DNA from: Siphonodentalium dalli
Taxonomy: Eukaryota > Mollusca > Scaphopoda > Gadilida > Siphonodentaliidae
Length of the DNA stretch: 64,000 nt
Direction of reading: 5' to 3'
Assembly: GCA_032622095.1 (NCBI GenBank)
Contig: CP136065.1
Coordinates: 114,927,195 to 114,991,194 of the forward strand
A program made the position numbers and the translations under genes. This document shows, piece after piece, positions 1-64,000 of this stretch. The notes under the pieces are model-generated. The model saw only the letters and a list, made by a program, of their open reading frames with translations, ran no database searches and was not told the origin of the DNA. Within the stretch, counting starts at the first letter, position 1, and every line of letters begins with the position of its first letter.

Positions 1-136
1 AATGTTCCTGATTGTTGTCTCAAGTGCAAGGAAATGGATAAGTTTCAGTGATAAGTATCAAAATTTTCTCCCGACAGGCGCTGGGTATATGCTTCCCAAA
101 TACGGCCACATTCCCCAACCCCTAGCGGAAACCCTG
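1..136 (+). mobile_element. Right-end fragment of TIR family A (CAGGGTTTCCG)
   Basis: This is the right end of a short non-autonomous DNA element whose left part lies off the window. It matches the right end of the fuller copy at 19773-20736, including the shared stretches 'tctcaagtgcaaggaaatgg' and 'ccctagcggaaa', and ends in TAGCGGAAACCCTG at 123-136. Other copies are at 32917-35317 (inverted) and 35515-36484. No coding capacity is seen. Confidence 0.7.
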
Positions 137-639
137 GATGTACATCGGTAGACCTAAGTAGCTGGTTTGTCATTTACTGCACTCATGGAGTTAAGCCTCA
201 TTTAATACTCATCAGGATTAACAATGGATGATCATCAAATAAATCTTAGTGTTATCTTCATTGTGTTGAGTATTGAATCTAACAGAACATGCAAATAATT
301 TATAATTGCTTCTGGTGATATTTTCATAAATAGTATGCGTTAGTTTGAATGCATTTAAGAAAATTAAAAATATATTAAAATATATTTACATAAATAAATA
401 CACATAAAACATAATGTATTCCCAATAAGTTGATGCATAACTTCATGATGAAACCTTTCCAATACATGTAAATGTAAAAAAGTTTACATGTTTATTGGTT
501 GCTTCTTTCTATTGTTTCAGTCGTTTCTTGTTTCCATGTTATGCAGTGATGTCTTTATTCATTCAAATTTGATATGTTAATTTTAATTATTTCATTATTT
601 ATTCCTATGCGATCAAAATGGTTGGAAACTAACAATTGT
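137..639. other. AT-rich stretch, nothing recognised
   Basis: No ORF with recognisable content, no clear repeat ends and no RNA gene are seen. It lies in what should be an intron of the RSL1D1-like gene, or upstream of its retained exons. Confidence 0.5.
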
Positions 640-815
640 AATCAGATGTAATCAAAAAGTAATCGATTACATTTACTAAAGTAATTGTAATCGTAATCGA
701 ATGTAGTAATCGTAATCGATTACATTCGAAAAAATGTAATCAGTAATCGTAATCATGTAAATCAAAAGTAATTGTAATCGTAATCGATTACATTGGCATG
801 TAATCGCCCCAAAAA
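640..815. repeat. Degenerate array of GTAATCGATTAC palindromes
   Basis: The palindromic 12-mer GTAATCGATTAC and its close variants (AGTAATTGTAATCGTAATCG, GTAATCGATTACATT) recur about every 15-25 bases. Clusters like this are typical of subterminal repeats in TIR transposons, but no matching terminal repeats or target-site duplication were found here. Confidence 0.65.
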
Positions 816-817
816 TT

Positions 818-1140
818 GGATTTCGATGTCTGTTCATGTCATAACTTGAACAGTAGTGCTCGGTTATCAATGAAATTTGGTATGGTTGTTCACTACTATG
901 AGGACATTCAATGGAGTGTTCAATCGTTTTGTTTCAGTTTTCCATTCTAGAATTTTTCATGTTTGTTTATCTGGAAATATTGGCTTTTTGGTCCATCTGA
1001 TGTCTATTCAGGCCATAACTTGAACAGTGGTGCTGAGATCTCAATGAAATTTGGTATGGATGTTCACCGCTATGAGGACATTTTATGGCATGTTCAATCG
1101 TTTTGTTTAGGTTTTTCGTTCTATAGTTGTTTACCTGAAA
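818..1140. repeat. Two tandem ~155-bp units
   Basis: Two diverged direct copies are seen, each running from 'gatgtctrttca..cataacttgaacag' through 'caatgaaatttggtatg' and 'ttcaatcgttttgttt'. ORFs across this stretch are by-products of the repeat and are not supported as genes. Confidence 0.7.
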
Positions 1141-1308
1141 ATGATTTTTGGGTCTGTCTGTCTTGAGTATATCAGTCATAGGTTATAGGTATGCCCACAG
1201 GACTACACTAGACAGGATTCCCCAAGCGGGTATGCACTGGACGACAGTCCATTTCTTGTTAATACTTAAGCATATTAAGAGTGATTGTCCTGCTAAATGG
1301 GTACCAAT

Positions 1309-1649
1309 TAGGGTCCTGCGAATATTCGATTCGAGATTCGATTTGATTCGAATTCGATTCGAAATTTCGAATATACACTGACAAAAAAGTAAGCTGTTTA
1401 CGGACAAGTGCACACGTCGATCTTCGCTGTTTCTGTGCCATATAATTCCTGAAAATTATGAATATATGCACCTTATAATTCTTATTGTACATCGCGAATG
1501 TTCGCATCCTATTAAATATAAGTATAGCCAGTAATTAGTCACTATAGGACGACTAAATACATCTGAATTCTAGCTTTGAACATGGTAGCCAAAAGCTCAG
1601 AGATCGCCGATGGACCGACGACACGCGTAAATTATAATAGCGATGAGAT

Positions 1650-1691
<42 letters not shown>

Positions 1692-3247
1692 CGAAAAAAG
1701 CACGTATGGCATTTTTTTCCCTTTCGATCATTTTTTGTACCCACCCACCCCCACCACCAATTTTTTTTTCCGTTTTCGGCTGTTTTTTTCCGACCATTTT
1801 TTGACACCCACCATCCCTTTTAACACTAAAACAGATATTTGCGGGGGAAATTCACTGTAAACAGCTGTATATGAATTTCTGTGCATACTATTTATCATGG
1901 ATGTTAACATGGACATGTAAATAGAAATGAGTCATTTTGAGGTCATTCGGCCAAAAAAACATGGCTGCCAGCGGCCATCTTGGATTTCAAAATTTGCAAC
2001 AAAATACAACACGATAACTGCCTGCAGTCAGTTTACCAGTTAGAATTACATTATTTCTCTCATTCAAAGTGGTTTTGAAGCCCAACTCATTGCCAAAACA
2101 CTAAAAAAAACAAGCAGGATTTTTTTTTTTAGTTGCGGAAAAAATTGCTTGTTGGTAGCTTTGACCACCCACCCACCCCGGCATATGTGCCGGAATTTTT
2201 TTTTCACCCCCCCCCCCCCCCCTGATGAGATGCTTAAAAACATTCTCCAGATTGGTCATTACTCGAGTTACCATGGATATCTCGATCCAGTTTTGTGGTG
2301 TAATTCTACTTTTCCAAATTGTACAACACAAACATCAGTTTATTCAGATCGCCGCACGCGACTTTTCCCGTTTTGTCTAAATCCGTGCACACGAGGGTAC
2401 CAATGGAGTACACCGCTAACCCAAGTATGAATGCAAATGGATATTGGCTAGATAATTTTATGCATGGTATGTTGATATATGTTACGACCAAATGAAGTTA
2501 TTTAATAAGTGTATTTAACAATAAAATAAATGTAACTTTCCCATCCTCTGCATTCGTCGTGGTCGACATTCGTTCTGTAATATCGCCGAGAAAGTAAACA
2601 ACACGTGCTCCCGGCGTCGAAGAGTGCGTGTGGCGGTGTTTTCTTTTGAAGTTGACTTTCAGTTTCGGAGGGTTCCTTGAAACTTTACAATTTGTCGTCC
2701 GTTATTCATGTTTATTATAAACATGATAAAAGCTGCATGTAGTGCAGAAACTTTCACGTGTGATGATGCAACGTGGTATATAAATCACAAGCGTCTGGGA
2801 CAACAAGACATCTATAAGCATCCAGCACTACATAAACAGGCTACCCTGCGACTGTTGTTGCATCTTCAATTTTATAAAAACGGGTGTTTCCGAGTGCCGA
2901 TTTACAATTGTGCATGTACATGCAAACTCTACACATTGCGCGTGATTTTAATTCCGATAATACGTTTAGTGGTTATATATCTAATCGTCATTACGACCGC
3001 ATGGACGTTTTAATCTGTTTTTTTTTTGTCTCAACAATTTTCAATTGAAGTTAATAGTATATGGAACGACGGTTGATCGCCACACAAGTTATGATGGAAT
3101 TTCATGGAAGAACGTTTCTCAAATCCTCTAATCATTGACATTAAATGCCTAATTGAGAATGCAACACACATGTATACGATTCGATTCGATTACGTAGACT
3201 CGATTCGATATTCGATTCGATCAAAATCTCCAATTCGCAGGACCCTA
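1309..3247. mobile_element. hAT-like non-autonomous transposon, 8-bp TSD GTACCAAT
   Basis: The element has perfect 15-bp terminal inverted repeats TAGGGTCCTGCGAAT (1309-1323 and 3233-3247) flanked by the direct 8-bp duplication GTACCAAT at 1301-1308 and 3248-3255. An 8-bp TSD and a 5'-TAGGG terminus are hallmarks of the hAT superfamily. Just inside each end are clusters of ATTCGATTCGA-type repeats, like transposase-binding subterminal repeats. No transposase ORF is seen. A second element (1650-2223) is nested inside. The stretch at 2300-3170 holds nothing I recognise. Confidence 0.88.
1650..2223. mobile_element. Nested poly(G)-ended hAT-like element, TSD GATGAGAT
   Basis: It is inserted into the 1309-3247 element. 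The 8-bp duplication GATGAGAT lies at 1642-1649 and 2224-2231. The left end is C followed by 40 G (1651-1690); the right end is 16 C (2207-2222) then T. Inside the right end, read on the - strand, are an A-rich tract and 'ggggtgggtgggtggtc', the same order as the left end of the large element at 59551, so both belong to one family. A fragment of the 'atggctgcc' dispersed repeat is inside (about 1890-2000). Confidence 0.8.
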
Positions 3248-3422
3248 GTACCAATATGACAAGTTGTTCATGCACATTGAGGTAATGAATACTAATATTG
3301 AGCCAGTTCCTCTACACTCAACTCACTGCACTGAGGGGACACACTCAACTCAATTCTAGTAGTCAACAGGAGTGTCTCATTATTAATTGAGTAAACAGTA
3401 ATAGTTTCTATCTATATTGCAG

Positions 3423-3524
3423 GCAGCCATCAAAGATAAACCTTGAAGCTCAAAATTTGAAGAAGGAATTTGATGATGTTGTATCACGCGGCAGATGCGT
3501 TATAGAATGCAAAGGCTCAACAAG
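3423..3524 (+). CDS. RSL1D1: RSL1D1-like gene, internal exon A
   Basis: This 102-bp exon lies between an acceptor (tctatattgcag, AG at 3421-3422) and a donor GT at 3525. It starts with one base completing a codon from an upstream exon, has 33 codons and ends in phase 2. The reading QPSKINLEAQNLKKEFDDVV... aligns with the part of human RSL1D1 (ribosomal L1 domain-containing protein 1) around its VPVSVNLLSKNLSREI segment. RSL1D1 is a nucleolar protein with a ribosomal L1 fold, known for roles in ribosome assembly and senescence control. The N-terminal half of the domain must be encoded upstream, outside the window. The assignment rests on this exon plus the next two agreeing in order, phase and content. 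Confidence 0.75.
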
Positions 3525-3895
3525 GTACAAACATAAGTACGAAGATAACAAAAAACAGTGATCAAGAATTGAAGTAATTAACAATTTGACCACAAATATT
3601 TTGGGGAAAAAAAGTTCAAAAAGCTTTCCTAAAATAAAATAAGTTCAACTGATCTCACAATCGCAGATGCATGGTAGTATATATCTGTGTCAATTAAAAT
3701 ACATTACTGGAAAATGAAGGCGGAAAAAATTCTACCATCTTTTGATGGAACGCTGTTTGCTTTTGATGATGGCACATGGAGTGTTATCCAATATTATCTG
3801 AATAACAATACAACGAAGCGATTTTGCTATAAATGCAACTTGAAACAACTGTGAATCTTCATTTATTACATGTTGAATTTTCTATTTGTTTGCAG

Positions 3896-4061
3896 TAGTG
3901 CACATGTTGCCAACATGGATATGATGACAAGAATATGAAAGAAAATATTATAGCAGCAACAGAGCAACTGTTAAAATCTGCTCCTGGAGGACAAGGGAAT
4001 ATTCGAAATTTCTACATAAAAACAGACAAATCCATAGCTATTCCAATCTATATTGCTCTTG
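3896..4061 (+). CDS. RSL1D1: RSL1D1-like gene, internal exon B, with 1-base frameshift
   Basis: The acceptor is ttgtttgcag (AG 3894-3895) and the donor GGTAAG (GT at 4062). From exon A the frame reads S-S-A-H-V-A-N-M and then fails within a few codons. In the frame one base over, the exon continues GYDDKNMKENIIAATEQLL... to IRNFYIKTDKSIAIPIYIAL, which matches the end of the RSL1D1 L1 domain (human ENIVAV... and FVKTEKSAALPI). With the flanking phases fixed the exon should be 167 bp, but it is 166 bp. A single missing base near 3922 explains this. It may be a sequencing error, an allele, or decay of the locus. There is no in-frame way to splice around it. Confidence 0.72.
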
Positions 4062-4549
4062 GTAAGCTGTTTTAGTTAATGAATATTAATTTAAACATGT
4101 CCGTAAAGCTACGGTAGCCCCAGTGATGCAAAGAGGTCATGTTACTATATTTTTTAGATTTCCCAGTGTTGGATCAGGAACCAGTCTATTCAACAAATGA
4201 ATTATATGGGAACCAAGTATGGGTTACCTAAGCACAAACCAGGGGAATGACAATTAGTTTTCACACACTCTTGAAATGTGCAGTCCAGAGGTCTGTTTGC
4301 TCCTGACAGCTCCTCCTCCTGGCATCATCTTTAAATTATTATCATGGCATCAATGATCAATTTGTGATGCCTTCAGTACAGGGATTGCAGATGACAATAT
4401 AAAGCCTGATTATACATTGTCAGATTTGAACCCTGAATGTGTCGGTTGAGGTCGTCCCACAAATCAGTTGAGCTATCCCAACATTCCAAATCCCAAATGT
4501 TCCTACAGATAGACAGACGGACAAAGATTTCCACTAGATAGCCTCACTC

Positions 4550-5295
4550 CTCCAAAAGAGGTCAGGGATATAATAAGAGCACAAATTGTATTTATTTTAA
4601 AAATGGGTTCCATCCCATCTGTTTGTCTGAACTTTGGAGCTCTATATTTCAGTCATCGGTGGCCGGATTTCAATGATCTTTGATATGCTGATGAAACAAC
4701 GTGGGTGAAAGGCTATTTGCATACAATGGGTTTCATACAGACAGTTTTCTTTAGTTATGGGACATAACTAAAAATAGATTTTACTCTTTGTACAACTAAA
4801 TCCTACAGGCCACATCCCTCATCCGATCATCAACAAACTTCTTATGGATTTCGGGGTTGCCAGATGGGAGCTATCAAATCTTCACTTTGTTATAAAACAT
4901 ATCTGCCAGTGGCCATCTTGGATTTCACATTTTAATCCATTGGCACATCCTGCCGCCCACAATGATTGGAGAAATGTATTGAATTTTTACAGGCATGTTT
5001 TGGATCACTGCTAGATGGGAGCTATTTAATTAATAAAATAAATAAAACAATTTCAGATGATTAACAGCCATCTTGGATTTTAGTCTTTGCATGACTATAT
5101 CCTTCGGGACCCTCCTTGGGTTGCGGCTGACACATTTAAAGCCATCCAATTTCAAACAAGTTTTGAAATCGGTTGCATTTAACTGCATCAGTGATATATG
5201 TATGGTTTGAAACATTGTGTCAATAACCTGATAGCAGCATGCATTGGCTATCATTGTGCCAATAACCAGATAGCAGCATGCATTGGCTGCATGCG
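4550..5295. repeat. Fragments of the dispersed 'atggctgcc' repeat in the RSL1D1-like intron
   Basis: These are degenerate units with 'gccatcttggattt', 'catgactaaatcc', 'gatgatcatcaaactt' and 'gatgggagctat', in mostly inverted orientation to the copies at 19140-19770. A short direct duplication (ataacctgatagcagcatgc, twice at 5223-5282) is included. The family recurs at 1890-2000, 11690-14000, 16040-16150, 20755-21020, 30650-30740 and 63010-63400. Confidence 0.7.
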
Positions 5296-5560
5296 TCAGC
5301 CACAGGTCTGTGAATGCAGCTTTAGAGTGTACAATACACCTATCCCTGTATCTGTCATCTTAGATAGGATGTGAATAATCTTTTGTATATTAATAATGGG
5401 GTGGAGGGTATCTACATGCTACAGATTTTTTTCAGTAATCTGGCCACATTAAGATATCTTTCAAATTAAGCCACATCAGAAAAGTAATGAAGCTCAGTGG
5501 AGAGCCAATTTTGCACTTGTTTTTCATTAACTTCTAATAATATGTGACTGTACTTTGTAG

Positions 5561-6339
5561 GGCCCTCAAATGAGGTTGAACTGCCAGAAGAAAAGCAAGA
5601 AGAGCAAGATGAAGCAGAGGAACTGAGTACATTCATGCATGCTAAAGTCAGAGTGTCTAGGCACGGTGATGTGTTTGTAGATGTTGACGAGAATGCATCT
5701 GATGGCGAATATGAGTTTGACGATGATATGTCATCTGATGATGATGGATTCGTGCAGAGATTTACAGGGAAGAAAACAAAGGATGGAGTGAAAGGTGCTG
5801 CTGCTAAGAGAGGGAAGAAAACTAGCCGAACTACACCCAAAAAGAGGAAAAGCACAGTTGACATTGAAAATACTAGTGCTAAAAAGAAGAAAACTGACAA
5901 CAAAGATGTGTCTGCGCTTAAAAAAATAAAGGGTGAAGGCCATATATCAGTTGAAGTGAAAACAAAGAAAGGTGAAACTCAGAAGAAAGGTGTTTCCGCA
6001 AAGCTACAAAATAGAGAACAAGATACCAGTCACAAGAAAGACAATGTGAAAAATAATAAAAAGACAAAGAAGTCATTTGAAGGCAAAAATGTATCAGCTG
6101 AAAATTCCAATGAATTAATCAGTGGTATGTCTGAAAACAACAGTGATGACAGTGTCACAATTAAGAGGATGAAAAGGAAGTTAAAAGGAACCAAAATTAC
6201 ACAAAAGACTGTGAAGAGAAATAAATATGAAAAGGCTTCAAAAACAAAGGCCAATCTGATTAAAAAGAAAGTCAAGTGGAGAAGATGTGACCAAAAATTT
6301 CCATGTTTGGTGACCGACACTGGTCCTGCGGCTGGTTGA
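5561..6339 (+). CDS. RSL1D1: RSL1D1-like gene, last exon: acidic then lysine-rich tail
   Basis: The acceptor is tactttgtag (AG 5559-5560). Two bases complete the glycine codon split from exon B, and the frame then runs 258 codons to TGA at 6337-6339. The start is glutamate-rich (EVELPEEKQEEQDEAEEL), followed by an acidic patch (DGEYEFDDD, SSDDD) and a long lysine/serine/threonine-rich tail with several basic clusters (KKRK, AKKKK, KKKVKWRR) that look like nuclear or nucleolar localisation signals. Human RSL1D1 also ends in a long basic low-complexity tail, so composition and position fit the family, although sequence identity is not expected there. An in-frame ATG at 5635 lies inside the exon and is not the true start. 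Confidence 0.75.
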
Positions 6340-6399
6340 TTTGACAAGGAAGTAGGGTTGTGTGGAATATATGCTTCTTACTACTTGTCAATTTGCCAT

Positions 6400-6405
6400 A
6401 TTAAA
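6400..6405 (+). promoter_or_regulatory. Possible poly(A) signal ATTAAA for the RSL1D1-like gene
   Basis: The common variant ATTAAA lies 61 bases past the stop codon. No other signal is closer. The call is weak because the motif is common in AT-rich DNA. Confidence 0.25.
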
Positions 6406-6929
6406 ACTTTTAATGATATACATGTTGTTTTGTTTAGGCCTAGCAATATTAGTGATTTGCGGTAGCCAACCTGCCCCTAATTCAGACCACCACCCCCAAC
6501 TAATTTTATTGACCATTCTAAAAAAAAAAAATAGATAGAACGGCACAAGTGTGTGAACTGGTTAACGTTATTGCACGATTTTGGTGCGATATAATGATAA
6601 AGCGAGAACCTATTATGATACGATGATATTTCGTTCCTTGTGGAATTATTAATAAATTATTATTGTTGTCATTGCAAAATCCAAAATGGTGTCCGGAAGT
6701 GGTCAAATTGTGCAAATTTCGCTACATTTTACCATAATTTCCATTTTTTTAGAAAAAAAATATACCATGCTAAATCGATATCTGAAAATAATGAGCTATA
6801 TCACGAGGATTTGGCCCTTCAGTGTCCATCAAATTAAAATAGATTTAAAACACAATTTCGAAGAAAAATCAATTATTATTGTGATGCCCAGAAGGGAATT
6901 GAACTCACCAGTGTACTGAATACCAATAA

Positions 6930-7012
6930 GATATTTACGCCCTCGTTTCTGCTAAAATGGGCATTAATGATTCATATATGCCAATTTTAGCAGAAAAGAG
7001 GGCGTCAATATC
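6930..7012. repeat. Imperfect 83-bp inverted repeat (hairpin)
   Basis: GATATTTACGCCCTCGTTTC and 'tgctaaaatgggca' on the left pair with 'tgccaattttagcagaaa' and 'gagggcgtcaatatc' on the right, with a short AT loop. It resembles a small MITE. The flanking stretches 6660-6740 and 7020-7090 are weak direct repeats of each other. Otherwise nothing is seen at 6440-7100. Confidence 0.6.
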
Positions 7013-7184
7013 GAAAATAGCGACAAAATGGATACCGGCAGCAGTAAAATTGGGCAAATTTGGCTAAAGTTCACCAGACTGTTTCCATGGCATTGAAAAT
7101 AGAAAAAAAATTATGTTTTCATTGATTTAAATTGTAACTAAATCTTCTCATATAATTTATAGCCAATAGTCCTATATGCCATGA

Positions 7185-9615
7185 GATGAGTGTCAAAAGC
7201 TACCAAACTTTTTTCCAAACATATCCAATGAGTGTCCAAAACCACTTAACGAGTGTCCCAAGTCATCTAAGGAGCTTAAGTCCACGCATCGGGGATCTCA
7301 AACCACCATCTTAATTAATATAGTATACCAAACCAACGTGCAGTCCGTAGAACGGGCATCCCCAATTGCCAACCAGTGTCCCGAACCACCCAATACGCAT
7401 CCTAATCGACCCAACTAGTGTCGCAAACCATCCAAATGGTGTCCAAACACGCCCTAATGAGTAATCCAAACCATCCAAGGATTGACAACATATATCATCC
7501 AGAGAATGTCCCAAAAAATGCATGTGGTGTCCCAAACCTCACAAAGAGCATCTCAAACCACCAATTGAGAACCCCACACCATCCCATGTGTGTCTAATAA
7601 AACCAATCAATGAGTGTGCATACCCATTCAGTGGCCGTCCCATGCAACATGACGATTGCCTCAAACCACCAGGACCAAGAGTGTCTAAAACATCCACCTG
7701 GTGTCTAATACCACCCCATGCAGAATGTCCCACACCATCGAATGATTGTGCAACTATTATACAAAATCATCCATCGAATATCTCAAACAACCCAGCGAGT
7801 GTCTCTTGGTTTGTAAACACATTGGATGGTTTGGAACACTCACTTGATGGTCTTAACCCTTTAATGACTGTAGCTTCTTGAAATTTTGCGAAAATCCTGT
7901 GCCATAGGGCGCATCGCATCTATAAGAAAATGCATTGGCCTAACAATACTTACCTTGGCCATGTGAGCTACGGAATTCTCATAACATATGCAAGACTCCC
8001 TATGGGAGACTCGCATATATATGGGGGAATGTATGGCACAGGATCATTAATGCTGTATCAGCACATCACCCATCATGAAAGGGTTAAATACTCGGTGGAG
8101 GGTTTTGTACACTTATTTGGATGTATTGAGATGCAAGTTAGTAGATGGTTTGTGACACCATTTGGATGGATTGGGAACTCAATGGCTGGTTTGTGACACT
8201 TGTTTTATGGTTTGGGTCACTCGCTGGTTGGTTTGTGACACCCATTGCATGGTATGAGACACCAGTTGGGTTGTTTGGACACTCGACGTGGATATGGGAC
8301 ACATGTATGGTTGAATGGGACACTAATTTGTCGATTTGTTCAATGATTGGGCCATTGAATGGATTCAGACGACTTTTGGTGGTTTGAGACACCTGTTATA
8401 TGACATACTTAGACTCTCTCCGGATGACGTGGGACTCTGGTTGTGAGGTATTGGGTGCATATTAGACACTCTTTTCCTTCGAACACTCGCTGGATGGTTT
8501 GGGACACTCATTGTGTGGTTTGGGGCAATCATTTGATGGATTGACCCACTCGTATGATTTGGAGCACTCGTTCGATGGTTAGGGACGCTCATTTTGGTAG
8601 TTATCTTTTGGAACAGCGACAACCTCCTACAATTAGATGTTCTTCCCTTGATTGCTGTCATTTTGGAATTTTGTGAATTGTAAAGTTTTATGATCAGAAC
8701 CTATGGAATAAACTTATGAGGGAAATAGGGAGAATCTTGGATGATATTCCTTCAAAATTGAAATTGTTATCGGGGAACTTCAAAAGGTAAAATCACCATT
8801 GAGAGAATCATATACCACGCTTGATACGGATGGCAAAAGGAGTCAGTAGGTGACCTGGTGTGACATTTACCTACTGTATAACATTCAATGGACCCTATGT
8901 GGTTTGGGTCCCAACCTATGTGGTTAGGAACACCAGTTGCATTGTTTGGGGCACTACCATGCACTGTGGTTTGGAACAATCGTTGCAGGGTTGCGACACT
9001 GATCGGGTGAATTGAGACACTCCTTGGATGGCTTGTGATACTCATTGTGTGGGTTAGGACACCAAATGCATGGTTTGGAGGACTATCAGTGCAGGTCGGG
9101 AATAAGGTGCATATGGTATGGGGCACTACTTAATTGTTTGTGCCACCCATTGGAAAGTTTGAAACACCAATTGGGTGGTTTTGAACACTAGATGTGCACA
9201 TGGGACACACGCATGGTGGAATGAGACACTCATTTGAATTGTTTGGGGCACTACCATGCGCTGTGGTTTGGAACAATCGTTGCAGGGTTACGACAATAAT
9301 CGGGGTAATTTAGATGTCTTGTGACACTCATTGTGTGGGCTTGGACACCAGAAACATGGCTCGGGGGACCCTATATTTGGGTTGGGAACCAGTTGCATAT
9401 GGTTTGGGGCACTACTTGGTGGTTTGGGAAACTCGTTGGGTGGATTATTTATCATGCTTTACTGGGGACAATATTGGAATTTGGGGCACCAGACGTATGG
9501 ATTGGGATACTCATAGATTGGTTTTGGATACCAGGTAGGTGACTCAGTATATTGTTTGGTACACTGTACTACACTCGTTAGGTGGTTTGGGACACTCATT
9601 TGATGTATTTGTAAA
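7185..9615. repeat. Inverted minisatellite: GTGTCCCAAACCAnCC units, orientation switch near 7800
   Basis: A 2.4-kb block is built of degenerate 20-24-bp units. From about 7185 to 7800 they read on the + strand as 'gagtgtcccaaaccacc'; from about 7800 to 9615 they read as the complement, 'ggtttgggacactcattgga'. A larger repeat of about 300 bp is also visible: 'gtttggggcactaccatgc' with 'tggtttggaacaatcg' occurs near 8947 and again near 9240. A MITE (7857-8083) interrupts it near the switch point. Several 60-120-codon ORFs inside are by-products of the repeat. Confidence 0.8.
7857..8083. mobile_element. TTAA-flanked MITE (piggyBac/Kolobok type), copy 1
   Basis: The ends are CCCTTTAATGA (7857-7867) and TCATGAAAGGG (8073-8083), flanked by TTAA at 7853-7856 and 8084-8087. 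TTAA target duplication is typical of piggyBac and Kolobok elements. A second diverged copy at 21678-21926 shares 'ctgtgcca', 'cattggcctaacaatatt', 'aatgctgta.cagcac' and both ends. The middle contains inverted 'gcgagtct/agactcgc' segments. No ORF is present. Confidence 0.75.
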
Positions 9616-10317
9616 CTTGTTTGAAGGCATATATACCACTACTTATTGGCTTTATATTTATTTGATATTTGAAGATTTAGTTTAAAAAGTTAAAGTTAGA
9701 AATTAAAAAAACACTTCAATCGTTGACTTCGGATTGCCATTTTCATCGTCATTTTTTATAACTCGGGTTATGACTTACTAATACTATTATCGGATTAGGA
9801 TTGGACATCATGTATGGTGGCGCAACTGGCACCTATGGTGAAAGGTACCGTAAAATGCTCTTTTTGTTACTTCCGGTTGCCATTTTGTCCTCCATTTTGG
9901 ATTTTTTAGTCAAATTATGCATGAAATGACAGGCATATGCCATGGAATCAAGAACAATGGGTTTTTGTTGTAAATGTATGTAGCGAGTGGGGTATACTCC
10001 CGGAAATGGTCGCCATATTGCCCGGAACATACACTTTTAACGTCGAAATAGTTTGAGCAGACATCCTTACGAAAAATGAATGAAGTTTAATCCTGGTGGG
10101 GGAGGGGGGTGTGCACGTTTGACCGACCTGGTTCCCGGACTAAAATTTTAATTTTCTTACATATTTTTCTGCATTTTTTTAACCCAAAAATAACGAATTT
10201 TCTTCCCTGAAACGCGCGGAAATTTGGGCTGTTGGGTCATAATCAGCAGTTAGGGAACGTTTGTGGTCAGTAGATTTGTATATTTATATAAATTTATTCC
10301 GGGTTCACCTTAAAATT
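9616..10317. other. No gene recognised
   Basis: AT-rich DNA with short G-rich tracts (ggtgggggaggggggtg at about 10096). No convincing ORF, RNA gene or repeat termini were seen. Confidence 0.5.
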
Positions 10318-10800
10318 GTGCTTTGTATTCGACAGTATGTGAAAATAAAAGTAAATTTTCGGGTTTTTTGGGGTACATTCAAAAACCCCTTCTGAAATGA
10401 AAACGCCAGGGAATTTCGTTTCAGAAATTGTGTATCATCAGTGATGATTAGAGCACTATTAATACAAAAATCAGCTTTGTACTCGAAAGTGCAAATAGAA
10501 GTAATTTTTTGGGGGTACTATCAAAACCCCCCTTCTGAAATGAAAACATCAGAAAATTTCGTTTCAGAAATTGTGTATTATTGGTCAGTGATTGCTGGAT
10601 CACTATTAGTATACAAATCAGCTTTGTACTCAAAAGTGCAAATAGAAGTGATTTTTGGGGGTACTATAAAAACCCCCCTTCTGAAATGAAAACATCAGAA
10701 AATTTCGTTTCATAAATTGTGTATGATTGCTGGAGAACTACTAATATAAAAATCAGCTTTGTACTCAAAAGTGTAAATAGAAGTAACTTTTGGGGTTGGC
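10318..10800. repeat. Tandem repeat, about 3.5 units of ~145 bp
   Basis: Successive units start near 10321, 10477, 10624 and 10757 with 'tttgtactcraaagtgcaaa' and carry 'cccccttctgaaatgaaaac' and 'aatttcgtttcagaaattg'. Each unit includes the inverted pair gggggtac/aaccccc. Confidence 0.8.
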
Positions 10801-11626
10801 CCGTAATCGCCAGGAATGCGGAACTTAAGAAATCGGATTTCTTTAAACGTTCCTGGGGTGGAACAAATCTGGGGCATCAAACCTTTTGTACACGATTGTG
10901 CAAATAGAACCCAGCAGGCTCTCGGATTAATCCATACACATGTAGAATGCTGCTGTCAACCAGGAAACTTGTTGATCATCAAAAGGATGTTCCATCTCTT
11001 ATGTACCTTATGTTCTTTGACGTCAACTATATGAATCGCATTCATCTATTTTACAGCATTAGGCAGATTATGACAATTGGTGCAAACACATTCTGAATTT
11101 GGTTTATATTAGGCAAAATCACTAACAATGATGACAAAATATATCAGATATCGAATATTTGCAGGGCCCAAGTTAGCAGTTTTTCAAATGAATAATTGTC
11201 TGATACCAATGTCCCAAAATAGGTCAGCCTGACAATTACAACCTGCAAATGAAAGTTAATATAGATTGTAAGTTTTGCAATTCAAATTTATTCTCATCAA
11301 AAATAAAGGCAATTCAAATTGGATAAATTCCAACTTGAATAGAACATACAAAGCAATAAATAGTAACTTAACAAACATACAGACAATTAGTAAGTAACAA
11401 TTATCTAACACTCATCCATTTTGACTATGATAATGTGGCCATCATCATATACATATAACATAGCTTTGAGATCACCAATGAACACTTTGTAGGGACGTCA
11501 TCTCACGAGAGGTTTATTTGACTTTATCACTGAGAATTTTCTCAATCCATCTTTAATGTTATCTCCTTAGAGAAAAGGCAAGTCTGTTGAAAAACAATTA
11601 TGATCAATATCGAAAGAAATGAACAC

Positions 11627-14033
11627 TAGCTGAACTTGGAAAAATGGTCATTACATGTGTTACAGTGAATGGAGCAATTGGGAATGCGGAAAGTTGAAAT
11701 ATGTAAGTGATACTAAGATGGGTGCTGGTGGCCATGTTGTTTATGAAAATTATTCAAATACGATAGCTCCTATCTAAAGGTGATCCTAAACATGCCTGTA
11801 AATTTCCAAAACAATTCTCTAATAAATGCAGTGTGTGCCGATGAATTTATATCCATGATGGCTGCTGGTGACCATGTTTTTTTTAATGAATTTGGGCGGC
11901 TCCCATCTAGATGTTACTCTGAAGCCACGCACATACCTTTCTATAACAGACATTACACCCAGATCCAGTGGCGGGATTTTTTGTTCAGGCAGTCAAAATC
12001 TCTTCAGAGCTTGAGTTTGTAAAATGATTTTACCTCTGACTTTTAAATAAAAATTTATCTTCTCTTATCTTATATGAAGATTGTTGATGAAAGATGTGAC
12101 CTGCAGGAGGTGCCAAATGATTTAGTCACTGCTGGCAGTCATCTTTTTAAACAAATTTCGATAAAAATTGGATGCTCCCATCTAGTGGTCACCCCCAAGA
12201 GTGATGTAGTCTGTTTGGGTGCACCGAAGGATTTAGTCATGCAAAGAGTAAAATCCAAGATGGCTGCCAGTGGCCATGTTTTCATGTTTTTCAACGAAAT
12301 TAAGAAACATATGACGACTCCCATCTACTGGTCACCCGAAGATCCAAATGAAGTTTCGTGATGATCGGATGAGTGATGTCATTTGTAGTGTGCCATAGGA
12401 TTTATTCAATTGAAAAATATGTTTTTTGCTGCATGATCTGAAAATTACTCGTTTCCCATCTACAGGTCAAGTAACAAATTTCATAATCATCAGTACATGT
12501 AGCCCATGCCAATGGATTTACATTGTTTAATACTGAAAACCAAGATGTCCGATGGTGGCCTTGTATTTTGGCTGAATGACCCCAAACTGACTCATTACCA
12601 TCTATATGTCAACATCCATGACAAATTTCATTATCATCAGACAAATGGTACGGCGTGTAGCCTGTGCTAATAGCTTGAATTGTGTTTTCTTTTTTTGCCT
12701 AATGACCCCAAAATGACTAGTTCCCAACTACAAGTCAATGTCAACAGCCAAATTTCATAATGATCCGACTAAAGGTATGATCTGTATCCCATGCTAATGG
12801 ATATTTTTGATGGACACACACAGATACCAACTCATAGCAATAGCTCAGACTGTCAAGTTGAGCTGAAAAGCATAGTAATTTTCCACGGCAATGAATTAAA
12901 CTAACTCTTGGTGGATTCAAATCTACAGAAATAAATTGTGGTATTTAAGTCCACACATAGTCAAGTCAGTTGGGATAACGCTGTTTAAATTTTTACATCA
13001 AAGCCACCCATATACCTTTCTATAACAGACATTACACCCAGATCCAGTGGCGGGATTTTTTGTAAATTTTAATCTATTTTACCCCACAAGTCAAAACACA
13101 AGGCTATATATATCTGAAAGGGTGACATATTATGATCATAATGATGTATCATAATCTAACTTTCATATTATATTGCACATCGAATATGCCACATAATTAT
13201 GAGTAACCTCAGTTTGTTTAGATTTAAGACATACGGTCACTTTGCAAGGTCAAATGAGTTCAAATTCTTGTAAACATTGTCATCAAATATATTTTTCACA
13301 TTACATACTACTTTCAGTTGACATCTCCAGTTGAATTCAGAACAAATATAATATTTTCTATGGAATAAAGCGATTTACTGTCACAATTGTGACATTTTTA
13401 GCTCAACTTTACTTTGTAAAGTTTGAGCTATTGCCATGGCTTAGTATCCATCGTCCGTGTGTGTGTGTGATTCGTCAACAATTTCCTTTAGCATGGGCTA
13501 CAGGTCGTACCTTTGGTCGGATCATCATGAAATTTGTCGTGGATGTTAACATTGACATGTAAATGGGAACGAGTCATTTTGGGCTTATTCGGCAAAAAAA
13601 TATAGCTGTCAGTGGCCACCTTGGATTTAAAAATTCGCGGGCTACAGACCATACTGTTTGTCTGAAATTTGTCATTTATATTAATATTGACATACAGATG
13701 GGCACGAGTCATTTTGAGGTCATTTGGCCAAACAACAGCCACCTTGGATTTTACTCTTTGCATGACTAAATCCTTTGGCACACCCTACAGTCCACTTCCC
13801 TTATCTGATCATCACCAAACTTCATATTAATCTTGATATTGATCTACTAGATGGAAGCTATCAAATGTTTTAATTTCATTGGAAAACATAGCCATTAGCA
13901 TCCATCTTGGATTTTACTTTATATAACTCTTCATGTTGATAATCTAGTATCACTTAGACCTTTCAACTTTCTGCATTCCTAATCGCTCCATTGACTGTAA
14001 CACATGAAATTATTCCCTTTCCAAGTTGAGCTA
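11627..14033. mobile_element. ~2.4-kb inverted-repeat element rich in 'atggctgcc' units
   Basis: About 90 bp at the left (TAGCTGAACTTGGAAAA..., 'gtgttacagtgaatggagc', 'aagtgatacta') reappear inverted at the right, ending at 14033 (...CCAAGTTGAGCTA). Inside are several degenerate units of the 'aatccaagatggctgcc' repeat in both orientations, and a 65-bp direct duplication ('catacctttctataacagac' ... 'cagtggcgggattttttgt') at about 11933-11983 and 13012-13062. A related end occurs at 19040-19070. No transposase is visible. Confidence 0.6.
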
Positions 14034-14700
14034 CAATGTCATTGACACTTTCATATAACAATTATTGAGGATTTTATGTGAGCGGGTCAACAATGCTAAG
14101 CCCCGATATAAAAAGATATATACCCTGGACTTTGATGTAAAACAGCATTATCCCAACCGATGTCACCAGCTGGTTTACGCCAAAGAAAACTTGGACTAGA
14201 CCAAACATAGTGCTTATGCTCCAATCTGATATTTATTTATATTATAAGTTACAACAGTTACCAATGGAAAGACAAAGAAAAAAATATCAAATATTGCTGG
14301 TAAAAAAATATTTGCCGCGATAAATGATGTATTTTTCAGGACATCAAAGTTTTATTGAGTGGTTATGTATATTGTACATATCACTCACCTTTACACTTAT
14401 GCTATTATCTTGCTTTGTTTTAATCATAGCCTTTTTCTAATTGAAGGGAGCGGTTTCTAACTTATTAAAAGTTGAGATCACATAAGTGTGGTACCTTGAA
14501 ATTCTGCTGTTATCTTATAACAAAACCATATATTTTTATGCTATACATTAGTATGAATGATAAAGTTTCAAAAACAATGTGTGGTTTTAAATTGACCAAG
14601 CTAATTGTGTTTTTATGAAGATGACAAATCAGCATACTACTTATTAATTGAATGAATGAAATATGGTCAGCATAAATAATGTGATATCAGTCTTCCGATT
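14034..14700. other. No gene recognised
   Basis: AT-rich DNA with no supported ORF or repeat boundaries. Confidence 0.4.
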
Positions 14701-14722
14701 TTGAGGCGAGTTTTCAATCTTT

Positions 14723-15067
14723 GTGTTCATAATATATCCCAGTAAACCAAGTAAAAATATTCATGTGAGTAGAAGTTTGAATAATAAATTATGGATGGGT
14801 AGGAACAAGGAAAGTTTCACAACTGATGGAAATTTCCTTTTGTTCGAAAATATTTCCCATCAATGTTTAGACAATGACTGCATGCCTCAGTTGAATGATG
14901 AAGCAAGTGATATACATTGGGCCTCTGATTTTAAAAATCGAAAGATTAGTGATATGAATAATCATTATACAGACAAGCAATACTTATATAGGTCTACAAA
15001 TGAGCAGCAGTGGGTAAACGTTTGCAATATTTTATATCAAGACGTCAGATTGAGGAATTTAAGCTGA
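14723..15067 (+). CDS. Unidentified 114-codon ORF, possible exon
   Basis: I do not recognise this protein. The frame is hydrophilic, rich in Asn, Ser and Asp, with aromatic residues spread evenly (for example HWASDFKNRKISDMNNHY and NILYQDVRLRNLS), which is less repetitive than the chance ORFs around it. It could be a terminal exon of an unknown gene between the converging RSL1D1-like and ANKRD40-like genes. No acceptor could be confirmed, and a chance ORF remains likely. Confidence 0.22.
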   Translation: MFIIYPSKPSKNIHVSRSLNNKLWMGRNKESFTTDGNFLLFENISHQCLDNDCMPQLNDEASDIHWASDFKNRKISDMNNHYTDKQYLYRSTNEQQWVNVCNILYQDVRLRNLS

Positions 15068-17024
15068 TTTTTCTATAACCGCAAACTACACTATTGTATT
15101 GTTGTGAAGAGTAAAATATCAGATAAAAGAGATCTACAACATCAAACACAAAGCACATTAAATAATTTTTTCAGTAAGAAGTGAGAGAAGTAAAACATTT
15201 GCATGACCTGTCATGTCTGCAGAAACAATATTGTATACAAACCCACAAACATTGATTTACCATTTATATACCCACTCAGTTATAAAATTATGGTCTAATT
15301 TTCTGGAGGGGTATAAAGGAAAAATAAGCAAATACAGAAGGAGTCCTATTTATTGGAGGGAAATGTTAAGACAATAAGTTTGTTAGCTGAACTTATTAAC
15401 TGAACATTTCCTGATGGATAACTACTCGCCAATGATTATTTAGTATAGAAAGGGTAAAGCGAGATATGACATGAAACTTTGTCCCATTGAACTAAGTTTG
15501 GAATGAAATTTGGTGTATAGATTCACTACCTCAAAATTTGAGGCAAAGTTCAATTTTGGGGTTTGGTCACCCATTTCTACCCGTTTTGTGACCCATCGTT
15601 GAAATTTAGGGGATAGCTTAATGGAATAAATTTGGTATGCAGATCTACATCTATAAAATATGGGTAAAGTTCATATGCCCATTTTGACCAGAATTTGTGT
15701 TTTTTCTTGGTTTTTTGGTGATAACTTCAGTTGTGTTCACTACATGGAAAATATTTGTAGGTTTGAAACCATAAAGTACAGGTCAAGTATGATCTTTGGT
15801 TCTGTCCGCCCATTTTTTACAGAATTACACACTGGAATTAAAAATTGAAATAAAAGGTCGCTGACCAAAATGTCCTCACGACGAAGGTGGCACTGGCAGG
15901 TTTGAAGGATTTATGGGTTTCAGATCCCTATACTACAAACCGTACGAGGAATTGATTGCAGCAATATGATACAAAGTGCATATTCACTAAATAGGTCGCA
16001 CATCTTCAATGTGCAACAAATTGCGGAAATAATTGATGGCTCCCGTCTAGGTCACCCCAAAGATCCATATGAAGTTTGGTGCTGATTGCTTGAAGGATAT
16101 GGTCTGTAGGGTGTACCAAAGGTAATTGTTGATGATGCCCAAATGGACGCATGTCACTATGCCCGAGGGAGTACTTGTGTGAACACTTACTTGTGAGCTG
16201 CAGACAATTATGTGTTGGGTGAATTGTCCACTGTCCATGTAGTTAGTAGTGGGGTGCAGGCCAAGTTCAGTTGGGTGTGAGATATTAAAAGTCAATACAA
16301 TGTACATCAATAAATATTGAGATCTTTGTTGACATATGGTATCAGTCTAATAGGCACCAGTTCAATTGTCAGTTTGGGCCTAGGGAAGTCAAAACTGTGA
16401 TTATAGAAACTTCTGAAGTGGTGTTATCAACTAAAGTGCACCCACATGTGGACGTTTCAGTGATTGGTCAAAACAGTGACAAATGGTATAGATATTAGAT
16501 AAGTAGAAAACACACCTGTTGGATGCAGAAAATTCAAATATTTGATTGGTTGATATCATCCATTTGAAATGGACAAAATGTGAAGTGCATTTTTCCTTCT
16601 GGGGTAACAAAGAAATTCATCTATAGCTCACAAATACAATTTAAACACATTTCAAGGTGATGATTTGTGAACTGCAATTCACAAGAGCCTCTCAGGGAAT
16701 GGATGCTCCCACGGATGGATGGATGCTACCAACCATGACAATTGCTCCAACAAGAGCTAAAAATGGGCAGCCGGATCCCAGATCATACTTGATCTGTATA
16801 TTGTGGCAGTGAACCCACATACCAAATTTCATTCCATATACCTGTAGACAAACAATATGTCCAATTGTTAAGTCTTAGCAGGCATATATAAACTGCACTA
16901 GGAGAGTTTGTAAACCATGGGGTATTACTGTGATATAACCTAAGTTATTTCTGGTTTATAACAATTACCGCTACTGCTCTAGTGTGACATGACCTTTTGG
17001 CACATTGACAGATAAATTAAACTT
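15068..17024. other. Intergenic DNA with repeat relics; includes the ANKRD40 3' flank
   Basis: Degenerate copies of motifs such as 'gaaatttggtrtrcag' occur at about 15440-15850, and a fragment of the dispersed repeat ('agatccatatgaagtttgg') at 16040-16150. The ANKRD40 3' UTR should lie just below 17025 on the - strand, but no clear poly(A) signal was found. Confidence 0.45.
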
Positions 17025-17332
17025 TCAGTAAACAATGTTATTGTTTGCCATCATAGTCGTGAACCCAGTGTAAGTCCTGGATGATGAACTTATTGCTTTA
17101 TTGGTCAGCACCAGTTCAAGTTCTTGGAAGTTAACAAGTCTTTTGACATCTTTGTCTTTCCTAACAATAGTGTCTGGAAGCTTTCTGATTTTGTAGACAT
17201 TTTGTTTATCAACACCCAGCTCTCTACACATGAGATTTAGAAGAACTTCAAACGTCATATTGTTTGGGGTCAATTCAACTTCTAAAAAGTCTCTTTCATC
17301 TGAATTAGCAAGCCTGATTTTGAAAACCATCT
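17025..17332 (-). CDS. ANKRD40: ANKRD40-like gene, exon 4: conserved C-terminal domain
   Basis: The last coding exon. The acceptor on the - strand is ctttttcag (AG at 17334-17333); two bases complete a Glu codon split from exon 3, then 101 codons run to TGA at 17027-17025. The reading EMVFKIRLANSDERDFLEVEL... and NVYKIRKLPDTIVRKDKDVKRL, then FQELELVL, matches the distinctive C-terminal domain of vertebrate ANKRD40 (KVRIQNP.., EKIRKLPNTLLRKDKDVARL, FQELELVL). This is an L-K-R-rich, ubiquitin-like segment of unknown biochemical role. The final 25 residues (SSSSRTYTGFTTMMANNNIVY) are less conserved. The exon is the strongest evidence for the gene. Confidence 0.93.
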
Positions 17333-18535
17333 CTGAAAAAGTAAAAATAAACTTCAAATCAATCTCTTGTCAACAAGAGTTATCATCTGGTAACTATTTA
17401 AATGACCCCAATCCTAAACTATATTTGCTGAAAATAGCTGAGTGAGATTGAAATTAGAACTCAGCTTTTGAAAAAAATATACTTTAATATTATCACAATG
17501 TATAAATTATGGGTATGTCATTAACAGATATAAAGAAGTGATACTCCAAAACACATATTCATCTACATATGCTCAAGACATTGCTGAGCTAGTGACTACC
17601 TTAATCGTATTTAAAGTTGTGGACCCATTGGTGTGCATATTTAAAACTGAGCCAAAAATAGTACAAATTCCACTTTTACTGAATACACGGAAAACAGGGT
17701 TATGATAATGAGTTATATATATATTAGGAAAGGCACCTTAGACTGAATGGACAATTATATTTGCTTGTGGGCAATCAATTGCAACAACAGTGTTCATACG
17801 AAAAATGATAATCATGGTAAAATTTCTTGATATGCCAATGCCTGTAAGAGATTTGTACACATATACCAGACTGAAAGCGCATGAAGCGGGTCCCTAATTC
17901 CACATCCCAGGAGTGAAGCCGTGGTCTGAGTTAATTATAATATGACCTCAAGTATTTAAAATACATGCAGCCAAGCATTGAGTTTTTCTGAAGTCAACAT
18001 CCTACGAAGTTGTGGCTTATTTCATATCAATGATATCCATAACTATTTAGCTATCAGAATGATCATTAGAAGCATTATAAACACACATGTTTACTGTTAA
18101 TAATGAACAGTTATGTTCAGTTTGGACATACATTTTGCCATGATGGTCTATAATATACACATATTATAACTTCATGACTGATTAGGAACTGAAACTCACA
18201 TCAGATACATGAGTTTTACAGAAATATTTTTGTGCGCGAATTCAACGTGCTCGAATTAAAAAATGACCAAAAAAATAGAACTGCGCAAATTTAAATACGA
18301 GTATGATAGTTTTATATTGACATTGTTCCAAGCTTTCATGCTAACAAAACATATTTGGGGAAAATGAACTCTATAGGGGTAGTTCTTTGCTCCCAATTTG
18401 TCAGATCAGGCAGATTTTCGATCTTGAAGTCTCGTGTACCAAAATATCAACCAAACGCCCAGTTATAACCAACACCAGTCTGCTCTGTCCACACATGTCG
18501 CAACCTTGCCAAATAACTCGACAAAAAATACAAAC
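17333..18535 (-). other. ANKRD40 intron 3
   Basis: A 1.2-kb AT-rich intron with GT (18535-18534) and AG (17334-17333) ends on the - strand. No inserted gene or clear repeat is seen, making it the least invaded intron of the gene. Confidence 0.75.
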
Positions 18536-18706
18536 CATCAATATCAGAGCTGTTATGATCTCCACAGTGCATTGACATATTATTCACAGACGATTTCAAT
18601 GCAGCATGTTGTAAATCCTTTTCATCTCGTTTTGGTAGTGTGGGGTACTTGATATAGTTTGGAGTAATTGATAATTCAGGTTTTGGTTCATAAACAGACG
18701 TAGTGG
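18536..18706 (-). CDS. ANKRD40: ANKRD40-like gene, exon 3: short linker
   Basis: The acceptor is tgtctttttcag (AG 18708-18707) and the donor GATG|GTTTGT (GT at 18535-18534). The exon has 171 bp: two bases finishing a Thr codon from exon 2, 56 codons, and one base of the Glu codon completed by exon 4. The segment PELSITPNYIKYPTLPKRDE corresponds to ESELPFVPNYLANPAFP in human ANKRD40. The long proline-rich linker of the vertebrate protein (over 100 residues) is absent, so this protein is about 251 residues against about 368 in human. An extra linker exon in the 10.8-kb intron 2 cannot be excluded but is not needed by the phases. Confidence 0.88.
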
Positions 18707-18984
18707 CTGAAAAAGACAAGTGCATTATGGTTTAAAATATAGTGACACTTCACTGCATAAAATAAAATATTGCTAGCGCATACATCACCTGGTCTCACAC
18801 TGACAACGCATACAGACCTATTCATGAGTTACGTCTTGAAGAGTTGGGTGAAATGCGAAATAGATTAGTTATTGTCAGGGTTTGCACTGGCTCATAATTT
18901 ACTTTTGCCAAATTCTTTCAGAAGTTGCAGAAAAATATATCAGGCCAAAATATTGGGGGTTTATGGAAAGTTTATCTTTACAAT

Positions 18985-19080
18985 TGACTTCTAAGAACTA
19001 CGTTTTTTTTTTAAGTTACAAAATTTACAATGAAAGTGTCAATGACACTGTAGCTCAACTTGGGAGGAGTTAATTTTTTG
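18985..19080. repeat. Isolated end of the 11.6-14 kb inverted-repeat family
   Basis: It carries 'aaagtgtcaatgacactgta' followed by 'gctcaacttggg', matching the outer end of the element at 11627-14033. Only one end was recognised. Confidence 0.5.
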
Positions 19081-19139
19081 CTGAGCAATGAAATGATAAA
19101 GAAGAAGGAAAGTAAACTAGAGGTCATGCTGAATATCCA

Positions 19140-19770
19140 TATGAAGTTTGGTGATGTGCCAAAGAATTTAAGTCATACAAAGAGTAAATTCAAAGATCCA
19201 AATGAAGTTTGGTGATCATCAGATGAGGGATGTGGTCTGTAGGGTGTGCCAAAGGATTTAGTCATGCAAAGAGTAAAATCCAAGATGGCTGCCAGCAGCC
19301 ATGTTTTTCATCTAAAATTGTTCAAATTTGATAGCTCCCATCTAGAGGTGATTCTAAACATGACTAAATTTTCAAATCAACTCTCCAAAAAATGCGGGGT
19401 GTGCCAATTGATTCAAATTTGAAATCCATGATGGGCATGTTTTTTACCAATTTTTGTTCAAAATAGGAGGCTCCCATCTATAGATCACACCGAAGATCCA
19501 TATAAATTTGGTGATGATCGTATGAGAGATGTGGCATGTTGAGTCTGCCAAAGGACTAAATACCAAGATGACAACTGGCGGCCATGTTTTTCAACAAATT
19601 TTGGTCAAAATAGGAGGCTCCCATCTAGGTTACCCCAAAGATCATATGAAGTTTGGTGATGATCGGATGACGGGTGTGCCAAAGAATTTAGTCATGCAAC
19701 GACTAAAATCCAAGGTGGCTGCCAGTGGCCATGTTTTTCATCAAAAATGACAGCTCCCATCTACAGGTGA
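19140..19770. repeat. Array of three 'atggctgcc' dispersed repeat units
   Basis: Direct, degenerate units of about 210 bp each carry 'gatccaaatgaagtttggtg', 'gtagggtgtgccaaaggatt', 'tagtcatgcaaagagtaaaa', 'tccaagatggctgccag' and 'atgtttttca', then 'gctcccatctagaggtgat'. This is the clearest copy of the family, in ANKRD40 intron 2. No ORF is conserved between units, so it is noncoding. Confidence 0.8.
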
Positions 19771-19772
19771 TC

Positions 19773-20736
19773 CAGGGTTTTCGCTACTACGGCAGGCAGG
19801 CCGTCCAGCGGCCTCATTCCCCTCTCCAACCTTGATTTAATATGGGTCACAAAATAGCCACAGACCTAGCTCAGACTGCTTTTTACACAGGACGAGTGAT
19901 CACCGACACTGATGATTAACAGATGGCAAGGAATCCTACACTTGCTGCCGAATAAGACATGATCAGTAGCGTGGACCACGTGCACATTTGTCTACACCAT
20001 CATGGGTAATACTTTGTCGGGCAAATGTTTGGTAGTAATCAGCCTCTCACATTTTAATTTACCGTAGATTTCTCTCTATAAGTCCAAACTTTCTTACCCA
20101 CTATTTCCCCTCAAAATGCGCAACATACATCGGTAAGTCATTATGGGGCTGAATTCTGAGCTACAACCATGAACACAGGTGAGTTTGGCAGTCACAGCGA
20201 TGAACAGTGCTGACCTTTTTCCTCAAAACAAGGTCTGTATCAAAGACATGTCTAATTAAAAATAAAACAGCATGAGACCATCTCCGCCTGAGGAATGGCT
20301 TTTGATTTTACAACAAATTGTTTTGATCGGTACTGTGAACAAAATACAAAGAAAGCAGGCATGCAGAACGTATAGAACGTGACATGAGCTCTGCTCATAA
20401 CATAACTAACACCTGATACTGCAAGACAGTATGACAATGTGGCTTGCCAACCGTGGTAGTCTTTGATGTCGGCTTTTAATAATGCTACTGTTATAAAAGT
20501 TGTTGTATCCATTGTATGCTGTTGTGCTTTCATGCTTTTAGTTCATTAACTTGAGAACTAAGAAAGATGATCTGTTTTAATTTGGTTTCTGTACGAAGAT
20601 TCAATGTTCCTGCCCGTTGTCTCAAGTGCAAGGAAATGGCTACTTTTCAGTGATAAACATCCAAAATTTCTCCTGACAGGGCCTGGTATGTGCTGCCGAA
20701 ATACAGCCACATTCCCCCAACCCTAGCGGAAACTAG
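19773..20736. mobile_element. TIR family A, near full-length copy (~960 bp)
   Basis: It begins CAGGGTTTTCGCTA at 19773 and ends ...CCCTAGCGGAAAC near 20733, with the last bases diverged. It shares the whole interior with the inverted copy at 32917-35317 (for example 'gattaacagatggc/tgttaatcatcagtgtcgg' and 'aaaagttgttgtatcc'). It has no transposase. A 93-codon ORF on the - strand (20252-20533) is interrupted in the other copy and is not supported. Confidence 0.75.
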
Positions 20737-20754
20737 GTGTCTGCAAAATTAAAA

Positions 20755-21020
20755 ACTGATCCGGCCATAAATATGGGTGTGCCGATGTATTCAAATTTAA
20801 AATCCAAGATGGCTGCTGGCAGCCATGTTTTTCATCGAAATGCGGACAAATTTGATAGCTCCTATCTCTAGGTCATCCTAAAGTTACATCTGAAGTTGGG
20901 CGAAGATCGGATGATTGAGTGGCCTGTAGGACGCACTGAAGGAAATTGTTGATGCACGGACGATGGACGCCAACCCATGGCAATAGCTTAACTTTATAAA
21001 AAATTAGCTTTTTGAGCGAA
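20755..21020. repeat. Dispersed 'atggctgcc' repeat fragment
   Basis: It contains 'atccaagatggctgctgg', 'catgtttttcatcgaaat' and 'gatagctcctatc', then a 'catggcaatagcttaacttt' end like that inside the 11.6-14 kb element. Confidence 0.65.
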
Positions 21021-21300
21021 AAATTTGTCAAAATAATCGAGATGCGGTGCATCTATAGACTATGCATGAAAGGACAATGAATCAATCCTGGTAGCAGTAT
21101 TAATTCTTAAAGGCCCAATTAATTATCGAATCACATTATATACAACATATTCCATACCATTTGAAAGAGGAAGCTCCAACACATTGTATTATTAACTGAT
21201 CCGGTCAAATAAACTGGGAACATTGTTGTTTTTTGTCGAGGTACCAAGGTGTGTCCTGTATTTAATTTTGAACCGGACTGTACTAAAAGGTCTATTGTAC

Positions 21301-21546
21301 TCAATGGAAGGGGAATAACTCTATCTCATAGTTTGCATTCTGTGTTGACAAGGGGGGAGTCTTGGAATGAATCTCTATCACTTGGTGGACAGTGCTAGGC
21401 CACAGCTGCTTTGTATTCTGCGGAATAAATATCTTTTTGGTTCCTCTTCCAAATGGTATATAATATGTAATAATTTTATCTGGGCATTCAAAAATTATGT
21501 GGGCCTTTAATAGTTCTTGTCCCTCCTGTGGATTATCATAAAACAA
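21301..21546 (-). CDS. Unidentified 81-codon ORF, possible exon or relic
   Basis: I do not recognise this ORF. It has a protein-like composition (KAHIIFECPDKIITYYIPFG, then an IFIPQNTKQLWPSTVHQVIE stretch) without low complexity, and an AG (ataatccacag) lies near its 5' end. It sits in ANKRD40 intron 2 but does not fit the ANKRD40 phases or sequence. It could be the remnant of a transposon protein. Confidence 0.25.
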   Translation of the reverse strand: MFYDNPQEGQELLKAHIIFECPDKIITYYIPFGRGTKKIFIPQNTKQLWPSTVHQVIEIHSKTPPLSTQNANYEIELFPFH

Positions 21547-21677
21547 TAAACATTAGTTGTCAATATGACTATAGAATGGATACATTAAATTACGGGCATT
21601 AGTTGTGTAAACATCACCATCAACCTCAGTGGCCCTCCTCTCTGATATGCAATCTAACTATGTTGATAGAGGTGTTG

Positions 21678-21926
21678 CCCTTTCATGACTGGAGCTTACT
21701 GAATTTTTACGAAAACCCTGTGCCAATGCATTCTCTTATATAATATGCGAGTCAGGGAGCCTCGCATACTGTATATAAGAAAATACATTGGCCTAACAAT
21801 ATTGACCTTGTAAGCCGGTGAATTCTCCTATATATGCGAGGCTCCCTGTGTGAGACTCGCTTATATAAGAGAATGTACTGGAACAGGATCTTTAATGCTG
21901 TACCAGCACAGCTCCGTCATGAAAGG
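21678..21926. mobile_element. TTAA-type MITE, copy 2
   Basis: The ends CCCTTTCATGACTGG (left) and CGTCATGAAAGG (right) and the interior match copy 1 at 7857-8083. The flanks are no longer exact TTAA (gttg/attg), suggesting an older insertion. Internal inverted pairs 'tatatgcgag/ctcgcatact' make the middle highly foldable. Confidence 0.65.
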
Positions 21927-22093
21927 ATTGACTTCCCATAAGCTGCTACTAGAAAACTGGTATCAGGCATTTGTGACCAAATTGAATTTCTCAATAAATA
22001 AATAATTACATTGTACTGCTTGCTTTCAGAAATGAGAAGTTGATAGGCAAAACTGTTGCCAAATGAACCCTGTGGATTTGTGAAATTGCTATT

Positions 22094-22514
22094 CAGGCCT
22101 CAAAATATGGTTCATTTGCAGAATGAGGTGTCCAGAGGGTGAATTTAGTAATGCTAGCCTGCACAACAGGCAAGCATCACTAAAATCATCCTCTGGGGAC
22201 CTCATTATGCATGGCCTCATCTGCAATGGGAGACTCAGATTTAAGTTCCCAGATGGTGATGTGCACCCATTGGACACCTCAACTATACATTGTGTCATCT
22301 ACCAATTTGGGTATATAAAAAAGAAAAAGAAACTTTCTAAAGAAGTTTCTAAAAAAAAAAAATTTAAACTTGCTAATTTGGTAATAAAGATGCTTTCCAG
22401 AGAAGATTAGACCTACGCAAAATGAGATACCCAGAGAGTGCATTTAGTGATACTAGCCCGATGTGTGGGTAGCGTCACTAAATAAAAATTACCAGCACCA
22501 TATTTTGAGGCCTG
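22094..22514. mobile_element. hAT-like MITE, 421 bp, TSD TTGCTATT
   Basis: Perfect 18-bp TIRs CAGGCCTCAAAATATGGT (22094-22111 and 22497-22514) are flanked by the 8-bp duplication TTGCTATT at 22086-22093 and 22515-22522. Inside are inverted pairs around 'gcatcactaaa/tttagtgatac' and an A-rich stretch. It has no coding capacity and lies in ANKRD40 intron 2. Confidence 0.9.
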
Positions 22515-22920
22515 TTGCTATTCAAGACTCAGTTTTCTCTTGGTCACACATAAATCATGTTGCAAGTTTGGATATATCACAGAGAACATAGCCGTGCTTG
22601 AATACAGATATCAGATACCCACCAGTGGTGAGACCATAATCCAAGAAGGAAAATTATTTATGACACTAGTTTATAAGACATTCTGCTGAAGAGCATAAAA
22701 CTTTGTATGAAGGTCGCCAGGCTATTTCAACAATACTGATGGTTCCAATTAATAGTGATCCTTTTCTTTGTTTCTAATAATATAAAGTTATTATACAATG
22801 TTGTGTACAGTATGTGTTTCTTCTTGTACGAGTCCAGGTACCTTACGTTCGAGAAAAGTGAATCAAGCTAGGCGGATAATGTTCCAGCAGAAGTTCGAGA
22901 ATCAGTAGAAGGTACTTGAT

Positions 22921-23156
22921 CTTTCTGCACTTTCACCATGTGAGGAATCTTTAATTCTACACCCAAAACAAGCCAACATGATAGCAAAACAGTGGAGACT
23001 TGCAACCGTTGCCAAATCAACCACTCCAGGTGTAGCACTTCATAGATGGACGGCTGATAGGCAGCCTGAGTTGTAAGATGTTGCACAGAAATTATATTGA
23101 CTGTTACCATCACATTTGATGAAATTGACAGTGACAGCGAAGATGAGATTGCATAA
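22921..23156 (+). pseudogene. Decayed C-terminal coding fragment with acidic tail
   Basis: The + frame at 22921-23076 reads LSPCEESLILHPKQAN then AKQWRLATVAK and ends at a stop. After a frame change a short acidic end follows (DEIDSDSEDEIA, stop at 23154-23156). The L-P-x..L-x-LH..A-N-x-x-W pattern resembles a motif I recall from repeat-encoded invertebrate proteins that precedes a cysteine-rich tail; this recollection is not checked. A similar acidic ending (DESDSDSDDDVV then stop) occurs at about 38297-38332 in another element. Confidence 0.35.
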
Positions 23157-24199
23157 TCCATGGGCAGAACTATTGCAATTTATGATATGAATTATATCAA
23201 CTAGTATGAACGACCTTTCGAGTTTAGTATAGCATAAAATTGAAAGCATTGAGAACACTATCTTGGGGTAAGGTTAAGTTTTACTTTATTTCTTAATTCT
23301 GGTCTGGTACATGATCATAGCATTTCATGTCTGATATTGGGGAAGAATTTATGCTCATTGCGGTGCATGTTGTGCAGCTGTATCCATAAAACTGAGTCAT
23401 GGGAATTTTTCAGAAATTTTAGCCAATTTACCTGATTTACCCCAAAAAAATCAAAATTTAAAAAAAAATAGACTCTACCATAACATAAACCTCCTCAGAT
23501 ACATTCTAATTCCATGATATATGATAAGACTCTGAATTGGTTAACAAAACGGAATGAAAACGGGCTATTCTGACTAGACAGGTATTTTCAGATAGAAAAT
23601 CAGTTTTAGGGGGGTGGGTTAAGTTTTTGGAAATATCTCGGCTTGCTGGAAATCATTGCTGGTGAAGTTGATATTAATAAATCAGGTATATAATGCTGAA
23701 ATTTTTGATGCACCACTGTACTCTAGTAGCTCATGGTGGTTTTGTATGCACTTGTATGTCCAGAGCAAAACTCTTCATGAATCCACTAATTGAAGGTACA
23801 CGAACAATATTTGGTTGGTAACACATTTCCCATTGACGGCGAAATGGGTCAAATGGCCACGCCCCTTTTTGCGCGAAGTACTACCACCCGTCGTGACTAT
23901 ATCTCCAGAACCGTTGGACATAGGGGGTCGTGTGAACACTCAAAATGTGCGGAATGGCCACATTATGGGGGGTCAGTAATACATTTTCATATCCAAAAGT
24001 CAATGGTTTTTAAGATAATTGCCAAAAACCAAAAAAAAATCCATTTTTGAGGGCCTGAACCCCAATTTTGGGATTCAGCACTTTTATCTCAAAGTTGAGC
24101 CCCCAGTAATACATTTTCATATCCAAAAGTCAATGGTTTTTAAGATAATTGCCAAAAACCGATTTCAGCATGTAATGCACCACAAGTATACAATACCAC

Positions 24200-27100
24200 A
24201 AGGACACTTTTTAAAGAACTATCCGCATTCTCTGATCAACTTAAGAGCACAATTGACCACACACAATGGGATTAGCTGGAAATTGCTGCTGAGGATGTGT
24301 TTACCCCGACACACAACATGAGCTCTTCCCGACTGAACATGCCTAATGGAAACTGGTGTGCTTTACCAAAAATCAGGTAACAATTGTGCTCTAATCAACA
24401 GAAATGTACAGATTGAACAAAACAGGTTTTCAAAATTTGTTATCAACATTTAACAGCTGATCTGATTTAAGTGACCAAGCTATGAAACATGCTAAACACT
24501 TTTACTAAATGGAATGACCAGCTGTTTGCTTCATGCAGCAGCCACATGTTGCGATCTTAAAATGGGTATTGCATCTGGGCATAGTAAAAAGATGTTGTAA
24601 TCAGATAAGAGATGACCATATATACCAGTATATATTACAGAAGTATATAATCAATTCTTCCAAAAGGACACCTCATCTCACAAAAAGTTTTAGGAAATGA
24701 TGGAATCATCACTATTCAATCAATAGTAGAATGAGCCTTTGTCAGTCACACTTTAGTTTTGATTGGCCATGATAGTTGCAGGTTGGAGAAGATGAGGGTC
24801 TATAATTTCACTAACATAATTCTTCATAATAGCTAATAGCCCTCATAACTTACCATTTTAAAGATATTTTCATTTTCAATACCACCCCAGGTTAAGTGGT
24901 CCTACTAATTTTATATTTTGCTGATGGGTACTGCTGGATTGCTATGATCGATGTTTGTAGGTCAAGGCAATTCTGTTAAGAAATAGTACCATCATTTTAC
25001 CAAAAGTTGGTTCTTTTTGCATGGTATGGCTAATCCGAGCAATTTGTGCAAAAGTCAGTGTCTGTATGAAACATTCAAGAACATATATATATGTTTACCA
25101 CACATCAGCGTACACATTAAATATTTTGAAGTATATATACTTCAAAATATTTAATGTGTACGCTGATGTGTGGTAAACAACAGGAATAGTCATCTCAATT
25201 ATGGCCAGTTTGTAAAAACCAGCACCCATTATTAAAATATTTCACAATATACATGTTTTTTAATGTACACTACACATAGTGGCTTATCCTCGATTTGTTC
25301 AGATCGCTTTGCTTTACCTGACTATCATACCAAATTTATTAGCATCACCACTAAACTTGGGATGAATACTGCCAAATGAATATATTGTGATATATAGGGT
25401 AGTGGAAAAATAATGGTTGAGTCTTTTCAAAATATAATTCTAGTAAAACCTACACAATACCGTCTTGGTCTGATAAGACTCAGAGTCATGTTTATTTAGG
25501 AGTATAGACATGAAGTCCACCAGTCTCATGAAAATTAAATGGGCTCTGCACTAGTAACATCTGGGCTCCTGGGACCCATTAATATTGACAAATGCAACAC
25601 AAATGAAAAATACATAGTAACTTTCCTCAAACATAGATTATAACCTGACAATCATTGTGTTAGAATCAGTGTACATATGTATATGAAGGCATGGCCATAG
25701 CATGTTTTTGAAATACTCCAGAGTGCAGACCATAAATTTCACTAGAATATACATGTAGTTACTGCATGTATATCACACACATAAGGCGACTGACACACAT
25801 ACACGTACCTGCAGGGTTTACAATATTTGACATGTAAAGTATATATATATATCTCCTGTGCCTATAACATCAAACCAAACGGTTTACAGTACTTTTACTG
25901 ACATTTTTGGAGTGGCACATATACATACATAAAAAATAAAAGTCAATTTAAAGGGACGAAATGAAAAATAAATTTGTGCAACTATAATGGAGATCTATAT
26001 TGCATTACAACATCCACAAATCTACAAAATCTACAACATCCACAAATCTACAAAATCTACAAAAACATCTGACTATCATAGTCATTGGTAATGTGATCAT
26101 TTTTCCTTGATAAGTTGAAACATGAGGGAGGATTGCATAGCATGCATGGCTACCTGCAGAATGTAGATTTGTATGTATTTATATCTGCATATCAACTGAT
26201 GCTTGTATTTTTCTTCTAACTCACTCTGAGCTCACAACGCAACAGGATTGCATTCGGAATTTCAAGCCCATAAAGCTAGACACTTTAGAATCAAGCTTGC
26301 CAAATAAATTTCCATGAACTCACTCAGTTGAACACAAGGAACGATTGTCAAGTTGGAAAATATTCTGTATGTATGGAAGCCCTATATTTTTAATGTGTGG
26401 ATTTATTATAACTGGACTAAAGCCCTTATTAAAGTCTTTATTACTGGATATCACACCAATAATCAATAGACATGTATTTGTTAGTTTTTAACAGGACAAT
26501 ATATTTTAATATTACTGCAACTGCATCTTTCTTATGACTTATTTTCTTACAAACTCCCAAATTTGAACCAGAAACAATTTTGGGCAAATATACATCTATG
26601 TGTACATATACACATATCAGGATATAAATATAGGCGATCATGCCAGGCTGGCCATTATTTGTTCTAAAATAATATATGTGTTAGGGAAATTGTAGAACCT
26701 TTATACAAAATGGTGATGCAGCCAATCAAAATTGACGTGGGACTGACAAAGACACAACCTGCTCGACTACCGAATCATACTGATTGATCAAATTGTAGTA
26801 TCTCAACATCACTAAACCTGCTTGTGGGCTGAGTATAATTCAATTCAACATTAGAATACCATAAAAACACCCTGTTCTCCCATAAGTTTAAAGAAAATAA
26901 CACATTGAACTCATTTACATGTATATTGCTAATGTGATACATGTATATGTCATTCCATTTATAACCATTTTGGCAACCATCTCACATCAAAGGCCATGAA
27001 ATCTAGATAACAAAAGATGAACTACATTCAAATTATATCACCAGGTAACCTTTTTGTAGGACTTTTAGGTTACTGAACAAAGATGATTTCCTCAACATCT

Positions 27101-27270
27101 TTGTTATTGGAAAAATGTTTGTTTTTCATTCTACGACCAATATATTCCATCCAAAAACCTTATTTTAAGGGTCAAGAGCTCCCTGAAGGTCAATCCCATC
27201 CGATAATGGTACAGAAAATATCAGAAATGATACCTGTATGTGGCACCGATGGATATAGGTCAATAAAATT
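24200..27270. other. AT-rich interior of the long-TIR element; no gene seen
   Basis: Apart from the palindrome at 25093-25178 and a short direct repeat 'acatccacaaatctacaaaa' at about 26010-26060, no feature was recognised. ORFs are short and low in complexity. Confidence 0.5.
25093..25178. repeat. Perfect 86-bp palindrome
   Basis: The 43-bp arms GTTTACCACACATCAGCGTA... are exactly complementary with no spacer (centre between 25135 and 25136, AGTATA|TATACT). It is preceded by a short TA run. Such a structure can form a cruciform or a long RNA hairpin in the ANKRD40 pre-mRNA. Confidence 0.95.
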
Positions 27271-28133
27271 CTAATTGGGGGCTCAACTTTGAGATAAAAG
27301 TGCTGAATCCCAAAATTGGGGTTCAGGCCCTCAAAAATGGATTTTTTTTTTGGTTTTTGGCAATTATCTTAAAAACCATTGACTTTTGGATATGAAAATG
27401 TATTACTGACCCCCCATCATGTGGCCATTCCGCACATTTTGAGTGGTCACACGACCCCCTATGTCCAACGGTTCTGGAGATATAGTCACGACGGTTGGTA
27501 GTACTTCGCGCAAAAAGGGGCGTGGCCATTTGACCCATTTCGCCGTCAATGGGAAATGTGTTACCAACCAAATATTGTTCGTGTACCTTCAATTAGTGGA
27601 TTCATGAAGAGTTTTGCTCTGGACATACAAGTGCATACAAAACCACCATGAGCTACTAGAGTACTGAGAGTTTATACCAAAAAATTAAAATTTTATAGGA
27701 AATCTTCTGGAAAACTTTTTTGAAAAAGCACTGCAATTTATGCATTTTTTTGGCATTTTCGTGAATTTTTCACAAAAATTGTTGGATAATATAACTTTTT
27801 GCACATCATAAATGTTAAGCAACCCAGATAGAATAAGTATATGATATTCAAATTTATTTTATTTAACATTTGTCTTATTTTATTGGTTTTCCTGATTATA
27901 CTGAAATTTGCAAGTCAAAAACATCATAAAGGTCAAGAAAATATATTTTCCACCTGCTCCGCCCTAGATACCTCAGTGTTTTGGAACCCCCATGGGGCAA
28001 GGATAATTGGAGATAGCGTCAAAATTTCTACCCTTTCGTGTGACACTACCCTCATCTGGGGACCGGTCTACCTGGACAAGTACAAGTAAAACTCATACTG
28101 TACACAACATTGTATAATGACATTTGTATTAGT

Positions 28134-29090
28134 CGAGTTTTTTTCCAAAACTCGACTTATAGTTTGATGGGGGACGGCGGGCGGCGGACGGGCGGGCGGG
28201 CGGCCTGTTTTGCTTATAACTCAACCGTTTATTGACGGTGTGTGAGTACATATCCATGCACGTAAGCTGCAGACAAAAAATCGGGTTCGTCCGCACATTT
28301 ATTACAGAGTTATGGACCTTTGCCATTTTTCACTGATTTTAGGCTCGTTAGCGCAACAACTTCAACAAACGTTATCTGATTTGATTGAAATTTGGGATAT
28401 AGGTGTCTCCCAAGAATATCTCGGACGAGTTCGAAAACCGGCCTGGTCCGATAAAATTTGATAGAGTTATGGCCCTTAATTAGTCATTTTTCACGAATTT
28501 TCAGCTCGTTAGCGCGATAACTTCAACAAACGTTATCCGATTTGATTGAAATTTGGTATATAGGTGTCTCCCAATAATATCTCGGACGAGTTCGAAAACC
28601 GGCCTGGTCCGATAAAATTTGATAGAGTTATGGCCCTTAATTAGTCATTTTTCACGAATTTTCAGCTCGTTAGCGCGATAACTTCAACAAACGTTATCCG
28701 ATTTGATTGACATTTTGATATATAGGTGTCTCCCAAGAATACCTCGGACGAGTTAGAAAACCGGCCCGGTCCGATAAAATTTGATAGAGTTATGGTCCTT
28801 AAGTAGTCATTTTGTACGAATTTTGAGCTCGTTAGCGCGATAACTTCAACAAACGTCCCGGATTTGTTTAAAATTTGGAATAGACGTACTTGCCAAGAAT
28901 ATTTCGGACGAGTTCGAAAACCAGCCTGGCCCGATAAAATTTGATAGAGTTATGGCCCTTAATTAGTCATTTTTCGATTTTACCTATTAATTAGTCTACC
29001 GATACTGATGCACACCAATTGGCGGTAGCCACCGGCGGTAAGCCACCGAAAACGAGACACAGCATCTCTGATGCCACCTCTTGTTATCAA
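28134..29090. repeat. Element with four ~160-bp tandem units
   Basis: It starts with a hairpin (AGTCGAGTTTTTTTCC / aaaactcgact), then a GC-rich tract (gggcggcggacgggcgggcg), then four units from 28342, 28503, 28664 and 28826. Each has 'gctcgttagcgcgataactt', 'caacaaacgttatccgattt', 'aatatctcggacgagttcga' and 'gagttatggcccttaattag'. It ends with 'cggtagccaccggcggtaag' and 'cacctcttgttatc'. It is probably a non-autonomous mobile element whose termini were not defined. Confidence 0.75.
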
Positions 29091-29522
29091 TATGTATGTT
29101 TACCCAAATTTATTTGGGAATTTTGGTATTTGTCGGCACTTAATTCTCTATAAACGCCTGTATTTGATCATCAGAAAGCATGATTTGGAACAGTAAACAC
29201 GGAAATAAAAATAAAACTCAATGAGGAAGTGAAACGTCTGCTAAATCCACCAGTGTTGAACGCGCATCACAATTTCACCGATTCATATCGCAATAGTTAA
29301 TTCGTGACATCACAGAGTCCTGATAAAAAAGTCATATTGCACACTTATATGATATGTCCAATATGATACTCGGGAGTCCAATAACACTTTTTCCTGGATT
29401 TTCACGTGCCGGCTTTTGCCCAATCAGAAATAGTGTTAGTTAAGGGATGTATAATAATAAATTATATTATAATATAAACAATATTATTCAGCAATGAAGA
29501 CTATGGGTGATGGAATACTTAC

Positions 29523-29671
29523 TCCCCAGTAATTTGTGGATTTCAGCATTAGATGTCAGTTGTGCAGCAATCTCTCCATTGTTTGTCTTGATAGTTTTGT
29601 CAGCGCCATGGTCCAGGATATATGCTACAGCGTGCGTGTGATTTCTCTTACAAGCCCAATGTAAAGCTGTC
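29523..29671 (-). CDS. ANKRD40: ANKRD40-like gene, exon 2: ankyrin repeats
   Basis: The acceptor is ctttatattgtag (AG 29673-29672) and the donor GGGA|GTAAGT (GT 29522-29521). It has 149 bp: one base completing the Trp codon of exon 1, 49 codons, and one base passed to exon 3. It reads TALHWACKRNHTHAVAYILD then HGADKTIKTNNGEIAAQLTS. The TALHWACKRNH and GADK cores are classical ankyrin-repeat signatures, and they align with human ANKRD40 TCLHWACKRNHGQVVSYLLK and SGADKEILTTKGEMPVQLTS. Ankyrin repeats mediate protein-protein contacts; the partner is not known to me. Confidence 0.95.
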
Positions 29672-29689
29672 CTACAATATAAAGAACAG

Positions 29690-31700
29690 CATCATACTGT
29701 TTCATACAACAAGGCTGTATTGAATAGGTGGTGATTATTATTATAACAAACCACTTATGGCCAGTAAAAAACAAGAGGCCTGGAAATCACAAGGTGGGCT
29801 GGCGGGCTGCCCGCCTAGAATTTTCCAAGGCAGGCTTTTTATAGCCCACCTTGTCTACAATAGGAAATTTATTTAGTTATTTTATTGCGTTTTATGAGAA
29901 AAATTCTGCCTCGAAATCGTAAAGAATTATATTGTACAGTGTGTGTGCATGCGTGACGTCAGCAACTGATGGTAATAGCGGAATCATTAAATTGAATAAA
30001 TTAAATTAATTAAATCAAATAAAGCAGTCATTTGTAATTGTATTCAAGTGTAAATATACTGGATTTAATATGCTACCTGATTGTGTATTTTATGTAACAC
30101 AACATAAAAATTCCTTTAAACATTGACAAACTCACCCAAATTCGTTGGATGGGTTGGACACCGACTGAAATTGTTGAGTACAAACACTCTTACATTTTGT
30201 TTGTGGTTCATATTAATTATCATAACATATAAAACATAATTAAATATTCACCATACCATACTGCGGGGGATTTGACATTCACAACTCTGGACATTTTTTT
30301 TCCACATAACAAAATTAATTTAGATGAAGTTAAAAAACATCAAAAATAGACAAAGGGCAGTCGTAACTCAGGTAAAATAAATCATAACTGTAAAAGTTGA
30401 GGAGGGCTATAGCCCTTCTAGGAAAATCTAGGAGGGCTATTAATAGCCCTCCTGGATTTTCTGGACTGCCAGTCCTGCTCCAACTCAGGATTGATATACC
30501 CAGAAGATATATGCTGGCATATTTTCCCTACTATTCACCAAAACATAATTCATTTCATATGATATCCTTCTAGGTCATTTTAGGCCTTATTTATCACAGC
30601 AAACCGAAAGCCACACTCAAAAACTTTGCTGTAACATTTTGTATAAGATCTGATCCTTACAAAGTTTGGTGATGATCGGATGAGGAATGTGATCTGTAGA
30701 GTGTGCCAAAGGATTTAGTCATGCAAAAAGAAAAATATACATCATTGGGCCTTTTTATTAAAGCACTAATGAAGGTGAACCTCCATGTCAAATTTCATTC
30801 AAATCAAATAACCCGAGATACTTAGGTGGATGGACAAAAAAAAATAATTTCCAGATAAATAAAATAAGACGGAAAAAAAATTCAAATTTGACAGTTCCAA
30901 ACTCAAGTAATTTTATTTGATGATCAATGTATATAAAACAATATGGTAATGTGACTCTGCTGTGGAAGCCATGGCTTACAGGTCAGAGCCCTATAATACA
31001 CTAATTATACATGTAATAGAGACATAAACTACATGTGGGTACAAGTGCAAGAGCAGAAGAACAGTTGGGAGAGAGATGTAGGTTGGGAGAGGGTGGGGTG
31101 GTACATAGTGTGCATAATATGTTGGAGATTATATTAGTTATAAGCAATAAAATTATATGTTAATTGAACTCATGAAACCATATTTATTCAGTTTAATGAG
31201 TGTGTAAGGTTGTGACTAAATCAGTGGAGCTCAGTTGATTTAGGCTAAGAATATGGCAAATTTTTTTTATCATTCTTTAAAGACATACTATGTACTTGTT
31301 CGGGTGCGTGAAACTGATGTTAGTATTCAGGTGCTATGACAACTGGAGGAATGTAACATTCTACTGACATCTCCAAAAATTGGAAGCAAATCGACTGTAT
31401 ACCACCCCATAGAAAACATCGTCAGAACTACGCTCAATTGTAAATATTTACTACTCGATTCGGGACTCATCTATCGGTGATAAACTAAATAAAACGATTT
31501 CGCCGTCGAGAGGCACTGCATTTAATTCATATATAAGAATGGCGGTGTGTGTTTTCAATTTGGATATACTATTTGTAAAACTTACTACTTTGAACAAGAT
31601 TATTCTGCATTTATATTTGATCACTATACCAGAGTGTTTCCCATCACTTTTATAAATTTGAATTATATAGAAGGTCATTAAGACATATGGATAATTTATG
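29690..31700. other. ANKRD40 intron 1, proximal part: relics only
   Basis: At about 29776-29850 and 30395-30475 there are GC-rich foldback segments (ggtgggctggcgggctgccc; aggagggctatagcccttct), perhaps the ends of one element, but no TSD was found. A fragment of the dispersed repeat is at 30650-30740. No ORF of note. Confidence 0.4.
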
Positions 31701-31710
31701 ATACAATGTA

Positions 31711-32600
31711 ACAGTCATTGATAAAGTAATCTTTTAGATATTTGGGGCAGTCAATACTAATTTCAATGCATAATTTGCAAGCTTCAGGGAGGCTATACCA
31801 TAATACTCGGGCTCTGTTTGAGATTGCCTTTTTGGAAGGTTTCAATGGTCCTTTTAAATTCATGATATAGATCAGGGACCAGCCTAGGGTCAAAATATAG
31901 GGAGAAGTGACTTCTCCCTCTTGGAAAAATAAGGAAAAGTGAGGGCTTACCAGGGAGAAGTGGAGCGTTAGTGCGACTATTTGTCGCTAGTAACTATTCA
32001 TTAGAACTGATTGTTTTAGCTGTTATTATTGTCCACAATAGATTTTCTACATGTGTGAGGATAAACTGGAAGTGTTAAGCTGAGCAGTAGATCATCCAGT
32101 CACCAATTCTTCAGGGAGATTAAAAATTTAACTAAAAAATATATATTTTTTTTTTTATTTTTTTTTTTTTTTTAGGGAGACATCCACTTCTCGCCGACGT
32201 CATTTCAGGGAGACTTGCGGCCACACAGGGCGACTATTTCGCCCACGTCGCCCCCTAGGCTGGTCCCTGATATAGATTACCTTTTGATTTTGCGCAAGTA
32301 TTATGACTGTAAATATGCTAGATTTGTGAATAATTTTGATATTTTTAGGGCGTTCTGTAGTTTTCTGATGTTAGTTAGATTTTTGTTTTTGGTGGACGAG
32401 CTCCAGATTGCATTACAGTAGGTCATGTAGGGAATAATAATGATAGATACAGTTTTCAATGTAGTAGTAGGAACATAGTCACTGATTTTTTCTTAGAATT
32501 CTGACATTGCTGGACAGATTAGAGCATATTAAACTTATGTTTGTCCCAAAATAGATTGTCTTCAATAGCGACACCTAAAAATTTAGTATTCATCACTCTT
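31711..32600 (-). pseudogene. LINE reverse transcriptase C-terminal relic, split by a hAT-like insertion
   Basis: On the - strand, from about 32600 down, shifting frames give KFLGVAIEDNLFW, then NAIWSSSTKNKNL, then, beyond the insertion at 31873-32269, NRARVLWYSLPEACKL. These follow the order of motifs in the thumb/C-terminal region of jockey/Rex/CR1-type reverse transcriptases (KFLGVxID, YCxxVWG, R(G/A)xxLWNSLP). Several stops and frameshifts are present. It is a different family from the two LINEs at 39-53 kb. Confidence 0.7.
31873..32269. mobile_element. hAT-like MITE, 397 bp, TSD ATATAGAT
   Basis: Perfect 17-bp TIRs CAGGGACCAGCCTAGGG at both ends are flanked by ATATAGAT at 31865-31872 and 32270-32277. 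It contains a long T tract (about 32146-32174) and 'gggagaagt/acttctccc' inverted motifs. It interrupts the older reverse transcriptase relic. Confidence 0.92.
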
Positions 32601-32916
32601 AGTATTGATGTTCTTGTCATTTATATATAGGCCCATAGCAAATGTGTATCATTGTATTGATTTGCGCAAAGTGAGATACGTGAATATAATTGAAAGAACA
32701 AGCCACTATTATTATTTTTTGTGTTGTTATTCTAACTTATTCATTTAAAATATGTCTCTATTGACATATACACACCCGTTCCTCCCTTTAATGTCGTCTC
32801 TTTAGCCCATTTTAGGGGACCTCCGCAAATTCGAGGATCTCTGCAAACAGGAACCTACTACAAATCGTCGCACCCTGAAGGCTAAATAAATAATGACCAT
32901 CATGCCATGATCAATT

Positions 32917-35317
32917 CTGGGTTTCTACTAGGGGTTGGGGGAATGTGGCCATATTTGGGAAGCACATACCCGGCGCCCTGTCATGAGAAAATTTTCATGT
33001 TTATCACTGAAAAGTAGCCATTTCCTTGCATTTGAGACAACAAGCAGGAACATTGAACCTTCCTATAGAAACCAAATTAAAACAGATCGTCCTTCTTTTG
33101 ATCTCAAGTAGACGAGCTAAAAGCATGTAACACCACAATATAAAGTTGATACAACAACTTTTTATGACAGTAGCAATTTAAGCGGCATCAAAGGAACTAT
33201 GGCGGTTGGCAAAGACACATTGTCACACTCGGTGTCAAGTGTACTCTAGCAGTAACCAGTGATAACTAGAATGCACTCATAGAGATGCCAACGTGCGCAA
33301 AAATGTAATAAAAAATAATTAAAAAAATAATTTCACTGTATTTTACTTAATTTATTTAATTTAATTTAATTTAATGTTAGCAAAAAAAGACAATTACAAT
33401 CTTCAATAATTTTATGAGTATATAATATATTATAATCACATTGATATATGTAAGGGAAGTATAACTGGATTATTATCATGGCAGTAAAAAATGCATATTC
33501 CATGGGAACACTATGGGAACAAACAAAACAGAGAAGGGGAAGGAATAAGGAATACCCCTATTTATATGATGTAAGGAATAAGGAATACCCCTATTTATCC
33601 ACCTCCTACCCCTGTCTACTATACAGATAAAGCCCATCAGATAAACCACGCCTCTATCCGTCTACTAGACAGATAAAGCATCCTCTACTAGACAGATAAA
33701 CTTAAAATATGCAAGGAAGAAAGGTTACAAGAACTTGGAGCAGTTAACCTCCAGCAGTTCGTGAGTGACGTCACTGGGTCGTAACAACGTTATGGAGCAT
33801 CATTAGAATGGACCATGCTGGTTTCCGTTGTTAGTGACAGCGTCCTTAGAAATGTCAACATACACAACGTATTTTTGTGCAACAACTTTCTAAAAGATCA
33901 AAGGATGCGCTCCAAAACGCACTCAAATAGAATTTTTAAATGTTCAGTTGGTGAAATCTATAACTTGGTTAAGCAATTGGCAGTTTGTTACTATATAAAG
34001 TATAAGATATTCTTCCGTGAGCTGGTAGTAGTTCATAAGTGAATCGGTAGGTTGACACCAACGTACGTACCTACGAATCTGACTGATCGCCATACTGTTG
34101 CGCGAGCGCACGTAATTATGTCATGAGCAGAGGTCATATCACCTGCTATGTGCACGTTCTGCATGCTTTCTTTGTGTTTCACAGTACCATTTAAAACAAA
34201 TTGGTGTAAAATCAAAAGCCATTCCTCAGTCGGAGTTGACTGATGGATTCGTATTATGGATAATTTTGTATTAATTGGATAGGGAATAAATACACTGTCA
34301 CTGATAATAACTATTAATATTGTAAGTGTTTTATTTATAATTAAACATTTCTTTGATACAGACCTTGTTTTGAGGTAACATGTCTGCTCTGTTCATCGCA
34401 GCGACTGCCAGACCTCACCTGTGTTCACGGCTGTAGCTCAGAATTCACCCCCCTAATGACTTACCGATATATAATGCACATTCTGATGGAAAATAGTGGG
34501 TCACAAAGTTGGGACTTATAGACACAAATCTACATATGGCAAATTAAAATAAGAGAGGCTGATTACTACTAAACATTCGGCAACACAGCTTTACCCTGGA
34601 TGGTGTAGACAACTGTGCACAAGGTCCGTGCTACTGATCATGTCTTATTCAGGCACCAAGTGCAGGAATCCTAGCAATCTGTTAATCATCAGTGTCGGTG
34701 ATCGCTCATCCTGCGTAAAAAGGAGAGATCCGGGCCAGCTCGTCCCAGGGCCCACTCAGTCCAGACAAGTATTCTTTTGGTGTTGGGCTTTTTCATTATG
34801 GCGAAATTACACGAAGGACTGTCATGGATGTACTATGTAGTTTCCCAACCATGTCGTGTCCATGCGAGTATGCCAATATTAGGCAATGCGGTTTAAATAA
34901 TTCTTTGTGATTCATAGTTCAGTTGTGCTTGACATATAAGCCCATGCACATATGCACGGCTCAGCCATTTTACAATTCCGGCGGCGGAGATTTTTTCATA
35001 TGGCTGGCGTTAGAGATAATATGGCTGGCGGCGACTTGTGGCCAATATGGCTGGCGGCGGCGTGCGATGGCGGCTTCGGGCTCTAGCGGGCGGGTTGTCC
35101 CGGGGCGGGTTGTCTCGGAGTGAAACGGGGCGGGTCGTCTCAGGGGCGGGTAGTCACGGACCCGTGACATCAAGTAAAATCTAAATTATATCATAATTTA
35201 CATAAAAGTGGGTACTGGGACGGCTGGCTATTTTGGTCTGTGGCTATTTTTGGAGCAATATTAAATCAAGGTTGGGGAGGGGAATGAGGCCGCTGGAGGC
35301 TGGACGGTCGGCCGGCC
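32917..35317. mobile_element. TIR family A, inverted copy with two internal insertions
   Basis: It starts CTGGGTTTCTACTAGGGG (32917) and runs as the reverse complement of the copy at 19773-20736, ending 'aggggaatgaggccgctgga' near 35300 with the terminal repeat lost. Two stretches absent from the other copy are inserted: about 33285-34090 (AT-rich, with a triplicated 'ctactagacagataaa' motif at 33650-33700) and about 34745-35205 (GC-rich tract). Confidence 0.7.
34970..35165. repeat. GC-rich short tandem repeats (CpG-rich)
   Basis: 'atatggctggcggcg' occurs about three times and 'cggggcgggttgtct' about four times. This local GC/CpG peak stands out from the AT-rich surroundings. It lies inside the inserted segment of the family A copy, so it is probably transposon DNA rather than a promoter CpG island. 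Confidence 0.65.
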
Positions 35318-35356
35318 AATCATTCCAACGTTAATGTACATTGATTGAACATTTGT

Positions 35357-37208
35357 CAGGTCGGGCACACATCAAAAACGGTCTAAGTAGCTCGTTTTGT
35401 CTACTGTAGCCCGATTGAGCTACGTTTTTAATGTGATTTAGACGCCTCCTGCGATTATCGCCATACCACGAAAAAAGCGCATTTCGAATTTTCGCTCATT
35501 AGTTGTGTACCACTCAGGGTTTCCGTTACTACGGCTCAGCGTCCGTTGAACGGCCTCATTCCCCTCGCTGATAATCTGTTTGAGACATACATGTGCCTAA
35601 AGTTAATAGCAGTCTATCGTAAATAATATGACTGCAACGGGAGTTCGAGGGTTAAACAGAAGACTGGTGAAAAAGCGGGTCAATTGAGCACAGTATGTTA
35701 CCAGTACTGTGTAACCCTTTGAAATAAAAGCGCCAAAAACTAAAACACAATGTTTGAGGTGCAGTCAAATAGTGAGCGTAATACACATACGAATGTCGCA
35801 GTAACCTCAAAGAATGCCGAACTGCAGAGTATGCGAATATTTTGTGCATGGGATTTCCGTTGATGAAACTACTCATGCTCGGAGATCAAACTATAGTTGT
35901 TGGACTAATGTAGACTATTGAACAAGCTACTGTTTGAGTTTGAACGATTTCGCTACCTTTCATAATACGCCACTATAAATATCTTTTGCGGTATGACGTC
36001 ACAGTGCAGAAATAGTTTACGATTGACAGAATATAATCCTTTCGGTTTCATTTTCACGGAAGCTACCTTTTGAAATTCTTAGAAATATTTAATTCAATTC
36101 TCCTTGTTTGTCAATGCATAGATGCTTATTAGTGTTTAATTATACCTGTCGGAAGCGAATAAATTTTAAACACTGTAACTCGTAGCTTTTTCAATTATTT
36201 AGTCTTCAATCATGCAGAGGGCGGTATCATGGGTGTAATTACATGATTAATGCTCTGGGTACCATCAACAGAATTAATGCACCCATGTAAATGATCAACT
36301 TGCATAATATATGTAGCTTTGGGTTGCTTTGTGAGTATCTCAGGTGCAAGGAAACGACTACTTTTCAGTGACATATACCAAAATTTTCTGCCGACGGGAC
36401 GAACCATGGTCACCCCGTCACGTTATTTATTTCCCAAATATGGCTGAATACGGACTCATTTATTTTCCCCTGGCGGAAACCCTGACCACTATCACGTCTA
36501 CAAAGAAGCAAAAAACTCAACGACTCACCATGGCTTTAATACCTTTTGAGCGATTCAAAATCAATTTGTTTTGGTCAATTTACCAAGAAAAACGGTAAGA
36601 AATGATCATCAAAATCTCTTGATCGAAATGTAATTCTTTATCAAATCTGAGGTAGTTCCAGTGGCAATTGTGTTCGCAAACATCCGTGTGCAGGCGATAA
36701 TCTGATTGGTTGAATTTAGCCGGGGATTCAAAGTAGAGTTGTGAATCGTGTTTCCATAGTTGTCTTCTCTGAATGGCGTTCGCCAAACATTTAACAAATA
36801 GTCATCTCCGAGTGAAGCTTTTCGCTTTATCCAATCAGGTAAGCCACATAAACTGGACGTTCTTGACCTTCAAAAATAAATATCCTGCAAAAACAAATGG
36901 ATCTTTGCCTACTTTTTATGGCAAAATAAATATATTTACGGGAAAGTCACTATCAAACGCTTACAGATCTTAATTAAAACATCGTTAATTGCGCCTAGTA
37001 AGCTAAGCCGTGGTGAGTCGTTGAGTTTTTTGCTTCTTTGTAGACGTGATAGTGGTACACAACTAATGAACGAAAATTCGAAATGCGCTTTTTTCGTGGT
37101 ATGGCGAAAATCGTAGGAGGCGTGTAAATCACATTAAAAACGTAGGTCAATCGGGCTACAAGAGACAAAACGAGCTACGTAGACCGTTTTTTATGTGTGC
37201 CCGACCTG
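35357..37208. mobile_element. TIR family B: element with ~205-bp inverted arms, interrupted by family A
   Basis: The left arm 35357-35514 plus 36491-36537 and the right arm 37004-37208 are inverted copies (CAGGTCGGGCACACAT ends; shared 'gcgcatttcgaattttcg', 'aagaagcaaaaaactcaacg'). The left arm is split by the family A element at 35515-36484. The interior (36540-37003) has no recognisable gene. No target-site duplication is clear. Confidence 0.8.
35515..36484. mobile_element. TIR family A full-length copy with 6-bp TSD ACCACT
   Basis: Perfect 11-bp TIRs CAGGGTTTCCG / CGGAAACCCTG and a direct duplication ACCACT at 35509-35514 and 36485-36490. The uninterrupted site exists in the right arm of family B (about 37049-37062, read inverted as 'gtgtaccactatcacg'), which proves the insertion and its 6-bp duplication. 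Confidence 0.88.
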
Positions 37209-37250
37209 TTCGTTGTTTTACTTATATTATAATTTATAATTCGGATTACC

Positions 37251-37612
37251 AACGTCAAGGGCTTTGTGGACCCAATTTTTCCAAAATTTCCCAAAATTTT
37301 ATAGAGTCCAAATAAAGGATTCTGTTCATGTATATTAGTAATAATAGAAACCATGCCCATTGATGCAACATTTTGAGAGTATACCTCATGGTGGATTATG
37401 TTAGAAATACAAAATGTTAACTTTATTGAGATTTAAAAAAAAATAATTTACAGGCAATGGTCCAAGAAAAACAAAGTCCAAATCTAAGAATCAAATATGG
37501 GAATATGTACTGAACACTGTGATGAATGATGTATTACAAAAAAAATATTATATTTCTTGAGTGTTCTTTGATAAAATTACTTTGAACCGGTTGTTGACAA
37601 ATGATATATACT
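37251..37612. repeat. Left arm of inverted repeat matching ANKRD40 intron-1 start
   Basis: This segment ('tcaagggctttgt', 'ggacccaatttttccaaaat', 'gagtccaaataaaggattct' ... 'ttgacaaatgatatatactt') is the inverted copy of 38634-38978, and its first ~45 bp match 48082-48140, just inside the exon 1 donor. The right arm was later split by the 39-48 kb DNA. Confidence 0.8.
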
Positions 37613-37859
37613 TGCTTAAACGTTGGCTATGTGGGTGGTAGCAGGCACGGGTTGGACTCTGTTGACAATAGAATGCTAATCCTCAATCATACCCCTACCA
37701 GATCACCATACTAATTCTAGTAAGTAGGTCACCACTCACTCAGGGTGATCACTCATGTGGAAGTTTGACACTGGTAAAAAGCCATTCACACCAGAATGGA
37801 CATCAGCCATGAAAGGTTGACCCATTAACTGCTGCCTCTCAGTCAACCATATTATGAAG

Positions 37860-38630
37860 GGTATCTGGAGAAGTCGGCCCCGCACGACGTCGGCCCCATA
37901 CGAAGACGGTCCCATTAATTAGAAGGGATTAAATTGTCTTAATTTTATTGAGATAGTGTTTATGTTGGCTAATTGTGAGGTCCCCAAATTTAATTTGATT
38001 AATTCAGTGTAGTGTTTGTGTAAGCTAATGGTGAAGTCCGCAATGTTTTCTTAGTTGTAATAACAAAATGAACTCTATATGGTTATACATATAAATTTAC
38101 ATGGTTATGTCGGATTTTATGGAAGAGAATAAGAGAGGAGAAGTATCTTTTTTCTGCTGAGAGTAGGCCATTTGAGAATGCTTAGCATGTTTGTGGGTCT
38201 GCTTGGGTAGTTGTAGATATTAAAGATGTATCTGACAGCTCGGTTTTGTACCATTTCATTTCAGACTTAACTTAGCCTATTGGGCCATTACTGACGAAAG
38301 TGACAGTGATAGCGACGATGATGTTGTTTGAATTTGTTATTATTATATTGTCATTATTACTATTACCAGTTTCATATTTCATATCAAGATGTCAAAAACC
38401 CGAGTTTTAATGTTCCATGATGTCAAAATTTCGTTGCCAAACTTTTCGCCTTAGAGGCCAAACTTTAAAAAAAAATTCGGGCCTCCGACGATTTTCATTC
38501 CCCACTAAATAAAGAATGATTTAAAACAATTGTTCTGTTATATATGGGGCCGACTTCTCTGGGGCCGACTTCGCGTGGGGCCGTCTTCATATGGGGCCGA
38601 CTTCGCGCGGGGCCGACTTCTCCTGTATTC
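37860..38630. mobile_element. 771-bp TIR element, 8-bp TSD TTATGAAG
   Basis: TTATGAAG flanks it at 37852-37859 and 38631-38638. The imperfect TIRs GGTATCTGGAGAAGTCGGCC and GAATACAGGAGAAGTCGGCC (read inwards) extend about 50 bp. The GC-rich unit 'ggggccgacttc' recurs about four times at the right end. An acidic ORF end (DESDSDSDDDVV, stop) lies at about 38297-38332. The superfamily is uncertain (hAT, P or Merlin-like by TSD length). Confidence 0.8.
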
Positions 38631-38633
38631 TTA

Positions 38634-38978
38634 TGAAGTTAGTATATCATTTGTCAACAACCGGTTCAAAGTAATTTTATCAAAGAACACTCAAGAAATA
38701 TAATATTTTTTTTGTAATACATCATTCATCACAGTGTTCAGTACATATTCCCATATTTCATTATTTGATTCTTAGATTTGGACTTTGTTTTTCTTGGACC
38801 ATTCATCCATTGCCTGTAATTTTAGTGTAAATAAAAAAAAATTTAAATCTCAATAAAGTTCACATTTTGTATTTCTAACATAATCCACCATGAAGTATGC
38901 TCTCAAAATGTTGCATCAATGGGCATGGTTTCTATTATTACTAATATACATGAACAGAATCCTTTATTTGGACTCTAG
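38634..38978. repeat. Right arm of the inverted repeat, cut by LINE insertion
   Basis: It is the inverted copy of 37290-37612. It stops at 'ggactcta' (38971-38978), exactly where the LINE reading frame starts. Its missing continuation matches 48082-48140. Confidence 0.8.
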
Positions 38979-39530
38979 TATAAACACGTCTACATTTGGA
39001 CTGGAACGTGTGACCTAACTAAACTTATAGCCGGCGGTTACTCCACAATCAGTGGCCAAAATACAGTCCATCAATTATCTCTACAATACCAAGAACTTTA
39101 CAGAGAAATTAGAAGACACCAAGACTGTAGATTGACTATCCTCGAGACTCCAGCATACTCAATCCCTGACTGGAACAATTACCAATACGACAAGCAGGTA
39201 AGAAAACACCGAGAGAACCCGGCAAGATATCCACCAGCAATACAACCTCCTAATCCAGAAGACCACCAAAACGTACTGACTGAACAAATCAGGCAACTTA
39301 ACATCGAGATTAAGGCAGTCAACCAGTCTCACCATCAAAACTCACCGGAATTCTCATCCGACCTGCGCACGTACAAGAGGCACGTAACAGGACGCGCACA
39401 GCGAAACATCAGGACTGAGACCAGGTACAATTACAAGCTGTACAGAAATGATGGCATCCACCCTGATGAATTACTCAGTGAAGTCTGGCTCCGGAAAATC
39501 AGGAACCAGATACTCAAAGACTGCTGGTAG
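38979..39530 (+). pseudogene. LINE copy 1, ORF1: 5'-truncated SGNH esterase-like protein
   Basis: The open frame of 183 codons starts abruptly in the middle of the domain (YKHVYIWTGTCDLTKL) and ends at TAG 39528-39530; the first ATG in frame is 39132. It aligns with the second half of ORF1 of LINE copy 2 (WTGTCDLT; KITILETPIYSI against RLTILETPAYSI; the shared ending GIHP..LS.VWLRKI). The N-terminal catalytic GDS block is missing because of 5' truncation, as is common for LINEs. SGNH esterase ORF1 proteins are known in CR1-like elements, where they are thought to act on membranes or lipids or to bind RNA complexes. Confidence 0.8.
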
Positions 39531-39540
39531 TAAACAAAAT

Positions 39541-39935
39541 GTGGGTCGGTATGTGCTGAACCATGCTATAACCCATACCAGACAAAAAACACACCAGACC
39601 ACACCATCAGGAGCACTGCGGAGAAAGGGTAGGCATGGGCTGTACCATGCTACACCCTACACACTCCAACTGGCACTGCAGAGAAAGGGTAGGCATGGGC
39701 TGTACCATGCTACACCCTGCACACTCCAACTGGCACTGCAGAGAAAGGGTAGGCATGGGCTGATCTATGCTACACTCTATTCACCCCATTACCAACGGGC
39801 ACTGCAGAGGAAGGGTAGGCATGGGCTGATCCATGCTACACTCTATGCACACCAAAACCAAAAACACCAGGCTCTACACAACAAAGATAAAACAAATGCG
39901 GGTCGGTATGGGCTGAACCATACTATACCCCTAAC
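39541..39935 (+). repeat. Tandem repeat at the ORF1/ORF2 junction of LINE copy 1
   Basis: Four units of about 57-66 bp ('gcactgcagagaaagggtag', 'gcatgggctgtaccatgcta', 'caccct') start near 39617 and are flanked by diverged units ('gggtcggtatgggctgaacc'). The core GGGCTGTACCATGCTACACC also occurs twice in LINE copy 2 (about 52515-52575). The frame stays open (RKGRHGLYHATP units), but it may be untranslated. Confidence 0.9.
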
Positions 39936-40005
39936 AGATAGCCACAAAAGGAGATATGGGAACATAACAACGGCAAAACACATGCGCCTCCTCCTCATCA
40001 TCGCT

Positions 40006-40029
40006 GGCATCGAACAAAACCCGGGGCCC
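40006..40029 (+). other. 2A-like ribosome-skipping motif GIEQNPGP (LINE copy 1)
   Basis: The codons for G-I-E-Q-N-P-G-P directly follow a short hydrophobic leader (M-R-L-L-L-I-I-A). The 2A consensus is D-(V/I)-E-x-N-P-G-P; only the first Asp is replaced by Gly. In 2A peptides the ribosome skips the Gly-Pro bond, releasing the upstream peptide. 2A-like motifs are known at this place in APE-type LINEs of several invertebrates. Confidence 0.8.
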
Positions 40030-43000
40030 AAAAAAGCGAAAAAGAAAGCTCCCACCAAGCAAAAGGAAAAATCAGTATACCCCTGCGGAGTATGTGAAGG
40101 AGAAGTGACATGGACAGTCAACGTAGGAGTATGCTGCGATAGCTGTGATGTTTGGCATCACTACTCGTGCATAGACCTAGACACATCAGAAGTCCAATCA
40201 CTAGAAGAAAGACCCAACAAAGAATGGAAATGCATGAAATGTGACAGCATCAACATCGAGAGCTTCACATTCCATAGCTATGACGTCAGTACCTCCAACT
40301 ACTACCAAACACTAAGCCATCTAGACAGCTCCATCCGAAGTATGAACTCAATTTTCGACCCGACCCATACTAGCAGTCCCAAAGCAGACACAACTCTAGG
40401 CTCAGCATCAAGATCGAACAGATTAGCATCCCAAAATACCTTTAACGCACCAAGGAAAGACAATCTCAGATTGCTAATTGTTAATTGTAGAAGCCTAGTC
40501 AGCAACAAAGCGGAACTGGAAATCGCAACCTCCTACATAAAGCCTGATGTTATCATCGGTACAAAGTCATGGCTAAATGGAAAGAAACCAGGAAAAGAAC
40601 CAGCCCAAAATGCCATCAAGTCAGCTGAAGTCTTTCCTGAAGATTATACTGCCTATAGGAACGACCGAGATACTACGGGTGGAGGAGTCTTCATTGCCAT
40701 TCAACAGGAAGCAGTTGCAATAGAGAAGACAGAATATATCACCAACTGCGAAATTGAATGGATAAAACTGTCAATACAAGGAGGCAAGGATATACACGTG
40801 GGAAGTTTCTACATGGCACATCGATCCAAATCAGATGTAGAAAATCTAGAAAAATCCATCAAAGCACTGATGAAAAAGACTGACTCCAGCTTCATACTTG
40901 GAGGAGACTTTAATTGTCCTGACATCGACTGGGATACAATGACTGTAAGGCCGGGGGCACAAGACCGAGAGATACAGAATGACCTCATCAACATATGTGC
41001 GAAATTAGGACTAAAACAGGTACAGGAGGACCCAACCAGGGAAGGAAACCTACTGGACCTAATCATAACAAACAATCCAGCATTAATAAAATCCACCACT
41101 ACAATACCTGGCATATCAGACCATAATATGATCATTGCTGACTGTTCTCCAACTCCATCCTACAATAAACCAGTACAGAGAACTAGATATCTATTCGACA
41201 AGGCAAATTGGACTGACATAGCTGCAGATGTGGAGAAGATAGCGGTGCAAATAGAAGATTTTCCCACTGATACCAACATCAACACCATGTGGAACTTCTT
41301 TCGCGATTCCATCAAAGAAGTTGTGGAAAAAAGAGTACCAAAAGCACCAAGATGTCGACGCAAACAACTGCCATGGATAAATAGAAGACTCAAATTGCTT
41401 CTAAGGAAAAAAGCAAGATTACACAGGAAAGCTAAAGAAGCAGGATGTTGGAAAGAGTATAAAGACCACCAGAAAAAATGTAGGAGAGAAATGAGGAAAG
41501 CAGAACAAGAACACATAAACACCATAATAAAGAAGGGGAAGGAAAAGAAAACATCAAAACCCTTCTGGAGCTACATGAAGGCCCGAAAACAAGAAAGAAC
41601 AGGTACGCCACCGATAAAAACAGGAACATCACTCACAAACGATGCAAAAGAGAAGGCGGAACTACTAAATAAGCAATTCCAGTCGGTATTCACCGTAGAC
41701 ACTAACGAAGAGTTACCATCCATACCACAAAACAGTGTAAACATCAAACCACTGGAAATCACAGAAGAAGGAATAAAGAAACTCCTGGAAGATATAAAAC
41801 CATCAAAGGCACCAGGTCCAGACAACATCCCTAACAAAGTACTCAAATTACTGGCCAACGTACTGGCGAAACCCATCACCACCATATTCAACAAATCTAT
41901 AGAGACCGGCACCCTTCCAGAAGACTGGCTGAACGGAAACATAACACCAGTTTATAAGAAAGGAGACGTTCACCAACCATCCAACTACAGACCAGTATCA
42001 CTCACTTCAACATGCTGTAAGCTACTAGAGCACGTCCTGTGTAGACATATCCGCGACCACCTGGAACTGCAACCTACTGACTGATAGAAACCACGGATTT
42101 AGATCTGGCCACTCATGTGTAACCCAGCTTGTAAACACCACACAAGATCTACTATCGACCTTTGACTAGGAGAAGCAAACTGACATGGCAATCCTCGACT
42201 TTTCCAAAGCATTTGACACGGTACCACACCAGAGTCTGCTATACAAACTGAAGTCATAAGGAATCACAGGACCAATACACACCTGGCTGACAAGCTTCCT
42301 AACAAAAAGGCATATGAGAGTAGTGTTGGAAGGAGAATCATCCAAAAGTGTTCCAGTGGAATCGGGAGTACCCCAAGGTACGGTACTAGGACCCCTACTA
42401 TTCCTCTGCCACATCAACGACCTTCCACAAGCAGTCAAATCAGAAGTAAGACTCTTTGCTGATGACTGCATACTATACCGCCAGATAAATGACTACCAAG
42501 ACCACATCCAACTACAACAGGATCTGACATCACTAGAAGAATGGGCGAAAACCTGGGGGATGAGATTCAATGCTGGAAAATGCTCCATAATGTCCATGAA
42601 GAACAAGGACAAGAACAAAACATCGTTCATCTACCAGCTTGACCATCAAATTCTGCAATCAGTCAAACAAAGCGTCTACCTTGGACTGACCATCACAGAT
42701 GACCTAAAATGGTCAACGCACATATCCAAGATCACTGGAAGGGCCAATAGCACCTTAGGCTTCCTACGCAGAAACTTACGAAGAGCGGACAGTAAATCCA
42801 GAGAGACCGCATATAGAGCTATGGTAAGAACATCACTCGAATATGGAGCAGAAATATGGGACCCCGCCGCAGTAGGTGAAATAGAGAAGTTAGAGAAAGT
42901 GCAGAGAAGAGCGGCAAGATTCATCACCAACAACTACAGAGACCGGGAAAAAGGCGCAGTAACCAGCATGATTGATGGCCTAAGGTTAGACTCACTAGAG

Positions 43001-43157
43001 ATCCGCAGAAAGATGAAGAGAATAGAACTCTTCGGCAAGGTGGTTGAGGGGATAATCCCAGCCATACACACACATGATTTACTAAAGGATAAGAAAATCC
43101 GAGCAAAAAAGTTTCCAGACCACAAAAGTGATAACATAATTTCGAGCCAAGAGACGA

Positions 43158-43886
43158 GTGTATCAACTCACGATCGTTCGAACCAATAAGAGCCAAATGG
43201 CATTCAATACTGACAAATGTGAAATAATCCACATACATAGGAAAAGGGAACCTATAATCCATGACTACTATCTCCACCATCAGAAACTAAATAGCACAGA
43301 AAAGGCAAAATATCTAGGAATAACCATCTCTAAAGATATGTCATGGAATTCTCACATAAACAACATCACAAACAAAGCCAATGCCTCATTGAGGTTCATC
43401 AGAAGAAACATCAGGACAAATAACCACAAATCAAAAGAACTAGCCTATAAAACATATGTCCGCCCTAAACTGGAATATTGCTCAACCATATGGCATCCAT
43501 GGCAAGCATACCTAAGAGACCAAATAGAAATGGTCCAACACAGAGCAGCCCGGTACACAATGAACATCTACAACTACCCAAGCAGTGCCTCCGATATACT
43601 AAGACAGCTGCAATGGCCTACTCTAGAACAGCGGCGTTTGTACCAATCACTTGTCATGTTCTATAAAATAAAAAACAACATTGTCAACATACGAGACACC
43701 GCTCCCCTCACAACATCGAGAGGTCATAAATTCGTGTTCTTTTATACTGGACCCAAATACATCCGCACCTCATTCTACCCTCGCACTATCCTTGCATGGA
43801 ATTCTCTCGACCCTTCTATTGCTACCCTCACAGACCTGGACAAATTCAAATCTACTCTCTATAGCGACCACTTTAAACTCCCATAA
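43158..43886 (+). pseudogene. Second CR1/L2-like LINE fragment (RT C-terminus) fused to copy 1
   Basis: True homology starts at about 43193 with SQMAFNTDKCEIIHIHRKRE and continues YLGITISKDMSWNSHI, RPKLEYCSTIWHPW, RAARY and LAWNSLDPS to TAA at 43884-43886. These are the thumb and C-terminal motifs of a reverse transcriptase clearly different from that of copy 1, whose own thumb has just ended. The frame is intact over 230 codons. It is followed by a 140-bp 3' UTR and a (TAGA)n tail, as in CR1/L2-type elements, so it is a 5'-truncated insertion or one half of a chimera. Confidence 0.85.
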
Positions 43887-44024
43887 CCAACCTGTACCAA
43901 ATCTGAGTTTTATCATGTTTTTAAATATAATCCAAAATTCACCAAAAATATTGCACAAAAATTGTATAGTTACACCTCATGCGCCTCCTTTAAAACTTCA
44001 GCATAATGAAGGTTAGGAGAAACC

Positions 44025-44050
44025 TATAGATAGATAGATAGATAGATAGA
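44025..44050 (+). repeat. (TAGA)n 3' tail of the LINE fragment
   Basis: About six TAGA units follow 'ggttaggagaaacctatagatag'. CR1/L2-type elements end in short tandem repeats instead of poly(A). Just downstream (about 44058-44110) the sequence again looks like the C-terminal part of copy 1's ORF2 (NKKTIVRNGNATKIV against NKTILDWNQLEDRIV in copy 2), which would fit a nested insertion. Confidence 0.7.
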
Positions 44051-44559
44051 CACGGAACAATATAAACAAGAAAACCATAGTCAGAAATGGTAACGCCACC
44101 AAGATCGTATTATTAGCCATAAATATAAATCATAATATAAAATATATTGGTTACATGAATGGACCGCCTCAGAATTCCGTTAAGATAAGTAATTCTTCAA
44201 ATTATTACAATGAACTACGGCTTATAAATTACTGCAGGTTTCTCATTCGCAACACCAGAATGCTTCTAAATGCGGATCAAAGCTAAGAGTGCGTGGCACA
44301 GCCATTGTTCATAGACATTTTACAGATAGCGAGAATGATGCATGCTGGGAACGAAAGCATCCACAGCAAAGCCATGTGCTTACGGGGGCATGCGTTTATT
44401 ATAGGGGATTTATGGTGGGCCTATAAAACTAATTATAACTTTGTTATCTGTCATAGTTTATGCGTGAAATTTTAAACATATATACCTGGACATCTACCAC
44501 TTCCAGAATGTTGAAAAACATTTTCAGTTGCTCATCGTATTTTTATAGACGAAATAGTC

Positions 44560-45296
44560 CGAAATTCCAGAAAATTGCGCTAACTGCTCAATGTTTTAAT
44601 GTGTTACAAAACGTCTGATAAAAATAGTTCTATCGGGAATATTCACACCATTTTTTTTCAGAGAACATAGTGTAAATATAGTCCTATCGGGATATCGTAA
44701 AGGAGATTAATTAAACCCCTCAGACTGCCGAAACTGACGACATTAAATTCGCTTTTTCGTGTCCCGCGGAAATGAAACTTGTCTGTCCATTGATGACGTT
44801 ATTTATTTGACATAGTATTTTTTTCTTCTGTTGTATTTGAACACTTGTTGCACGCGCAGGCTGCACGATCATAATAACTTCAACCGATAAGCGCCGACTG
44901 ATACCCGCGCAACAGTTTGTCTCAAATAAATTGTTATCAAAACGCAGGTTTATGGCCGCGGACATAAGCCGATTAAGTGTAATGTAATTTATCCATGAAT
45001 TTGACTGAAAAATTGTGATTCTATCACCATTAGCCACGAAAATGGGACCTCTAAACAGGCAAGTTTGATTTTCGGCGGACACGAACAAGCGAATTTATTG
45101 TCGGCAGTTTCGGCAGTCTGAGGGTTAATTAATCCCGAATTAAACGGAACTACTTTACGATAGTCCGATAGGACTATGTTTACTCTATGCATGTTCTCTG
45201 AAAAAATAGTGTGAATATTCCCGATAGAACTCTTTTTATCAGACGTTGTGTAACACCTTAAAACATTGAGCAGTTATAGCGCAAACCGAAATGTGT
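44560..45296. mobile_element. ~740-bp inverted-repeat (foldback) element
   Basis: The left arm about 44562-44795 and right arm about 45050-45296 are inverted copies (shared 'gcgctaactgctcaatgttt', 'acgtctgataaaaatag', 'atagtcctatcggga', 'cagactgccgaaactgacga'). The outer flanks 44115-44200 and 45375-45445 are direct repeats of each other ('taaaatatattggtt', 'ctcagaattccgttaa'), suggesting it sits inside a duplicated or larger element. Confidence 0.75.
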
Positions 45297-45699
45297 TGTC
45301 TTGCAAGATATCCCACCGCTTTAGCTAAATTTACCTTCCTACAATATCCATAAAGAGGATCATATATTATATACCCACGGTTTTAATTATAGAATATAAA
45401 ATATATTGGTTTCGCGAATGACCAACTCAGAATTCCGTTAAAATAACAATAACAACCAGCACCTATAACGAACCGTTTTACTGGACTTGGCCTACTGGTC
45501 GCGTAGTTCCGACTTTTAAATAAACGGAATTTCCAACTCTATAAATAAAAGCCCCACAATGCATTCGCCCTGTCCACCACGCAATATCAAAATCTCAGCA
45601 GCTAGATACACCACAGGTGGCGTAATAAATGCTCTTTATTATTTCCATATCAGGAATACAGTAACAAACAAGACAGCAGTAAAATAAATGGGGACAAAA

Positions 45700-45965
45700 A
45701 GTTAGTGTAATCATGTATGAAATTTCCAACTGTTAAAATTCTTTATAACAGTTGTGACTCCCACCCCCTCAAAATACCTCCATCATTCGATCCCCGTCCC
45801 CATCATAATGGGGACAATAATTACTAGTTGGGATACCAGGCAATGGTAACCATGTATTTTAACCTTTATGTTGTAGTGTAATAATGTATGAAATTTCCAA
45901 CTACATGTGCATTAACTTTTTTTTACAAAAGTTGTGAATCATACACACTCAAAATCTAACTTCCA
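45700..45965. repeat. Imperfect direct duplication (~165-bp spacing)
   Basis: The segment 'gtgtaatcatgtatgaaatttccaac' with 'aacagttgtgactc' reappears as 'gtgtaataatgtatgaaatttccaac' with 'aaaagttgtgaatc' about 165 bp later, each before a CA-rich C tract. Confidence 0.6.
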
Positions 45966-46131
45966 CCCCCACCCCACTACACTGTCCCTTCCACTTAAAA
46001 ACATTCTGGAGATCAAGTTGGCCACAGGTGTTCAGTTATTTTATACCATGACTCCCTATTGTACTGTGTACAAACATGCTATATAATATATTTGTGCTGT
46101 ACACCCTACTGTGTGTGAACAGGAGTCCGAC

Positions 46132-46166
46132 CGTGGGTAACACGTTTCTACTGTGGGTAACACGTT
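46132..46166. repeat. Short direct repeat TGGGTAACACGTTT
   Basis: Two copies lie 19 bp apart. Nothing else was recognised between 45965 and 46800 except AT-rich DNA. Confidence 0.6.
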
Positions 46167-46817
46167 TTAATGGCATTTCAATGGTTAAAGTTTATACCCA
46201 TAGTAGAACTACATCCGAGTTGACCTTTCATTAACCTTCCATGACCTCGATCAAAATCACTCTATTTTTAAAATGTAGCGCCTCGCGATGAAAACAATTT
46301 GATACTTTCGATTCAATTGAATATTATACTCACTAATGCGATAAAAACGAACAGTTATTTCCGTGGAAATCACATCCAGATCAACAAATTGAACATATAT
46401 TTCAAGAAATAGACGTAAAAAACTCGAACAACAAACGGTGGATTTCAAAATGACTTTCGTGGTTTCCTGTTCACTGTACGGCGGAGAAAAAAAAGTTCCC
46501 GCAATGTGTTATATTTATATTCATTAAATTCGTATTCCCATATATATATTCATGTTGTTTATTTATGGCGGTTTCATCATGATTACAGTTTATTGTGAAT
46601 TGGCTACAATGATACCATATTCGTACAATTGAATGTTGACCTAATTCAATGTATCAATACGCCTGATCAGCTGTGATAGTGTACGTCGATGTACGGCCAA
46701 GTGTGGGGAACACAACGGGGATGATTGTGAATGGTGCGACAGAATCATCTTAATTTAAGTGGGTTTATTTCGATTTCATAGCAGTTGTTGCTCCTGTACC
46801 GGTCATGGTATAAACAA

Positions 46818-46959
46818 AATACACACGTAGTGTTTCTGAATACCAAATTTACACCACTCGTGGGATTGATGATTTACCACACTCGCTAAAGCTCGTGTGG
46901 TAAACCATCAATCCCACTCGTGGTGTAAATTTGGTATTCAGAAACACTACGTGTGTATT
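46818..46959. repeat. 142-bp near-perfect inverted repeat (hairpin MITE)
   Basis: The ~67-bp arms AATACACACGTAGTGTTTCT... and their complement are separated by only 'ctaaagct'. The few mismatches are inside the arms (ccactcgtggg against ccacgagtggg). It lies in ANKRD40 intron 1 and would fold strongly in the transcript. Confidence 0.9.
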
Positions 46960-47379
46960 CTATATATACCCCACGTGTCTTGGACTGTTGCCAAATTCAC
47001 AGTGCTCCATTAGAGGGCCTGCTTGGACTGTTGCCAAATTCACAATGTTAACTGCAGAGAGGTTGTATGTTATTGGAGACGTTCTAATATGACAATAGGC
47101 TGGCCTAATTAACGAACCATGCACAGCTAAATACACACAAGCAACTTGTAATCTTCAAATAGATACAATTGTCGGCCTCCAAAATTCAATATACTTTCTT
47201 ATATACAAACAAACATTGAACTCATACCATTGTTTCACTTAACCAAAATAGCGAATTTCCCCAAAAGAACGCATATAGACTGCGCATGCAGAAAATAAAA
47301 GATGGCCGTTACTACAAAAAAAAACAGACATGCGCACTCCAATTAAAATTACCCATAATTCAGTTCACTACACCAGGGG

Positions 47380-47855
47380 CTCCCAACAGGTTATACAATG
47401 TTTTCAGGCTATCAGATTATTTATATTTTCGACTTTAAGTTTACAATTTGAGCCTGTCCTCACTCTATCGATACGATTTATCATAAACATATTATACACC
47501 AGTGGCGTTAACTTTACAACTTCGGCATCTACGTGATTATATCGGTACGATTCAGTAAGGTACAAACAATCTCCATAAAATACAGCAGGGGCTCCCAATA
47601 GGTTATTCCCATTTATTATGGGCTCCCAATAGGTTATACAATATTTTCAGGCTATCAGATTATTTATATTTTCAACAACATATTATTACACGGTGACTTT
47701 AAGTTTACAATTTGAGCCTGTCCTGACTCTATCGATAGGATTTATCATATTTTCATAAACGTATTATACACCGCTGGCGTTAACTTTACAATTTCGGCAT
47801 CTACGTGATTATATCGGTACGATTGAGTAAGGTACAAACAATCTCCAAGAATACA
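47380..47855. repeat. Tandem duplication, two ~235-bp units
   Basis: Both units run 'ggctcccaayaggttataca', 'ttttcaggctatcagattat', 'aagtttacaatttgagcctg', 'tcctgactctatcgata', 'ggcatctacgtgattatatc' and 'aaggtacaaacaatctcca'. The second has two small insertions. The 3' flank 'cgccctgt.ccacgc.atat' and 'caccaca.ggtggcgtaa' also occurs at 45560-45635. Confidence 0.85.
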
Positions 47856-48142
47856 TTCGCCCTGTACTCCATGCGATATAAAAAAAACCAAATGCTAGTA
47901 ACACCACACTAGGTGGCGTAACAATCATTCTTCGTGAGAACGATCAGAGACTGGAACAGTATAGAAGATTACGCATGCTCGGGGAATACAACAGGAGAAA
48001 CACCAGAGTAGTAGCAACGACGCGACAACAGCCGAGAGGCTCCTGCGCCGGAAAAATACAGATAGGCCTACACTACAGATGATAAAATTTTGGAAAAATT
48101 GGGTCCACAAACTTGTGACAAAGCCCTTAACTTTGAACGTAC

Positions 48143-48270
48143 CACCCATTAATTTTGTTCTGGGAATTCAAATTAACACTTTGACATTCAATGAGTCTTC
48201 TTATGTTATCTAGATCTCCAATACATGCTGCTTCACGTAACCGCTCTTCAAGTTCAGAAACGTCATTCAT
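48143..48270 (-). CDS. ANKRD40: ANKRD40-like gene, exon 1: start codon and first ankyrin repeat
   Basis: The ATG at 48270-48268 gives MNDVSELEERLREAACIGDL then DNIRRLIE... to NSQNKINGW. Human ANKRD40 begins MNALLEQKEQQERLREAAAL and reaches NSQNEVNGW at the same place, so this start is preferred over an in-frame ATG at 48381, whose extra residues look untranslated. The exon ends at 48143 in phase 2 (TG of the Trp codon) before donor GGTACGTT. An AG at 48301-48300 (tattttttag) could be the acceptor of a 5' UTR exon. The four exons together encode 251 residues: ankyrin repeats, a short linker and the conserved C-terminal domain. Confidence 0.93.
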
Positions 48271-48298
48271 TCTCTTGTTTCGTTTTTCGTGGGTGGAG

Positions 48299-48731
48299 AC
48301 TAAAAAATAGAATTCAGTCCCCTGAATTAACTCTACAAAATATGAGGTGGAAGTGGAACAACTAAAAACCGGAAAGGCCAATATAACCGAACCGGCTATT
48401 TTCGCACTTAATTGGGGGGGAGGGGGTGCTGTTCCCTTTGTCCTACAAAAACAAACACCTGTTCAGTGATAATTAATCACAAAAAAATATATAAATCATA
48501 TTAATTAAATTATATTAAATAGTAAGTAGAATAAAAGAAATAGCAACTTAATAAAACTTAGAAAAACTATTTTATTTTATATATAAAAATCTACAAATAC
48601 ACATCTTAAATAATTATAAAGGGATAAAGATTTCCAATCAATTCTAATCAACTGCCACAGATCATAAATCAAATGGATAATAAAACACTGATTAAACTCA
48701 TCAACAACTCCACTAATCCACCCTAGGTGTG
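48299..48731 (-). promoter_or_regulatory. ANKRD40 5' flank, narrowed by LINE copy 2
   Basis: Only about 460 bp separate the ANKRD40 ATG from the 3' end of LINE copy 2, on the same strand. The interval is AT-rich with one G tract (ggggggagggggtg at about 48414). No TATA box or initiator could be assigned with confidence. If a 5' UTR exon exists, it may lie beyond the LINE. Confidence 0.3.
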
Positions 48732-48818
48732 AGGGACTTGCTGCATTTACCAGGGACTTGCTGCATTTTACCGGGGACTTGCTGCATATCCAGGGACTTG
48801 CTGCGTATAGTAGGGACC
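48732..48818 (-). repeat. Tandem repeat in the 3' UTR of LINE copy 2
   Basis: Four 18-22-bp units 'agggacttgctgcatttacc' on the + strand. Position relative to the ORF2 stop marks them as the 3' end of the element. Short tandem 3' ends are usual for CR1-like LINEs. Copy 1 lacks this region. Confidence 0.7.
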
Positions 48819-48849
48819 CGTGGGTTCAGTGCAGTAACCAATTCTGGTT

Positions 48850-51800
48850 TTAGGCGCACTGGGTGGAGGATGATGTTGGTTCCGTCGAGGACTCTGATGG
48901 TGCTGTGTCCTCAGGTTCAGTGATTCCATCGTTGCGGAGTGCCCGTAAGAATAACTCTGGATCACTGTTGCACACGATCCGGTCTTCCAGTTGGTTCCAA
49001 TCCAGGATCGTCTTGTTAAAGAAAGAATGTTTTAATTGATTACAGCTGGCACGCCGTGGCTCGAAGGCTCTTACATGTTTACATTCTTCTTTTTCGACGA
49101 TGTTTGTTGTCACACAGTCAACAAATTTTTTGGCTGTGATCTTCCTGCCTGATTTCTTAGGCGTTAGGTAGTTGTTTTCACTTAATGCTGGCACCATCCC
49201 CTCAACTATCTTATGGAACTGGATGAGACGCTGTTCTCTACGTCGCTCGTCTAGAGGTTTTAGATCTAGTTCCTCAAGCATGGTGGTGACTGATGTTCCT
49301 TGGCGACTATAATTATTCTTTATGAATCTCGCGCTCCTTCGCTGTACTTTTTCAAGGTGGTCAATGTCTTTCTTTAAGTGGGGGTCCCATACCACTGCTC
49401 CATATTCGAGCGCCGATCTTACTGTAGCGATGTAAGCTGTCTTTTTACATTTCTCTGGAGCATGTCTGGTGTTACGTCTTAGGAGGCCTAAAGCACAGTT
49501 TGCTTTCTATGTTGTCTTCCTAATATGGGCGGACCATGTCAGGTCGTTGGTAAAGGTCAGTCCCAGGTATGGGGTCTCAGCTGTTGTCTCTAGTATGTGT
49601 TCTCCCAGTTGGTACACGTATGATGATTTGTTTTTGGTGCTCATGATGTTACATTTTTTGGAGTTGAAACGCATACCCCAGTTTTCAGCCCAGTCTTCAA
49701 GCTTCTTTCGATCTTTTTGGAGTATGTGGTGGTCTTTCTGTGAGGTGATGTTTCTGTATAGCAGGCAGTCATCTGCGAACAGTCTCGCCTGGGAATCTAC
49801 ACATGTTGGTGGGTCGTTTATATGTATCAGGAACAGGAGTGGACCTAATACTTTGCCTTGGGGGACTCCTGAATCAACTGGGACATATGATGAGTAGCTT
49901 CCTTCAACAACTACTCGCATTCGTCTTTTGGTTAGGAATGATGAGAGCCAGGTGTATATATTTCCTTTAATTCCATAGTTTTGAACTTTCTGTAGTAGTT
50001 TGTTGTGCGGTACAGTGTCAAAGGCTTTTGAGAAGTCAAGTATTGCTATATCTGTTTGGATGTCTTTGTTGAAGGATTGGAGCAGGTCATCTGATGTTGT
50101 TAGTAGCTGTGTTACGCATGAGTAGCCTTTCCTGAATCCATGATTTAATTTGGTCAGGACTTCATGTTTGTCAAGATGGTTCAGCAGGTGACGGCATATA
50201 ATATGCTCCAGTATTTTTCAGCATACTGTTGTTAAGGAAACTGGTCGGTAGTTTTCCGGTTTGTGGACGTCCCCCTTCTTACATACCGGAGCAACGTTTG
50301 CGTCCCTCCAGTCTTGTGGTAGTTCTCCTGTGGTGATCGATTTGTGGAAAATATAGGTCAGGCCTGGAGCGATGGAATTGGCACATTTTTTCAGGACTTG
50401 ATTTGGAAGGGCATCTGGTCCGCTAGCTTTGCCGGGTTTTAAGTCCCTAAGTAGCTTTTCCACATCTTCAACTGATATGTTCAGGTCTGCTATGGTTGGT
50501 TTGTCAGATGGGAGTGGTGCTTTGGTGGTATTTGTCTTCTTGGTGAATACAGAGCGGAACTGGGTGTTTAAGAGTTCTGCTTTCGTGACAGGGTCATTTG
50601 TGAGGTTTCCTTGGTGTTTCATTGGCGCTATCCCGATGTTGTCCCGCTTCCTGGATTTCAGATAATTCCAGAATGGCTTTGTGTTCTTATTTGCCAGCCC
50701 CTCTTCAATGACTCTGTTTACATGGGTCCACTCTGCTCTTCTCATTTCTCGCCTACATGTTTTCTGGTGTGCCTTATACTCTCCCCATTGGTTGGTCCTC
50801 TTTGCTTTTTTGAAGAGTCTCCCTTTTTTCTTCAGTATCCGGATAAGGCGCTTGTTTAGCCATGGCACGTGGTTGTCTCTTCTCTTTGGTGCCGATGGTA
50901 TATGTTTATCTATCAGGCCCTTTATACCATCTCTGAAGGTCTCCCAAATGGTGTTGATTTTGGGATTTCCAGGTATTGTTCTAATTTCTTCAGAGAGGAA
51001 CCTAAGATCTAGTGATAGGTTAGTCCAGTCAGCCCGGTTGTAGGCGAAGCGTTTCTTTTGTTGTTTTTGTGGTTTTGCATACGGTGTTATCTGGCAGTCA
51101 GTGACTATGATGTCGTGGTCCGATATTCCAGGTATGTTGTTTGAGTTCTTTATTAATGAGGTGTTGTTTGTTAGAACTATATCGAGCAGGTTGTTTTCCC
51201 TTGTGGGCTGTCTGTGGGTTTGAGTCAGACCTTTGCGGATACACAGGTCAAGTAATGCTTGTTGGATCTCAGTATCCTGTGCCCCTGTTGTTACACAAAG
51301 TTTATCCCAGTCGATATTTGGGCAGTTGAAGTCGCCGCTTAATATGATGTCTTTATACCTTCTATCTTGTATGGTATTGAGAGATTCCTCTAGCTGTTTG
51401 ATGTCTTCTAGGTTTCTGTGGGCCATATAAAAAGATCCGATGTATAGGTTTTTTTTATTTGATGTTGTTATTGATGCCCATTCCAGTTCGCAGTTTGTGA
51501 TCAGATCAAGTTGTTCGATAGCTACAATATTTTCATGCGTAGCAATGAAGACACCGCCCCATCTCGAGCCACGATCATTCCTCAGTGCATTATAGCTTGG
51601 TGGGAAAACTTCTGCCGAGTTTATAGCATCATTTGCTCTTGGTTTACCAGGTTGTATACCTTTAAGCCATGATTCAGTGTCAATGATTATGTCTGGCTTT
51701 GTGTATTCAATGACTGCTGCTAATTCTGCTCGGTTTTTCTGTACGCTAGCTCCTGCAGTTTACCGTCAAAAAGCAGAGGTTCTCCTTCTCCCGCAGTTTA

Positions 51801-52594
51801 TAGAGGCTTGGGACTGATTCGTTTGTTGTGTCCATTTTTTGTGAGCCTGGTGTATTTGTGCCGATCTCTCTGTCATTGTTTTTTGTAACAGGGCTGCTTG
51901 TATGTAATGGGTCGAATGCTGCAGATGTTGTGGTTTCCATGGTTGACTCCAGGCAGCTTGTGGGATAGTAGAGTACAGTTGAGTTAAATTCATAGTTATG
52001 AAAGGTGAAACTATCTACGTTGAGGCTGTCACATCTACAGCAGAACCATTTGATACTGGTGTCTTGGAGGTTTTTGAATTCTTCAGAGCAGAGCTCGAGA
52101 CATGACCCATGGTACCATAGATCACAGTTATCACAACATACTGCTTTTGCATCCCATCCGACTTCTAGCTCGCACGAGCCACATGGGTATATAGATGGTT
52201 CTTGCCTCTTCGGGCCTGGGTTTTGTTCCACTCCGGCAATTAATAGCAGTAGTAAGATGATGAGTCCTGATCTTCTCCTGCCCATGTTTTTGGTGTTGCA
52301 ATTTACCATGTCTGATTTCTTCTGGTATTTTAACCGGTGTGTTTGGATGCAGTGGTAGTCAGCGATTTGGGTGTTGCTTATTGGTGTTGATAGGCTGACT
52401 TTATTGAAGAAAGCTATGGAGGCTATGACCATTAGGAGTGGTAGCAGGCTCATGCCTATTCTGTTTCTGTTTCTTCTCCTTTGGTGTATTTGGATATATA
52501 ATGGTTCCAGATCAGTATAGCGTGGTATAGCCCACACAGCCTGATCTCCTGGTATAGCGCGGTCTAGCCCACACCTCCCAGGTAGGGAAACCAT
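48850..52594 (-). pseudogene. LINE copy 2, ORF2: 2A-like leader, PHD, endonuclease, reverse transcriptase (CR1-like)
   Basis: The conceptual frame starts at ATG 52594, two bases after the ORF1 stop. It holds repeat-derived codons, a hydrophobic run (MSLLPLLMVIASIAFF), a second ATG at 52285 with leader MGRRRSGLIILLLLLIAGVE and 2A-like end, a PHD finger (52031-52183), APE endonuclease (TESW Glu at 51673-51675, GDFN 51325-51336, SDH 51115-51123), RT (KPGKASGPDALP, PENYRPVSLT, FADD at 49768-49779) and a C-terminal thumb ending at 48850. Lesions are a frameshift near 51744 and stops at 50218-50220 (TGA) and 49507-49509 (TAG). All endonuclease catalytic residues I can recognise are kept. The complete family protein is about 1,100-1,250 residues. 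Confidence 0.93.
52211..52234 (-). other. 2A-like ribosome-skipping motif GVEQNPGP (LINE copy 2)
   Basis: It follows a leader with a run of 10 aliphatic residues that looks like a signal peptide core and precedes KRQEPSIYPCG at the PHD finger. The motif differs from copy 1 only by Val for Ile and keeps EQNPGP, while the residues around it have diverged, which suggests selection on the motif. Confidence 0.8.
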
Positions 52595-52595
52595 T

Positions 52596-53405
52596 CTATT
52601 GCCGCCAACAGTCCAAAGCGATGCGGTTTGTTATCTTCCGCAGCCAGACTTTGCTGAGTGTTTTTGCAGGGTGGATTCCGTCTAGCGTTGTGCTGAAACA
52701 GTACTTGTGGTAAGTTATTCTGTGGTTTGGACCTCCTTGGCTTGCATTATGTTTTGAGGATCTTGACAAGTCACAAGAAAATTAAGGTGAACGTGTACCA
52801 ATGCTGTTGTTCAGGTCCGTTACTGCTTTGTTCAAGTCCCTGATGGTGCTTGTCAGTTGGTCGTCTTGATTTCCGATGTTTGGAATGGTCGGCACGTGAT
52901 GGTATCTCCTTGGTTGGGTTTGATGCCTTTTGATGGCTTTACTTCTCACAGCTTTGTTCCACTCTGTTATTGAGTAGATAGGCGTTTCGAGGATGGTGAT
53001 TTTATCCTCGGTTTTGCGATATCCCTTCACAGTGGAGATTACTCGCTTGTAGCGGTCTACCATGCGCTGTGTTGTTATGTCTCTGTTCAGGGATGAGAAG
53101 TTTTGTTTGTCGATTTGTGTCAGATCGCAGGTACCTGTCCACAGATAGTAATGGATTGGGTGAGACTTTGATGTTTTGACAATATCCCTGATGTTGTCTT
53201 TGAGCCAGCTATGGCTATCGTTGGTGTTTCTTCCTCCCTTTGGGTACCAGGTGATGGCAGAGTCGACCTTGTGATCAGGATTTTTCTCTTGTTTCAAGTA
53301 TCTTGCTTTACTATCTCCGATTATGACTGGAGTATGTGTTTGCCTCCCTCTGGGGCGGATTTTTTCTGTGCGGTCAAGATACTTCTGCAGCTTTGCGGCA
53401 GACAT
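52596..53405 (-). pseudogene. LINE copy 2, ORF1: SGNH/GDSL esterase-like protein with one nonsense mutation
   Basis: The ATG at 53405 opens a 207-codon frame ending at TAA 52784-52782. The same frame then continues (FSCDLSRSSKHNASQ ... GIHPAKTLSKVWLRKI) to TAG at 52598-52596. Copy 1 has Glu at the TAA position (SPEFSSDL), so the intact ORF1 is about 269 residues. SGNH block I is IIGDSKARY (Ser at residue 32); block II may be GGRNTND (57-63); block III is WTGTCDLT (89-96), in which the usual GxND Asn is not obvious. ORF1 ends in TAG-A-ATG with the possible ORF2 start, a spacing seen in termination-reinitiation. Confidence 0.85.
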
Positions 53406-53571
53406 CAGGTGTTTTTCTGACAGTTTTCTTTTTAAGAATAGTATGTTGGGGTACGTGCCAGTTTTCTCACTAAGAGCAAAATGTCAGCTCAATTTGTATC
53501 AAAAAGTTCAAGATTTCGTGCAATTCTGGATTCAGGAATGTTTTCATTATATGATCGATGTGCAATTTTGT

Positions 53572-53640
53572 TGGAACGCATGATGAGACCAATCATTGAA
53601 TATTGCAACACTGTATGGAACTCTCATTTGAAATATAATT
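53572..53640 (+). pseudogene. Short reverse transcriptase relic
   Basis: The + frame reads LLERMMRPIIEYCNTVWNSH, matching the LVRPHLEYCNTVWNPH motif of jockey/CR1-type reverse transcriptases. It lies just upstream of the 5' end of LINE copy 2, in the opposite orientation, and belongs to a different insertion. Confidence 0.65.
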
Positions 53641-53764
53641 TTTGGTTTGTTAAAAGCGATCTGAAAACGGATTCTGTATGCCTAGTAGGTGTGTTTTCAG
53701 GATTGACTTGTTTCCATTCTTTAATTTTGGCGGGTCGGCCTAAATCGGGGGTCAACATAATTTA

Positions 53765-54780
53765 AAGAGCGTTTCGCATAAAATTTGCAGAAACGATAGA
53801 TGGTGCCATCTGGCGTATGGTGATCGATGCGATTTGAAAGTTCTCAAAACTACTACCTGTGACCCTTACGTCTATTTTTGAAAAATTTGATGTGATCAGT
53901 ACATTCTTGCTGGCTACAGTTGCGATCAAAATTTAACACTGAGCCCTATGGAGATTCTAGTATTTTGGATAAATGGCGCCATTTTGAGTATGATGATATG
54001 CGCGTACTGATATTCCTAAAAAATACTAAGTATGAAACACAGACATAGTTTTAAAAAGATTGGATGTGATCAGATGATTCTTGCTGGCTACAGTTGCGAC
54101 CAAAATTTAACACTGAACCCTATGGAGAATTTCGTGTTATGCTCAAACGTTGATTGTAATATCACTTATTGGCGATCCTGTGCAACTATATATATATGAA
54201 GATTAACATTCGTGTTTGACTCACTATAACTATCCGTGATTTAATAGTTGCAATATATGATATAGTTATGCCTCAATATACAGTAATTGGCAAAAGTAAG
54301 TGTCGAATGGTTTTGTAATTTTGATAATATGCAGTTTGTTCAGTCAAACGAAAATATTCCCAACAAGACTGAAGTTTCACGATGTGATTACATATTAAAT
54401 TATTGTTTTATTTGATACTGTTCGTCTTGTCCACTGACTAGTTTTTGAAGCCACGTCGTTGATCATAACGGGATGTAGTGTCACAAATACACAGGTATAG
54501 ATGTTAGTTGTTCATATTCATTAACTCCACCGTTGTCATCGGAGTCTATCCCACATACAATGGGATATTCTGTGTTTTCGCAGGATTTGTCCTACTGACA
54601 AATGGACATTTCAGTGCAGCTGAGATCTTTACTATAGCAGTATAGGCTTTGCTTTCACACTTCCCACGCCAGTTACATTTGGCGAACTTCAGTACAGCGA
54701 CTGAAACCTACATTCACCATCAATATTATAACCACAATTAATCTTTACGCTTCATGTATAGCTGTGACAATCAAGTAAAT
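53765..54780. other. No gene recognised; one direct repeat
   Basis: 'ttgctggctacagttgcgay' followed by 'caaaatttaacactgarccc' occurs at about 53908 and 54079, each with 'tatggaga'. No ORF of interest. Confidence 0.5.
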
Positions 54781-54807
54781 TCGAATTTCCACTAAAGTAG
54801 AGCTTAA

Positions 54808-55292
54808 AGGTACTCAATCCGAACAGAGGGTCCCCATCTCAACAGATTCCAACAACAACAATCCGATCAGAGGGTCCTATATTACTATTTCTTTGGCTTT
54901 GGGGGTAAAAAATATTTGATTCGAGTCGAGGAACCCATCAAACAAAACTCAGAGTTATTAGATATTGATTTTTGATATTTGTTATTTACTCGAGATGAGT
55001 ACTAATAATTGCATGCCTTCAACTGCCGTAATCTGCTCGGGATGTGTACACCAACATCTATTCAAACAGACAAGGATGGATAACTCTAAAATCAAGTGGT
55101 AATAATAACGCAATTTTGACTGAGTTCTGGGCCAGAAAGTATTCCCGATAATGAAAAATAATAGATTTCTAAAATCGATATCTAACAAATGTGAGCTTTG
55201 ATGGGTGACTTCCTCGACTCGAATCAAATATTTTTGACCCCCTGAAGCCATTGAAATAGTAATTGAGAGGAGTTTTATCGGATTTAGTACCT
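54808..55292. mobile_element. TTAA-flanked inverted-repeat element, 485 bp
   Basis: AGGTACTCAATCCG (left) and CGGATTTAGTACCT (right) are flanked by TTAA at 54804-54807 and 55293-55296. The inverted arms continue for about 150 bp with small gaps ('tatttgattcgagtcgagga' against 'tcctcgactcgaatcaaata'). Target-site type suggests piggyBac/Kolobok-like mobilisation. It abuts the next element. Confidence 0.75.
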
Positions 55293-55321
55293 TTAACCAT
55301 GTGTCACATAACAGATAGGTA

Positions 55322-56505
55322 CAGGGATGTGGCTAGAGGGTCTCCGCTGGGGGGTGTCCACCTTGGGAATTTCCAACTGCACCCCCCCCCCCTTGAGTCG
55401 CATCACACCAACACAACTTTTTGCATAATTCCATTTGCACCCCCCCCCCTTGAGTCGAAATCACACCGACACAAATTTTTGCATAATTCCATTTGCACCC
55501 CCCCCCCCCCTTGAGTCGGAATCGTACCAACACAACTTTTTGCACCCCCCCCCCCCTTGTACTTCATGCTCAGGCCTAATTTCCTATATATTCATAAGCC
55601 ATGCTTCTATTTTCCCAGTATGAGAACATTAAGATATTTTAACCTGAAAATTGCCCCCAAAAAAACAACTAGTGATCTAATTCCAGACAAATGCACACAG
55701 CTACCGACAACAGACCAGGAAACACCGGGCCGACCATGGTTGTTCGGCCCGGTGTGAGAAAATTTTGAAAACTATACAAGAAAATCGCAAATCCTAGCAT
55801 CAAGACTGGCCTCAACTGAAGCTTTCCTAGTGTTGGAAATTTCAAACCTCATACTCCCCTTCAGGTTGGAAAATTCTTCAACTGATGACCATTTATGTCT
55901 ACAAGTTTGACCAAATGTAGTAAAATATTGTTTTGCTAAACTAATTAGCAGTTTTGTATTGGCCATGTGAATGGGGCAATGACACACCGGACCGACCATG
56001 GTTCGGCCCGGTGTGCGAAAATTTTGAAATCTGAACAAGAAAATCGCAAAATCCTAACATCTAGACTAGCCTCAAACCTTCCTACTGTTCGAAATTTCAA
56101 ACCCTACACCCCCACTTAGGTTGGAAATTTTCCAACTGATGACAATTCCAATGACAATGTTGACCAATTGTATGACAATAATGTTTTCTTAAATTAACTA
56201 GAAGTTTTTGACTGGCCACGGGGGAGAGACCAGGACACAAGCTTTCCAAGTGTTGGAAATTTCCAACCTGTCACCCCCCTAAGGTTGGAAAATTTCCAAC
56301 TGATGACCATTTCTGTCGAAAAACAATAAATTCCCCCAATAAATTGTTTTATAATCAAACTACAAGAACATTTTCAACCTATTGTTGGTGTGAAATTTCG
56401 TTGTGGCAGGTATGAAATTTCCAACTATTGAAAATATAGCTCTCTGCTGGGGGGTGAGACACCCCCCCCCCACACCCCCCCCCCCCCCCTCTAGCCACAT
56501 CCCTG
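55322..56505. mobile_element. hAT-like element, 1,184 bp, perfect TIRs, TSD GATAGGTA
   Basis: The perfect 19-bp TIRs CAGGGATGTGGCTAGAGGG are flanked by GATAGGTA at 55314-55321 and 56506-56513. Inside the left end, about four ~60-bp units ('cacaactttttgcataattc', 'catttgcacccccccccc', 'cttgagtcg') are tandem. The middle holds about three ~260-bp direct units (55722, 55984, about 56225), two of which begin with the palindrome ACACCGGGCCGACCATGG / ttcggcccggtgt. No transposase is present. Confidence 0.92.
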
Positions 56506-56519
56506 GATAGGTAACTCAC

Positions 56520-57790
56520 CCGGAACACCGTTCAAGTTCTATACATCCCATCAGTAAATCAATGTTGAAACGTGCATATGTGAATGGAACATGAATCCTA
56601 TATGAGAAGTAAACACGATGTTAGAGACAAAGCAGTTTGATGATCAATTGTTTCCACAACACAGGGATTGATCCTCCATCTATATACATTTGCATATATA
56701 GGAATTAACAATTTAGTTATAACTGCATGAATGAAATCTGGATAGCTATACAGCGAACCACTGTTCAAACTATTGGATTAATTTACACACTTTAGTATAT
56801 ATATACGTATATTCTCGTTGAAGTATATATTAATACCACGGGGGATGAATCCTGGAAGGTAGGTATTATTTTTTTGTTTTCGTTATAATCATTTTAAATT
56901 GCATGCTTTTCTGTGATTTGTGTAAGCCGATATCGCAATAAACGTTGATTAACAATTTGCGACACAAAGCAAAATTGCTCACAGCGTCACTTAAAATAGT
57001 GAAATTTCGAGTTGGGACCTTCACCTAGATACAGTGAAGTACATTATTATGGAACAGATCATAACTAAGAATTATATTCCCCGCTTTGTTTTTAGACTTT
57101 ATAAGGTTCCTGTCAAAACTTAAAAAAGTTCCTAGGTTTTGTGTTGGTTGAATATGATCTCTGCGGGCAAACGTTAGCCAGAGTATAGAAATTCATGGCA
57201 TGATCTAGCATCTGCTATGCGTACATATTATATTTTATACATACAATGTAAGCCTATTTGGATTTTACCTTATACATTTAGATATACAGTGACCTCGACA
57301 TGCTAGATTCTGATATATACGACAGTCAGCTTATTATAAACTGCATGTGAATATACCAGGAAAATATCATATACTGAGAAATAATTGTTCAATGTGGCCA
57401 ACATGACTAGTTTTGGTTTGTCACAAGTAGTTTGATTCATCATCATCTTTCATTGAAAGACCAAGACGTGTTAGTCATTATGGCATTATCATAGTCATTT
57501 TGACTAAACTATAGTCTTAGTCGTTACGACTAACACACCTAGTCAGTATACATAAATTCCGGCCTTATATCGTGATTATGACAAACCCGTGCATATTATT
57601 GATCATGTGGACAAACTTTTTACTAACCTATATAGGTCAGTTATTGACCAGCCTTTTTTCCCCAGTGCTGCTTTTCCATCGTATGATTGTTCTGTATCCA
57701 AATGTCGTATCGACATGCCGCATGCACCCGTATATACGTGCAACTGAGTTTGTCTATTAATAGTATCAAGCAACTACGGTTTTTATGAAC
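56520..57790. other. No gene recognised
   Basis: AT-rich DNA. A short alternating motif 'tagtcatt..gact' recurs at about 57460-57545 (ttagtcattatggc, tcatagtcattttgact, ttagtcgttacgact). Confidence 0.45.
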
Positions 57791-57794
57791 ACAT

Positions 57795-58250
57795 GTCGGA
57801 CATAAGCGTAACTGGAAGGAACTCTGTTAGGGGTGTCTAAAATCGAAGTTCCAGCTGCACCCCTTGAACTATATATTGAGCCAGACTGAAATTTCCGAAT
57901 CTGGGAAACGCATAATTATGCAAACGTACCCCGTGCATGTGTTGAAATTTGTTCTAACTAGAATCCCAAGTTTTCTAACTTTCGGGAATTTCCTCAAACT
58001 TTCCGATCAATAACACCCCCTATATGAAGTGACCGAAACAAGGGAAATTTTCGATTTTGTTCTAAACATTAACGCTAAATACTGGTTGGAAAACAAATAC
58101 ACCAGAACAATTTCAACCTATTTTTAGTCTGGGAAATTCCAACTTAGGTGATGTCAGGCATGAAATTTCCAAATTTTGCCGAAAGTTAGCCCTTCATATT
58201 TACATATTTAGGGAGGGGGGTATTTACCACACCTGTCGTCATGTCTCCGA
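57795..58250. repeat. Diverged relative of the 55322-56505 element interior
   Basis: It shares 'ccagctgcaccccttgaact', 'gtgaaatttccaac'-type motifs and 'aatttccaactgatg'-like blocks, ending 'ggcatgaaatttccaa' near 58180. Ends and target duplication were not found. Confidence 0.4.
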
Positions 58251-58259
58251 AATTAAGTG

Positions 58260-59540
58260 AAACAAATAGTTAAATAAATACATACATACATGAATAAGAC
58301 CAGATAAGGTTGGTTAATTTAAATAAGATGAATTAAAGGTCAATTGTTTGTATATCACTATAGTTTTAGTTGTGAATAATTATGTTTTATTATGTTTTAT
58401 CATTCTGAATCTCGAACCGGACCGTGATATTTATGTAATCACCAGAACTTCCGGTCGCTTAAACTAAATTGGGCGTCGGTGCACACCGGTTGTCAATGTA
58501 CGTGAACTCTTATATCTTGATCAAGAAGGAGGCCCGATACATTTAGTTTGTCAGACAATGGCTAAACGTATATAGGTTTATCCAGCTTATCCTCCTTGAG
58601 AAAAGCCCCGTTACTACAAACAAGAGAAAATCCATATCTACTGCGTGGATCGCGGCTCATTGTACTCAAAATTAAATAGACCCTGGAATACTATTTGAAT
58701 TTAGAGACAGAACGATGCTGAGCGTTCTTGTGAAGTGAAGACTCTTCGGATATCCCATGCATGTGCCAGTCTTTTGAAAGAAAAATGGAATCGAAATTCG
58801 AGTGGATTATATGACCAACAACTGTAAGGTATAATGAAAATATTGGCTTCATTGTCAGAACTTGACGCGCATATGTTTGTATGAAGAAAACATCGCTATA
58901 TATGATTATATATATACACACACCGAAGCTACTATATAATACACGAGTCACTTATACTTGCCCCCTGTAGTCTCAAGAAAACGCGAACAATATAATTTTG
59001 GTTGGATTGATTTTTAGAATTCAGACAGAAATTATTTTAAAGATAGCAACCTGTGCACGCATGTTTTCTGGCAATATTACACGGGGGAGGGGTCTGTAAA
59101 AAAAAAACCCCAGAAACTACCCCCCCCCCCAAACAAATCCGGTTTCAAGGTACCCAGCACCCCCTACGTGCAAAACAAATATTTTTTTTCCTCTGCACAA
59201 TTTGGGACCCATCCCCTTATATCCATGGTTGACACTTATTAAAACCTTTTTACTATTTTCGTTATTAGGAATACCATCCTAAATGTATCCCTTGTTCACT
59301 CTTGTTTCCAGTCCTGTACTACTATCTATTTTATAAGTAAATATATATGTGCCATCATACCATACCATACCATTTTGTCTTCACCATTATTATTGACTAT
59401 TGATAAAAAATAAATGGCGTGAAACATTTAGAACTATATATTCCAATCTACTTCAATCACATTAATATAGGTACTTTATTCTGTGAAACAAACCCCATCT
59501 TTCGCCGCCAACAGTTATATATAACTTACGCAAAAAAACA
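58260..59540. other. No gene recognised; poly(G)-family fragment at 59080-59220
   Basis: 'acgggggaggggtctgtaaa' and 'ctacccccccccccaaac' near 59080-59135, with 'ctgcacaatttgggacccat', resemble the termini of the poly(G)-ended element family, without definable ends. Confidence 0.4.
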
Positions 59541-59599
59541 TCGGTCATACCAGGGGGGGGGGGGGGGGGGGTCTGCAAAAAAATTCCGTATATAGGACC

Positions 59600-61189
59600 G
59601 GGGTGGGTGGGTGGTCCAGAGGCCGAGAAAATTGTGCTTGTAATTTTTTTCCAAAATGTTTTTTTTTCTCAAACAATTTACAAGTAATGACCATGTAATG
59701 TTGTTTGTAAGCATGTTAGTACCATGCTTGTTGTTATATGGCTATATAGGCAGCTATAGTGACTCTTTAGCCTCAGATTTAGCAACATTCTGGATTTCAC
59801 AGGATCCTGGCCCATTTCACAGTGGACCACCGTAATAGCGTTCGGGAAACTTATGATCAACGGAAGAAATATTTAGTAAACAAATTAATATATTACCTGA
59901 ATAAAAGTAATAAAACAAAAAAACTGTATCACAAATTAGATACTACATGGTGAATACTCAATGATGACTAGATATCATTAACCTGATTGTTGCATAACAT
60001 GAAATTGAAAAGGGTATCTCATAAATTTCTAATGTCTGAAATACTGTCTTGTTCTGGTATGTAATCAAATTCATTCCTTCTGGTTATTTCTCATCTTGAA
60101 TGATTGCAAATAATGTTAATTTGCAACAATTATCCAAATAAAACTGAATTGGTTATGATGAAGGACCGTTACTGTTTACTGCCCAGACAATCACAACAGA
60201 AGGTGACGCTATTCTCATTGAATTTCCGAACTTCATCTTGGAGATTTACTGCTCAACAAGACTAAACTAAAATACTAAGTGTATACTGTTATCACTTACA
60301 AATAGATGAACTGAAATAATGTGATGCATTCAGATGCATTGAGAAATGACATTCTTCAATGTCTTCAAAGTTCAAACTAAAAGTAAAATCAAGAATAAAA
60401 TCTGACTGAGACTATACTGCAGACTCTAGTGCACAAATGTACATACAAATATTTAAAATCCATAGCAACTGAACTTTCTGAAGCTCCACTAAAACTCAAC
60501 AGTTATTGAACATTTGATAACATTTAGGTCCACACATTCTATTTGCCTTTACTGATATGGTTAGTCAAAAGCAGTCATGTTGTGAGCCACAATGGATTCA
60601 CTAGATATATGTAATAGTATTAAAATCTGTTAACCAACTGGTTGAGTTATAATAATGCAAAATGTGTTTACGGTTGGAACAAGGCCGGTAACTCTGGTAT
60701 GCATTGACGGCTCGAGACATCAACTATATACCCGCCGACTAATATCGGGGGGGTATAATAACCATATATCTATGTGTATACCTAACCAAAACAATTCCCC
60801 TCCCCCACCACACCCCGGTGGATAAGACTAAAGAGTTCTTTGGTCATGCACAAATAATTGTGGAACCCCTGACCTGTTTACCACTATTTACACTGGCCAG
60901 TGTTCTCTGTCAGACACAACACGCTCGATATATTAAGGCTATAATGGGGTCTAGGACGATTTGTGACATATAGTGTACCTACACAATGCTTTATTATTGT
61001 TGTTAGATACTGGAAACACCTGGAAATACAGTTTATTTTTCGTTTTTCTGATCTGTGTTTACCAATTAATAGTCTTAATGGTACACAGCAAGAGTTTGCA
61101 CCAAAAAAAGGATAGTGGAATGGGATTGAAAGGCAGTTAACACAGTTATTGAAGAACGGCTAAAAACATACTCTGAAATTTTGTCAAAA
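59600..61189. repeat. Tandem duplication, unit 1 (1.59 kb)
   Basis: It begins 'ggggtgggtgggtggtccag' and ends 'ctctgaaattttgtcaaaat'. It is nearly identical to the following unit, with only scattered single-base differences and small indels in homopolymers (for example ggggggg against gggggg near 60748/62337). Confidence 0.95.
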
Positions 61190-62775
61190 TGGGGTGGGTG
61201 GGTGGTCCAGAGGCCGAGAAAATTGTGCTTGTAATTTTTTTCCAAAAAGTTTTTTTTCTCAAACAATTTACAAGTAATGACCATGTAATGTTGTTTGTAA
61301 GCATGTTAGTACCATGCTTGTTGTTATATGGCTATATAGGCAGCTATAGTGACTCTTTAGCCTCAGATTTAGCAACATTCTGGATTTCACAGGATCCTGG
61401 CCCATTTCACAGTGGACCACCGTAATAGCGTTCGGGAAACTTATGATCAACGGAAGAAATATTTAGTAAACAAATTAATATATTACCTGAATAAAAGTAT
61501 TAAAACAAAAAAACTGTATCACAAATTAGATACTACATGGTGAATACTCAATGATGACTAGATATCATTAACCTGATTGTTGCATAACATGAAATTGAAA
61601 AGGGTATCTCATAAATTTCTAATGTCTGAAATACTGTCTTGTTCTGGTATGTAATCAAATTCATTCCTTCTGGTTATTTCTCATCTTGAATGATTGCAAA
61701 TAATGTTAATTTGCAACAATTATCCAAATAAAACTGAATTGGTTATGATGAAGGACCGTTACTGTTTACTGCCCAGACAATCCCAACAGAAGGTGACGCT
61801 ATTCTCATTGAATTTCCGAACTTCATCTTGGAGATTTACTGCTCAACAAGACTAAATTAAAATACTAAGTGTATACTGTTATCACTTACAAATAGATGAA
61901 CTGAAATAATGTGATGCATTCAGATGCATTGAGAAATGACATTCTTCAATGTCTTCAAAGTTCAAACTAAAAGTAAAATCAAGAATAAAATCTGACTGAG
62001 ACTATACTGCAGACTCTAGTGCACAAATGTACATACACATATTTAAAATCCATAGCAACTGAACTTTCTGAAGCTCCACTAAAACTCAACAGTTCTTGAA
62101 CATTTGATAACATTTAGGTCCACACATTCTATTTGCCTTTACTGATATGGTTAGTCAAAAGCAGTCATGTTGTGAGCCACAATGGATTCACTAGATATAT
62201 GTAATAGTATTAAAATCTGTTAACCAACTGGTTGAGTTATAATAATGCAAAATGTGTTTACGGTTGGAACAAGGCCGGTAACTCTGGTATGCATTGACGG
62301 CTCGAGACATCAACTATATACCCGCCGACTAATATCGGGGGGTATAATAACCATATATCTATGTGTATACCTAACCAAAACAATTCCCCTCCCCCACCAC
62401 ACCCCGGTGGATAAGACTAAAGAGTTCTTTGGTCATGCACAAATAATTGTGGAACCCCTGACCTGTTTACCACTATTTACACTGGCCAGTGTTCTCTGTC
62501 AGACACAACACGCTCGATATATTAAGGCTATAATGGGGTCTAGGACGATTTGTGACATATAGTGTACCTACACAATGCTTTATTATTGTTGTTAGATACT
62601 GGAAACACCTGGAAATACAGTTTATTTTTCGTTTTTCTGATCTGTGTTTACCAATTAATAGTCTTAATGGTACACAGCAAGAGTTTGCACCAAAAAAAGG
62701 ATAGTGGAATGGGATTGAAAGGCAGTTAACACAGTTATTGAAGAACGGCTAAAAACATACTCTGAAATTTTGATA
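61190..62775. repeat. Tandem duplication, unit 2 (1.59 kb)
   Basis: The second copy of the preceding unit starts at the same 'ggggtgggtgggtggtccag' and continues past 'ctctgaaattttgata' into the right end of the element, so the duplication arose inside the transposon. Confidence 0.95.
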
Positions 62776-63009
62776 AAAACATGAGAAAGGGGGTGGGTCC
62801 CCAAAATTTTGGAGGAAAAAAAATATATTTTTTGCACAAATGGGGTGGTGGATCCCTCGGGGTCGGAAAAAACTTTTTGGGCCCTATATGTGCAATTTTT
62901 TTTCAGACCCCCCCCCCCCCCCCGGTCATACTGGCTCATATTTGAATTTTCACTCTGCCCTACAATGTTCCCATAAATTTTGACCACGATATCGAGCCTG
63001 GTTCAAACC

Positions 63010-63400
63010 TCCAAACCAAATTTCATTCAGATCCGATAATCCATTGCTGAGATATCTGCGCGAAACGACAAAAAGAAATACTTACCAGATAAACAGAGAA
63101 GGGTAACTTTAAAGTGGACAACGTGAACAACGTCATTTGTCCTCATTTTGAAAGCATGCAGTTATTCATGTGAACCTCCATGCCAAATTTCATTTAGGTC
63201 ATATAACCACCGGTGGATATGCATGGACGGACAAACACCCCACATTTCCAGATAAACAAGATGGCTGTTGGTGGCCATTTTTTTTTACAATGGGACAAAA
63301 TTGACAGATCCCATCTGAAGGCCACCCCAAATATCCATATGAAGTTTGGTGTCGATCGGTTGAGGGAGGTGGCCTATAGGGTATTCCGAAGGAACTCCAA
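63010..63400. repeat. Dispersed 'atggctgcc'-type repeat, terminal copy
   Basis: 'caaatttcattcagatccga', 'aacaagatggctgttggtgg', 'catatgaagtttggtgtcga' and 'gagggaggtggcctatag' match the family in ANKRD40 intron 2. The remaining DNA to 64000 is AT-rich, with nothing recognised. Confidence 0.7.
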
Positions 63401-64000
63401 CCTTTCAGAACATCAAAGTTTTTATCCCATAAATGTGCAGCATTGGTTGTTTCCGTATATTTTTAGTTATATATCTTTCTGGTTGGCGTAAACTCAATGA
63501 ATATCTACCGAAATACCAATGCGGTAATCATGCACCCCCATTGATAGAAATGCTAAGGAAATTGACGTATATTAAATTTACGATAGCTGTATTAGAATGT
63601 ATAATTGTGTTAGAATTTGTTTTGACATATTGGTTGGAGTATGAGTACTATTGAATTGAAATAGAACATTAATTTTGCGTCTTTCAACATTGATAAAAAC
63701 GATATATATTAGTATGAAATTGTCTCATATGTGAATATAAGAAAGACTATTGGTTGGAAATTAATTCCATTGGTTGGGAAATAATATATTGATTTATAAA
63801 AGACTGCTATTAAAATGGAACATACCTATATTGAATGCTTGGTGTATGCATGCAATATAGTTAAATAACCCACTATTATTTTTTCTTTGACATATTTTCC
63901 GACCAAACGGCTGCCAATACACGCGGCGCATAAACATTTGATATGATAACGGTACACTCACAGGTCCCCAGAACAAAAAAATTATCCCACCCCAAATAGT

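Follow-up and report, generated by a model that had tools for sequence, protein, structure and literature searches.

A StopGo/2A core behind a conserved leader near the start of ORF2 in CR1-like LINEs of Siphonodentalium dalli

StopGo, or 2A-like, motifs are not new to LINEs. Odon and colleagues reportedly found in 2013 2A-like StopGo cores in LINEs of the CR1, L2, Crack, Rex1 and Ingi clades, and Heras and colleagues are said to have described in 2006 a 2A-like sequence of L1Tc. The excerpts of PMC12846837 define the core as (D/G/C/N)(V/I)ExNPGP. They state that Gly is as frequent as Asp at the first of these positions in RNA viruses, mention D12G variants confirmed to be functional, report activity for natural sequences with His at the Glu or Asn position, and call StopGo rare in cellular genes. 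They also describe an L-rich upstream class, motif 5, which ends with (A/G/S)G at p12 and lies outside the four motifs that were assayed there (1, 3, 4 and 6). Work in cells on artificial polyproteins that carry N-terminal signal sequences showed the 2A reaction to be inhibited by some of the sequences placed upstream of it (excerpts of PMC2978324). The non-LTR element SART1 is reported to reinitiate translation, with an RNA structure downstream of the stop-start site (excerpts of PMC5972666).

The window analysed here is a stretch of 64,000 nucleotides of the S. dalli genome, and it carries two diverged LINE copies with such a motif in ORF2 (Table 1). In copy 1 the frame at 39982-40029 (+) reads MRLLLIIAGIEQNPGP, that is MRLLLIIA-GIEQNPGP. 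In copy 2, on the minus strand, the frame reads MVNCNTKNMGRRRSGLIILLLLLIAGVEQNPGPKRQEPS, with LIILLLLLIA directly before GVEQNPGP. Both cores agree with the published definition (PMC12846837, in excerpt), and the StopGo/2A motif is genuine at both copies. The residues in front of them, LLIIAG in copy 1 and LLLIAG in copy 2, are L-rich, end with (A/G/S)G and fit motif 5, as judged by eye against the excerpted text of PMC12846837 rather than with the motif matrix. The frame readings bear out the initial annotation in placing the same StopGo motif upstream of PHD, endonuclease and reverse transcriptase (RT) in two diverged copies. The annotation had also held that Gly in place of Asp leaves activity an open question; as a general doubt this is lifted by the excerpts of PMC12846837, where Gly is a known active variant.

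We propose that ORF2 of these CR1-like LINEs is a two-product frame, consisting of a leader, a StopGo site and then the PHD-EN-RT enzyme, and give this reading a probability of roughly 0.68. The ribosome would make the leader, release it at G/D-(V/I)-E-x-N-P-G|P and continue, and the enzyme would start with Pro regardless of the sequence upstream.

Table 1. Positions of the features of the two LINE copies in the window
Feature	Position	Strand	Remark
Copy 1 ORF2 open frame, stop to stop; PHD and endonuclease	39388..42084	+	
Nearest upstream in-frame AUG in most readable family A copies	39466..39468	+	Inside ORF1 end
Copy 1 ORF1 stop and spacer, in-phase array of six hairpins	39528..39981	+	2A frame open throughout
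Copy 1 hairpins found by pattern	39549, 39633, 39693, 39819, 39906	+	Sixth, diverged, near 39753
Copy 1 ATG and hydrophobic tract MRLLLIIA	39982..40005	+	ATG private by family alignment
Copy 1 StopGo/2A core GIEQNPGP	40006..40029	+	Frame reading and family alignment
Copy 1 PHD finger	40084..40242	+	Pfam PHD E 4.8e-05, 23.7 bits, cut-off 24
Copy 2 PHD finger	52031..52183	-	Pfam PHD E 0.00066, 20.1 bits, cut-off 24
Copy 2 StopGo/2A core GVEQNPGP	52211..52234	-	Frame reading and family alignment
Copy 2 last 14 residues upstream of core, RRSGLIILLLLLIA	52235..52276	-	
Copy 2 upstream signal-like segment MSLLPLLMVIASIAFF	52406..52453	-	73 residues upstream of core
Copy 2 three-way-junction RNA	52492..52598	-	ORF1 stop 52596-52598, ORF2-frame AUG 52592-52594
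Copy 2 ORF1 part	52782..53483	-	Ended by in-frame stop absent from sibling L042

Both copies have the endonuclease of an APE-type LINE, found with the Pfam family Exo_endo_phos_2 (E 3.4e-13 in copy 1, 2.1e-11 in copy 2), and RVT_1 was found in a second frame of copy 1 (E 1.3e-16), the RT domain starting from 42260. In copy 2 the endonuclease lies in a further frame than the core and PHD. Copy 1 is interrupted in ORF2, and copy 2 is broken in both ORF1 and ORF2. Directly after the core, copy 1 has the basic stretch KKAKKKAPTKQKEK and then the PHD finger; copy 2 reads LIILLLLLIAGVEQNPGP upstream of its PHD on the minus strand. The basic linker annotated behind the core is clear in copy 1 and short in copy 2, and a probable PHD finger follows in both, below the Pfam cut-off each time. 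A tree of 23 PHD rows starred 3 of 20 inner branches and did not resolve the placement of copy 1. In families A and I (40030-40070, +; L092) the post-skip enzyme would start Lys-rich, with PKKAKKK or PKKKAK, which is nuclear-signal-like. For the ORF1 part of copy 2, neither Pfam (E 0.1) nor PDB (E 1) gave a match; it is esterase-like by eye only.

Relatives were searched with the DNA downstream of each motif, the motif itself being excluded from the query. Family A (copy 1) gave at least 42 match rows, with 40 of 58 candidates scored, and family B (copy 2) gave 21, the window copy included in each. We fetched 33 family A and 18 family B loci; the remaining rows (8 and 2) start far from the motif or duplicate a place. 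A separate protein search, with the leader, core and PHD of family E as query, gave at least 151 matches, 150 of 1301 candidates being scored, many of them in open frames of 900-1300 residues. Forty of these matches were fetched without regard to their core.

In the whole genome (2.2 Gb, nine contigs), G(V/I)ExNPGP occurs at 84 places and D(V/I)ExNPGP at 645, together 729. The reversed-pattern controls gave 0 and 1, so the core is not a product of chance. D-type cores with His or Gln replacing Asn add 181 places, 89 for D(V/I)ExHPGP (control 2) and 92 for D(V/I)ExQPGP (control 1), and DVSLNPGP-type DNA occurs at 12 (control 0). The sampled D- and G-type cores lie mostly within LINE frames, as judged by eye. 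By the same judgement, 18 of 20 fetched H- and Q-type loci show a LINE-like frame and a hydrophobic or Leu-rich stretch upstream of the core; at L169 and L179 such a frame or stretch was not seen, or the sequence ends early. All 40 loci of the protein search have Asp at the Asp position. The core ends with NPGP in 31, HPGP in 6, QPGP in 2 and NPGQ in 1, and the Glu position is occupied by Glu in 27, Ser in 7, Gln in 4 and His in 2; altered cores are therefore present in 9 of 40 relatives by loss of NPGP and in 13 of 40 by loss of Glu. Some LINE families whose core carries His or Gln at the Asn position, or Ser, Gln or His at the Glu position, have long open frames (L121-L160, L161-L180).

In the proposed two-product frame, ribosomes would enter near the ORF1 stop. 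In the copy 2 lineage, entry would probably proceed by termination-reinitiation at TAG-N-ATG, with structured RNA downstream. The AUG follows the ORF1 stop after one base, as TAG-A-ATG, in 13 of the 15 covered family B copies, and as TAG-C-ATG in 4 of 4 family E and 1 of 2 family J loci. Stop and start are thus adjacent in family B and its two sister families, E and J, which is not the case in family A, and in all three an RNA structure lies downstream of the stop. This structure, a three-way junction, has fold z values of -5.02 for the window copy of family B (106 nt), -4.15 for E and -4.75 for J (107 nt each). Across 8 distinct rows, 96.3% of the cells are paired, compared with 31-42% when the rows are slid, and none of 500 shuffles reached as high in cells paired or in score. 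Five pairs are changed on both sides, from two deep lineages; neither this number, matched by 357 of 500 shuffles, nor that of further pair types (499 of 500) is unusual. The structure was taken from an E sequence. The junction model matches copy 2 with 115.9 bits, the window copy being one of its 8 sequences, and one closing pair is broken there. Among 37 sources the full form was found only at B, E and J loci, mostly training rows, and single hairpins in A and I; matches occur on both strands, weaker on the reverse. Since the SART1 structure also lies downstream of its stop-start site (excerpts of PMC5972666), the B/E/J junction may be the same kind of device.

Copy 1 carries an array of hairpins between the ORF1 stop and the core. 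Each consists of GYRYGG-GCTNNN-CCRYRC and a variable outer stem. With at most one mismatch, this pattern matches 7 places in the window, five in copy 1 and two in copy 2, where 0.01 are expected. Across families A, B, E, J and I, 59 distinct hairpins were compared at their third inner pair: 36 have A-T, 15 have G-C, and the other 8 are G-T or unpaired there. The pairing is partly built in, because the selection pattern demands at least 4 of 6 pairs. All 9 neighbour spacings in A (window) and I (L080) are multiples of three, and families B and E have two hairpins, 37 apart. Fold support is modest for the A spacer (39528-39940, z -2.12, 2 of 100 shuffles as good) and an I hairpin (z -2.03); the first A hairpin is better supported (z -3.14). 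A search of 39000-53600 against Rfam, with E of at most 1, matched none of the hairpins.

Between the ORF1 stop and the core, the A, B and E representatives and one of two I loci have an uninterrupted 2A frame, and 3-10 stops in the other frames; mononucleotide-shuffled spacers stay open at a frequency of at most 0.0055. In L005 (A) and L092 (I) the other two frames have 7 or 8 stops. The J representative and the I locus L080 have one 2A-frame stop each. Of 12 family A copies with both the ORF1 stop and the core, 7 are stop-free, and 6 of these 7 have no in-frame AUG between the two. In the copy 1 spacer itself, the sole in-frame AUG is the private ATG. Family A (L001-L032) is young, with long open ORF2 frames.

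A second, signal-like segment starts about 63-86 residues upstream of the core in copy 2 and many relatives. Copy 1 has no such segment, the hairpin array taking up its spacer. In L042, the sibling of copy 2, it is preceded by Met at -73 and has P 0.0245 against shuffles; in families B, E and J a Met at -71 to -73 is followed by the hydrophobic segment. An in-frame Met between -66 and -90 is present in 16 of 18 leaders and is the first Met of the open frame in 8. The 31 loci sampled for this segment, like the 36 sampled for the tract next to the core, were chosen by eye, one per apparent family, and several are related. Hydropathy was scanned with Kyte-Doolittle values, and signal-like refers to these scans. 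The segment was significant against shuffles in 12 of 23 testable loci, the other 8 of the 31 being too short. In 31 of the 40 loci from the protein search, many of them siblings, a segment with KD15 of at least 1.4 starts 63-76 residues upstream of the core; 5 have a weaker segment, and in 4 the open frame is too short.

The B, E and J leaders align over 117-118 codons with at most two one-codon gaps, with whole-leader dN/dS of 0.48-0.57. The hairpin part reaches 0.80 (B/E), 0.77 (B/J) and 0.38 (E/J), a weak protein constraint, and the PHD side gives 0.085 in E/J, the only pair computable. Two other sets of pairs gave leader values of 0.11-0.62 and 0.35-0.68 where synonymous sites are unsaturated. 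The dN/dS values here and below carry no significance test, and many pairs are saturated. Judged from the gap-poor codon alignment and from dN/dS below 1 in every computable pair, the leader is translated. In many families it would itself be a small conserved protein that begins with a signal-like segment and ends in a hydrophobic one.

Six leader rows have (S/T)W(Y/E)xQQ in common. An HMM of these rows, built without tract and core, matched 24 of 145 leaders with E of at most 0.011, 18 of them below 1e-20; these counts include training rows and siblings. Among 725 shuffled leaders the lowest E was 0.2. The motif itself, derived from these same families, occurs in 17 of 145 leaders, against a shuffle mean of 0.00. 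The HMM does not recover the B, E, J, A or I leaders. Of seven leaders compared with Pfam, five had no match and the best of the others had E 0.011, under its cut-off. A PHD-less LINE group (L082, L095, L097-L099, L161-L163, L166, L167, L175) has a conserved QYR-x-x-(I/V)G start about 45-55 residues upstream of the 2A core.

What the leader does is a question of its own. In the broad PHD-LINE group, ORF2 might start with a small membrane protein that is freed by StopGo and acts as a membrane-sensing switch on the amount of free enzyme; this extension of the two-product frame is possible, and we hold it to be doubtful. It would draw on the signal-like start, the (S/T)W(Y/E)xQQ core in several families and the hydrophobic C-terminal tail. 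SRP could meet the upstream segment of the copy 2 type, because this segment leaves the tunnel before the skip site is reached, and SRP or the translocon could then hold the ribosome at the membrane and damp the 2A reaction. A membrane-coupled leader is possible by analogy, given the 2A inhibition by upstream sequences (PMC2978324) and the liposome-binding LINE ORF1 esterase (PMC3905857), both sources being taken in excerpt.

Alternatively, the leader may be functionless, the tract serving only as tunnel context and the rest being a translated spacer that is then discarded. The fixed position of the tract beside the core would suit this, as would family A, whose representative L005 has StopGo without a significant upstream hydrophobic segment (P 0.34). 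The weak segment of family I (KD15 1.35, P 0.0065), the 11 of 23 tested loci without significance and the weakly constrained hairpin part point the same way. However, leader dN/dS below 1 in all computable pairs, the HMM matches beyond the best shuffle, training rows and siblings included, and the recurrence of (S/T)W(Y/E)xQQ, albeit in the families that gave the motif, argue against it, and we consider a leader of no function unlikely.

Returning to the two-product frame, its hydrophobic tract would primarily be the exit-tunnel context that StopGo requires. A hydrophobic stretch adjoining the core was annotated in both copies and is indeed found in most of the 36 sampled loci. Across these loci the mean hydropathy exceeds 1 from -3 through -14; at -15, a position often occupied by K, R, N or Q, it is down to -1.1. 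Position -5 is Leu or Ile in 35 of 35 readable rows. The tract is weak in L103 and L104, short in copy 1 (LLLIIA), and about 20 residues long in other loci. Because its position next to the core is fixed, the tract points to an exit-tunnel role, and its length suggests room for more.

The ATG beside the tract is another matter. At the copy 1 codon, 27 of 34 family A loci are readable, with CTG in 20, ATG in 2 (the window copy and L012), CTA in 2, ATA in 2 and AAA in 1. The tract-adjacent ATG of copy 2 (52285, -) is Met in 14 of 16 readable family B copies, and families E, J, D and I have no Met beside the tract. The tract-side ATG is thus private or family-specific, and the shared part is tract plus core. 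The ATG as part of the leader design, as the initial annotation had it, was rejected at 2 of 27 readable family A copies, and with families E and J having no Met there.

These data bear on the proposal that the leader is a signal sequence, that skipping gives a cytosolic or nuclear PHD-EN-RT and its failure sends the protein to the secretory route, and that the element uses this partition. A sea-urchin NLR 2A leader behaves in this way in HeLa cells, with about 80% skipping in vitro (excerpts of PMC4981915), and the likeness seen to it holds as far as a hydrophobic leader lies directly upstream of the StopGo core in both. The tract profile is also signal-peptide-like, with basic or polar residues at -15, a hydrophobic run and then small residues, and the family C leader MKIHQFLLGIILAILLVRAG has in its representative a Met 19 residues upstream of the core. 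The sea-urchin leader stands at the very N-terminus, whereas the copy 1 Met is private and the copy 2 frame and its Mets continue upstream; in many of the families sampled, moreover, at least 45 residues of open frame precede the tract, and the annotated reading of it as an N-terminal signal peptide that sets dual targeting finds no support. The tract would also still be inside the exit tunnel when skipping happens, so only unskipped chains could present it to SRP. We know of no use for a secreted LINE enzyme, which also counts against the proposal. Copy 1 lends no support to dual targeting by its own leader, and for the elements at large we regard such targeting as improbable.

The core is well retained within the two families. 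Counting the window copies, 22 of 34 loci in family A and 14 of 19 in family B have an intact core, so that the loss of NPGP from most copies, named beforehand as grounds for giving up the motif, was not seen. Most loci that lack an intact core are diverged or truncated. Of the 22 intact family A loci, two diverged ones, L022 and L028, have D for G. Within-family conservation was rejected as proof because many copies of both families are 95-99% alike, and codons were compared between families in its place. Of the 12 distinct between-family pairs that were computable (8 codons each), 11 have a core dN/dS of 0.00-0.37, including 0.07, 0.14 and 0.06 in the B/E/J pairs; the twelfth, L121/L127, gives 1.17, and the L107/L111 cores differ by one replacement and zero silent changes. 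These two pairs and the altered cores of the relatives imply that skipping may be weak or lost in places. That the motif is a mere relic, once active and now neutral in these copies, is very improbable: the broken frames of both copies and the 8 substituted cores among diverged family A copies would fit, whereas the many near-identical copies, the core kept in family A copies at least 96% alike that were fetched with the region, and open frames of up to 1306 aa (one A locus) and 1258 aa (B loci) speak against it.

Several other features were seen in the window. An open frame at 43140-43886, LINE-like by eye, lies downstream of the broken copy 1, with an ATAG repeat also within 43140-44050. Nested inverted repeats at 44581-45276, with arms of 76 nt (95% complementary), 70 nt (89%) and 40 nt (88%), are likely a foldback element. 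A near-perfect hairpin at 46807-46970 has two 81-nt arms, 90% complementary and 2 nt apart, with weak Rfam miRNA matches far under the gathering score. A Lys-rich open frame of 263 residues occupies 5548-6339 (+).

For a device described as rare among cellular genes (PMC12846837, in excerpt), StopGo is represented in this one genome by 729 D- and G-type and 181 His/Gln cores. Families with natural Asn-to-His or Asn-to-Gln changes could serve directly as tests of the ribosome-tunnel model. Should the leader prove to be a membrane peptide, it would tie in with the role at membranes proposed for LINE ORF1 esterases, and the production of LINE enzymes separately from ORF1 could be tested directly.

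Compared with the 2A-like APE-type LINEs reported by Odon and colleagues (2013), the present elements are alike in having a StopGo core within a LINE. They appear to differ in being two-ORF elements with the core near the ORF2 start and a conserved leader upstream, and in having core variants with His or Gln for Asn. Among the literature matches listed, at the level of titles and abstract openings and with Odon 2013 and Kojima 2005 outside this scope, no such LINE leader or junction was described. In the esterase/PHD LINEs, a PHD probably lies at the ORF2 beginning in L2 subgroup 5, as here, and PMC4120745 does not contain '2A-like', 'hydrophobic', 'peptide' or 'transmembrane'; the ORF1 esterase of ZfL2-1 binds phospholipids and liposomes (excerpts of PMC3905857).

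The classes of Li et al. (2026; PMC12846837, in excerpt) share with these cores p12 = G and the L-rich residues ending (A/G/S)G of motif 5. Here, in contrast, mean hydropathy is high over 12 residues, where their viral logo is non-random over six. The variants flagged in those excerpts do not include the p16 = Q (Gln for Asn), p14 = S (Ser for Glu) and p13 = L families found here. SpNLR2A (Roulston et al., 2016; excerpts of PMC4981915) resembles the present leaders in its hydrophobic sequence directly upstream of the core. There, however, it is a 26-residue N-terminal sequence of an immune receptor, whereas many families here have an internal tract, with the signal-like part about 70 residues upstream. 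SART1 (Kojima et al., 2005, as told in excerpts of PMC5972666) likewise has a stop and a start that nearly touch and an RNA structure downstream; it uses UAAUG, unlike the TAG-N-ATG found here, in which both codons lie inside the closing stem of the three-way junction. StopGo in LINEs is thus a known device in a new setting, with a conserved leader, natural core variants and structured ORF1-ORF2 junctions.
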